DNA from: Paramecium tetraurelia
Lineage: Eukaryota > Ciliophora > Oligohymenophorea > Peniculida > Parameciidae
Length of the DNA stretch: 64,000 nucleotides
Reading direction: 5' to 3'
Assembly (NCBI RefSeq): GCF_000165425.1
Contig: NW_001798954.1
Span: forward strand, 230,350 to 294,349
The notes beneath the pieces were generated by a model. The model ran no database searches, was not told where the DNA came from, and worked only from the letters and a program-made list of their open reading frames with translations. Position numbers and translations under genes: made by a program. This document shows positions 1 through 64,000 of the stretch, in pieces. The stretch's first letter is position 1. Each line of letters starts with the position of its first letter.

Positions 1-3000
1 ATAAGTTTCAGAGTGATATTATAAAGACACTGCAAGCAATTCAGTAAGCTAAGTTCTCCATCAATTCCCAGTCATAAGTAAATGAAGAGACCAAACCCAA
101 AGGCTAAATTAGGAAACCCATTCTGTAGATTAATAACTTGATGCCCTAAGAAGTTCCTAAGGAATCGACAAAAAGTACCAAGAGGTATTCGGAATTGGGG
201 AAAATTGTGAAAACAGAACAAACTCTAACGTCAGCTACAAGCAAAAGAATAATCAAGGCTTCTGCCTCTAAACTCCTCAATTCTCAATATCAACACATTG
301 AAGAGGATCCCATATTCTAAATCCAAGTTGAAAATTACCACATTAACAAGATTGTTAGAAAAGGATGCTTTAAAATCTAAAAACCAGTGACCTTGTCTAC
401 ATGCACTTGTATTCCTATTCAATATCATAGAAAGATACAAAACACAGACTTCTGCATAAGAAGATTTACCATTACTTACCTTCCAAGACTTCGAGTAAGA
501 TCACCAAGATTCAATTCTAGAACTACCCTCCCCTGTCAAACCAGCTACTGAATCAGACCATAAGATTTCCGGCAAGGATCACAGCATTACACATTCCTAA
601 TCATCTCAAGGGAAAATTGATAAGTTGAACAATCTCAGTAATCCCTATAAACTGAAGAACCTGATTAGTTCTAGATTCCAGTAAATCCTAGACATAGCCT
701 AATTGAGTGCCTCCTCAACACCCAGGAATGCTGATCTAGGTAAATCGATTAGAAGATAAAAAACAATATCAATCAAAAAAGAACACAAGGAATTTCAATT
801 ATAACCACAATAACTCTCAATTCCCTTGTTACAACAAATACCTTCGTAAAAAGATCCAGATCCATAGACTTCAGAAAGAAGAAGGAGTGGGATGGTCGTG
901 AGTTCACCTGATGCTGCTTCTCAAATTAGTCAAGCCATCCAAAAATCTAGTCTTGTTGAGAGTATCCCCACAAAATCGTAGATTATAATTGCAATACCAG
1001 TCTAATAACAGCAACAATAGAACTAATAGCAAACACAACAGCAGAATCCTAAACGACCTCAAAGAAGGAATATCTTGGCTTTAAGGACTGCCACTACCTT
1101 ATTTATGGAATAATCCAATACTTACATCCCAAAGTTTTAATTTTCATTGTGTTATCACAGTCGAACTATATAGTGGTCATGTTTTCTATAAATAGCATCA
1201 TCAGATAACATTCTTATAGCTTTCTAGGATACAACAAATAACAAAATAGTTTATAGGGCTCAATTGTAGAATTTATAGATTGATAATATCAAAAATTGGG
1301 CGCAAATAATTGAAGTCTTTATTAAGGAGTACCAATCATAAGCTTCTCAATGCTTGCCCTATTTGCGTTATAATGAAATAATGAGCAATAGGAATGGTGA
1401 TAACTACAATTTTATTATGTTTCCCAAGTATTAGTTCGAACTAACCAAAAATGAAATAGAATAAATGGGTATTATGAAGGATTTGTTTAGATGGATGTAT
1501 ACAACTTATTTATATGAATAAATCAACATCACTGGGATCAGATTGAAGTTGTATTCAGTCGAAAAAGACAAAACTCTGAATGCATACAGAGAATTAATCA
1601 ATGTGGTCAATCTTTATAGAAGAATGATCATCTAATCGACCCTGTGTGATGAGAAGGAGAAATTCCACTTGCTAATTCTAAGTTATGGAGGTATCACTTA
1701 ATGTTAACTATTATAATAGAGTGTATTAAGAATAACATCATTCTTTTGAATAGGATACTCAATTTTAAGATAAACAAACAAAAGGATTAGTAATATATGA
1801 TTCACAAGCAGTTGGTGAGTCTTAGAAACCTAAGTTTGACAAATGATGAAGACAACATATTTTTCATAATTAAAGTGAGCATTATATTTTAGAAAGAGAA
1901 GTACTTATAAGTTATAATTAATTAGCATCTTGTACTATAAGAAGAATGACTATCACACCAAGTACTAGGTGGATGTATTGTTCGAGGCAATCAACAGTCC
2001 AGTAAAGATTAAACCTTTGAGATTGTAATTTGATGCCATAGAAAAGATCTTAGAAAAGAGATATCACAATAATTTAAAGCAGATAATAAATTAAATATTT
2101 TTCTCATAAAGGAAATGCTGGCACATGTTCTATGAATTCATAGATCAAAAGTTGATGATCAATGAATAGAAGTAACTTTAAGTTAAGATGAATATATTTT
2201 CATTGCATGATGCTTAGAAAATGGAGGCTTGTGGGATGAAATTAGGGTTTCTCATAGATTTGCAGACTAAAGTGAAGCCCTTTGCGATTACTGAAATAGA
2301 AAGATACATCTATGATGATACCTAAAAGAAGTTAGACTATCAATCCAAATCATAGACTATCCACAATAGAGAGCATATGTTCGATAAACACTTTGCTCAA
2401 ATATTCGGTGAAGACATTACGAATAATGAATAACAGCATTTTCATCAAACCACCTTGATTGATTTAGTGAAAAGGTACTAACCAAACATCAATGCAGAAG
2501 CTAAACAAGAGATCATTACAAAAAAGGTTGGTCCCATCGTAATTTATTAAGAAAATCCATTTACTGATGTGCATATTGATGATTTGGAAAAATTGGAGTC
2601 TTAATTTTTTAGCAAGTAAAATCTAAAGCTAGACAGAATCTAAAAGTATAGAATCCAATTGAAACATCTTTCCATCCAAATATCCATGGCTCAAAAATAG
2701 ATAATATTGATTTACCATTATAATTAAAGATTGCAAAGGTTTCGGATTAGTCCTTTTGATGAAGAGGATAACTTAATATCCAATATTGTATAACTTATTC
2801 AAAATGGCCCTACTTGTTGGATCGTCTAAATGCTATATAAGAAAATAAGTCAGAGAAGTTTAAAGCAATCATTCATTAGCTCCTAATTATCAGATGGGTT
2901 AGAGTTACTGAAATATAAGAAATCAAAAAGTTAATTGGCTGAGATTCCTTCTTATAATGTGCTGCATTATTATATCTTAAACAATTACATGGTACTATTA

Positions 3001-4965
3001 AAATATTTTACTCTTAAATAATTCGTAATAGTTCAGAAGATTAAGAATTACGGAAAATACTAGATAACTATTAAGGTGTTCTTTAGATGTCAAAAACCAG
3101 ACATTTTGGCTGAGAATGATTACTTTTTGATGAGAATAGACTTCTAAAATATCATGTTAAAGACTGGAATGATGAAAATGATCTTTAATAAGTACGATAT
3201 CACAGAAATGTTAAAGATTGAGATACCATATAATATGACAGATGCAAATATAGTGCAAACTGCCATGAACATATTTCAGAAATGTCACTTAGGAACATTC
3301 ACATTAAGCAATGTTCCATTTTTTGCAGTCTCTCAAGATGATTTGAAATAAAACGAAAGTTAAATTACACATAATTCCTATGAAGATCATTCTACTAAAA
3401 TTAATGTTCAATAAATCAGAAGAATCGGCAATTTCCCTGAAAACACGACTTTCAAGAAATCTGATCTCTGCAAAGGATTCTTAGAACATTACATAAAGAA
3501 CAGTAGATTAATTGTTACTCACATCAAAAAGTCTTACTTGATTCATTCAATATCAACTGGATAATTGATTAAAATATCAAACAACAAGGTTACTTAATTA
3601 TTGAATGATTAACAATAAATAATTGATTATGTTTTAATCCAAATTTACAGACATCTGCTATTGGACATATGGATTATCAAGGTGTACGTTCCAAAAACAA
3701 CAAGATAAATGGTAGGATTGTTGAGATCTGAAGATTTTAAGGAGAATGATGGCAAGGATTTAATGGATAGTATCATGATATACAAGAAGTAAGCTGTCTT
3801 AAGTTTCAAGGATTTAGACTCCTTCACAGATTTCACACCAAGATAGAGTGTGAATATGTAGAAGTCAAATCATCGATTGAGCTAACCGAGGATATCATAA
3901 TTTCATTCTCCAGCTGTCTCAAGTATCTAGGCTTAGAATTAATTGGCTCAATCTTAAGTTACGCCTTACTATCTAAATGATTTCTTCTATATCACTAAAT
4001 TGGTGACTGAATTCACAGAGTACCGCTTGGAGAACGGAAATAAGGAATAGTACATTATAAAGGAGAAGCTGATTTGGGTCAATATCATTAACAATAATTT
4101 CTCATTAGAACAACACCCCAAGCAATAAAATTGTTTTTTGTCTTTAATGTTTGATCAGAAAGAGATAAACTTATAAGAACTCCTCTTTTAACGTTACATC
4201 AGAATTGAACGAGTTGGTGAATCCCACATTGAGTTCTACATGAAGTATACTTAAAAGGCTGATCAATTAAAGGGTATCGCACTTCTTAAAGGGAAAATAA
4301 ATCAATTGCATTTGCATAATAGCAAATTTCCGAGTATAATCAGCGAAGCTAAATTGAATGAAGAATAGATTAAATTCTTGAAACGTACCTGCATCTTCTT
4401 TCCCTTTGATGCCATTAGCTATGCTAACACATCCAATTTCAACATTGAATTGAAGTATTTCTCGTATAATAAATTTACTGAAGTCAAAGAACAAATAAAT
4501 TTGAGGGAATTACTTAATTTATATATAGCTGATGGCTTTTACAAATACCAAACTAATTATATGAATTCTAAGCTGAATCATTCAGACATTATCAGCATTT
4601 GTTATTATATGATACATAAAATTAAGACTTAAAATTTCTTAAATTTGAGTCAATATCATACGATTCCCAATTTAAACCAATTAAAAACGTAGAAATAATC
4701 TAATAAGATACAGAAACCAATTAGACTATAAATAAGGACCTTCAAAAAACCAAATATTTTCATAATCTCACTACTCTACAATGAAGTTTAAGTTTGTTGT
4801 ACAAATTGGAAGACCTGCACACAAATGAATGATGTATTTTCATTTAGTTATCTATCTGAACACATAGCTCATTTCAAACATCTGGTAGACAATGAACCTA
4901 GAATAGCATTACAAAGGATTGCAAAAATAATTGATAAATTAATGAATATTATATTAATAAAATGA
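1..4965 (+). CDS. Large ciliate protein of unknown function (5' end outside window)
   Basis: Not recognised. A frame rich in TAA/TAG (glutamine) codons runs from the left edge to TGA at 4963-4965, about 1,620 residues, with introns at 409-430 (22 nt), 1691-1719 (29 nt) and 1901-1925 (25 nt). No convincing start codon is seen, so the gene probably begins upstream. The first roughly 350 residues are basic, low complexity and Ser/Gln-rich, with a Q/N tract near 990-1050. The remainder looks globular, rich in Lys, Ile and Tyr, with no transmembrane segment, kinase, ATPase or repeat motif that I can name. The stop overlaps the start of the next gene on the same strand. An 18-nt GT...AG stretch at 1875-1892 could be a further intron, but it keeps the frame and holds no stop, so it is left as coding. 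Confidence 0.7.
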
Positions 4966-6353
4966 AATTTGTAATATTAATACTATTGATACAGCACTAT
5001 CATACTTGTGAAATCTATTACAACAACGACATCTCATTTGATTTCACAGACACCATAGGCTCCAATGTCTAATTGACAGACAAAAAAATCCTGAATATGA
5101 ATATCTGTGGATCAATACCTTACTAGTGCGTCACTCAGGATGATAAGTAAATCATGGTGAGAAATGAAAAGTCAACCTAAAACCTTATAATAGTTGAGAA
5201 TGAGGAATGTGATTTTTATTCAAAGCAACACGATTATGCGAAAAATGATCTCAAACTTATAGATGAGAATAATCCCTTTGCAGGAGTGGTATTGAAGCTT
5301 CAAGGAGTAGAAGACGATGACAATTTGGAACTCCTGCTAATATGTAGCAATTCGGATGCATTTGAAATTTAAACTCCTTGTGAATAAGATTATTGTATAA
5401 AACACTAAAGCGTTTGTCCGATTCTTGTGACCAATCCCATAATGAAATTTTATCAGTACTTATACATCCCCCTGGGTGTTATTTTTATGCTCTTAGGAAT
5501 AGCTCTAATAATTTTCGGATTCCAATTTTCGAGATTGACCACTGTCTTGCTGGCTTTCATGATTGGGACTGCAATATATACCATAGTGTTGGGAGAAGGA
5601 GTCTTGGATCAAGATTCAAGCAATTTCGCAATAATCATAGTACTGTGTTCTGGTATAGGAGTTGGAATTATCTACGCAAACACAACCTATGTGAGATATT
5701 TACTTGTACATTATAGATTCTATTTAGGGTGTGTTTAACATGGGTCTAGTATTTGGGGTAGTGCTTTCTCTGTTGTTGGAACCCTTATTCTTGCATTTAT
5801 TCAACAGTCATCCAATGTTTTTGGCCTTGACCTTAACACTTTCGATTTCAGGATTACTGTTTGGATTTTTGGCATGCAAATTTCTAAACACCTTTGGTAT
5901 TGGAGCCACAGCCCTAGCAGGAGTATGAGAAATTCATTAAAATAGAGTTACTTATTGATCAAGCCAATTGGGTGGTTTGCAGGTGGATATCCAAATGAGC
6001 TCTATTTAGTAAAGAGGGGATTTTATGGATTCGACAAGGAGATCGATTTTAGGTTCTACTTGTATTTCTCCTCCATAATGATCTTGACGATTGGAAGTGT
6101 GTTTTTTTAATATAGACAATTGAGAAAGAGGATGAGCATGGATGAAATGTTCGCTTACAAAGAAATGGATTATTGTGAGATGGGAAATTTCGAAAAGGGC
6201 AACAAGTCTGAAGTCAAGGGATTTGTAGATGAAACTGAGGTATTGCATATAATAATAGCTATTTTGTAGGAGGTTATGCAATCTGTGTAATTTGTTAAAA
6301 AGCTAGGAGAGACAGGACAGAGGAGAAGCGATTCAAGCCAACAGAGTTAATGA
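4962..6353 (+). CDS. Multi-pass membrane protein with TMEM198/TM7SF3-like (DUF4203-type) domain
   Basis: Spliced product of about 448 residues with introns at 5706-5727 (22 nt) and 5923-5945 (23 nt). It starts with a signal peptide (MKFVILILLIQ), followed by an extracytoplasmic domain of about 130 residues with several cysteines. Next comes a block of six or seven hydrophobic helices separated by short loops, with small-residue patterns such as GIGVGIIYANTT and FGIGATALAGS, and then a charged cytoplasmic tail. This layout matches the TM7SF3/TM198-like family, whose biochemical role is poorly known. The domain call rests on topology and glycine-rich helix patterns, not on a search. The start was chosen because the signal peptide follows it directly; it overlaps the upstream stop (ATGA). 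Confidence 0.7.
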
Positions 6354-6394
6354 AATTTTAATTTTATATTGTTATATTCTATTGATAATTGCTT

Positions 6395-7039
6395 TCAATT
6401 GTGGAAATTCCAAATCATGAATCCTGTTGTTCCCATAAAGGCAGCCCATCCCCAAAGTTCATAGAAGCCTCTAAAACCATCATGATATTGACGAATCACT
6501 TATCTTGAAATTCAACTACTTTAATACCTGTGTGTGCCATTACAGAAGGGAGCATTTGCACTCTGTTTGCAATTACACAATTTATAATATCCAGAAGTAT
6601 CGACATTAAATTTAATTGGTCTATTTCTAGTTACTGAGGCATTGCACATTCCATCACACCAAGGATTCGATTATGAAATGCCGCATGAACACCATTGGTA
6701 AATCTTGATTTAGCGAATTCAAAATACCTTTCCCTTCTATAGATAGCAATTATAAGGATAGAAACCAGCAACATAGGGCACTGATGCAGGACGGTACTTT
6801 CCTTCAGGATATGGGATGGATTCGGGCAGAAGTACAAACTTTTACTCTGGGAAATCTGTAATATCATCTGGCTTTCTTTCTTTTCTGGCTAAATTTATGA
6901 ATGGCAACAACAATTTACGTTGAGGTGGAGTAATGATCTCGGGTGGTAGTGTATATGGATCACGTAAATGAGCCTCCCCATGTTGGAGTATCGTAGACAC
7001 AGTTCTGTATTTAGCTGCCTTCTTCAAGATTTAAGACAT
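6395..7039 (-). CDS. CDGSH iron-sulfur domain protein with C-terminal membrane anchor
   Basis: About 198 residues after removing two 24-nt introns (6504-6527, 6704-6727). Two CDGSH-type motifs are visible. The first is CSCGISQSNPWCDGMC, where the fourth ligand position holds Cys instead of the usual His. The second is CNCKQSANAPFCNGTH, with the normal His. Spacing between the two matches CISD3-like proteins, which bind two 2Fe-2S clusters in mitochondria. A hydrophobic segment (about ELWGWAAFMGTTGF) lies at the extreme C-terminus, which CISD3 lacks. Start chosen at 7039 (MSQILKKAAKYR). The basic N-terminus would suit mitochondrial import. A link to a ciliate respiratory complex is conceivable but is inference. 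It converges on the upstream plus-strand gene with 41 bp between stops. Confidence 0.85.
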
Positions 7040-7662
7040 CCAAAATAAATTAATTAATACAATATCAATATTTCATACTTATCATACTAATCAATAATGT
7101 CATCTCTTGTTATCCCCAACAACATTATCGAATTTATACCCTAAATATACCAAGGATACCTACAAGTCTTCCTTGTATAAAATTGCAAATCTAAATTTCT
7201 ACATTCCTCATAGACATCTCCCAATATCCTCAGATCTCAGTATTAAACCAATTGATTTTCGGAGAATTGCATGAAATCTCTTAAATACTAGCAGAAAGTA
7301 GAGTAAAAATATTATAATCAAAAACTCAGAATTGAAATAAATATGGAGATAGTATATATATAATCATATGTGTATGGATGTTTCATTTTGCTTTAAAGAT
7401 GGGTCCATATCCTTAGCATTAAACCACATCAGAAGCAAATCAAACCTTCTTGATTTAATCATAATTATTTAATAATTGAATTTATAGAAACCAATTAAAA
7501 CAAGGTATTAACTGGGAATTTATACGTCATTATTTTAGAACCCCAAAAGTGAAGACCAAACTTTTATTAGAGAGTTAATGATGCTACATTACTTAATGGA
7601 AATTGTGGAGTGGTTATAATATAATAATTTTGTTTTTTGAATATGAATTTAGAAATATGATG
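7040..7662. other. Interval with conflicting short reading frames, no firm gene
   Basis: Both strands carry short open stretches. On the plus strand one runs from an ATG at 7097 for about 52 codons. On the minus strand a frame enters near 7480 (MIKSRRFDLLL), meets an in-frame TGA, and continues as a hydrophobic then polar stretch to a TGA near 7020, inside the start of the CDGSH gene. I could not build a clean exon structure for either, so neither is called as a gene. Confidence 0.4.
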
Positions 7663-9252
7663 TCATTATGGTGGTTATTACTGAGGTAACAAGGCTCTTA
7701 ATAATAGAATTTTATTTATATTTATAGCTGTTTATTGAAATATATCTGGTAGTCCAAATTAATGGGGTTTTTCCTCTTAAACTATGTGTTCCTCCTTAAC
7801 GTGTTCTTTATCAAGATATTAGTGCTGTTATTCTATAAGCATTTCAGCACTTTAGATGACATGGGTGTGATGTGACCTTTGTTATGAAATGTTGGGACCC
7901 TGAATTTGAATGACTTTTCTTATGATTTTCTCTTGGTTGTTTTAAACTACTTCTTGTTCTTTGGGCTTCTTTTTCTTTCTTGGTTATTCTTCATATTCCT
8001 AATTGTCATCTTGCTATTGTTCGTTCTTCTTCAATTGCAATAGTTTATCATAGACATCTATGTATGCTTATTTAATGTCTGCTAAATCTGTGATTTAAGT
8101 GAAATTCTTAGGCAGTTCAATTGGGTCGATAACAACTTCAATGTCGTCGTTATTGAAAGGTTCAAGGAACTCTTACAGTTTTTTTAGATGTTATTGAAAT
8201 TTACTAATAGTATTGCTGCTGTCCACACATAATATGATATATTTTTAATCGAGTTTGTTATTGACATTGTTATTAGTGCTTTTGTATAATACTTGTTGTA
8301 TGGTCAAAACTAAAGATTTAGAGTCTTAGAATTTAAATACATTTGTATTAAGATACAATTTAATGCAAGAACTGAATTTGATGCATAGAAATACAGGATG
8401 CTTAACTTTGTGTCTGATATTGGGAGCTGAGAAATAATTATTCAATCCCTCGATAGTGTTGGTGATAACTTCGGTATTCTAGGGTTTGGTGGTTGTGAAT
8501 TGCTTTTCAAGAGTGGTAATGGGGAAGGGATCAAAGTAGGATTGCAATTTCTGCTTATTTTGTTGCTCAATATCTCTGGCTGACTTTCGGGAATCCACAA
8601 AAATAGGGGGAGATATGCGGGATATCAGTATTTGGGGGAATTCAAACTTACTTTAACAAAGATAAAGTGTTATGATTATGTGAAATTTTTAATGCTAAGT
8701 TTTATAAATAAGATACATCATGATTGTAGGAAGTAGTGTTAAATTTGAGACCAGAGAATATGCATTTATTATTTTCCAAATCCATCTTCTAATTACCCTT
8801 CACACCCACTTCCAGCAGATGAAAAGTTTTCATTGGACTTACTGTTGGTTTTACAATTTGAATTTTGGCCTAAATAAAAAGATGGTCAATACATAGATCT
8901 TGCCTGGTGGAGCAAGCTTCTCGTCAGTGGTGGGATCTGTTATCTAAGGATGTTTAAAACATAATGCGCATACCTCCAATTCGACGCCAATATCTGGTAG
9001 ATTCCAACTCTTATGCCAATTCCAGCCCAAGCCATTTTTGTTTGTGTAAATGAAATTCCTGCTCTGCTCTATTTTGAGATCAATTACAGGGTCTATCTAC
9101 CCCTACTCCGACGGTATTTTCAATTGCACAGATGGACTCAAGTTCCACGTTGTTTCGGTATCCTTTGAGATGCGTTTCACATCGTATTGACATGGTATCC
9201 ATTCCCATTGCTTATCCTAAGGAGCGATGTCTGATTTCTAATTTTCTTTCAT
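7663..9252 (-). CDS. Putative transcription factor with Ndt80/p53-like beta-sandwich domain
   Basis: About 504 residues after removing introns at 8695-8716 (22 nt), 8870-8892 (23 nt) and 8944-8973 (30 nt). The N-terminal half contains the run CIFSGLKFNTTSYNHD, then an alternating hydrophobic stretch, then ISPPIFVDSRKSARD. This resembles the core of Ndt80/PhoG-type immunoglobulin-fold DNA-binding domains, where a similar strand pattern precedes a basic loop. The C-terminal half is acidic and Gln-rich with a basic cluster (PRKKKKPKEQ) that could be a nuclear signal. Function would be sequence-specific DNA binding if the fold is right. The assignment is by eye and tentative; the gene model itself is solid. 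Its start lies 18-27 bp from the start of the divergent SAPS gene. Confidence 0.6.
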
Positions 9253-9270
9253 TAAAATTATATAATATTA

Positions 9271-11244
9271 ATGATTTCCATGTTTATTAAGTAGTGTTTA
9301 AATAATATGGACATAGTAGTATCACTAGCAATAACCTAGACGATCTCCTATCTAAGTCAGATATCACTTTAGACGAAATTCTGGATGCGGAAGTTTTGGA
9401 TGAAATAAAACACAATGGAGCCCAAAAGTTTGCTATCTTGTAATGATCTATCTCTATTGAATTAGCATTATCAAGGATGTCAACAACTACCAAAAAATGA
9501 TTGAGTATCTCCTTTCAATGGATTCAGACAACCCCAAATTGATAAGGTAAAAGTCCATCTCAAAATAGACACTAATTTCTCATAAGTGAAATTTTGAGTT
9601 ACGATATTTCAATTTTAGTTGATTATCTATTCGAACCAGAACCCAACATCCCAAATTATCAGGTTCAAGAAGAATAACGTCAATAACTTCTCCCTCTTTT
9701 ATTTCAACCATTCCAAGCAGATTATCTTAATTATACCTAAGTAGGATATCTGACCAAAATCTTTGAATCCATCATAAGGAAGAGGGGTAACAGCGTATAA
9801 ATTAGTGAATTCAATCTAGTTATGGAGTTGGTTTGATAATAATTAATGCGTATTGGATCAATTGATTAAGCATCTAGATGTCTATCATGTGGCATCAATA
9901 CTCTCCCACTTAATCACCTCCGAATCCACAAGTCAAGACTTAAAATCTAATCAACACACCACCAAAAGAATTCAATTGCTTCTCAGACTTCACAAAATAT
10001 TGCTCAATAAAGTCCATAATTATGAAATTGTACATAATTGTTCAGAACTATTAGTCTAAGTTTGTACTACAACCTAACAGTTTATATAGTATTTTGATCA
10101 CCCAGAACACTTCTATAAAGCAGCAGTAATCATTGAACTTATAATTAGTGTGATTCCTAATTTGTTGAGTTTTTGAATATAATTATAGCGCTTTTGTAAT
10201 GTCAGCCATCAGATGAGGAATATCATCATTCTAAGTATTACTCTATAGCTCTACATCTACATAGATCATTCTCTAATGAGTACATGAATTTCGGTAAATT
10301 AGTGATCAAGTAATCTTAGCTTTTAATTCAACTTTGGGTGAAATCTCAACAACACTTGGGCAATTCAAATTAAGTCTTTTGACTATATATCATTTGCTCT
10401 TAAAAACAGAAAATTCAAATTTATTAAATTTAATACATCATGTGGAGATCTATCAAACCTTGTTCAAATACATTATTAAATTTGAATTTAACAACTAACT
10501 TTAAATATAATTCAATGAAATCACTAGATTTATTTTCAAAACTAGATCCTTAAATTGGATTTAAGATCAAATACAAAAAGATTTATTTGAATTCATTTCC
10601 ACTCACAACACATAAACCAAATCAATTATAGGAAAAATTAAATATCCTATAAATAGAGGATATTTTGGAATCTTATCTTAGCTTTCATATGAATTAGAAC
10701 ACATTATTTACGAGTCACCAAATTGGAATTAGTATAAAGAGAATACCTTGCAATAGCTTAAAAATATTGAGTAAAATTACTATTTCGATTTTAATCCTAA
10801 AAGTAACGAGGTTGAATAGATATCAATTAGCATTAAGGAGAATTTGCAAGTAGATTATTTATTATAATGCCTTAGTAGGTATCTCAGTGTAAGCCTGATT
10901 CTATTGAGGTCGAGTTTAACAATAAATAACACAACAGTGATCTTGAGTAAATTCTATAAGCCAAAATTAGGATCAGCTTTCCTATAAAAACTTTGCTATC
11001 ATTTTCAGATATGAGTTCTAAGGGAGTCGCTCTATAAACTGCTTATTATAATGGAAGCAATGCAGAACCATCAGATTTAGAATTGGATTCCTTCAATGTA
11101 ACTGAATTAAAAAAGAAAAAGATCTGCAATTCTTAGAATGAGTATTTGAAAGAAAGCATTAACTCCAATCCTAAATAATTAAATGAGGATCAGAATGCTA
11201 CTGATGAAATCGGTATGAATTCAATTCATCAAAAAAAAATTTGA
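9271..11244 (+). CDS. SAPS-domain protein (PP6/Sit4 phosphatase regulatory subunit)
   Basis: About 600 residues. SAPS proteins bind the PP6/Sit4 catalytic subunit and direct it to substrates in cell-cycle and DNA-damage control. The N-terminus reads MFIKYSITSNNLDDLL then SDITLDEILDAEVLDE, closely paralleling human PP6R proteins (an MFW-K start, then a DVTLEELMDE-like helix). This is followed by alpha-helical repeats (YLTKIFESIIRKRGN, VYHVASILSHLI) as expected. The C-terminal part is acidic to basic and less conserved. Seven introns of 20-26 nt were needed: 9294-9316, 9440-9465, 9547-9568, 9795-9819, 10169-10188, 10280-10302 and 10850-10875. With all removed the frame is open throughout. ATG 9280 is an equally good start (9271 adds MIS). 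Confidence 0.85.
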
Positions 11245-11348
11245 AAGATTAATAAATATACATATTTGTACATATTCAAATTAATTAACTTAATGATCTT
11301 TATTAAAAAAAGCATTAATAAATTATTGTTTAAATTTATTAAAAATCG

Positions 11349-11839
11349 ATGTTTATAGAATCAATTGATCACTCTACTCCAAGAACGATTCAAGAAAATG
11401 AAAGTAGAAATAAATCATCCACTTAGTTTCAGAGCCAGAATACGATTAAAAAGTCAACTATAAACTCGAAGTTAGGAAAGCACATCTTCTCCAGTAGTTC
11501 CTGAGATTTTAAGTTGAAAATACTCAAAGGAGCATTGCAAAACTAGAAAAAAAGCTTTCTAATGATGAGGTAATTGTAGAACTCATATGTTTTTATTTAA
11601 CTATTTGCTCGTTATTATATATATTTGTTTTAATTTAATTTTATTAGGTAAAAAATAAACGAATCTCAAGAAAAAATTCAATTACCAAACCTTTCAAATG
11701 TTCAAATTGCACCCATACTTATTCTTCAAAGGCAGCTCTAAAGTAGCACCTTAAACTGAAGCATTATGAAGAACATACTCCTCTAACTCAACCTTTAGAT
11801 TAATAAAAAGTATTAGTTGAACCATTGTCCTAAATATGA
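11349..11839 (+). CDS. Small C2H2 zinc-finger protein
   Basis: About 155 residues with one 23-nt intron at 11453-11475. One C2H2 finger is present near the C-terminus: CSNC, then a 12-residue loop, then HLKLKH, with hydrophobic residues in the finger positions. A coiled-coil-like stretch (SIAKLEKKLSNDE) precedes it. Between these lies a 78-nt AT-rich in-frame stretch that starts GTAATT, ends TTATTAG and encodes an odd hydrophobic run; it may be an unspliced intron. The gene could also extend past the TGA at 11837-11839 if a longer intron exists, because the same frame continues with protein-like sequence from about 11880 to 11970. Nucleic-acid binding is the likely role; nothing more specific can be said. 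Confidence 0.5.
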
Positions 11840-12728
11840 AATTAATTTTGTTATTTTATATTTTGTATTATAAAAAGATTCACTCCAAAAATCTAAAACA
11901 TTAGAAACATTAATAAAGAGAAGGCAATATTGCCATTCAAAGAGATCTACAAAGAACCATCATAAAGGAACGTAAGTTATTTGATAAATCTATGTATAAT
12001 TTTGATTAAGAATCAAAGTAATTCTGTTCAAGTTCTCTTACTGTTATAAGAGGTAGCGTTAATTCAAATTGATTATTTTGTAATAGGGTTTTAAATGTTT
12101 CACAAAAGTATTAAAGCTGACTAATTTATAATTAATTAAAATAATGTGCTTTCTAATTTGTTATATCAGTTAACTAATATGTTTGTTGTTTTTAATATTA
12201 ATAAGTATATCATTCTACTAAATATTTGAAATATTAAGTGTAAAAGCCCACGTTGTAAAAATAATAGTAAAAATTAAGTAATAATATGAATCTATTTAAT
12301 TCTTTGAAATAAGATATGAATTCAAAAATGTATAAAAAGTGAATTTAATTGTTCTCTTAAAAGAATAATTTACAAGTTAGTCTACTTGATTTTTAATAAG
12401 TAAGTTAGAATTAATCATTTCGTTATAGGTTTTGAAAAAAGTTTAAATAGTTCTTATAGATCTGAAATTGGTTGAACAGCTGGAAACTAAAAGAAATATT
12501 GTCTATATGAAAGGGCGATGATTTAAGTCCCAAGCTTCCATATATATATCTGTGATTGTTATTTTAGATCAAGAAGTTAAGGGAATAAAATTTTTGGATT
12601 CAAAGATAGAAGTGGATACAGATAGTTTTAGTTTTTGATTTAGTAGTATTTAAGTTGTTTGAGCTTTAGGTGTGTTGTTTATAAGTATTAAGCATTTATT
12701 ATAATACATAATTTTAAATTAATTCACA
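11840..12728. other. AT-rich interval between zinc-finger and dynein genes
   Basis: Protein-like frames at 11880-12090 may be extra exons of the zinc-finger gene, but splice sites are ambiguous. From about 12100 to 12700 I see no convincing coding sequence. The last part is probably the 5' flank of the dynein gene. Confidence 0.4.
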
Positions 12729-15700
12729 ATGTTACCGGAGAGTGCTAAAATAAAGCTTGCCAGTCGTTTGTTTGATAGAGGGAAGCCTACTTAGAGCAAT
12801 AATAATAACGAGAGGCCATTGACTTCGAAGATTGCGATCAGGGCATAGCTGAATCAGACGATGACCAAGATTGAGAAGGTTCCCGATAAATTGCCTGCGA
12901 TTCGCGAGGAACGCAGTTATTCACATCAAAAGTCAGGAGGAGCAGGTCTGAATCAAACTCGAGGGAAATCATAGAACAGTAATATTGATTAGATTGAATT
13001 TAGACAATGACTCATTCCCAAAGCATAATAAAACTTTTGATTTAACAAATGATATATTCTTAGATGAGAGACGATTATTAAAGTCTCGTCAGGTTCATGA
13101 GTTGATGGATCGCATGATTGGAAGAGCGAAACCTCCAAGTCCACCAAAGGAAGTTTAGAAGGTCGTCTAGGTGTTGCCAAGTAACATCTTAGATAATACT
13201 CGCATGACTATGACAAGGGATAACAGGACAGCACCAAGGAAGACCATTCGAGCATAACAAATGAGGAAAGAGATTTTGAATAAAACCTCCATGTCTTAGG
13301 TTTCAGATAGTTCGGAAGATTCAAGTGAAGAGAATGGCAATTTCGGGTTGAAAGATGTAGATGCATTCATTCAGATGATTAAGGAACACAAATTAAGTTA
13401 ACAGGAATTCATGTATCTGATCAAAAGGAAGAAACATTCAAATGATGCTTACAATATGAGGATAGTCAACTATCCCTATATTCAAAAGCATTAGCTCAAT
13501 AATTTCTATACTCTCTCAGCCAAGGGATTGACTAGATACGAGAATAACATTACAATTGAGTTTGTTTCATTAAAACACCTGGTTAGAAGAAAGGGATTAA
13601 TTTAATGCAATTAAATCATTAAGTTTTTTTAAGAAATTCCGTAAGTGGAAGACTCTCAAGAAATGGTAAAAGATATTACATTAACATCGAACTTCTATTG
13701 TGTAAGCCTAACTTTGTGAGAAGATGTTGATTTTGAATCCAATTTATTAAAAATTAATAGTTTCACATAGAAGTTTATGTTACGACATAGAAGCACTTAG
13801 AATAGTCGACATAGAAAAGATAGAAGAAGAATTGACTGACAAAAAAGATTAGTATTTGAGTTTGCAAGAGTTTAGTCTATTACAGTAGAAGTAGAGGAAT
13901 AAATTAGTGGAGAAGATCTAGATTCAATCAAGGAAGATGAAAGAAAATTGTTTATCAGGACTTAAAACTGTTATTGATAAATTGAGAACACAAATTAATT
14001 AAGAGAAACAGTCAGATGATGATCAGGTGCCTTTGAAAATAGAGAAGAATATGTCTCAATCTAGGTAAATTGATAAGAAGTAATAAATTATCGAAACTTT
14101 TGGATTTCCTGAAAGAATGGATTATGGTCACAGAGCATTAATGAGAACAGAGTTCATTAAGTTTTTAAGATTAGCTTATCTATTAGATTTCATTGCTGTT
14201 TAATCGTTAGGATAAATTTACATTAAATCAGCAACAGAATTTGTGGATAAATTGATTAAAGTTCAATAATGCAGTAAAAATAACAGAAAACTGCCTAAAT
14301 TGACAGAAAATGAAGAAGAAAAAAAGGATTTTCAAGATTATGATCCCATTTTCACTATTGAATTAAGATTTAATCCAATTTATGGACATCTTGATATCGA
14401 AAGGTTGTAAGTGCCTTGGGATACTTTAAATGAAAATTTGTTGGATTTTGATTTGTAAGAGTGTATTAGATTGAAAGAAGAGAAGGTACAAACGATTGAG
14501 AAGGTAGAGAAGAAACAGTAAAATACTCAAAATGCAAATTAATAGTAACCTATAGAACCATAGGAAGAGTTGATTGAAGATCCTGAATTTGTATGTAAAA
14601 GAGAGGTTTAAAACCTGTATGAAACACAATTGGAAGTACATCCATCTAAAAGAGACTTCCTGAGTCGAATTTAAGAGGCATTCTGTGATGGATTAGATTA
14701 GATATAAGTGATTGAAAGATGGAGCAAACATCCTGATTTCTTATAATATGTTTAAGCCTTAGAAGAATGGGATGAAATTATTGGAGATAAGTGGACTTAA
14801 CCTGATTCCATTAATCTGAATCCTTCATATTGGATTAAAGAACACCCTATGAACAATATATTCATGCATGAGATTTCTTAGGAATTGGATTAAGCATTTT
14901 CAAAATTAGAATTCTTCTAAAAGGAATTCAACGAGTACTTGAATTTGATTTGGAGACAAGAAAACAGTGAAATTGAATAATTAGAAAATCCAAGGCTGAT
15001 GTATCAATCAAAGATATTTTCATGTGCTTTGAAGAGTGCTCAATTGATTGACCATATACTGCAATAGAAATTGATACCGTAGGTGGATATTGGTTTGTAC
15101 AGAGTCAAGATATAGAATATTTAGAAGTAATTGAGTGCTAGACAATCATAAATACTAGCATAATTGGAGGAACTTTACTTATAATTGTTTAGGAATAGAT
15201 CTTTGATATTGAAGGCATGGTTATAATAATCAATAAAATCCTTATCAGGTATGGTTATCAGAATTGAAGAATTTATTGAATAGAAGAACTCTGTAGATCG
15301 AATAACAAAGGAATTGCCTTCAAAGAGAGAGGAAATTGAAACGGCTATCAGTATAATCTCATTGGCTTAGGATTGTAAGTTATTTTCGATGAAGAAAGAA
15401 GATAAGGATTTAGCACAAGAATTGAATTATTTAGAATCTTCTTTGAATGTTGCATTGTCAGAAGCTGACAATAATACAGCCAAAAACATAGAGAAGTTTA
15501 AAAAAACATTGAAAGAACGCATAGACAAGTTAAAAGGCGAATGTTTGGATGTGAGTGAAGCAGTGAACAAGGAGAAGTTTTTGACATTGAACACAGATTT
15601 ATCAGATGCCATTAAGGAGTTAAATGAAATAGATACGAAAACAAAATAGTTGGAATAGAGTGCTTAATTATATACTCAATATGAAGAAATCCTGTAATGT

Positions 15701-18700
15701 TAAGAACAAGCTCAATATGAAATATTGGAAAATACTAGAGAATAATTAAATTTGAGACTAGGAATGTGGTAGGGGATTCAAGAGTTTAGAAAATTATCAT
15801 AGGAGTGGCAGCAACTATAATTCACATCTATTAATGCTAAGGAGATCGCTTAGAAGACTGAAGGATTCGTTAGGATTGTACAAAGATGCGAAAAGAATTT
15901 GTAAGAAAATAGAGTGATTGCCTATTTGAAGAAGATAGTGTGGGAATTCAAAGATACTATTCCTGTTGTGACAGCATTACGTTCTCAATATTTACAATAA
16001 ACACATTGGCAAGAAATCAAACAATTGGTCAGATAGGAATTTGATGTTAATGATCAATAATTTACATTGAATACTTTGTTGGATCTGAATGTAGCATAAC
16101 ACAATGAGTAGATCACTGAGATAGCTGTGAAAGCAGCTTAAGAGGATTCGCTTAACACTTAATTAAAACAGTTGGAGACACAATGGAATGAAGTGGAATT
16201 GAAGTTGAAACCCTATAAAGATCAATTGGATGTTATGGTTTTGGGAGAAGTGGAAGAGTTAGTTCAATTGTTTGATGAAGGACTGGCAAACATGTCTAAT
16301 ATACTGGCTAGTCGTTATGTTAGACCTTTGAGACAGAGAGCTGAGAAATTCTAATCTGATTTATTATTGTTATCAGATATTATTGAGAAGTGGGTTGAAT
16401 GTTAAAAAAAGTGGATGTATTTGGAGAGTATTTTTAGTAGTTAAGATATCAAGAAATAACTATCTAATGAATCTTAGTTATTTGATAGTTGTGATAGATT
16501 GATAAAGAAGTTAGTCAAACAAGTCAATCTTAGACCTTAGATAATGAGATTGTTAGCTATGTAGAATATGCTCGATAATTTAACTAAAACATTGGAGACT
16601 TTGGAATAAATAGAGAAGTCTTTAGAAGATTATCTAGAAGTCAAGAGGGGATCATTCCCACGATTCTACTTTTTGTCTAATGATGAATTATTAGAAATTC
16701 TATCTAAGCAAACTGACATTAATTCAGTTCAATCTCATTTAGGATAATGCTTTGAAGCATTGGTCAAATTATACTTTGGTGATTAACCAAATGTTATTTA
16801 GGGCATTTATTCTTCAGAGGGTGAGTTAGTCCAATATTATAAATCAATACCTGCCAGAGGGAATGTTGAGACTTGGTTGCACTTGTTGGAATTGGAAATG
16901 GTTGAGACTTTACGTAAATTATGTAAGTAAGGATTACAAGACTATTTGAATGGAATGCAAAAGACTAAGACAGATTGGATTCTTAATCATAAATCATAGA
17001 TTGTGGCAGTTGTTAGTTAAATACTTTGGTCAATCAACACTGAAGATGCAATCAATGAATCTAGTGTAAAAGCAAATGCACTTTACGAATGGCATGATAT
17101 GATGGAAATACAATTAAAATAACTCACAGCATTGGTCAGAGGAGATTTGACAGTTGTTTAAAGAAAAACTATAGTTTCATTAATTACTACAGATGTTCAT
17201 AATAGAGATATAGTTATGAAGTTAGCTGATAATAGTATTGAAACAACATCAGATTTCTAATGGTAATAATAATTAAGATACTATTGGGATGAGGAATGCG
17301 ATGATTGCTTAGTTAAGTAAGTCACAAGCGTATTTCATTATGGATATGAATATTTGGGACCAACAAGTAGATTGGTTATCACACCACTCACAGATCGTTG
17401 TTGGATTACAATTACATCAGCATTGACCAATCAATTAGGGGCAGCTCCTGCAGGTCCCGCAGGTACAGGTAAGACTGAATCCACAAAAGACTTAGCCAAA
17501 TGTTTGGGAAGATATTGCATAGTGTTTAACTGCTCAGATTAAATTACTGCTGCCACGATGAATAAGTTATTCAGTGGTTTAGCTTAATAAGGAGCATGGG
17601 CTTGTTTAGATGAATTCAATAGAATAGACATTGAAGTACTTTCAGTTATAGCATAATAATTATTGACGATTCGTATTGCTTAATTGTAATAATTGACTGA
17701 ATTTTTGTTTGATGGTCGACACATCTAATTAAAGAATACTTATGGAGTATTCATCACTATGAATCCAGGATATGCAGGAAGAACGGAATTACCAGACAAT
17801 TTGAAATCACTCTTCCGTCCTGTGGCTATGATGATTCCAGATTATAGGTTGATTGCTGAAATTATGTTATTTGCTGAAGGGTTTGAAAATGCAAATGATT
17901 TATCAAGCAAGATGGTTCAGCTATATAAATTGTCATCACAATAATTGTCATAGTAGGATCATTATGATTTTGGTATGAGAGCAGTCAAATCCTTATTAGT
18001 CATGGCTGGTTCATTAAAGAGAGCAGATACAACTATCCCTGAAGATATTGTGTTAATTAAGGCTATGCGTGATGCAAATATACCAAAGTTTTTAAAGGAT
18101 GATATTCCATTATTCATGGCTCTGATTTAAGATCTATTCCCTAAAGTTGAGATAGCCAATTCATCCTTCCAATTCCTGGAGTAATAGTTGAATAAGAAAT
18201 GTCGATAATTTAAATTGTAAATCATACCAAATTTTATAACGAAAATGTTGCAGTTGTTTGATACTCAAAATGTTAGATTTGGAACTATGATTGTTGGAGG
18301 CAGTGGATCTGGCAAAACTAACTGTTATCAAATATTGGCTGAAACAATAAGCGAAATAAAAGTCTAGAATTTATCATAGGATCCTAGATTCTAAGAATTA
18401 CAATTTATTATTTTAAATCCTAAGTCAATTTCAATGGGGGAACTTTATGGAGAGGTCGATCCTTTTACAAATGAATGGCAAGATGGTTTAGCAAGTTCCA
18501 TAATCAGAGAGTGCAATAACAGCAAGGAGAGACATTGGATTGTTTTTGATGGACCTGTTGATGCATTGTGGATTGAGAATATGAATTCAGTCTTAGATGA
18601 TTCAATGACTTTGTGTTTGGCCAATTCAGAAAGAATCAAGTTGAGACATGAGTTGCGAATGATATTCGAAGTTCAGGACTTGTCAGTTGCCTCACCAGCC

Positions 18701-21700
18701 ACTGTGAGTAGATGCGGTATGGTCTACATGACAGTTTAAGATATCAATTGGTACAATTACGTGGAATGTTGGATTGAGGAGGTTTTCTCGGATCAAGAGA
18801 AGGGTTAGATCAAATGTTGCAATCAACTTAAAGAAAAGCCCAAGAAATCATTACAAATAGAACAAAAATATTTAGATTTGATAAGAAATTTATTTAAGAC
18901 TCAATATAAGTTTTTGTAAGAAAAACTTGGAAACCTTGATGAACCTTTTATTACAATAGATGTATAGAGAGTGAAGAGCGTTTGCAACATATTAACTTAC
19001 TTTTTGAAGTCCATCCTAGTTTAGAAATCTGCTGACTTGCCAAAACAAATTACAGCTGTGTTCGCTTACAGTTGCATTTGGGGGTTGTGTGCATCATATG
19101 AACAGAAATATTATGACAAGGTACATTATTTTTTATATCATCTCAAAAATTTTAAATTTGCAGTGAATTTAGCCCCGATCTGTTTGAGTTTATAAATAGA
19201 TGGGATAAGGTACCTGCAGAAATTAAATCCTAGAGGTAATTAAATGAAGTTTTGCAGATTTGAACTTTGTTTAAATTACTATTAGGAACATCCTATTACT
19301 TTAAATGCACCATATATACTTATATTATTATTTGCTATTAATTATTATTTTAGATTGCCACCTATGTCAAAGACCAATTTCAATCATTGCTCTACCCGAA
19401 AGGAGATACCATATTTGATTTCTACGTTGATGGCAATGACTTCACCACATTATAATCGTGGGAATCTCAGTTATAAGAGTTCTAATTTGTAAAAGATCAA
19501 TCGTTTTTCAGTATAGTTGTTCAAACTGTAGACACTTTGAAATTCCAATACATAATGCAATTGTTAATTAGAGAATAAATACCAACCTTAATCACTGGAT
19601 AGACTGGAGTTGGTAAGTCTATGTTAGTTTAATCATTGTTATTTGAAATGAAATTGAATGAGAACATTTAACCAGTGTTATTGAACTTTTCAGCACAGAC
19701 AAAATCAAAGCAAACCCAATTGGCGATAGAATCTAAATTAATTAAGAAGGGCAAAATATTATTCGGAGCAAGAGTAAATGAATAAATAGCTATTTTTATT
19801 GATGATATCAACATGCCTGCATTAGAAAAGTACGGTGCTTAGCCCTGCATAGAACTCCTAAGATAGATGATAGAATTACAAGGAACTTTTGATCGTACAA
19901 AACTATTTTGGAAAAATATCGAGGATGTGACTCTGTTGATAGCTGGTGGACCTCCAGGAGGTGGAAGAAATCAATTATCTCAACGATTTGTCAGGCAATT
20001 CAATGTTCTGAATATGCCAAATCAATCTGATTCTATTTTGGAGATGATTTATGGATCAATTTTGAAAGGCTACTTTAATAGCATTAACTTTAGTGAAAGT
20101 GTTAGGAAGACAAGTGACTAAATCACGAGAATCACAGTTGAACTATTTAGAAGAATATCTTAAGAACTATTGCCAATACCAGCCAAGTTCCACTATACCT
20201 TTAACTCGAGAGATATTAGCAAGGTCTTTTAAGGTTTATTGATGATCAGACCTATCTCCTGCAATAATAGTAATGATACTATTGCTAAATTATGGGTCCA
20301 TGAATGTGCCAGAGTCTTCTGTGATCGTTTGATTAGTGTTTAAGACAAGCTTTGGTTTTATAATACAGCAGTTGACTTGTTGATGAGGTACTTTAGTGTC
20401 AATAAGGATGATATAACCAGCAATATATTGTTTAGTGATATTCTTAAATTAGAAGCTGCAAATGTCTTATATGAGGAGGTCACCGAAAAGAGAAAGGTGA
20501 TTGTGAAATCCTTACAAGACAAATTAGATGATTACATCATGGCAACGAACGATAAGATGGAATTAGTCTTTTTTGATGATGCCCTAGAACATATCCTAAG
20601 GATAGCTAGAATCTTCAGGTAACCAAGAGGAAATGCAATGTTAATTGGTGTTGGTGGATCTGGTAAATAGAGTCTCACTAAATTGGCTTCATTTCTTATG
20701 AGATCTGAGATCTTTTAGATTGAAATTGTCAAAACCTACAATGCTGACTCATTCCGAGCTGATCTAATTAAAATCCTAATGAAAACTGGAGGAGAAAGAA
20801 TCCCATTGACATTTATATTCAATGAAGCTCAGATAGTCTAGGAGAGCTTCTTAGAAGACATTAATAACATCCTCAATACAGGTGAAGTTCCTAACTTGTT
20901 TGCTAAGAAAGAAGATTTGGAATAGGTATATAACAATGTAAGGCCATAAGCAATTAAAGCAAAGAGATAGGATTCCCCAGAATCCTTGTGGACCTTCTTT
21001 GTAGAAGGGATCAGAAATTCATTGCATATTGTCTTATGCATGAGTCCTGTAGGCAATCAATTAAGAATTCGATGCAGGAAATTCCCATCTTTGGTAAATT
21101 GTTGTACCATTGATTGGTTCACTTAATGGCCCAAGGAAGCATTACTGGAAGTCGCCAATAAATTCCTCGACAAAATCCCGAATCTGAAGTAAAAGGATCA
21201 ATTGGCGCAAATGTGCATGGAAGTCAATCTCTAAGTTGCAAATCTGTGTGATGCATATTAGAAGGAATTGAGAAGATAGGTTTATACAACACCCAAATCA
21301 TATTTAGATTAAATATAACTTTATGCTGATTTATTAATATAAAAACAATAGGAACATGGATTGATTTAAAGAAAATTGGCTGATGGATTGGATAAATTAT
21401 TTAAGGCCAATGAAAAAGTAGCTGAGTTGAAAATTAAGATGCAAGGGATTCAGCCATAATTGATAGAATAATCTGCAAAAACAGAGGAATTTTTGAAATA
21501 ATTGGCAATAGACTAGAGTGAAGCTAATCTTAAAGAAAGACTGGTAAATGATGAAGCATAAATAGTCAATCAATAAGCATTAGAGATTAAAATAATAGCA
21601 GATGAAGCTTAAGCTGAATTGAATAAAGCAATGCCTGTAATGAAAGAAGCAGAAGAAGCTCTGCAAAAGATTAGCAAAGCTGAAATTACAGAAATTAAAG

Positions 21701-24700
21701 GGTTTATCAATCCTCCGCCTGTTGTTTAATTGGTCTTAGAGGCTGTTTGCATATTATTGTAAGAGAAGACTGATTGGAATTCAGCAAAACAAGTTATGAT
21801 CAGTAGTGATTTTATGGAAAGATTAACAAAATATGATAAAAGTTAGATTACTGAATAGATGTTGAGGAAATTGAGATTCATCACAATTAAACCTGAATTT
21901 GATCCAATTTGTGTTGCTCAAAAAAGTCAAGCTTGTAAAAGTCTGTGTATGTGGTGTAGAGCTATTGATAGTTATTCCAAGATTGCAAAGGAAGTAGAAC
22001 CTAAAAAAAGGAGGGTTGCTGATGAATAATAGAATTTAGAAATCAAAAATTAGGAGTTGGCAGTAAAACAGGAAGAATTGTAGAAAGTTAGAGATAAAGT
22101 AGCTAAATTGTAGAAAGAATGTGATGAAACTGTAGAAAAAAAGAATGGATTGGAGAAAAAGTTAGAAACCATAAAGAAAAGACTGATTGCATCTGAAAAA
22201 TTGACATATTTATTAGCTGATGAAGGAATAAGATGGAAAGATTAAATTAAATTGATAGAGCAAGTTTTGTAGTAAATTATTGGAGATGTTTTCTTGGCTG
22301 CTAGCACAGTCAGCTACTTAGGTGCATTTACAGGTTAATATAGGGAGTAATTGATAAAGAACGCTGTTTCGAAGTTGAAAGAATTTGACATTCCTTTTTC
22401 AGAAAACTATTCCTTATCTTCAACTCTTGAAAATCCAATTGTTATTAGAGATTGGGTAATTAGTGGATTACCTAATGATGCCATTTCGATTGACAATGGA
22501 GTAATTGTAACTAGAGCTGATCGTTGGCCATTAATGATTGATCCCCAAGGATAAGCAAATAAATGGCTTAAACAATTCAATAAGGAGTTGAAAATTATGA
22601 GATTCACAGAATCGCATTTTCTAAAAGGATTACAATAGTGCATTAGTTCAGGATATGAAGTCTTATTTGAAGAGGTTGAAGAGAAACTCGAACCATCTGT
22701 TGATTCAGTACTTTAGAAATAGATTATTGAAGTTGATGGACGCAGACTTATTAAGGTAGGAGATTAGAAAGTCGATTATCATAATTAATTTAAATTGTAT
22801 TTCACTACAAAAATAGCAAACCCTAATTATTTACCTGAAGTGTTTATTAAGACCACAGTGATTAATTTCAGTATCACTTTTGAAGGCTTATGCGATTAGT
22901 TATTGGGTGATGTAATGAAGTTTGAGAAGCCAGAAATTGAAAAGCAAAGAGATGAAATCATTATAAAAATGAGTAATGCGAACAAACAACTCAAAGGAGC
23001 TTAGGATTCCATTTTGGATTTGTTAGCCAATGTTACAGGAAATATTTTAGATAATGAATAATTGATCCACACTCTTGAAGTCTCGAAATACTAGTCTGCT
23101 GATATTCAAAAATCACTTGAGGAAACCATCATTGTAGAGTAATAGATCAATGAATCTAGAAATCTCTATCATTCAGTAGCCATTAGAGGATCAATATTAT
23201 ATTTTGTAATCTCAGATATGAGTTTAATTGATCCAATGTATCAATATTCTCTACAATATTTCAAGAAACTCTATAATGTGTCCCTCAATCTCACTCCCAA
23301 GACTGAATTACTTAGTGAGAGATTGCTCTACTTAGAAGAAACAATTACTCAAACTGTCTTCAAAGATATTTGTAGAGGTCTATTTTAATAACATAGAAAG
23401 ATCTTTTCATTCCTCATCTGTGCTTAGGTTTAGAGATAAAATGGATCCATTTCAAATGCAGCATGGAATTTATTATTAAGAGATTAGATACCTTCAACTC
23501 CAATCATTAATCCTGATAAGGTATTCTTGAAAGACTCTCAATGGAATTTAATCCTATGTATCTAAGAATAGATTTCAGATTTAACTGACTTATCCCAAGA
23601 TATCAAAAACAACTTGTTGTATTGGAAAGAGTTCTCCCAAATAGATGACATCTACTAAGCATCATTCCCAGCTTAATCTCCTCTTGCTGTCTCTTCAACA
23701 CTAAACCCATTCTATAGATTATTAATAATAAAGGCCTTGAAGCCTGAAAAAGTAATGTTCGGCTTAACTGAGTATGTAATTGAGTTATTTGGAGAGTTCT
23801 ATATAAATCTAGCTTCATCTTCTATGGAGGAGATTTATTAGTCATCAGAATCGCATACTCCGATTATATTTATTCTTTCTCCAGGTGCAGATCCTACTCA
23901 AACCTTATTTAAGTTGGCAAAAGAGTAATAAAGTCAAATTGATGTAATTTCTTTGGGACAAGGATAAGGAAAAAAGGCAGAAACACTGATTCAGAAAGGT
24001 TAGAAGGATGGAACATGGATTATGCTTCAAAATTGTCACTTAGCAAGATCATGGATGCCCTAATTAGAGAAATTGATGGAATCTCTGACATCACATCACA
24101 TAGAAGTTCATAATAATTTCAGAATCTTTTTGACTTCCATGCCTGCTGCTTACTTTCCTGTCAGTACATTACAAAATGGTTTAAAACTTACCACAGAACC
24201 ACCCAGAGGATTGAAATCAAATTTGCTGAGATCTTACTAAGAATTCTAACAAGCAGACAACTAATAAAAACTATTCAAATAATTATTTTTCAGCATTTCC
24301 TTCTTTCATGCTATTGTGCAAGAGAGAAGGAAATTTGGCCCTCTTGGATTCAATATTTCATATGAATTCAATGACTCTGATCTGGATATTAGCATATAAA
24401 TGATGAAAATGTTTATTTCCTAAGAAGAAGAAATCCCTTGGGATGCAATGTAATTTATGATAGGTCAAATAAATTATGGAGGAAGAGTTACTGATGATTA
24501 AGATAGAGTGTGCTTAACTTCAATATTGAAGAAGTATTTAGGAGATCATATTGAAAACAATGTTAAATTCTCAAATAGTGGCATCTATTATTTGCCTGAA
24601 GATGATTATATTCATTATATCTCCCAATTGCCAAATTAAGAAGATCCAGAGGTGTTTGGCATGCATGAAAATGCAAATATTGTGTTCTAAACTTAGGAGA

Positions 24701-25680
24701 GTCAAAAGATACTAGATATCATCTTGTCCATCCAGCCTCGTGTTAGTAGTACGAGCGCTTAGAAATCTCCTGACATGATTGTCATGGAAAAGGCTATTTA
24801 CTTTTAAAGCAATCTCCCAGAACTGTTGGATAAAAATGTTTGTAATCAAAGACATTATCAAATTACTGAAAATGGTAGTGTTTAATCTCTGTCAACAGTT
24901 TTGTTTTAAGAAATTGACAAATTCAACAAGCTCTTAGAATTAATTCAATCTACACTAATTTAATTGTAATAAGCAATTAAAGGTTTCGTATTGATATCCT
25001 AAGAGTTAGATGAAATGTACCTAGCCTTTCTCAATAATGCCATTCCTCCCAATTGGATGAAACAATCGTATTCTACTCTGAAACCTCTTTCCAGTTGGTT
25101 CAAAGATTTGATTGCAAGAGTAACCTTCATTCGATCTTGGATGGAGAAAGACTTCATACCTGCTTATTGGATGTCTGGCTTATTTTATCCCCAAGGATTT
25201 TTGACAGGTGTATTGCAAACACATTCGAGAAAATACAAGATTCCAATCAATAAACTAAATTTCAAATTTAAGGTGTTGGACATAGATCAAGATAGAATCA
25301 GAGATGAAATTAAAGATGGAGTCTATGTGTATGGTCTTTATTTGGAAGGGGCACGTTGGGACTATTAACATGAAACCCTAATTGAATAATAAGTAGGTTA
25401 AATTTATTTCCCTCTTGCCATGATGTACTTCTAACCAATGGAAGAATACTAGATTGGTGATGAATATTATAAGTAACTTTATGCAATCTATATTTAGTTG
25501 TCCTTGCTACAAGACATCAAATAGAACAGGAGTTCTCTCAACAACAGGTTAATCTACTAATTTCATCTTATCCATTGTAATATATCAATATATATCATTT
25601 AGGATCTGATGAGCAAAACTGAAAAACCAGAATATTGGACTTTGAGAGGAACAGCTATAATATCTTAATTAAATGATTGA
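12729..25680 (+). CDS. Axonemal (inner-arm type) dynein heavy chain
   Basis: Motor subunit that moves axonemal doublets; spliced length about 4,207 residues, normal for single-headed inner-arm chains. Seen in order: stem and linker ([24 protein letters not shown]), AAA1 P-loop [16 protein letters not shown] near residue 1560 with Walker [13 protein letters not shown]2 [11 protein letters not shown]3 [10 protein letters not shown] with [12 protein letters not shown]4 GVGGSGKQSL with FIFNEAQI, the coiled-coil stalk, AAA5 ([13 protein letters not shown]), AAA6 (YGGRVTDD) and the C-terminal cap ending near [15 protein letters not shown]. The AAA1 environment resembles DNAH1/6-type chains more than DNAH7 as I recall them. 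Introns: 12979-13003, 13702-13720 (19 nt), 19121-19353 (233 nt, anomalous), 25473-25497 and 25577-25602. Long exons of 5.4 and 6.1 kb have no TGA. The AAA1 P-loop has ES in place of the usual ET. Confidence 0.95.
19121..19353 (+). other. 233-nt non-coding insert inside the dynein heavy chain gene
   Basis: The segment separates YEQKYYDK (end of the AAA2 region) from [15 protein letters not shown] (start of the AAA3 region), which join naturally when it is removed. It starts GTACATT and ends ATTTTAG, so it can be treated as an intron. It is about ten times longer than the other introns in the window. It shifts the frame (233 = 3n+2), and the downstream dynein frame is shifted accordingly. Part of it (about 19160-19260) is open and looks coding-like. 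Confidence 0.75.
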
Positions 25681-26040
25681 TTATTTTTTTATTATAAATT
25701 TTATAAATATCTTGTTTTATTCGAATTATCATCTAAGATTACAATAATTGTAAAAAATTGTGTGTATACTGTAGAAAATAAATAATTACCTTCTTTTAGT
25801 AGAAATTCATAATAGATAATTATGATACTTGTTTAGACTTTTTAAATTATCAAAAATTACTAAAGACCATAAGTTTTTGCTTGATTTTTTAAAGAAAAAC
25901 TCTAATTTTGATTTAAATATTGCCTTAATATATGAATAAACATTTGTAAAACTGGAGATTTTACAAAACTCGATAAATTATGAAAATATAGGATTTATTT
26001 AAAATAGAATTAATTTAATATAAGAAATGATCTTCTGAGA
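25681..26040. other. AT-rich intergenic region
   Basis: Downstream flank of the dynein gene; no coding sequence or structured element seen. Confidence 0.6.
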
Positions 26041-26262
26041 ATGAATTTACAGATTAACGATGAGAAGTCCAATAATTTCCAAAGAAAGACAAAACTTAAG
26101 GAGAATTTTTATATGCCAATTTAGATATTATTTCAATAAATAATGAACCAAGCAAATTATCAATTATTTTATGTAGGCAGGGAAGTTCTTTAGCATATTG
26201 TGATTGTTGAATTAATTATTCCAAAGAATCTGCATGTATGGCTCCTAATCTTTTGCGCATGA
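26041..26262 (+). CDS. Possible small protein (73 residues)
   Basis: Open from ATG at 26041 to TGA at 26260-26262 without an intron. The N-terminus is polar and basic (MNLQINDEKSNNF), and the C-terminus is hydrophobic. No family recognised. It could be chance, since only TGA stops frames here and the DNA is AT-rich, or it could be a piece of the upstream region of the TPR gene. Confidence 0.3.
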
Positions 26263-26371
26263 CTTTAATTAGTTATTTAAAATACACAAATATTTATATT
26301 GTCATATTTTTTCAAATAATATTCCAACAAAATGTAAAATAAACTCTAACAGTAGGCTCACGAGACCCCCA

Positions 26372-29300
26372 ATGCTGAGAGAGTCCAGGCATACCAAAAT
26401 TAATTATAAGGAACCATCCACTATAGTTTTAAAGTTGGGTAGTCAACCCAATGTAGGAAGTAATTAATTAAGTAAAACCCTCAGAATTACCACCAAAAGT
26501 GTTATAATAAAACCCTACGACTGAAGTAAGAAGAATAAAAAACAAATCGATTAGTTAGCATATAGGTGGAAACGGGATCCATTAACAAGTGAATTATTAC
26601 AAATAACCAAATAAACGAATTATTTATGACTCTACAAACTGTTTGAACCCTCAAATCAATCGTTCATCCAGTAATAGAATCAAGAAAATCCATTCAGTCA
26701 GTTCTCAAAATTGTAAATAGTTTATCTATATAAAGATGAAAGTTTTATTTAAAATCTTGAAGATCACAGTCGAAACAATTTAGTTTGTAATGAAGTTGCT
26801 ACCAGCACCGAGTTAAATGAAGGCAAGAAACTATTTACAGACAATAAAACTGAAGAAGCACTCAAAATATTTTAAACATACCAAAGCAAATATGGACTAA
26901 ATCCTGATGCTCTCTATCTCTCAGGGTTATGCTACATGTCCCTAGATCAAGAAGAGAAATACATTGAATAATTCTAGACGCTCATCAAGACATTTCCAAC
27001 ATACAAAAGAACAGCATATATGTATTTAGCAATTTGCCTTAAAAAAAATAATCACATCAATGAAGCAATTAATGTGATATCCCAAGGCATCACTCATTTC
27101 AATCGATACTTTGAAGCCCTGATATTTAGAGCTAAATTATTTTTAAAGCATAAATGCTATGACAAAGCTATGAAGGACTTTAACTCAGCAATTCACATCA
27201 ACCCAAGAAAACCAGTTTGTTATGTTGGCTTAAGTGATTGTTATAAGTAAGCCAACTAACTTTAACAGGCTATTGAAGAATTAAACAAGGCTATTGAGTT
27301 TGAAGAATTTTCAAAGTAGAAATCCATAGTTTTAAAACGATTCACAATTTACTTAGAAACTAAAGAATTTGAGAAAGCCAAACAAGATATGATGCTATTA
27401 CTGGAAATTAGTCCAAATGATTCTGAAGTTTACTATTTTAAAGGAATTTTGATGCAAAAGTAGAGTAATTACTTAATTTGATTTTAGAACGTCTATAAGA
27501 TGCCCTTTTGGCATTTGAATAGTCGATTAAGTTCAACAGTGAAAAGAAACCAGTAACTAAATCCCTCTATGAAATTGTGAAAATAAAGATTGAATAAAAC
27601 GATTATTATTCTGCTTAGCATGAACTTGATAGAGCAGCCTATCTTGATGTGGATAAGACATAATTATAGAAATTTGAACTATTTGTTGAAGGAGCTATTT
27701 ATTTAATGAAAAGAAAGTTTGAGGAGGGCACTCACTTATTGACAGAGATGATCACCAAAAATAATTAGAGTGACAATCTTAAATTTTAGGCACATTAATA
27801 TCGAGCATATGGATACTTTTGTTAGTCAAAGTACAATTTAGCTAATCAGGATTTAGAATTATATTAAGAAAATCTGTTGGAGAAAGTAATTTTATTAAAA
27901 ATTATAGGCATCTCTATATAATAAACTACTATGTCACGGGATAATTAAATATGAGGATAATGAATTAGAATAAAGCAAAAGGGAGTTTTTCTAGGCTCAT
28001 AAAATGCTACCAAATAAGATGGAACCCTTGTTTTATCAAGCAATTATTTCAATCAAAAAGTATTGTTCAAGTCTTGAAAAAATGAGTGAAGAAAATAGGA
28101 TAAAATATTTGAAAGAAGCCTTAGATTTACTTGAAAGAGCTGCAAAGATATGCGAATAATCTAATTTACTGTTCTACAAAGGAATTTTACATTTCGCCCT
28201 TGGAAATCTAGACTAATCTGCAGTAGACTTAGAACAGGCTATTGAAAAGTCTGAGGATAATCAAGCACAACATTATTATGTTAGAGGATTGCTTTATTGT
28301 TAACGTCAACTCTTTAAGCAAGCAGTCAACGATTTCTCAATTTGCTTAAGTCTGGATCAAAATCATCCAGAATCCTACCTTAATAGATGTAAACTATTAA
28401 CAATGATGGGTGATGTAGCCACAGCCTACTTGGATCTATAAAAATATATTGAATTAAAGGAGTAGTATTCAATAAACTATCATACTGTAGGAATTCTATA
28501 CTTTTTAATTGGAGCTTACGAGGAAGCTATCCAAGCATTTGCTGATTGTAAAACTCTTGAAGGGTAATATGAAAAGGTCAAAGTATTAATTTATGGCAAA
28601 GAATTGAATTCAGCACTCAATGAATTGTCAATTATCATAGAAGAATTGCATAGTCATGAAGCCACGATTGATAAATAAATGTTAACAATACTCAAAGAAA
28701 CTAGTTAATAAATATCTACCAAGATTCTAGAAGACAGCATAAGTAGCATAAGTTAAATCTAAAAAGGTCAATAGGAAGGTTTGATATTCAGATTATCGGA
28801 TATCTATTTTTATAAAGGTTTGTTTTATACATATTTGGGGTAATATTCTAAAGCAAAATAATGTCTTCGCTTTTCATATGATTTAAAAGAAAAGGAAATT
28901 AAGAAGTCAAGAAATACTTAGTTAATTAATCAGAACACTCTTGAGGATTTTGATTTTACTAACAAGACTTACAATATCTATGAGCATCTCTATAATTGTG
29001 CCATTCTGGATGTTATTTTAGGAAATATCGAAGAGGCCTTTGAAACCCTCACTTTACTCCATGAACACTTAACCTAGATTGAATTTAGAGTATAATTATA
29101 GATCTTGATGGAATTATTACGTGATGACCTGCTGGATACTCCTCCTGAAGAAGAATTCTCTAAAATACAAGAATTCCAATTATTCCCTCAACATAATCGA
29201 CTTTGCTCAATTTATCCTGCACTCTAATTACCTTTGAAAAAGTATTCTGTTGTAATCAGGATGTCATTCTGTTTACCCATAGTTGAATTCCCTTCATAAC

Positions 29301-29622
29301 CAATATTATTTGATGAGCAGCTACTTCAAAAAATATCTGTAATTTAAATCATTATTTTTTAAAGCCTAAAGTTGTAGAGAATAAACCAGAAGCTCCTTGG
29401 ATTAAGAGGTCGAATGAAGGAGTGATCTTTACAGACAACATTCAGTGCATTGATGACTTAGATCTTCAATCAACTGTTAGAAAAGAAGAGAACGAAGAAA
29501 CTGAATAAGAAAATATTAATCTTTAAAATGACGACGAGATCACCAAATTAAAAGAGAAACTTAAGTTAGATGACTAAATTACTAAAAAATTGAATTCAAT
29601 ATTATAATAAATTGAAGAATGA
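26372..29622 (+). CDS. TPR-repeat protein, N-terminal region with two in-frame TGA codons
   Basis: About 1,059 codons with introns at 27465-27487, 27886-27907 and 29339-29364. From about residue 145 onward it consists of tetratricopeptide-like helical pairs (for example HINEAINVISQGITHFNRYF and YDKAMKDFNSAIHINP), which act as protein-binding scaffolds. The C-terminus is acidic and coiled. Before the repeats, the same frame carries convincing protein sequence back to ATG 26372 but is broken by TGA at 26522-26524 (between KPYD and SKKN) and 26627-26629 (between TNYL and LYKL). The first could be removed by a 30-nt GTTATA...AAG intron at 26501-26530. I found no acceptable intron for the second. 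The region after the second TGA has no in-frame ATG until 26936. Partner and pathway are unknown. Confidence 0.8.
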
Positions 29623-30299
29623 ATTGCTATAAATACAAAATTATAATCTATATATTACCATAAATTATTATACTATTAATTAAATTTGTTAATGCTTCAT
29701 GTAACATAATTATGATATTTTATATTAGAGGTATTTAATCCTATTAAGCATTTCTAAATAATGAACAATTAAATTTCTTACATTGAAATTAAAGAAGATA
29801 TATAGAATATGATAAAAACTTCTGTAAGCTTATTTTCAAATTGAATTAAATGAATTCTAAGAAATAAAATAATAATCAATTTTTAATTTTAATATTGATC
29901 ACTAATTGAATTATATCTATAACTATAATAATGAAAATATATGAAATGTTCTGCATATAATTATAAAAGATTAATTTAAGAATTTATTGACTAAATATAA
30001 TTTTTCATCTTGCAATTTATTCTGCCTATAAGCCAAAGGATGAATTTTAAAAATATTCTTTATTTGAATTATTCTTAAGAATATATCTAATAACATATTT
30101 TTAGACAAGCTCAAATTATTTGGAAAATATATTTATTTTTATCTTGTTTAAGTCATTACGGTTTTTGGATCAACAAATAAGCAAGAAATTTGATAATCTA
30201 AACAAAAACAGTTAAAACACATATTTCCTTTAGTCAAGAATGTTGCTTTTTTCACAATTTCTTCTGATGGCTTGGATCAATAACACATGATTATACTCT
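29623..30299. other. AT-rich intergenic region
   Basis: Strongly AT-rich with short A/T runs. No protein-like frame, repeat or RNA gene recognised. Confidence 0.6.
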
Positions 30300-30329
30300 C
30301 CTTACACCGCCTATGGGGAAAGGTTTCAG

Positions 30330-31530
30330 TCCATGAATATCAGAGGGGCTTTTGGAGAAATAATGAAGACAATTCGCAAAGTTACAAATCAAGTTAGAGC
30401 AATAAAAGTAATTTCTAAAGAAAAGGCAAGCAAGGCAGAGGTGGAGACATTGAGAATAAAGATTGAAATCTTTAAAAACTTAGTAGTGCTGTTAATTATC
30501 TTCATAAAAGTAGAATAGTTCATAGGTTAATAATATTTATATTTGGCTAGAGATCTGAAACCTGAGAGTATTTTATAAGAGGCAAATAAACCATAAAGCC
30601 CTATTAAAGATTGTAGACTTTGATACTAATAGAGTGTTTGCGTCTGGTTACAAAATGAATCAGAAATTGGGAACACCTGAAGTTTTGGAGAGGAGATATG
30701 ATGAAAAATGTTATGTATGGTCATGTGGTGTGATTTTTTACATTTTCTTTGTGGATTTCCCCCTTTTAATGGAGATACTGAAGAGGAGATCCTAGAAAGC
30801 GTTAGAGTGGAGTTAGATTTCCTATGAAGCAAATTACCGATAACAAAAATGTAAGAGAGTACAAAATGGAGAATAAGTGCTGAATAAACTTAACGAGACT
30901 AACGGATAACTACATATTAAAATAAGGCTGAGATAAATTTAACTTAATTAACTGAGGTTCTGAATAATTTAAGAACATTCAGAATGGAGAAGAAATTTTA
31001 AGAGGCTGCATTAACCTTGATGATTAATTAAATGGCTACAAGTCAACAGAAATAGGAATTGTTGTCATAATCATAGGCTTTGGATCTGAATGGAGATGAA
31101 AGACTGTCAAAAGAGGAATTAATTATTGGTATATCTTAATTAATATTAGCTAGGATATTAAAAATTAATGAGCCGTACTGATAGAGAGTTAGAATGAAAT
31201 AAATAAATGAAGTAGATCGATTAAGATAAGAATTAGAGCATTAATTATTCAGGTTGATATTCTTATATAAAACTAAATATAGAATTTGTATTGGCTACAT
31301 TTAATAAATTGAAACTTATTGAAAATTCAAGATTGGAATAAGCATTTAGAATATTTAATAAGGATGGAAGCGGCTCAATTTCAATTGATAAAATCAAAGG
31401 AATATTTGGATGTAATGATTCAGGCTGTTAGCGATGAAGTTTGAAAGGAATTGTTGGCTGAAGTAGATGCTAACGGTGACGGTTCCGTAAAACCTTTATA
31501 TATTTCAAGATTCCTTTTAAGAATTCAAAG
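30330..31530 (+). pseudogene. Calcium-dependent protein kinase (CDPK) pseudogene
   Basis: Remnants lie in the right order but in different frames. They are a glycine loop (GAFGEIMK), the VAIK region (RAIKVISKEKASKAEVE), a catalytic loop (RDLKPESIL), DFG region (IVDFDTNRVF), a Thr-rich loop (KMNQKLGTPEVLE), and the kinase C-lobe (VWSCGVIFYI). An autoinhibitory-type helix (NNLRTFRMEKKFQEAALT) and EF-hand loops follow (DLNGDERLSKEE, NKDGSGSISIDK, EVDANGDGS). The segment between the VAIK helix and the catalytic loop is shortened. TGA codons and frame changes occur repeatedly and are not explained by introns of normal size. A functional CDPK would phosphorylate substrates on calcium binding; this copy cannot make one. 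It is probably a decaying duplicate. Confidence 0.85.
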
Positions 31531-33068
31531 AAATAATTATCAAAGCAATCTATACTAATAACCCAGAGTAAAGATCCCAAAAGTGACTGAATATTTTATA
31601 TTTATGAATTACCTCTTTGCCTTTTCGTGTATAATCTTTTGCATTTGCAATATTTAATTCTCAAACAACTCTATTTTATATAACCAAAATATTAGGCAAA
31701 ATGTGTATTTCCTTAACATAAAGTGATCAAAAGAGAAGTAGTATTATAGTATGATCAGGGATAATTTGAATGCTAAGATATCAAATGTTTATATAAAATA
31801 ATAGATCACAAGTATTTTTGCAATATTTTCTAGTAATGAGTCATCTCTGGAAGGTATGAAGGCTGTTTATTTAGTTTCTTTTTACAATTATTTGGTTTCA
31901 AATTCTTTGATTTGGGTTTCTTTTATTCAAGTTTTGCCTCTTCCTTCCCAAACTTTGATGTACCTTAATTGGTGAGATCGGTCAATTAAGTTCTTGAGAT
32001 CAATTAAAATGAAAGAGTGCGATCTCTTTTTCTACTTAAACTTCTATTTAATGATTCTCGATAGCCACTGCTTGTGTGAACGTGTAACAGCATTTTAATT
32101 AATTTATGGAAACTGACTAACTAAAAATTAAAGAAACTAATATATATGTATTATAATATTATCTAATAGGCCACTATTGTAACATCCTCAAAAATTTCAG
32201 ATGTATGTGCATATTTATTTAACTTCCTTAATTAATGCCAATTAATCAAAAGCAACGTTAAAATTAATACTAAAAAATGGCTAAAATAAGATCTTACCAA
32301 GAAGCCTTTTTGAAATCAGAATGAACGAAACTGTGTGAGAAAGTTAATTGAAAAATCTATTTATCAAATAAATTAAATTATATGTTATGTGAATCATAGA
32401 CTATTTTTATAATAAATAAAAAGGCCATATAATTTATTAATAACAAAAAACCTTTTACAGATTGAATTTAAAATCCCATTAATAAATTAATAGAAGAACC
32501 TATAAATTTAAGTTTGATTAATAATTTTTTTTAATTCAAATAGTTATCTAGAAATATTATAGATATTTCAATGCAACAGTCAGATTTTTCCACATTCAAG
32601 AAGTAATTAATTAATAAGAAGTAAATATTAATTCATATATATAAAGGATATCTTTTTGGTTAATATAATAATTTTAGAATGAAAAGCCATAGATTAAATC
32701 GCTTTTTCAATCAAATTTGGATGTATTAAAGTATTAAGGAATTCAAAAAGTATTTAAGAAATCTTAAGATTAAGAAAAAAATATCATAAATGATATTCTT
32801 TATGAAACATATTTGAAGGAATCCTTTTGGATAATTTAATTATAAATTAAGATTAATTTAAGTCGTTTCCCTAAATTCATTCTTAATTTCCTATAAATTA
32901 AAATTTAAACTAAAATTTTATTGTCTTTAAATATATCAAATATTATTCCGTAATTATAAACGTAAGGATAATTATTTGTCTTTACTTTTTTCTTATTATT
33001 ATAAATTATGAACATTTGTTATAATTTCGCAGTTATTAAATTAAATATTTTTTAAAATATCAAAAAAA
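31531..33068. other. Long AT-rich intergenic region
   Basis: About 1.5 kb of very AT-rich DNA between the CDPK pseudogene and a minus-strand coiled-coil gene. No frame looks like protein and no repeat array or RNA gene is seen. Confidence 0.55.
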
Positions 33069-35243
33069 TCAATATGGAAGTAATTATTATTTTATCTAAT
33101 GGAATTTTTACGCTTGTTATGACTTGTTACGACTGGCTTTCATATCAATAGTTTAAAAGTCCTAAGAATCTCTTAGATTTCTTTAAGAACTCCTTTATGA
33201 ATCCTATAAGATATCCAAGTCAACTTTCTTTAAGTAATGATGAGATGACTTAAGGGAGGGTGAAGCAAATATATTATAGGTTTATTTAGCATTTTCTATT
33301 TCCATCATTAAAGATGAAATATGAATGTTTAAATTCTTTATCACTTCGTTTTGTTTTTTCAATTCTGTTTATTTTTTTGATAGCTGAATTTCTAGTTAAT
33401 TAATATGACTTTTATCTTATTTCTACTCATTAAATAATTCAGAAATCCTCTACTTAGAGAGTTAGTCTCTTTATATCAAGTCCTTAATTTAATTTTACAA
33501 ATTTTCAGCATCTCTCTTAAAATAATCTAATTATCTCTAATTCTCGGATTTCAATTACAAAATATTATTTTCAAACTCATACCGAAGCTATTTCTAAATA
33601 TTCCTCTCTTCATAAATATCATGATCATATTTTTATTTTTAAGTCAAAATCTCTTCAGATGCAATTTCTAATAATTTCGTTTTTTCATCACCACTTAATT
33701 TTGACTAATCGATAATTTACTACAGTTATTTCTGTTCCTATCTTTACTAATCTAATTAGAATGAAAATTATTAGGTCATAATTTATGCTTTGTAATTGAA
33801 GTCAGCCTATACTTTTTCTTTGAATTCTTAAAATTCAGCAGATTATTGCTATAATTCTTGTTATTATTAACAGATTAAATCCGAAATACGTTACTCGTAA
33901 GACTTTTAGATATGTTCAATTTCTTAGGAGTGTTCCTCATTTATAAAAACAATTTGTTATTTCAAATTACAAACTTCTAATTTTTAATTCTCGCTTAACT
34001 ATTCCAAATTCTAAACATATTCTAAATGAACAGGATCTTCATACTATTATGAAAAATTAACTTATTAATATTATTAAACCTCTTAAAGGCTAATTTTATT
34101 ACCTAATAATTTTTCATATTTTAATCTTTAGATTTGTATTTATTCAACAAAACCTTATATCTATTTATAATTATTCATCATAATTTTGTCTATTTCAATT
34201 TAATTTTCATGTTTCAATGTCTGCCTCAAATTCTGATAATCTTCCTTAATTTATAATAATTCTGAAATTAGATCCTCATCTTGTTATGCTTTTTGCTTTA
34301 ATATCCCTTCTCTTTTTTCATCTATTATAACTTTGTTTTTGAAATATACGAGTTATTTTTATAATTCCTCCATCGCCTTTTCAGACTTGGACATGGTTTA
34401 CTTATCTTAAATAACCCCTGATTTTAATTCCTTAATTTTTTAATTATTTTAATCAAGGGTTTTTTCTACTGATTCTTTCTGTTGTTTCATTTAATTGTAA
34501 CTCTATTTAAGTTCGGAGATTTGTTAGGTTAATTGTTTATGTTCTTAGATTAATTGTCGATATTTTGATTCTATTCTTATTTCTTGTTGTTCTAATTCAT
34601 TTTTAAACACTTGATTGTCAGTTTCTAATTATACACGCAGCTTTGAGATTGTAGTCTCATAGTGTTGCTATTAGTCTTTTAACATTTATTCTAATTCTTT
34701 AGTTTTTCTTAGATTTTAACTTAATTTGTAATTAGTTTCTTATTCCTGATTAATTTATTTTCTTAATTCTTCTAATTCTTAAATCTGAATGGCATTCTAA
34801 TATTTGAACTGTTTAACTTGATCATCGAAAACAGCCTTCTCCTTCTTATAATTAGCCTTTTGCTTTGCGAGTTCCTCAGATTTTATTATAATTTACTGTT
34901 GATACTGGTGTGATTCTTGTTCTCTCTATTTTATATTTTCATTTAGATTGTATTGTAGTCTTTCTATTTAAATAGACAAACAATCGATTTTTTCGTGGTC
35001 CTTATTGATTTATTCCTTGATTAAACTGAATATTTATTAAAAGTCAATGAGTTTGGCTTTCAATTATAAGTCTTGATCCAATTCATCTATGATGGATTAT
35101 AAATTGTCTTCCACCTCAAATTTCATTAAATTCAAGCGATCCTTCAACATGCTGTTTTCTTAATGTAATGGCTATAAGTTAACACACTTCATATACAACT
35201 ATTTTTCTCTAGAAACGCGAAGGTTTAAGCTAACGATGCTCAT
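33069..35243 (-). CDS. Long coiled-coil protein
   Basis: One uninterrupted frame of about 724 residues, dominated by Glu, Lys, Gln, Leu and Asn with heptad spacing throughout (for example QELEELRKQINQEQ and KELKSGVIQDKQ), consistent with a rod-like structural protein of the cytoskeleton or basal bodies. The last 60 residues are less helical and Ser/Arg-rich (LRDSQDFQTIDMKASRNKS). No motor, kinase or membrane segment is seen. Start 35243 (MSIVSLNLRVSREK) is the first ATG in a clean frame. The frame continues upstream for about 15 codons, so a short 5' exon is possible. Exact family not recognisable by eye. Confidence 0.75.
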
Positions 35244-35475
35244 CCTAGTCAAGTCTTTTAGTTTGATGGCTAACTGATCTTAATCGCATCATTTTAAATA
35301 ATTTATTGTAACTACAAAATAAAGTTCACCTTAAACTTAAAAAGCCAAGCATTTAAATTTGAATCAGCATGGGATAAACCTTAATCAATTTCATGAGTGT
35401 AATATTATCAAGGAGACAAGTAAGTACACATTTCAAGTAAATAATATTTTGTTATTCTAGTTTATAAGTTTTGAG

Positions 35476-36246
35476 ATGATATCAGAGATGAATATGCATC
35501 AACTGCTCTGCAAAATTGATAATATCAATTAGTTGTTTAAGGATGCTAACGTAAGATATAGTTCTCTTATAGAACTATGTTTCCTTATGGTAATCAAGGA
35601 CTTCCCAAGTTAAGATTCTCCATGTGAACACATTGCATCCAAAAAAGGAATACTATGGATATTATTAAACCAAAGAAGATTGCTTTTAATAAGGCTCAAT
35701 ATGAACCAATAGCTTTTGAAAACATATTTAATCTTGAGACAAAAATTAAGAAATCTTGGTTAACATTTAATTAATTAGGCAAAAATGCGAAATCGAGTCT
35801 TCTTCTTCTCAGTTATTTAATAGAGGAGTCATAGTATTAATAATAGGGATTATCATTTTTAAATAGCTTTAGAAAGTTTAAAATAATTGTACTAAAGAAG
35901 TATATTGGAATTAATATAAGTTCATGAGTAAAGCCAAACATGTTACTAAATTTTGATAAAACATAGAAACGTGATTGCAAATAATTATAAATACTAATAA
36001 ATCCACTAAAAATTTGGTTAATGTTGCTGAAATAATGATAAAGTAAATAATTTATCAAAGATCAATGATTTTGAATAAAATAAAGAAATAAGATCCAATA
36101 ATTTCCTAATTTAACGAATAAAGGGATGGGAAGGAATAGTTAGAAATAAATAATCTGTATCAATTGTGAAAATTAAAAAAATAGCTTAGAATTAAGAAGA
36201 TTTATTAAAGAGTTACAATCAAATTGAGCAAAACAATTTAAAATGA
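35476..36246 (+). CDS. Hypothetical protein of unknown function
   Basis: About 233 residues after removing introns at 35551-35572 (22 nt), 35590-35609 (20 nt) and 36017-36043 (27 nt, containing an in-frame TGA). The product is helical and basic (for example LKTYLILRQKLRNLGQHL) with an amphipathic C-terminal part (AQNQEDLLKSYNQIEQNN). No domain recognised. The start region is divergent from the coiled-coil gene on the other strand, 232 bp away. Intron positions are my best fit; the region up to 36544 still holds open stretches that could belong to it. Confidence 0.5.
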
Positions 36247-36544
36247 TAAATATTTATTAATCTATAAAATAAAGAACTCATTAACAGAAGTCTTTAGTAA
36301 CGATATTAGAACATAATTTGATACTAATAAAGAGTTAGAAGTCAGAATCTGATGTTAGATTAATTAAAATTGATTCATATTATTAGAATGATTAAAATCA
36401 ATAAATAAAGAGTGAAGAGTCTTTTAGATAAAATGAAAAAGTGATCGTAACGAGGAAGGAATTAATGCTTAAATGAATGTTGAATAAATAAATAAAATTC
36501 AATTTTATTACCATCTGCAAATATTATATATTATAATTTCTAAA

Positions 36545-37282
36545 ATGTAAAATCAAATTACATATGGCTAAATTCTATCACACTAAATTTAAACATAAGG
36601 AAACAAAAATGTATCAGAAAATGGTCAGGTACAATAAGATATCAAGAATAAACCTCTTAATCAAAGTACTACAAGCAATAATAAAAATATTAAAATCATT
36701 TCAGAAACTGAACTAAATGATAAAAGTCATTATAATTAAACAAGTTAACAATAAAATAACACTCAATAATCTTTATAATAATAAATAATCATAAAATAAG
36801 ACTCTTTTTAGAAAAACTCTACAGATTAAAATAAATTCGAGTTGGAATCAAGGATCATCATCTCCAGTTAATTCTTCTAAGATGATTTAACTGAAAATAT
36901 CGCTTTTACTTAAGTTTTATCTTGTTCCTATTGTTTAGGGTCACTTGCATCTGTTAATATTTCTCTGCCTTGTTTTCATTTATATCATCAAGAGTGCTTT
37001 AATGAGATAATTAATAATTTTTTGAGTCGCGGATACAGTATGGTTTTTCAGTGTAAATGCAATATAAGCATTCCTTATAAGACTTTGATAAGATTGGCAT
37101 AGAAGGACAGCAAGTTAGTTGAGGAATTGTTAATTTAATAGTAGGCATGGATTATATCTTCTGCTCCTGTAACAATACAAAATTAAATTTCTGGGTATAA
37201 GAAAAGCATCAACAACATCAAGACATTTATTAAGGAACAAATAAACCATTATTAAGCTGGATTAATTAAAATTGATTTATGA
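36545..37282 (+). CDS. RING-type zinc-finger protein
   Basis: Intronless frame of 245 residues. The N-terminal half is low complexity and Asn/Gln/Ser-rich. The C-terminal half carries a RING-like ligand series: CSYC, then CFHLYHQEC, then CKC further on, followed by a helix (YKTLIRLAQKDSKLVEELL). This looks like a variant RING/E3 domain, in which case the protein would help transfer ubiquitin. The last cysteine pair is CxC rather than CxxC, so cross-bracing should be checked. Gap to the next gene is only about 40 bp. Confidence 0.7.
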
Positions 37283-37323
37283 TTATATATGTAATATTAT
37301 TTAAAACAAATATTATTAGTTTA

Positions 37324-38319
37324 ATGAAATACTCAAAAATCCCTTTGACTACACCTCCTTTGTACTTAAAGAATAATTTAGCAAGCACAGATCAACACAT
37401 GGCTTATTTATCCTATAACTCAGATAAACTGAAATTAAACGTAGTAAATAAGAAAAATAAGTAAAATATAGTAATCAATTTAGAGAAGTGCGATTAATAT
37501 CAATAGATGATCAATCCATTCCTACATCCATACAATATATGTCCGATCAGACTTTGATTGTTACTACAATGAATGGATATTATATTTATTCAGAGAATGG
37601 TCAACAATAACATCATAAGTTAAGAAATCAATTAGGGGATATCTCCTAATACTTTATAGGTGCTACTCTGATAAATCCTGAAAATTAAAAACCCTTTTAT
37701 GCAATTGGATTTGAAAATAAAATAATCTTTGTAGATCAAAAGACCCCGAAATAAGAATTCTTTGGAGTTAACCTCAAAAATATTCAGCCCACCTGCTTGA
37801 CAAGTTATTACTAGTATCTGATTTATGGAGATTCTAAAGGTATAAGAAAGTATTAAACTTAGGATATATTCATCAAAATAAATGTTTAGCAATCCAACAA
37901 GTTACAGAGACCAAATCACTTAATTTGCAGACCAAGGACACAACAATTCTTTCCATATCAGTTTTGGAGAAGAAGGACACTGAGACAAAGGTACTAGTAA
38001 TAGTTGGTGATTTTATTGGCAGATTAACAGTTGTAGATCTTATGAATTGGGAAATCCTCTGTGTGATCAATTCTCACATTAAACCAGTCACTACTTTAGC
38101 AATAAATTAGTAACGGTACTAAAAATATCAATTATTAGAGAATAATTTCTGTCTGGCTCTGATGATACGTTCATTAACATTTGGAAATTGAATCAAAACT
38201 TATAGCCTTAATTAATTTAGTCCCATCATTTGGATGATACCATAATTGTGGGAATTACAAGTGATATATTTGTTGCAGCATATGATCAACATGAATTAAT
38301 TTATATTGAAAATAATTGA
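37324..38319 (+). CDS. WDR54: WDR54 orthologue, WD-repeat protein
   Basis: About 308 residues after three 23-nt introns (37461-37483, 37840-37862, 38116-38138). It is a beta-propeller. The N-terminus (KYSKIPLTTPPLYLKNNLA) matches the IPLK...ASALPNNLSVL opening of WDR54. Later blocks match in order: a G-R-L-T-V-V-D strand, INSHIKPVTTLAINQ, SGSDDTFINIWKL (animal version GEDTFVHIWKL) and SHHLDDTIIVGITSD near the end. WDR54 in ciliates and animals has been linked to cilia and signalling, but its molecular role is not settled. Scaffold function is inferred from the fold. An earlier ATG at 37279 overlaps the upstream stop and is less likely. Confidence 0.85.
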
Positions 38320-38459
38320 GTATTATTATGAAAATAGAGCATTGATTTATTCAAATATCTTGGGTTTCAGGGATATGAAATGGAGTGAAAATATTCATCG
38401 AAATTTTAATTAATTTTAGAAGTGTTACAATATAAAATTTAATAAATCGTTAGTTCGAA

Positions 38460-39316
38460 ATGTTATTAAAGGAACAATAAGAATATAAGTTAAAGTTTAT
38501 CGAGGAGAGAATGGAGCAATATGAAACAAGTCTTTTGAAGAGGGTCAATCACTTGGAAGAGAGAATTAGATCCTTCAATCAAAAATTTGAAAGAATTGAT
38601 GAATTGGGTGAACGAGTCAATGATTTACATTCTTTGTTTGATAAACTCAAAGAAAATTTTGATACAAAACTAATGTTACAAGATGATAAAATTGCGAAAG
38701 CAAATTTCAATATAAATAAAATAAAATAGGAAGACCTACAACAAATATATAATATAGTTAAAAAAGGATTTCATAATTCAAAGGATTTGTCCTTGGAAAT
38801 GTAAAACATAAAGACCAAGGACATAAGACAATCCGAGGTTCTATTCAAATAGGAGTTGAAACAATCAAACATTTTGGGAGAAAAATTGCAATCTCCACTT
38901 TTGCATTAGAGAATGGATAGTTATTAAAAAAGTGATAGGATGAGATCGATAACTCTGGAGAAGGATAAGGGACAGGAACAAAAGGTGAAATTCGAAAATG
39001 AAACCGAAGATTTGGAGAATAACAAACCTAATTCAAAGGGCATTGCTAAAAATGATACTCAAAAATTGATTGATAAATATCAGTTCACTTTATAAACCAA
39101 GTTACAGAATGAGAGTAAGTAATTGTGTTATCATTAGATATTTAGAAGTTGAGTAATGTGAAGATTGAAGTGCAGAATACTGAATAAAGTAAGATACTGA
39201 CTTAATAGCAACAATCGTTGCTTGAGAGGACGATATCCCAAGATCATATTCCACGATCAAAATACCTAACTAGTACGAATTAAATTAAGGAATAACTTAA
39301 AAACTTAAGGAAATGA
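38460..39316 (+). CDS. Coiled-coil protein, unknown function
   Basis: About 277 residues with one 23-nt intron (39115-39137). Nearly the whole chain is predicted helix with heptads, rich in Lys, Glu, Gln and Asp (LLKRVNHLEERIRSFNQK, DELGERVNDLHSLFDKLK). A polar linker sits in the middle (SDRMRSITLEKDKGQEQK). No transmembrane segment or enzyme motif is seen. A structural or adaptor role is inferred. Confidence 0.75.
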
Positions 39317-39378
39317 ATTATTTTATATTTAATATGTATGATCAAATAAGGAATAATAAATTTAATTTACCAATTAGA

Positions 39379-40908
39379 ATGAAATAAAAAGCCCCCTAAA
39401 TTTCTCCTAATAAATTGTATGCGAGTCTATTAAAAAAAAAAAATGAATCAGATTAGCAGTAGAAAATAGTGAAATCTCCAGTCATTCAAGGAAATGTGTA
39501 CATTAATTCTTTGAGGTATGGCAATGCTTGTAAATTTAGAAATAATTAAGGATAGTTAAAAGTTGATGCCAAGAAATCAAGACCAACGAGTGGAAAGGAT
39601 CTTAAGGATATAAGCACTGTCTTATTGAAAAAAACTCATGCACGTTAAAATAGTAAAATCATCGAGACCAAAGAAAACTCATAAAATTTAACCCAATCAG
39701 CATTGCAATTATTATAAAAAATCAAGGCTGAACGCCCAGACAATAAAATTGGTCAAATATAAACATCCAAAGAGATTTTACAATATCATTAGTAATTAAT
39801 TTAAAAATAATATTAAAAATTACTTGACTTATCTAAATAAACAGAACATAATTAGTTATAACAATAACAATAACAACAGCAATAACAACAAAAATAAAAA
39901 CTATTCAAAGGACCTCGCTCAATCAGTAACCCTGATATCTCAACTCTCTAACTCTGTATCACTAAAGCACACGCAAAATCCATCCCTGGAATGCTCTACA
40001 CAGGCTAAACCAAAATCAATCAAGATTCCTATAAGTTAATCCAAAAATTCGGGACAAAAGAAAATGATTGGTATCTTCAGGTTTCTGATGGCCATGGAAC
40101 CAATGGACATCAAGTAGCCTAATTTGTCTAAGAAATCCTACCAGCCTACATAGAACAGGAGGTGATGGAAGCTCCCTACTACTACGATAGAGATAAGTAA
40201 GAACATTAAATAACTACAAATTAGAACAATAAACAACATCTTTAAGCAATCCTTTTTGAAGACAAATGAGGATCTCCTAAATTCTGGCATAGATGTGACC
40301 TATTCAGGAGCAACAACAGTTGTCGTTATAGCATTTGAAAACATACTATACTGTGCCAACATAGGAGATAGTCGAGCTGTAACTATAAAGACAATAACAT
40401 TTAGATTATCGGAAGATATGATACTAAATTACAAGTGGTTGAACTATCTAAAGATCACAAACCCGATTGTTTTTTGGAATAGGCCAGGATCATTCAGAGA
40501 GGAGGACGTGTTTAAGCCTATAGTGATGAGGAAGGGAATCCTATAGGGCCGGCAAGAGTATGGAAATTGGATGAAGATGTACCAGGACTGGCCATGTCAA
40601 GGAGCTTTGGAGATTACGTAGCAAGTTAGGTGGGAGTCATTTAAGAGCCTGAAATCATTAAGCATTAACTATTGCCATCAGACAAATTCTTAGTTGTTGC
40701 ATCAGATGGTATTTGGGAGTATTATAAATATCTTAAATATTAAGATTCTTATCGAATGAATGGGTAATCGAAACAGTCAATGAGTACTATAAAAAGGGAG
40801 ATGCTATCGGTGCTTGCAATAAATTAACCATAAGCTGCAAAAGAGGCTTGGTAGAGGGAAGATGAAGTAATTGATGACATCACTGTCATTCTGGCATTCT
40901 TCAAGTGA
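39379..40908 (+). CDS. PP2C-type protein phosphatase with Q-rich N-terminal extension
   Basis: About 474 residues. The first roughly 200 are Lys/Gln-rich with a long poly-Gln/Asn tract around 39860-39900. The PP2C domain follows: TKINQDSY, VSDGHGTNGH (metal-binding DG), SGATTVVV, NIGDSRA, LSKDHKPDC, PGLAMSRSFGD, VVASDGIWE and REDEVIDDITVI. These are the standard metal-dependent Ser/Thr phosphatase motifs. Introns: 40197-40224 (28 nt), 40379-40404 (26), 40719-40744 (26) and 40810-40834 (25). The last one removes a conserved ACNKL segment. Without it the frame is broken, so either that intron is real or the gene carries a +1 indel there. The N-terminal layout resembles the minus-strand PP2C at 46970-48746. 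Confidence 0.85.
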
Positions 40909-41056
40909 AATTTATCTACATATAAGTGTAATAATCATCTCTTAGTTTTTAATATGAGTATTCTAGTTACATTTATTCTCTTTTGTGGATTTGAGAGCAT
41001 TCTGAAATAGAAAAATTAAGAATTAATAGTTATTATTTATAAAAAATATAAATAAA

Positions 41057-42445
41057 ATGGATTATGAGTCTTTGTATAAATTAATTCCCAAAGAACCAAA
41101 GAAATGGTTGACTCAAGATGTTATAAACTGGCTAAAGTTTATAGGGTTAGGGCAGATGGAGCAAAAATTTGGTATTTAAATATACAGAAAGTAGTTGAAT
41201 GTTCTATTGATGGAGCAGTTTTGGAGGACTTGACAGAAAAGGATTTGGATGAAGAATTAGGGATCACTTAGAGAATTATTAAAAGAAAGTTGTTAAATTG
41301 TAACTCCATTAATTATTTTAGGGGTAAACCATGGACTGAAAGAGTATAATGAATATATAAAGTAAATGAAAATGCCGAATCTAAACATCAAGAAATAGCA
41401 AGATGAGGATTTCACAATACAAAAAAACATTGGGAATGTTCAATTCGAATAAATGCTAATGGAGAGTCACGAAAATAATGGCAACGAACAATTCACGAGT
41501 TCAGTTGCTCGATAAGAGGAATAAGCAATAAAATAAGAAATACCTGGATTCAACAAATTCGAACATCAACTCATACTATAACCAATAGAAGGTTAATAGT
41601 CCAATTTTTATTGTGTTCGAGAGGCAGGTGCCAAAATAGGGAGACATTCTAGCAACCAAATTCTAATTTTGGAAGAGAATATCAGTAGATTTCATGCTGA
41701 GATAATATTCCAAGACTCTATGGTATTTAAGGGTTGTTATCAAATTTAGTTTGCTCTCAAAGACATTGGAAGTACAACAGGAACTTTTATTAAAATACTG
41801 AAAAGCTTGACATTAAAATAAGGGATGTTAATAGAATTGGGAAGTAATTAATTTTGTGTTTAGAAATTGGAAACACTGGAAAATGGAGGAATTGAAGTAA
41901 TACTCCATAAAATTGCTAGATCTCCTTATTCGTAATCGAAGGACCAAATTTAGAAGATACCATCATATTTCAATTAAATAAAGACAAACCTTCAGTAGCT
42001 CTTGGCAGAAAATCAACTGTCGATATCTCCTTTCCTGAAGACCATCATTTATCCAATCAGCATGCCAAATTTTATCTTGTAGAATAAACAGTCACCATTG
42101 AGGATCATGGATCAACAAATGGGTAATCAATATAAATATCAATTTAGATCTTGGATGAGGTTATCAGGAGAGGGTAAAATGAGTAATTTGTTTTATTTGG
42201 ATCCGAATGAAGAAATCATAATAAGAATTGGAACCACAAATTAATACATTTGCCAATAAAATAAAATGAAGGTTAATGAAATCTCCGGAGAAAATTTGTG
42301 CATCATCTGTGTTGAAAGAGAAAGAGATTGCTTAATATTGCCATGTAAACACAATGCCACTTGTTTGAAATGCAGTAAGAGTTTGGCTCTGTGTCCATTC
42401 TGCAGAGTCAAAATTCAAGAGACTATTAGAATTTATAAAAATTGA
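41057..42445 (+). CDS. SAM-FHA-FHA-RING protein
   Basis: About 431 residues after four introns of 22-25 nt (41172-41194, 41300-41321, 41896-41918, 42123-42147). In order: a SAM-like domain (KKWLTQDVINWLKFIGL ... LEDLTEKDLDEELGI), an FHA domain (IGRHSSNQILILEENISRFHAE ending in GSTTGTF), a second FHA (ALGRKSTVDISF, LSNQHAKF, HGSTNG), then a C-terminal RING (CIICVERERDCLILPCKHNA, then CPFC). FHA domains read phosphothreonine and RING domains recruit ubiquitin E2 enzymes. The inferred role is a phospho-dependent ubiquitin ligase, with SAM for self-assembly. It ends 35 bp from the end of BBS9 on the other strand. Confidence 0.85.
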
Positions 42446-42480
42446 CCTTTGATTAAAATATATATCTATTTATTATGTAA

Positions 42481-44692
42481 TCATTATTTAGATAATTTAT
42501 CAATCAACATTGTAATGATTTTTTTAATTTTCTAAGTATTTTCATGTACAACATCTGGAATTTATCCCTTTAAGTAATAATTTATGTTGATAAAGACTTC
42601 CTCCTCCCAATCCTAATAATAAATAATACTAAAAAATTACCTTCTCACAATAGAAGAGTCTTTTTAATTCTTCCAGTTATTCTTAGGTAATCTTGAATCT
42701 TAAATAGCACAATTGTAACATCAAATGAATCATACATTATAAATTATGTTGCAAGTTCTTGAAAATATTCTAACATTTTTAAGTGTTATCCATTAATTGT
42801 ATAAATTACTAAAAACATAATTCCAACAGTGAGTTCATCGACTCAACTGAAGCTGGGTTGTTCTCTTTGAATCTCTGTAAGATCTTCTTTTAAATAGCTC
42901 TAAATTCATTAGCCTTCTATTCTAAGTCTTTTTCATATTCCTTCAAAGATAATTTCAATGTGAAATGTTCATCAATAACATCAAAGATATCTTTCAAAGG
43001 GACATCATCAGTATACTTTACGTTTTCACGTTCTCTAACTACAAGTTCATGCAATATAAAGCAAATAGCTTCGAAGTTATCACTTTGCAGTCTCCACCTA
43101 TCATTTTGTTTGTTTGCTAAAATAGATACTGTAGAATTAGTCAATTATAATTTCATCAAACTTTAATTTATTAAAGAAGAGTCTATAGGTTTGATGTCTT
43201 TAAAGACATTGTAAATTGATAAATTATTAACATTAACTGTAATTTTATACTTAGCATTTTTCTCTGGTTAGATCATATAGCAAAAGAGACTAAGAGGTAG
43301 GGTGAATTCTGTTGAATAACATCCATTTTTATGATTACAAAGTACTTTTACTACTCTATCGATGGGACAGTTTTTAGTAGAGTAAACATTAAATTCATGT
43401 ATGATGGTACCTTACAAAACATTGATTTCGAATCTAGGATTGGAGATAAAGATAGATTCATCGTAGACTAATTAAACTTATAAGTTTTCAATTTATTATT
43501 TTGAGGTTATGTTTAAGTAGACTAAACATTAAATTACCAATGATTCAACTTATAAGTAATTTTCTTTATCTTCAATGAAATCTCTAGTAGGAGCTAATTT
43601 GATTATTTCAGCATTAATCTACAATTAGGACTTTTCATTTGATTCAATTACGGGATTGCCCTCCTTTACTTAGATCTGTTATAGAGTTGAAGTGTAGAGC
43701 TCATTTAATTATTGATAAGAATGCTACTATTCAATTTAAAATTGTTTTTGTATGGATATTTATTCAGTACCTAAGTAAATCACTTAAAGGTATCCTTCAT
43801 CATTCAAGACGACCAGCAATTTATCGATGTCATCAAATTTTCCAATGGAAATACCATGACAAACATGATCAGTTTTAGCTGCCCATACTAAATTCAAATC
43901 CTTATAGATCATTAAGTGATGAGTGAAAGATGTTATGATTAATGTGTGAGTGTCATTTACTAGGATTGAAGCAGGAGGGTAATCCAATCTCTTCTGATGA
44001 AAGATAATCCCACTTTACTGAACTTGGAATAGCATTTATTCACAAATGACGTAGAAGATGTTTTAGGATGGAATTTCAATAATTTTTTATGCTTGTTCTC
44101 CCAAATTAAGGGTCCAATTAGGCTGAGCTCTTTTCTTTTGGAGTGTGCATAGATTTGCATATTTATAGGATTCCAATTCGTAGCAACTGTTTTATAAAAT
44201 AAATGAGTCCAACTATTATGAGTAAATAATGGGACCAGGCAATGGAAAATACTCTGTACTCAATTAACAAATATGTAGTAATTATTCTTATTCATAGATC
44301 ATTAGGCAGGCATCACAACTTTGGATACATACAAGATCCTTTCTTCCTTATCCAAACTAACCTGAGCACATATTAAATCCATTCCTCTGTAATTTATGTT
44401 CTTTTAGTAACTCCATGTCCAAAGAGTAGAACACTACTCTTTTGGGAAATAGGACACAAAGAGATTTATTGCCAAAATACCCAATCAGGATTTGTAGGAT
44501 AGGGTCTTGCAAATTGATTTCCTATTTGAGATGTGTTGGTTTGTAATCGCCTCTTTGGGGTTGATAGATTCTCAAGTTTCCTGAATATGAGCCAACATAA
44601 ATGATTGAGTTGTCTACGAAGAGATGTTGTTCGTCGAATTCTTCAGGACCCACTCTTGTCCCCCAGAACTACTTGGTGTTAAATAATGACAT
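42481..44692 (-). CDS. BBS9: BBS9 (PTHB1), BBSome subunit
   Basis: About 727 residues with one 28-nt intron near the C-terminus (42613-42640). The BBSome sorts membrane proteins in and out of cilia. The start MSLFNTKQFWGTRVGPEEFD parallels the opening of vertebrate BBS9. The following beta-propeller blocks also parallel it in order: YVGSYSGNLRIYQP, QEINLQDPILQI, RKDLVCIQSCDACLMIYE, PLPGPIIYS, NWTLNLGEQAQ, and a segment ending DEGYLQVIYLGTE. The C-terminal half holds the beta-rich GAE-like part and a helical tail (FRAIQKKILQRFKE). It is somewhat shorter than the human protein. Its start codon is 21 bp from that of the divergent MAP kinase kinase. Confidence 0.92.
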
Positions 44693-44713
44693 ATATAATT
44701 AATATTATATAAA

Positions 44714-45890
44714 ATGCAAGATGAATTTGACATTGAAGTTAATTTTGAATAAAATAGTTCAATGACATTCGAAATGTTTAAATTGTTAATAAATATTAGT
44801 GGCCATAATAGTGTTAGATTTCCAAAAGCAGGAATTAAAATAAACAATGAAGGATTGACAACCACCAATGGAGAATAGATACAAAATACATAGGAATCGA
44901 TAACGCATCAGTAAATTAAGGTCGGGGATGTCATTGGATAAGGAGTATCAAGCTATGTTTGCAGAGGATTATATTTGCCTTACAATTGTCAAGTAGCTTT
45001 GAAGGTTAATTTTCGTTGTTATTATATCAGATAATTAATGTTTTCGATAAGGACAAGAGACATTAGATGTTAAATGATCTAAGTACACTCTTAAATGGTT
45101 GTGAATGCGAATAATTGATCAAGTTTTATGGTGCATATTATGAAGAAGGTAGCTCTATCATTGATTTTTGAGGAACCATAAGATTGGTACTTGAATATAT
45201 GGATCAAGGATCATTGCGAAGCATTATTCAATAAATCTATAAGCATAATTTAAGTGAATTAATTAATGAATAAATAATTGCAACGATAACTTATAATATT
45301 CTCATGGGATTATAATATTTGCATTAGCAGAAGCATTAACTTCACAGAGATATCAAACCAGAAAATATTCTCATCAACAGTTTGGGATAGATAAAATTGA
45401 CAGATTTTGGAATTAGTAAATAATTGGAAAACACTATAGCCATAGCCAGAACTTTTGTAGGTACTTTGATGTACATGTAAGAAATCCCTCCTATTTGTAA
45501 AGGTCTCCGGAGAGAACTGAGGGGAAGAACTACTCCTACGCTTCAGACATCTGGTCTTTGGGACTGATTATCTATGAAATGGCAACAGGGAAACATCCAT
45601 ACTCAGTCTCCAATAAGCAAATGACTTATATCCAAATGATTCAGAATATTCTGAAATCGGAGTCACCAAAATTGGATAATTATCCATATAGTGTAGAAAT
45701 GAGGGATTTTGTTAATATTTGGTAGGATTTGAATATTGATTTTAGTTTGAACAAGGATCAAAGCAAACGATTGGATGCGCAGACTCTGTTGTAGCACAAT
45801 TGGATTATAAAAAATGCTTAGAATAGTCAATATGTGCAGATGTGGATATTGCAGAAGGATCAAAAGTTACAGTTAGTCCAACAAAAATGA
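44714..45890 (+). CDS. MAP kinase kinase (STE7/MEK-type)
   Basis: About 366 residues with introns at 45005-45030 (26 nt), 45149-45172 (24) and 45477-45502 (26). Kinase landmarks: glycine loop [12 protein letters not shown], the VALK-type lysine ([14 protein letters not shown]), catalytic loop [14 protein letters not shown] in [10 protein letters not shown], and the MEK-type activation segment [15 protein letters not shown]. The C-lobe follows ([19 protein letters not shown]), then a C-terminal tail rich in Gln. MEK-type kinases activate MAP kinases by dual phosphorylation. The substrate here is unknown. Start chosen at the first in-frame ATG, which leaves only 21 bp to the BBS9 start. Confidence 0.88.
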
Positions 45891-45967
45891 ATTTATATCA
45901 ATAATTTAACTATTTATAGTATATTATTAAAATTTAAAGCAATAAAAAAAAATAACTTATTTTTATA

Positions 45968-46860
45968 ATGGATTTAGAAATAGTAATAAATTATGAGCAT
46001 AACCAACAAGTAGTGGATGATTTATGTGAGTCATTCGATGAATTGGAGGAATAAAATGAAAAATATCATTTATATATGAATCGTGGATCTCGAAGGGAAA
46101 TGCTTGACAGAGTAATATTTAACAATTAATTATTCTTAGTATTAGGTTTCGAATAATCATTATGCAATTTTTGATGGTCATGGCTCATCCCATGTTGCTG
46201 ATTATTTATAGCAGAATTTGCTACAAAGATTACAAAATGGAATGTCAGATGAGGAATATAAAAAAGGTATGGTATACAATCTTATTTTTGTAGTGTTTAG
46301 CGATGTCGATAACAATTTAAGCCAATACATGCAATCTGGGTCTGTTGCTATATTATTGTCTATTTAAAATAAAACTGTTACAATAACAAACCTAGGAGAT
46401 TCCAAGGCTATTGTATTCCGAGAGAATTTCATTTGAATAATTAAATTCTATTCACATCCCCCAATCCAAAGAAGAATAGTAGAGAATACACAAATAAGGA
46501 GGGTACGACTATCAATCCTATCTCTGTAGGCTGATAACAAAGAGACAAAACATCTGCCGAGTCTCGGGCTCGTTAACTGTTACAAGATCATTCGGAGATT
46601 TTTATCTTAAAAAGTACATCATAAGCGAACCAGAGATTTTCAGATACTAGATCTCAGAAGGTGATAGATTCATAGTTATGGCCAGCGATGGTTTCTGGGA
46701 TGTAAACATTCCATTTTTATTTTAGGAACTTTCGGAATAAGAAGTTTTATAGATCATTCAGAAACTTGATCAAAATAAGAATTTAGCAAAATAGTTATAT
46801 CAAGCAATATCAAGTGATTATATAAGAGACAATGTAACTATAATGGTATTCCCATTATGA
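45968..46860 (+). pseudogene. PP2C-type phosphatase with frameshifts (probable pseudogene)
   Basis: PP2C motifs occur in order: HYAIFDGHGSSH, LSIQ...TNLGDSKAIVF, KEEQQRIHKQGG, TTINPISVG, VSGSLTVTRSFGDFYL, RFIVMASDGFWD and RDNVTIMVF. Two normal introns (46112-46139, 46267-46293) fit the first half. After GDSKAIVFRENFI, the reading frame shifts near 46435 by one extra base. It shifts again around 46500 and back near 46535, so that TTINPISVG is in a different frame from both flanks. No GT...AG intron repairs these. The conserved N-terminal QD motif is also absent. The simplest reading is a recently decayed duplicate; assembly indels are the alternative. Confidence 0.75.
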
Positions 46861-46969
46861 ATTTAATTCAATTCTGATTATTGTGTTTTTATCTCTTCTA
46901 ATTAATAATCAATCAATTAAAACACATAAAGAAATTCCTAAATTCTCACATTTTAACATATTAAAATAA

Positions 46970-48746
46970 TCAAGAGAAATACGCAATAATTATTGAAATA
47001 TCATCAACCACATCATCCTCTTCTTGCCATCTTCTAGTAGATTCCCTTATAATGCTTTCCACCATCTCATCAATTTTCTTAGCATTCATCTACGGACTCC
47101 AATAACTGCAGATAATATGTTGAATCTCATCATTGCTTAAAAACTCCCAAACTCCATCACTAGCCACCACCAAAAACCCACACTTCTAAGTCATCTTGTG
47201 ATAAATTAGTTCCGGATCTGATATAACTCCAACTGTGGATGCAACATAATCCCCAAAAGATCTACTCATAGCTAATCCTGGAATTTGTTCATGCAACAAC
47301 CAAACTCTGGCTGGTCCTATGTTTTAACCATTCTCAGCAACAAATGGTTAGACCCTTCCTTTACTGGCCATAATCCTTTTCTTTTCGCATGGTAGATCTG
47401 GTTTATGATCATTGCTTAATTCAACTATCTTCCATTTGTTGGACTCTCCAACCTACTCAATGAATATCTATTGTTATGAATCAAACATTAAATACTGATC
47501 TTGAATCTCCTATGTTGGCACACCATAAATTATTTCCAGAAACAAAGACAGTTGAACAAGTAGATCCACTAAATGATATATCAATTCCGCAAGATGACTA
47601 ATATTATATCAATACTTACTAAATCTTTAGTCATTTTTTAATAACTACTCTAAAAGGTCTTCTCTACTTCTGAATACAAATCTTCACCAATATCAATTTC
47701 CTATTTCCCAATAAATGTTTTCAATTGTTAATCTATTATAGTTGGTAACACTCTTTTGATCAATTATGAAACATGATGTCCATAAAATCCATGACCATCA
47801 CACACCGAGAATAGATATCTAAGTTTAACAACTATCAAACCTGTTTTTTATGCCTCCAAAATTATTCGAGATAATGATCGAATCTTGATTTGTTTTAGTC
47901 TATTTATTTCCATTTTAACCAGCTTAAGTTCTTAATAATATATGCTTATCTAACATACTTCGATAGAAACAATTAGACAAAATCTTAAAGTTCATCATCT
48001 TCTGTCACGTTTGAATTGACTAGAGCAGCTTGACTAGTTGATCTTCCATGCAACATGATCACTTATTAAGGCATTTTAGGTTTGATTTTTATGTCTTATA
48101 CAATAGCCTATGAACTCACCCTACTCTAAATTGAACGCAATTTTGGGGAGGAATCCTAATATAATTTTAGAAAAGAAGTTTTATTCTTAACTATAATTCT
48201 ATGAATGTACTTATGGAGTGTTTTCTGTATTACTAGCTTCGGTTCTTTTACTTCTCCTTTGAGACTAGGTTAAATCAATCTTGGCTTAAAGTTCCTAGGG
48301 GGCATTGGTTGATTCGCTTCTTTTCAAATTCGGTAATTTTGTTGGGGAGAGTGACTATGAAATATTTTACATAAATGATACTTCACTTGATTAATTTGAG
48401 AATTTGAAGATGTAAGGTTTATCGTTGTTGCTAATTACTCTCTTTTTTGGGGAATAGCTAGATGGTTATAGTAATTATAATTTCTTTTAAGTAACCTAAG
48501 ATAAGATAGCAAAACTGCATTGATACAATCTTTATTTTTTCATCTTGTGAGTTGATACCTCCTGTTGGATGTCTTTTCTGATTGCTTCGACTCTATTGTG
48601 ATGGAGGACTAAATTCTAATTTGAAGATACTTTAATTGAAAAGTGTATGCACGATCAGAAGGCTATGCTTTCTTTTTTAGACCTGGAGAATTTGCCATAG
48701 AATCTTGATTTGTAAATTTAAGTGGATAGACACGAATGGGATTCAT
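46970..48746 (-). CDS. PP2C-type protein phosphatase
   Basis: About 540 residues after six introns (47468-47495, 47598-47619, 47819-47840, 47931-47958, 48095-48119, 48530-48558). The roughly 250-residue N-terminal extension is basic and Ser/Gln-rich (LKFTNQDSMANSPGLKKK). The catalytic domain shows TKTNQDSIII, CDGHGFYGHH, FSGSTCSTV, ANIGDSRS, SNDHKPDL, PGLAMSRSFGDYVAS, VVASDGVWE and EEDDVVDDISII, all in one frame, so the enzyme looks intact. It should remove phosphate from Ser/Thr in a Mg/Mn-dependent way. It lies downstream of the GSK3-type kinase on the same strand, with 18 bp between that stop and this start. The splice pattern of the first 100 residues is less certain. Confidence 0.85.
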
Positions 48747-48764
48747 TTATTAAAATAATTAAGT

Positions 48765-50013
48765 TCATATTCTCTTTTACTAATACCACTATGGAGTTAA
48801 CTTAAACGCAATTTCAGGTTAGATCGACAATTCCTCTACAAATAAACATGATACTCTACCTTTTGTAAAATCAAAGAAGTTAGGCAACTTTACATTTGGA
48901 ATTCCAAACTTTTCATCTCTAATTTCATTGAAATAAGGATGAGACAATGCTTCTAATGGCCTCAATCTCTCTCTAGGAGGATACAACATAATTTTAGATA
49001 TCAAATCTACAAACAAAGGATCAGGTTTAAACTTTTGGAATACCTAAACATTGAATAATACTAAATTACTTTGTTCCAAGGATGATTCTTAATTTATGGA
49101 AATTTGAATTCCTTGTGCATAGGATTCATCTATTTCACCTATTCAATGGTAGGTGTTCCAAGTATCTTTATGATCTCCACCAATTGATCAGTGGCACTCT
49201 CTCCTGGAAATAAAGGCTCTCCAATTGTCATTTCAGCAATCACACAACCTATAGACCACACATCTATGGCAGTTGTATATTCAGTTGCTCCAAATATCAA
49301 CTCTGGTGCTCTATAGTATCTGGAACAAATGTAAGCAACATTTGGCTCTCCTTTTTGCAATCTCTTAGCTGACCCAAAGTCGCATATCTTAAGAATGTGG
49401 TTATTTGGATCTACTAGAATATTTTAAGGCTTGATATCTCGGTGGCTGATTCCAATTCCTTCATTTATTATACAAATGCCAACTACCTTCCAAATATGCA
49501 AGTGCACGGAACATTTAATAACTATAAATTTTCAACAGAGCTGCTGGAAAAGGTTATTTGGCCTTCTTATAATATCTGATCACCTTACTTAATGTGTCAG
49601 GAATATAATCCATAACCAAATTTAAATAAACATCGTCACCCTTTATAAATGTATTTGCCATTACTTTATCACCTTATGTAAAAAAAGCTTCTTTTAGCTT
49701 TATAACACATGGGTTGTTCAATTCTTAGATTATTAGATGCTCTCTATTCTTGTATCGCTTATCTTAGAACACCTTTTTTATCGCAACTTTTTCATTTGTT
49801 TAATTATTTGTGGCCTAAAATAAATTTATCTTTTTACCAGATAAACCATTCCAAATGTCCCATTGCCGACAATTTAATTTAAAGTATATTTAGATGCTTA
49901 TTGATTTTACTTGAAATTATTGTTATCTATCTTACTGTCACTACTTCTTATTGATCGTTTGCCTGTGTTGTCATTCTTGTTGCCTATTTTGTTGAAGATT
50001 TCTTATTTATCAT
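48765..50013 (-). CDS. GSK3/shaggy-type protein kinase
   Basis: About 381 residues with introns at 49044-49069 (26 nt), 49459-49486 (28), 49815-49837 (23) and 49910-49935 (26). Landmarks: glycine loop [19 protein letters not shown] lysine, catalytic loop HRDIKPQNILVD, CDFGSAK, and the GSK3 signature [16 protein letters not shown] with the activation-loop tyrosine. The CMGC-type insert follows ([21 protein letters not shown]), and the C-lobe reads HPWNKVF. GSK3 kinases phosphorylate primed Ser/Thr sites in many pathways; in ciliates families are expanded. The N-terminal 40 residues are low complexity. Start 50013 was fixed by an intron joining [10 protein letters not shown]... to the kinase frame. 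Confidence 0.92.
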
Positions 50014-50657
50014 TTTATATTTTCAAAAATATTATTTATATAATTTTATATCATAAGTACATATGATATTTATGTTTTATAACATTCTTTATTCAATTAC
50101 TTCTCCTGTATTTCCATAGACTTATATTCATTTTATTCCTCTCTGTTCGTTTATCTAATTCTAATTTTCAATTCATAAACATGATTTACGGATTAATTTT
50201 AACTTGTAACTTTTCATTCAAAAAAGACATTGAGTGCTATTAAAATGATGTTAGGAGAACATAATAATCCAAAAACAACTACTAGTTCATTATTAAAATT
50301 GCAATTAAATGCATTTATTGCTATTCTTTTTAATTATATGATACACTTCAAATCAGCTAATTGTTCTTATTAGGTGGAAATCCATACACTTTTTTTATTG
50401 ATTTCTAATTCTTTTGATCGAATGATATTTAATTCAAATTTTTCTTTAAGTCTAATCAATGGAATTATTAACTCTTAAAGAAGTAATCCATATCAATAAC
50501 ATATTTTATCTCTCATATAAGATTGATATTATTCCCTTCTATTTTAATTCTTTTAGAGATTCCTCATAAAATTCTATAATATCATAATTTTATATAAAAT
50601 ATTAAATAACAATGTAGAGAGTTCATTAAAAATTTAAATAAATATAAAACATGGAAA
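50014..50657. other. AT-rich intergenic region
   Basis: Flank between the GSK3-type kinase and the Cdt1-like gene, both on the minus strand. No protein-like frame was found. Confidence 0.5.
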
Positions 50658-51584
50658 TCAATAGAAATAAGTTTTCAAGGATTCAATCTATTTTTACTCT
50701 GTACTCAATTTATTTATCTACACAATCCATTTATTTTTCTATTGCTCTTTTTTTGCATTTGTTATCTACAAGAAATCAGGCTGTATTTTAATCAAAAACA
50801 TTAATGACTTCTCCATAATCTCTTTACTGAGAGGTATTTTATTAAGTAAGTGCTGTATTAAGTTGTTGTAGAAAACAAATGAAACAGATCTTTGATTGAA
50901 GTATTTAATTGTTATTTCAACAATCTATTTAATTTAATCTCTCTACTCATCTGAATATATTTGAAAAGGTAATTGTATTGGTGAGATATCCTATACGAAA
51001 TTCATATCAAAGGTAGGATAATAGATCTTGAACTCTTTGGAGTACTCTAGAAAACTTTCTTATCCAATTGATTTCAAATAATTTTCATGTGTCTCTTGGA
51101 CTAATTTATCCATTGAATTTCTTATTGAGGTGATCCTTTTTTCAAAAATTGCAGGCAGCTGGCTTTGAAAAGGTTAAAACTACGGCAAATTTTCTGTAGG
51201 AATGTGATTGAAAATCAGTTCAATCGATTTATTAACAATCTTTACTTCATATAAATCTTTATCAAGTTTTAACAATTATCCAATTTATAAAATTTTAATG
51301 GCATTAGTTTTGATATCATATGTTAGTGGTTTCCTCTTTTTCCAATAGGTTTATTCAATGTTTCTCATTGTTTATAATAATTATTGGAATTTAATTGGCA
51401 ATGGATATTAATCTGAAATCTACCCAAATCTATCCCTGAGGCTTAGAAAATTAATAGGAGTAGCAGGTGCCACTTTAATTGAGGATATTTTGGTGTCTGC
51501 TAACTCACTTAGATGTCTTGTAGATTCATCTTCACCATTGGTGTTATTGTCTTACTAAGTTTTTATTAGTTTGTAGCTATTCAT
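50658..51584 (-). CDS. Putative Cdt1-like replication licensing factor
   Basis: Intronless frame of 308 residues. The central part reads YPLPIKFQQLLQTMRNIEQT, followed by LTYDIKTNAIKIL and LLKLDKDLYEVKI. This pattern resembles the winged-helix geminin-binding region of Cdt1, which opens with a PLP-Y/F-K-Q-L-hydrophobic helix. A second helical block near the C-terminus (SVSFVFYNNLIQHLLNKIPL) could be the MCM-binding winged helix. Cdt1 loads the MCM helicase at origins. The similarity is weak and judged by eye. The frame itself is clean, with a good start and a TGA at 50658-50660. Confidence 0.6.
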
Positions 51585-52981
51585 CTTATCTTAATTAATT
51601 ATTATTATTTGCAACGAATTGCGGGTATCAATAAATAAACCCGCATTTTGCTATTAAATTAATAGCGCCAAAAATTGAGATGCTATAGTAAAGGTATAAA
51701 ACTTTATAAATAAAATAATAAATTATTTAGATTGAAAAACCAAAATAATACATTCATATCTTCATATTAATACATCTCTTTTATTACAAATATACTCTAA
51801 TATATATATTACAAAACTCTAAACCAATCTATGTTTTTATTCTTTTTTATTCTTATTTTATTTTTGACTCCCTGTTAATTGGTTGCGTCAAATTGAATTC
51901 GTTTTTTTGTATCTTCTTTCATATATCAGAATTTAATTTCAGTATAAGAGCCTTGAGTGAATTCGTAGTAGAATTAAATTATTATAAAAAATTTAGACTC
52001 GAAAGTAAATACTATTTAGCTCTCTCTCTTTTGTTATTATCCTAATAGTCATCTCCTCAAAAAAACATTAAACTACTTAAACATGATTTTCTATAAGATA
52101 GGGTATATATTTAAAGAAATCAAAGCGAAATATCACTTTGAAAGGCTTGATAATTATTAATCTAATTATGTATTATAAATATTTGATAAAATTGTAAAGA
52201 TTATGGTATACAAATTATGTAGACTATTGATATTTAATTTTTTAATTTATATATTAATCCTTTTATCATTAGGTCTTAAGCTACATTTATCAGTAAATTC
52301 CTATTTTAAATAGTTCCACTAAAGAAATCGAAAAAGAGTTATAAACAATAGTCTATTTTAATATTAAAACAGAAAACTCTGCTTTATTATATTTATTCAA
52401 GAAGAAATTTAAAATTAAGTAAATTAAAATAACGAGCATTATAGTTATATCATTATTAAGAATTATTCCCTTTCTTCATAAATCCTAAATAGAAATGGAT
52501 TTTTCTGGAAGAATTCTTAGAATAATTTTTTTAATTTATTACTGCATATTACAATAACTGGTTTTATAATTAAAGTGTATTAAAAAGGAATATATTCAAT
52601 CATAATTTGAAAAACAATACCATTAAATACTACTATTTTGAGAATAAAGTTCAGAATTTGAATGATAAATTTTGTTATCTTTCAAATCATAGAACAGGGA
52701 AATTTGAAATCTTCAAAGATAAGATACAAGTTGTCCTTCTAGATAAGAAGCATACAATTAATAATTTGTGGGGAGACTAAGTTGATCTCTAAATAGGAGC
52801 TACTATAATAGTTATTCTCATTTTTTAAGATTTGTTTATTCGTAAAGGTAAATTAAATCATCAGCTTCAAAAAATTATAGCATTTGATCTGACGAGATTC
52901 GCTATTTAAATCTAAATAAGGCACGATAAGTTTAATAAAAATTAAAAATTTTAAAGCTTTTTTAAATAGCTAAAGAAAGGC
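51585..52981. other. AT-rich region with a long open frame upstream of a RING gene
   Basis: From ATG 52217 the plus-strand frame is free of TGA for 255 codons and runs straight into the RING gene starting at 52982. The stretch around 52490-52770 looks protein-like (for example WIFLEEFLEQFFQ and CYLSNHRTGKFEIFKDK). It may be an N-terminal extension, a separate gene, or chance in AT-rich DNA. Nothing is seen in 51585-52200. Confidence 0.4.
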
Positions 52982-53320
52982 ATGGAGGGCACAGATAGTT
53001 ATAATTATGATGAAATGGACTTAGATGAATTAATGTTACCTCCTCCTGCATTGATTCGATAAAATGCCTTCATTCAAGAAGAAGATGAGACTCCATAATT
53101 CATACTTACAACTTAAACTGATTGTACTTATAAGGAGGAGGAATGTCCAATTTGTTTTTGCCCTCTTAATGAGGAAAATACTGTAAAATTATTATGTGGA
53201 CATGTCTTATGTTAAGACGATTTAAATCAAATGATGTAATCTTAGCATTCGGAAACCCTAAAATGCCATATCTGTAGAACTCTTTAGATTGTAAATTTAT
53301 CTTGTGTATGTGTTAAATGA
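52982..53320 (+). CDS. Small RING-finger protein
   Basis: 112 residues without intron, starting MEGTDSYNYDEMDLDELM. The N-terminus is acidic. The RING reads ECPICFCPLNEENTVKLLCG, then HVLCQDDL, then CHICRT, giving the full C3HC4-type ligand set. Such proteins act as ubiquitin E3 ligases or E3 subunits. This start was preferred because the preceding sequence is A/T-rich like an untranslated leader. The frame does stay open upstream, so a longer protein from 52217 is possible. Confidence 0.7.
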
Positions 53321-54281
53321 TATTGTTGGTACTCTTTTAAAAATATATTTTCAAATAAAAATTAGAAAAATTCATCCAAAAGATATTTTGGATCTCTTTT
53401 TAAAATTTCTTTATAATCCATTTATATTGAAAATAATAAATGAATCAAAAGAGCGCCTCAAACCTATTCAATTTCATCAGAGAGATAATTTAAAAAATGG
53501 CATTTTGTTAACTTCCTCATTTCCAATATAGTCGTTATAATATATATTAATAAATATCAGTCAAAATAAAATTATTTCCGAACTATTTTAAAATTAGGTC
53601 TTTGGATGAGAAACTTATTCTCTACACATTAAACTAAGAAATATAATTTCAATCTTATTTTGAAGTGATGATTTATCCATTCTAAAAGAAGAAAGCTAAT
53701 TAAGATCTTAAGGATTTCTCAAATATATTAGTGCAAGAATAATGGATTATTTAAGCTGATTAGTTTGTATGATTTTATAATTAACTGCTATTCAATCTGA
53801 TTTTGATTTGATGATTTAAAAATAAGTATTACGTTTTTAGTTTCACTTTATTGTACACTTACCTAATGTATTATTGATCCTCTCACATCAAGATCAATAA
53901 GTATAGATTAGATAATTACTTTGATTTGACAAACATTGATTATTTAATTGTTTTCATTTAAAAATAGGGACGACTGTTTAGATACAATTGCAAAACAAAA
54001 GGGATAGAACAAAGCTAAAATATAGATAAAGTTTCAAAATCACCTTGCATTTTTAAAGTAGTTTTGATTGATAACCAATATAACAAAATAAACTATATGA
54101 TTATTTATTGTAGCCAATTTTACAATATTTCTAAAAATTTAGGAAAATGAATTAGTTTAGATGGTAATGAAGAAGTATTTCTTGAGTTTGGATTAACTCT
54201 TAAACATCGAATTGATATTGTTAAAAATGATAATCAATTAAATATATTTAAGTATATATTTAAATCTTTTTATTTTTATTT
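53321..54281. other. AT-rich interval with an unassigned open stretch
   Basis: A plus-strand frame is open from about 53304 to 53608 (HPKDILDLFLKFLYNPFI and onward) but lacks an ATG and overlaps the end of the RING gene in another frame. It may be a missed exon or a gene remnant. The rest holds nothing recognisable. Confidence 0.35.
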
Positions 54282-55623
54282 ATGCAAGCAACAAGTGACC
54301 AAGTATATAAAAAAAAAATTTACTCATAGCCACCTTTTGTGTCCTTAGAAAACTATGACAATATAGATTCAATCAGAAGCAAGTTCCCTCCCTTAGCAAA
54401 TATCAATATTGATCACAATTTTAATAATTTAAAGGACTGCAGATTCTTTATTATAAGAACCCAAGGAGAAGATAATGTTCATCGAGCCATGAAATATGGT
54501 ATTTGGACTAGGTAATGTATAAATTTACAAAAGCTCCTCTCGCAAAAACGAAAGATTAGACGAGGCATTCAAGAATAAATAGGAAGATGTTTATTTATTC
54601 TTTACAGAAATAAATAGTATGTGTTTTAGTGGGATGGCTAAATTAACATCTGAATTTAATGCAAAAGCCCATTTTAAATATTGGTTAATTGAGAATAAAT
54701 GGTTCGGGACATTTCAGATTCAATGGGTATTAATTAATGTTATTCGTCTCAGCTTTATGTCAAAGATATACCATTTAAACTATTTGATGAAATTAAATAA
54801 ATCTAAAAACTAGAAGGCAGTGAAGAAACTTTAAAATCTGTCTATGATCTCATAGATTGCACTGAACTGACAGTAGATAATGGCATTAAAATGACAAAAA
54901 TCTTCCAAGCAGAAAAAACTAATAAAAGTTTATTCGAAGAATTTCCTCAATTAGATAAATTGGAAGTATTTGCAATTTAATAATTTAAGTTTGAAAGCAG
55001 ATAAGAGAGAACAAATAATATACGATTTGAGAAAAAGTTTTAGGAATTGTCGTAAGTCTTTGAAACTTTACCATTCTCTTTTTCAGTTGCCTCATATGAA
55101 AGGAAAAAAACAAACAGAAAAGCTTAAGGCCCTTATTACTAGTCTCAATACGGTCAATAATATTATTATTAATAACCTTATCAATAATATTATTAGTAGC
55201 CATTTGTTGGTACTAAATATTATCTATAAATTAGGGTATTAATTCTAATAAACTCCCTAATATTGGTAATTTAATAATGGATTTTATTAAAATCAATATT
55301 AATAGAACCAATACACCAATAACAATAGTAACAAATAAGGGTTCACAAAGCCCTAATAATCATATGAGAAATATCAACATTAATAAAATAATTATTCTAA
55401 CTAATAATAGTAATCAAATACGATCTCCCAATAAACTCAATAAAACACAAATTAAGAAGGTAATTAGGATGTTTAGAGTGTTCCTTTGGAATAAAGATTT
55501 TAAATAAATAGTTAATAATTGCAAAAAAGAGGAAAATTTGATAAAATTAGAAACAAGAACAATAAAGACAATGTGTAATATGTAGAAAAAAATTCAACAG
55601 AAGCTCATGTATAAAAATATTGA
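54282..55623 (+). CDS. YTH-domain RNA-binding protein with Q/Y/N-rich tail
   Basis: About 422 residues with introns at 54512-54533 (22 nt), 54727-54752 (26) and 55210-55234 (25). A further 24-nt GT...AG stretch at 54966-54989 keeps the frame and may or may not be spliced. The YTH domain reads CRFFIIRTQGEDNVHRAMKY, then GIWTSS, then EDVYLFFTEINSMCFSGMAK, then FKYWLIENKWFGTFQIQW and YVKDIPFKLFDEI. The aromatic-cage tryptophans are present. YTH proteins read N6-methyladenosine in RNA. The last 150 residues are Tyr/Gln/Asn-rich (YYQQPYQQYYQQP), prion-like as in animal YTHDF proteins. Confidence 0.9.
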
Positions 55624-55885
55624 TCGTTTTTATTTTATTTAAATTTATAAAAACGATCTGCCATCTTAAATTGTGTAACAATTATCTATCTAAGTCTCTC
55701 TGATCAGCATAGGTGAAAAAAAGATATAGGAATAAGACAAAGAATTCCTTTTAATAAAAATTAAGTCTTAAATGAGAGAAATTATTATTGCTGAATGTAT
55801 TATATTGATTAATCTTAATGGAATAATTATATCAAAGTATAAAAAAAATTCATTGCTCAACAACAGTTACAGAAATATTTAATGA
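55607..55885 (+). CDS. Possible small ORF overlapping the YTH gene end
   Basis: An open frame of about 92 codons (MYKNIDRFYFIQIYKNDLPS, later MREIIIAECIILINLNG) starts inside the last codons of the YTH gene in another frame. Its alternation of hydrophobic residues looks like beta structure. It could be an extra 3' exon of the YTH gene, a separate gene, or chance. Confidence 0.3.
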
Positions 55886-55975
55886 TAGAAATTTCTGAAC
55901 CCCCTTAAAATCAGGGAATCATGAATGGAAGAGTTGAAGTTATGCTTTAAATAATTTATATTAATATTTATTATA

Positions 55976-57631
55976 ATGAGAGAAATCATTTCTTTGCATA
56001 TTGGTCAAGCTGGTCTTTAAATAGGAAATTCCCTTTGGGAGTTGTTCTGTTTAGAACATAGCATACAACCTGATGGGACTGTTCCAACGGATCGAATATT
56101 AGAAGGTCTAAATTCCAATGTTGATTCGCTCTTTTCATTATCATAATATGGGAGATACGTTCCAAGAGCTATATTCTTTGATGAGGATCCAACAACGATA
56201 AATGCCATAAAAAATGGACCAAGCAGAGGATTATTTAATCGTTCCTATATACATTAATGCTAAAAGGAATCTGGAGGATGTTGGGCAAGAAGCTTTGGAA
56301 CAATTATGAATTAGGAAGGTGAAGAAAAAATAGCTGATAAAATAAGAAAACAAGTTGAGAGTTGTGATGGCCTTTAAGGAATTATGCTTTACCATTCAGT
56401 CGGAGGAGGATTCGGTGGAGGTTTTACATCTAAAATTTTGGATCTGCTTTCAAGTGACTTAGAAAAGGTGACCAAGGCAACTGTGTCTGTTCTATCCTCT
56501 AATCATTCTTTACAATCCTCTTTAATAGAACCATATAACTCATTATTGACCATCAAATACCTCAAGGAAAAAGCTGATATGTCCATAATGTTAGAGAATT
56601 AAGCTTTATTTAAGGTGGCCAACCAATAATTAGATATAGATAATCCAAATTTTTCAACAATTAACAGAATGATAGCCTAATTAATATCATCAGTTACCTA
56701 ATCCTCTAGGTTTAATGGATCAAAATTTGTTGATTTAATTGAAATGAGAATGAATGTTGTCCCAGAACCTGATTTCTAATTTCTTCATGCATCATATGCT
56801 CCTTTCATTAATATTGATAAACAAAATACCGAGTTAACCAACTTGCAATAGATTACAAACTCATTATTCGATTAAAGAAGTTCATTCATTAATTATAATC
56901 ACAAGACTGTCAAATATATGGCTGCCAATTTGTTTTTCAGGGGAGATTGTCCTTGGGGTGAAGTTAAAAGTGTAGTAGAATCTTTAAAGCAATCTCCTAA
57001 TATATAATTTGCAGAATTTGCAGTTCCTACATTTCAAATTGCCATTAGTGATAAGGCACCTATTCCATTCCCAAATAGTGAATAAGGTAGATCAAACAAG
57101 GCTGTTTGTATGATTGCCAATTCTTCTGCTATTGGAATTCCCTTATTTAGAATTAGAAGAAATGCTTCGACGCTATATTCTAAAAGAAGTCATGTACATT
57201 GGTTAGTTGGAGAAGGAAGAGAAGAAGGAGAAATTTAAGAAGCACTTGACACAGTTAAGTCATTTATAATAAATTATAGATAAGTTAAGTAAGAAAATCC
57301 TGATAAGGATTATTGTACCAGAGTTCAACACGGAACAGATTATATTAGGTAATTTGTTTACACTTGTGATTGTTTGGATGTTGAAGGCTATATCAAAAGT
57401 GGTATAGAAAAAGGTGAGGATATGGAGGGTAAATACTTGGGAGTTTGTGTTTAATGTGCAAGAAAGTGCCATGTTGGACACAACCTCAAAGCTAAAGGAA
57501 TTGTAAACGAGTTCTTTTGTGATTGCGGATTAGAAAATTGTAAAGTCAAATGTCAATGTCAGAAAGAGGAAGCATAAGAAGAAGAATAAGAATAATAATA
57601 GGAATAATAATAGGAATTATAATAAGTATGA
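55976..57631 (+). CDS. Divergent alpha-tubulin fused to a C-terminal UBR-type zinc finger
   Basis: One intronless frame of 551 residues. Residues 1-440 are tubulin: MREIISLHIGQAGLQIGN, WELFCLEHSIQPDG, YVPRAIFFDEDP, GLQGIMLYHS, EPYNSLL, LFFRGD and WLVGEGREEGE. This is an alpha-type pattern, including a glutamate at about residue 256 in the place of the catalytic alpha-tubulin Glu. The nucleotide-loop signature at residue 143 is GGGFGGG rather than GGGTGSG. Where a normal acidic tail would begin, residues 447-530 form a UBR box instead: CTRVQHG, YTCDC, GVCVQCARKCHVGH, FFCDCG. UBR boxes bind N-degron termini. A Glu/Gln tail ends the protein. It may be a microtubule-associated degradation adaptor, but that is inference. 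Confidence 0.9.
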
Positions 57632-58121
57632 GAGAAACAGAAATATTGAAAATAATTATAAAAATAATGAATTATATTAACCAAAATTTATGATTTGCAC
57701 TCCTATTCTTAATTATATTCTATGGAAATTTGTATTAAAACTGCTCCAGAGGCCTTCAGGTTTAACTATGGATTCTTTTAAATTATAAATTATTCCTTAA
57801 TGAAGGAAAACATCAAAACATTTCAAATAAAATGTTAGATATGCAATTAAAGTGTACTAAATTATGGAAGATACTTATCCATATTTTATTTCTTATTAAC
57901 TTACCTAACACAGTCTAATGTTCATGAAAATATTTTGGTCATATTATTTCATATCTATTGATATTATCAAAGAGAATATTAAAGACCAATAAAGCCATAT
58001 CAGATTTTTTCAAATCAAAAAGACTTTAAATAAATTATCAACAGTGATTGTTGTAATAAAATTATACTTATTAAAGAATTGTCTTTTATTAATGATCTAA
58101 ATTAAAATACTAAACATAAGT
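57632..58121. other. AT-rich intergenic region
   Basis: Convergent flank between the tubulin fusion and the B-box/TPR gene. No gene or structured element seen. Confidence 0.6.
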
Positions 58122-59580
58122 TCAAATTTCACTTATTTTCCTCTCGAGATATTCTATATCTTGATACCCTTTATTTTTAGCCTCAAGATATAATTATTTA
58201 GATTATCTCTTTTAACCTGAATAAAATAATGAGTCAGCTAAATATTAAATTTAATATTTACCTTTATGCACTAGATACTCAACCAATTTTGAAATCTAAT
58301 ATGCTTTGTCAAATTATTTAACGGCTTCCTTATATTACGATAATTCATATAATGCAATCCCTTATACAATAAAAATATACCTTTTATCGAATAAGCTTGA
58401 TGAAGCTATGAATTTATCTTAAGAAGTTCATCGCTACACGATATTGCTTCTTAATATTATTTCTAGCGATTTAATGCACAGCCTATTGATTTAAATCTAA
58501 ATTACCTTTATTTATGTAAGCTGTTTCATTCTTTCTGTTTATCTCTATTGATTTATCATAGCACATTAGTTCTTCTTGATATCTGTATAAACGCCCTAAT
58601 GCAAGTCCTAAAATTAAAATATAAATAATGTTGAATAAACCTTTATTTACAAATGCAGCATCATTTTATGGATTTATCTTGAGACCTTTATCACACCAAA
58701 TTATAACATCATCATAGCGCCTTTATTCGAATAGCGCAGAAGCTATATTTTTGATTATTAATACCCTTAGTTGTATATGCCAAATCATTTTAAGGATTTA
58801 TTGAAATTGCAATATCACATGCATTTAGTGCTTCATTTGCTTTTCCTAATTTGATTAATGTGCGACCTGATAAATTAAAAATAATTTTCAACCTTTCCAT
58901 CTATAAACATCATCATTGGATGCATCATATTTGATTGATTCATTGAAAAAATTTAACGCTTCTGAAAAGTTTTATTACTCCCATATAGTTTCATGCCTAA
59001 TTAAATTAAAATTATTTGAACCTTATTTAAATAGTTCTTAAGACTATACTTTATCATTCTAGTATTATATGGGTTGTTATACAAATTCTTGACTGTGATT
59101 TAACTTTGTGGACCCTTTAATAGCGTTTTCTATTGTTTAAATAAATGATAAAAAATGCTCTAGAAAATATTTCTAACACATACATTAAGTTTTAGGCATG
59201 AAACTTTTTTATGAGTAATTTTGGGTATATATTAGAGACTTGATATCATAATATTGTCTTTGAGCGAACATCTCTATTAATTTAGTTTTTTTAGAGATTT
59301 CATTCACCAATATTTAGCTATATTATTTATATGCTTTGTTAATTTTATTATAAACGTTTTCTAATTCATCTAGTTCTTGTTGTTATTGCTTTAATGACTT
59401 TATCACAATCTCTTGATATTATTGAAAATTTTTGCAATCTTCGACATGATTTTTGTGTCTCTCTTTTAAACATTGCAAGCAAAATTAAGGAATTTAAGTA
59501 CAAATTTCATTTACACAAAACCCAATTATTTATTCATTTTCATGACCTTCAAATGTACACGTTAAATATGAATTCATCAT
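58122..59580 (-). CDS. B-box zinc finger, coiled-coil and TPR protein
   Basis: About 436 residues with six introns of 20-33 nt (58238-58261, 58361-58380, 58483-58505, 58608-58640, 58743-58764, 58867-58892). The first 45 residues hold a B-box-like zinc site (CTFEGHENEQ ... FCLQCLKERHKNHVEDC). A coiled coil of about 100 residues follows (QQQQELDELENVYNKINK). At least five TPR units come next, for example LGKANEALNACDIAISINP and QRRYDDVIIWCDKGLKINP. Several introns fall at equivalent positions in successive repeats, after the KG of each unit, suggesting growth by exon duplication. The architecture suggests a protein-binding adaptor; no enzymatic domain is seen. Confidence 0.85.
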
Positions 59581-60480
59581 TAAATAATATTTAAATATAA
59601 TATAATGTCTTACATAAATAAATGCAATACTTGAAGAAAAATTCTCAAAAATTAAATATATATAATAATTCCAGTTAGATGCAGAAAGTTTTTTTTTAGA
59701 TAATTTTTGTGGCCACTTAATTAAATTGCTGATTTTTTTTTTATTACAGCCAAAAATGTGTTGAATATCAATAAGTAAGTTATTTATTTTTCATTGAAAA
59801 CGGTTAGTAATCCTACTTCAAAAGTTTTAAGACGCTCTGATTATCAATTACCCACAAACTCGATAATTAAGAGAAACATTGTAAATGCTTCCAAAGATAT
59901 CAAGAGTTCTTACTTGAAATGAAATATTCTTTTACTTTTGTTTGATTTAGATTGAATGATCACCATTTGTTTAATATTGTTCATTTTGATTAAAACTACC
60001 AAGGAAATGTTATCTGTATTGAAATATAAATTTTTTTTTTAAATCAAGTTTTATGTTAGGGTTTCGAATCACTAAGTACATTTCAAAATCTATAAAACCA
60101 ATTTTTAAAATCAATTCTATGAATTGTTTATAATTTTACAGAGAGAAGTGAATATTTTAAGCTGAAAATAGAATTTTAATAAAAACTTATATTAAATTAA
60201 GAGAATATTTAAGATAGGATAAACCTCAATACTTTAAAGGGAGAAAGAATAAATTTAATTAGTTCTAAAACATTATCGATTATTTAATATGTTTTATGAA
60301 GTAAAAATTGTATAAAATTATAATTTGTATCAGGATATTTATCAATAGATAAAATTGATTTAAGAAATACAAATTCTACAACTTTAATCTTTTGAAATAG
60401 CAATCACTCTTTTGAAAATTAAACGGTTTAGATCAATATTTTGAATAAAATAATTTTTATTATTTGAATAAAAAATATTA
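59581..60480. other. AT-rich intergenic region
   Basis: About 0.9 kb of AT-rich DNA, including short T- and A-runs. No convincing frame on either strand. Confidence 0.55.
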
Positions 60481-61383
60481 TCAATTGTCCTTCTTAACCC
60501 ATTTTCCAATACGATAATCCTTAGAACCAGTATAAAACACTTTTTCTTCTTCATCCTAAAATTCTAAGCTGAAAATATAGTCTTCATGATTATCATAAGT
60601 ATTAAATCCTCCTTAAATGACGTTATATACTGTAATTGAATAATCAATACTTCCTGCTAAAAGAAATTTATCATCTTTTGTGAATCTTATAATTAATGCA
60701 CAATAATTCTGGTTCCCAGATTGTTTTCTTATCAATTTTTTATTATTAGATGATTTTATTTTGATATTATTTCCATGACTCTAAGCAAATAAATAATTAT
60801 TATTTGAAAATTATACATAAAAAGAGGAACTGATTTAGTCTCTGAAAATAATTCTCTATTAGCTAATGTTTAAGAAAAAAAGTGATCGAATCCCTGAGAC
60901 AATTGCTATTTGTTTTTAATGATTTGTAGTAATGCATATTAATTTATTACAATCAGGAAGGATAACTGATTATAATTGTTTACTAGAAATCTGATAGATG
61001 CTGATCACATTTGTATCTCCAATAGAAATAACGCTTTCGTCATTATTAGTTAAAATTGCAAATCTATGTATGACATTCGGAGTTTTTATTATCTCTGGTT
61101 CGACATATTTCTTATTTGCATAGGAGTATATTACAAAGAAATGATCAAATCCAAACTAAAACAATCTATTATTTTTTGAAAAAATCAAACAAAGCACTGG
61201 TAATTTGTGGGTTTTTTCTAAAATTTAATATATCGACTCATTATTAAGATCAAAAATTTAAATCATCTCTGTTTTTCCACCAAAGGCAAGTAGTTATAGA
61301 TTATGATTCACTGCCAAAGTATATATACTCTCGTTCGTAACATGAAACTCTTAATATTCAATTTGAAATTAATTCAACATCAT
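60481..61383 (-). CDS. WD40-repeat-like protein
   Basis: Intronless, 300 residues. Beta-propeller repeats are degenerate but visible: SIYTLAVNHNLQLLAFGGK with EMIQIFDL, THKLPVLCLIFSKNNRLFQF, CALIIRFTKDDKFLLAGSID with YSITVYNV, and YIFSLEFQ ... FYTGSKDYRIGKW. No accompanying enzymatic domain. These small WD40 proteins are abundant in Paramecium and usually act as scaffolds. An in-frame Met codon at 61380 is an alternative start. Confidence 0.75.
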
Positions 61384-62217
61384 TTCAATATATATTATAA
61401 TGATTTAACTTATTAATCTAGAATATAAATGTCTAAATTTCTCCACGTATATTTTCCAAATTCTCAATTTTATCAATTTTAATCTAATTAATATTATATA
61501 TATCAAAAATTATTATCATTTAAAAAGAGTGATTAGGAAAAAAATATGTAGAATCTAACAAACATACAATATTTTTTATAGCAACTCATCAATTCAAAAA
61601 TGAATTCATAAACATCATCCTTTCTTAGAAAAGCAATTGTTTTTGAGAAAAGTATCATAGATTATTAATCTTATTTTTTGATTATACAATTTTTAATTTT
61701 GCTTTTGCAATTGAACTCTACTTTTTAATATATTAAAATTCAAGTTTCATGAATTTTAATTTTCCTATTAAAATTTTTTTCTTTAATTACACTGCTAAGG
61801 ATTACATTTTTATAAGTAGTGATTTCAAGCTATTTGTAAAAAGGAATCTTTTATTCTAAATCAGCGACTCCAGTTAATAATTTCACAACAATAATATAAA
61901 TTATTTGATGAATTTCATCACTATGTGTTCTTGCTAATGAAGTTACTAATATTCAAATCAAGTGTGGGAATTTTATGGATATTTATGATTTGTTTTAATT
62001 CAAAAATGCTTCATTTCTTTGAAAATAATATTTCAACATTAATTTCCATTAAATGACTTTATTAGCAGGATGAACCGATGCAGAGATACATCACAGAAAG
62101 TAAAAGATCAAATTATTAAGACGAGATATTTGATTAGAAAGAGTTAATATATCCTCTTTTAGATAGAAAAAAGTTATCGATAATTTATATACACATTTAA
62201 TTGAGATCAAGACTTCT
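61384..62217. other. AT-rich intergenic region
   Basis: A short plus-strand frame from ATG near 62080 (MQRYITESKRSNYQ) runs about 40 codons; it is not supported by domain or start context. Otherwise nothing is seen. Confidence 0.45.
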
Positions 62218-63621
62218 TCAAAGCGATTTGGTTCTATCAATTAATTCAATCTAAGATTCTGTTTCTTGTGTGACATTACATTAATGGTATTAAGTACGAT
62301 GAAATTTATATAGATACAATAAAGGGAGAAAGCCAACGAAGGATAAGAATAATAATAGGGTATTCATTTTTGTATAATTTTCATAGTTCTCTACTTCTAA
62401 AATATGAGAAATAATTATTGAAAATATTGTTATTTCTATAATAGTTTTTGATGAATACCTATATTAATACAAGCATATGTTAATCCAAATCCTGTTCCTA
62501 CCAAGTTCGAGGGTACAATTTTTGGAATATATGGCCACATCACAGCATAGTAAGTGCCAAAAAAAATACCAATTAAAATACTCCCTATTACAGGAAAAGC
62601 TACACAATAAGTATCACATTCTGGCATTAAATAGAATATAGCGGCAGCTAGCACTTAACAAAAACCGCCGAATAACAAGATTTCTATATTTCTACCTTTT
62701 CTATCTACATAATGGCCTACAAAGACAGTTAAAGCCGCAGAAATATAATGAGGAATACTAAATAACAGATTTGCAGTGCTTTAATCCAATTTATATCTAG
62801 GTAATAAATTATACTTACAAAAGTTTAAACATTTCGACGCAATTATAACCAAATATAAAGAAAATGGAGTAAGTTGTGGCACAACTGATTAAGGCTACAT
62901 AAAACTCTAAACTGAAATTCTTAATTTATCTAAGATCAACACTTTCCAACTTTTAATCTTCTGTTTTATCTCTTGAATCACTGCACTTGTCAATTCGAGT
63001 TAAAATAATGATTAAAACAAAACTCAATATAGAGATGTACAGACACATTAACAAGCATTTAGATAAGTCATTATCTTAGGACATGTATATATATGGATAA
63101 ATAATTGCGCCGGTTATTGATCCTATTCTACAAAGACCTGTGTCGATGCTTAAATAAATTAAAATAGTACCCAAAAGCTAGAGAATTCTCCTTCCCTTTG
63201 AACCACTTATTGATATAGTAACTTTCAGCCACAAATCCACTATCATCAAACAACCCAAATACTAATCGGCCTACTACCATAATTGCAAAATTATCACTAA
63301 TTACTGAGATAAAGCATAAGACTTTTACTTTAAATATAAATTCTTACATTAACCCAAAATTATAACAGCTCCAAATAAGGTGTATGAGCGTCCAACTCCA
63401 AATGTGTCAATGATCAAACCGCCAACTAGTGACATTATCATATTTGGAAATGCTCTTATTGATAATAGATAATTGACTTCCTTTTAAGTGATTTGAAAGT
63501 GTTATTTTATCTATTCTCCTAGCAATGCTGGAAATTCACCCACAAGAAATACTACAAGTGGGTAAATGCCAATTAGCACTAGCACAAACCATCTTATGTT
63601 TGTATCATGCCAAGATGTCAT
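62218..63621 (-). CDS. Major facilitator transporter, MFSD1-like
   Basis: About 438 residues with introns at 62436-62458 (23 nt), 62797-62818 (22), 63149-63170 (22) and 63328-63347 (20). Twelve hydrophobic helices are expected. The start MTSWHDTNIRWFVLVLIGIY resembles the RWF-I/V-LVL opening of MFSD1. It is followed by the loop GGLIIDTFGVGRSYTLFGA and then VVGRLVFGLFDDSGFVAESY and INKWFKGKENSLAFGI, which match the family signature (FGRFVFG ... V-SWFKGKELNLVFG). The C-terminal half has GHYVDRKGRN. MFSD1 in animals is a lysosomal dipeptide exporter; the substrate here is inferred, not shown. Confidence 0.88.
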
Positions 63622-64000
63622 TTTTACTTATTAAAGAAATAAATAATGAATATTGTTTTTTAGTATCGCTATAATGAACCCTGACAAAAAATTGCATTTC
63701 AATTATAAAATATCAAGTAATTTATAATATACGGATACTAAAAGAGGTTTATGATATTAACTTTAAAATTACAATTGAGGAAGAAAATCACCACAAATTA
63801 TTTTCTGACCTTATAAATTTAAAAAAAAAAATTAATTTTTTAAATATTAATTACTTATTTTGCTATTTACTTATATTTATTGTATTTTCTTATTAGCGGA
63901 ATTTTAAGTTTTATGAACTCTAGATTGATCTGAATAACCCACCATAAAATTACTATTATTGCCTTCCGAAAACTCTTTGATCCACTCTGAGTGATTGCCT
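63622..64000. other. Right flank, no gene recognised
   Basis: AT-rich to about 63900, then more balanced base composition at the extreme end, which may be the edge of a further gene that lies outside the window. Confidence 0.4.

Follow-up and report, generated by a model that had tools for sequence, protein, structure and literature searches.

An open reading frame at the right-hand end of a Paramecium tetraurelia contig raises the question of whether one gene can join a tubulin to a UBR box and, if so, what the product would do. The window, which is the whole stretch of 64,000 nucleotides that was analysed, forms the right-hand end of contig C1, and none of three telomere-like hexamers was found in its last 300 bases. 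On the plus strand of the window, the frame runs from 55976 to 57631 and encodes 551 amino acids under genetic code table 6, with 30 TAA/TAG codons read as Gln and a TGA stop at 57629-57631. These coordinates, the frame and the length were exactly as given by the first-pass annotation. A second in-frame ATG lies upstream at 55925; homology favours the protein starting with MREII at 55976. The frame consists of an alpha-like tubulin body (residues 1-437, 55976..57286), a linker of 9 residues (438-446, 27 nt, 57287..57313), a zinc module resembling a UBR box of the UBR4 type (residues 447-528, 57314..57559) and a Glu/Gln tail (residues 529-551, 57560..57628) with 8 Glu within its final 22 residues. 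The usual acidic tail had been called lost, which holds directly behind the tubulin body, where there is no tail, but not for the whole protein, since the Glu/Gln tail sits after the zinc module. Directly upstream of the fusion, the start of a YTH domain (PF04146, E 5.6e-6) was observed on the plus strand at 54282-54650.

Such a frame could be an artefact in which two neighbouring genes are read as one, or in which an intron or a stop was missed at the junction. The intron consensus of Paramecium is GTA..TAG. Within the frame, 120 GT..AG stretches of 18-36 nt were present, and only two of them (34 and 31 nt) had both GTA and TAG; both would shift the frame. Two weak candidates touch the junction and speak for an artefact. 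Splicing of 57254-57279 (26 nt, GTT..TAG) would truncate the protein to 433 residues; however, this stretch begins with GTT and codes for sequence that can be aligned with alpha-tubulin. Splicing of 57289-57321 (33 nt, GTA..CAG) would keep the frame; however, it ends in CAG and would delete C447, a cysteine present in all three of the boxes compared below. In-frame Met codons occur at residue 379 and earlier in the body and next at residue 483 inside the module. The absence of any start codon from the end of the body through the 27-nt linker to the module does not fit a separate second gene. Codon usage over residues 447-528, scored against the codon preferences of 7 tubulin paralogues, was best in frame 0 (0.11 bits/codon) and negative in the other five frames, a score to be read with caution because values above 0 also came from the body, in one reverse frame, and from the tail, in two. 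Judged from the intron candidates, the Met positions and codon usage, a two-gene read-through or a junction intron is very improbable, and it is nearly certain that the fusion architecture exists in the genome.

The body belongs to the tubulin superfamily. It matched Pfam Tubulin with E 2.3e-51 (175.2 bits, cut-off 33) and Tubulin_C with E 7.7e-21 (75 bits, cut-off 26.6). When the fusion protein was searched against the PDB, the best match was an alpha-tubulin (E 9e-107) aligned over residues 1-443, and the best 60 of 171 matches were all named alpha-tubulins. The closest proteins in the genome were L002 (43% identity) and L003 (42%), compared to 37-38% for canonical alpha-tubulin. The window protein formed a clade with L002 and L003 in a 17-row tree (support 100/100). 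The branching order within this clade was unsettled (80/34), and the clade was sister to the alpha group with moderate support (80/88). The rows were 15 of the 30 loci from the genome protein search, the window protein and L056, a tubulin gene from outside the genome that is described below. Split, duplicate and partial loci, L010 and L019 among them, were omitted, L001 is the window gene itself, and the window protein and L002 were trimmed to 440 residues. The tree is to be read with regard to the long branches of L016 and L018 and to the unlike letter composition of L056. A divergent clade of three members at 100/100 indicates a tubulin lineage and not one decaying copy. Neither L002 nor L003 had a UBR box in Pfam. 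L002 (C221, positions 928-2799, minus strand) is an alpha-like tubulin extended at its C-terminus by a Gln-, Lys- and Glu-rich stretch of about 190 residues, and begins 148 bases downstream of a canonical alpha-tubulin match. A separate and very divergent tubulin group, L017 with L021-L025 (100/100), starts with GGAG instead of GQxG.

The nucleotide loop of the body reads GGGFGGG (residues 143-149, 56402..56422) in place of GGGTGSG, which we take to be the phosphate-loop signature of tubulins, as the first-pass annotation had reported. The Phe is not peculiar to the fusion. At alpha position 145, which is residue 146 of the window protein, it was found in the window protein, L002 and L003 and also in the divergent row L018; its presence throughout the three-member clade makes it a trait of that clade, independent of the fusion. 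At the alpha positions the window protein carries T145F, S147G, N101G, E71D and Y224F. Like L002 and L003 it has Phe at positions 145 and 224 and Asp at 71, and all three have either Gly or Ser at 101. In the T7 loop, the window protein retains Asp251 and Glu254; at the latter position L002 and L003 carry Asp. The designations alpha and beta-like follow general usage for tubulins, as do the functions ascribed to residues 71, 101, 145, 147, 224, 251 and 254.

Profile evidence bore out the in-frame fusion of the tubulin to a UBR-like box and also placed the box more exactly. Against the curated Pfam family zf-UBR (PF02207) the module stayed below the cut-off of 25.2 bits, scoring 24.5 bits (E 2.8e-5) when excised and 20.2 bits within the whole protein. 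Searched alone against the PDB, it matched FBXO11 (2.9e-4) and UBR4 (1.3e-3). A profile was then built from three boxes, the module and the two UBR boxes of an astacin-type protease of the same genome, so that its score reflects the astacin boxes too and not the module alone. It matched the UBR box of UBR4 (PDB 8j9q) at 6.8e-9 (2.8e-8 for the single stretch) and two chains named UBR-type domain-containing protein at about 4e-8; full-length UBR4 chains reached only about 1e-4, and weaker matches were BIG (0.002), FBXO11 (0.0038) and UBR5 (6.2). Membership of the UBR-box family, as first proposed, was missed at the curated cut-off, but homology to proven UBR boxes was seen with the module alone and with the three-box profile, whose ranking makes UBR4-type the better label for the module.

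The first cysteine of the module had been placed at residue 447 and is indeed C447. Eleven Cys/His residues are common to all three boxes (C447, C464, C466, C491, C494, C498, H499, H502, C515, C517 and C526), and the first ten of these also fall under Cys/His of UBR4 in the profile alignment. The putative zinc ligands follow the order of a UBR box, for which 4 plus 7 ligands are described in UBR4 in part of PMC10687169. The first knuckle of the module is CxC instead of CxxC, with 24 residues between it and the next conserved Cys. Contacts of UBR4 with its ligand are made by F1671, F1713 and D1715, according to the same part of PMC10687169. By hand count on the alignments, Y456, F514 and D516 of the module stand at these positions; the corresponding residues are Arg, Tyr and Asp in the second astacin box and Lys, Ser and His in the first. 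The reader positions of UBR4 therefore appear to be kept or conservatively replaced in the module. Six Pfam families matched the fusion at E up to 1, and no RING, HECT, F-box or UBR4 E3 domain was among them.

Relatives of both parts were sought in the 69-Mb assembly of 231 contigs; in the copy searches the genome was read exon by exon and only the best candidates were scored. A protein search detected no further copy of the fusion; one of its 40 matches was the gene itself. Nor did a DNA search yield one: its 44 matches comprised the gene, one short match to the tubulin L003 and 42 matches to the tail and 3' flank, which we took for low complexity. The only other genome match of the module at E up to 1 was C170:376491-376724 (5.2e-9, 39% identity), the second UBR box of a gene in which two such boxes follow an astacin domain. 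This gene, L031 (C170, about 376490-377720, minus strand), encodes in one frame an astacin-type metalloprotease followed by the two boxes (Pfam Astacin 1e-29, zf-UBR 2.5e-12), and the boxes, when excised, passed the zf-UBR cut-off of 25.2 with 27.4 and 31.6 bits. A query with a UBR4-type box at E up to 10 gave three genome matches, two in the astacin gene and one in the fusion.

A six-frame scan of the genome with zf-UBR at E up to 1 gave 15 matches; as a control, matches were obtained in 1 of 14 genomes, with none above the cut-off. Ten of the 15 looked UBR1-like by eye and lie on seven contigs (C45, C81, C3, C204, C40, C21 and C57). The three on C206, C17 and C101 were set aside because their translations looked by eye like B-boxes. 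The remaining two were the astacin gene and the window, where the module was the weakest match of all (18.3 bits, E 0.157). A UBR4 E3 module (PF13764, 1.1e-22) was observed at C177:468165-469649 on the minus strand. No UBR box was detected on C177 by the zf-UBR scan or by the search with the UBR4-type box; as both were read exon by exon, a box interrupted by introns might have escaped them there.

Searches of viral contigs and of a collection of genome contigs gave no further fusion. In the viral contigs, the whole fusion protein yielded three pattern stretches with none confirmed, the UBR alignment 40 stretches with no relatives, and an alpha-tubulin query one stretch with no relatives. In the genome contigs, the fusion query led from 13 stretches to three loci, two of which are alpha-tubulins and the third of which covers query residues 1-34 only. 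The alpha-tubulin genes L056 and L057 lie on contigs binned as one Verrucomicrobiaceae MAG and are probably eukaryotic contamination.

No description of a fusion between tubulin and a UBR box was found among the best-ranked matches in the open-licence literature, which fits the earlier statement that none was known. Ciliates are already known to have divergent tubulins, and UBR boxes are known from a variety of proteins; their union in one protein appears new as far as the open-licence literature, covered mostly through best-ranked matches, allows. Tubulin is not named in the part of PMC4506424 that lists the partner domains of UBR boxes, a list that ends with 'etc.'. The fusion resembles the alpha-like tubulins (ALTs) of Tetrahymena, and alpha-tubulin itself, in its tubulin body, its MRE start and its place as a divergent isotype beside canonical ciliate alpha genes. 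ALTs, which we liken to it by description only, lack the motifs at which tails are usually polyglutamylated and polyglycylated, according to part of a review (PMC9294176). In contrast to them, the fusion has an added zinc module and the Phe in its phosphate loop.

On the side of the module, the nearest relative found is the second box of the astacin-type protease, although there the boxes are borne by a metalloprotease. The likeness to the UBR4 box extends to the ten aligned Cys/His and to the Phe and Asp of the reader; unlike that box, the module has a CxC knuckle and a long loop before the next Cys, is joined to tubulin and comes with no ligase module. A UBR box coupled with microtubule association is also seen in the N-recognin UBR4/p600, whose microtubule-binding domain lies in its C-terminal part, as stated in a passage of PMC4058081, but UBR4/p600 is a giant ligase that binds microtubules and is itself no tubulin. 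FtsZ-like proteins with a Tubulin_2 domain likewise combine the tubulin superfamily with extra domains, whereas they are prokaryotic and belong to another Pfam domain, and UBR boxes are not mentioned in the excerpts describing them.

Our preferred reading, held tentatively and at a little less than even confidence, is that the gene encodes a noncanonical alpha-like tubulin isotype whose tail may have been replaced by a UBR4-type peptide-binding module, and which would act as a recruiter or adaptor and not as an E3 ligase. This is suggested by the single frame, the 9-residue linker and tubulin homology up to the end of the body, together with the 100/100 clade, the Cys/His set, the reader residues and the kept Asp251 and Glu254. 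The changes T145F, S147G, N101G, E71D and Y224F may spoil nucleotide binding, and if the altered pocket barred assembly the protein would be a soluble scaffold of tubulin fold whose UBR-like module binds a protein partner. This is rather unlikely, although Phe 145, Phe 224 and Asp 71 recur in L002 and L003, and L002 has an unusual C-terminal extension of its own. Both tubulin domains score well above their Pfam cut-offs and the T7 acidic pair is retained. Moreover, part of PMC3382179 describes beta-like tubulins of Tetrahymena that are divergent and altered at their GTP sites and that still label microtubules as GFP fusions, although the authors doubted that they co-polymerise with canonical beta-tubulin. 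Since these proteins still label microtubules, a microtubule isotype is favoured over a soluble adaptor, but not strongly.

The CxC knuckle, the 24-residue gap, the Pfam scores below the cut-off and the value of about 1e-4 against full-length UBR4 count against the isotype reading, as does the statement in a passage of PMC4506424 that not all UBR boxes bind N-degrons. The module could instead be a zinc-stabilised tail that reads no N-terminus and is tolerated because the isotype is dispensable. The shortened knuckle with its long loop, the single copy found in the genome and the occurrence of UBR boxes beside many unrelated domains (part of PMC4506424) would agree with such an inert tail. We nevertheless consider it more doubtful still than a soluble scaffold, as the common Cys/His and the Phe and Asp reader positions persist, while in the first astacin box the places of F1713 and D1715 are taken by Ser and His.

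If the isotype reading is correct, the module would share its source with the UBR boxes of the astacin-type protease. The body would pair with beta-tubulin and join or cap a subset of microtubules. Tubulin tails lie on the outer microtubule surface, so the module would be placed there too, and would recruit partners by way of either a free N-terminus or a short peptide. The fusion protein would thus be an adaptor borne by microtubules, with no role as a ligase. The fusion might also tie the recognition of N-degrons to microtubules or cilia, as first proposed.

Tubulin tails are the main site where microtubules are marked for partners. One class of ciliate microtubules might consist of a tubulin that itself reads N-termini, a lattice with UBR4-type pockets in place of tails that chooses cargo or clients according to their N-terminal residues. 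We consider this quite improbable; if true, the tubulin code would be written as a protein domain rather than as modification of a tail. A tubulin that naturally bears a folded domain for peptide binding at the position of the tail would be a direct test of whether the lattice can tolerate and use such a module. The presence in one genome of UBR4-type boxes on two proteins without a Pfam ligase domain also bears on the roles that these boxes may have outside the N-degron pathway.
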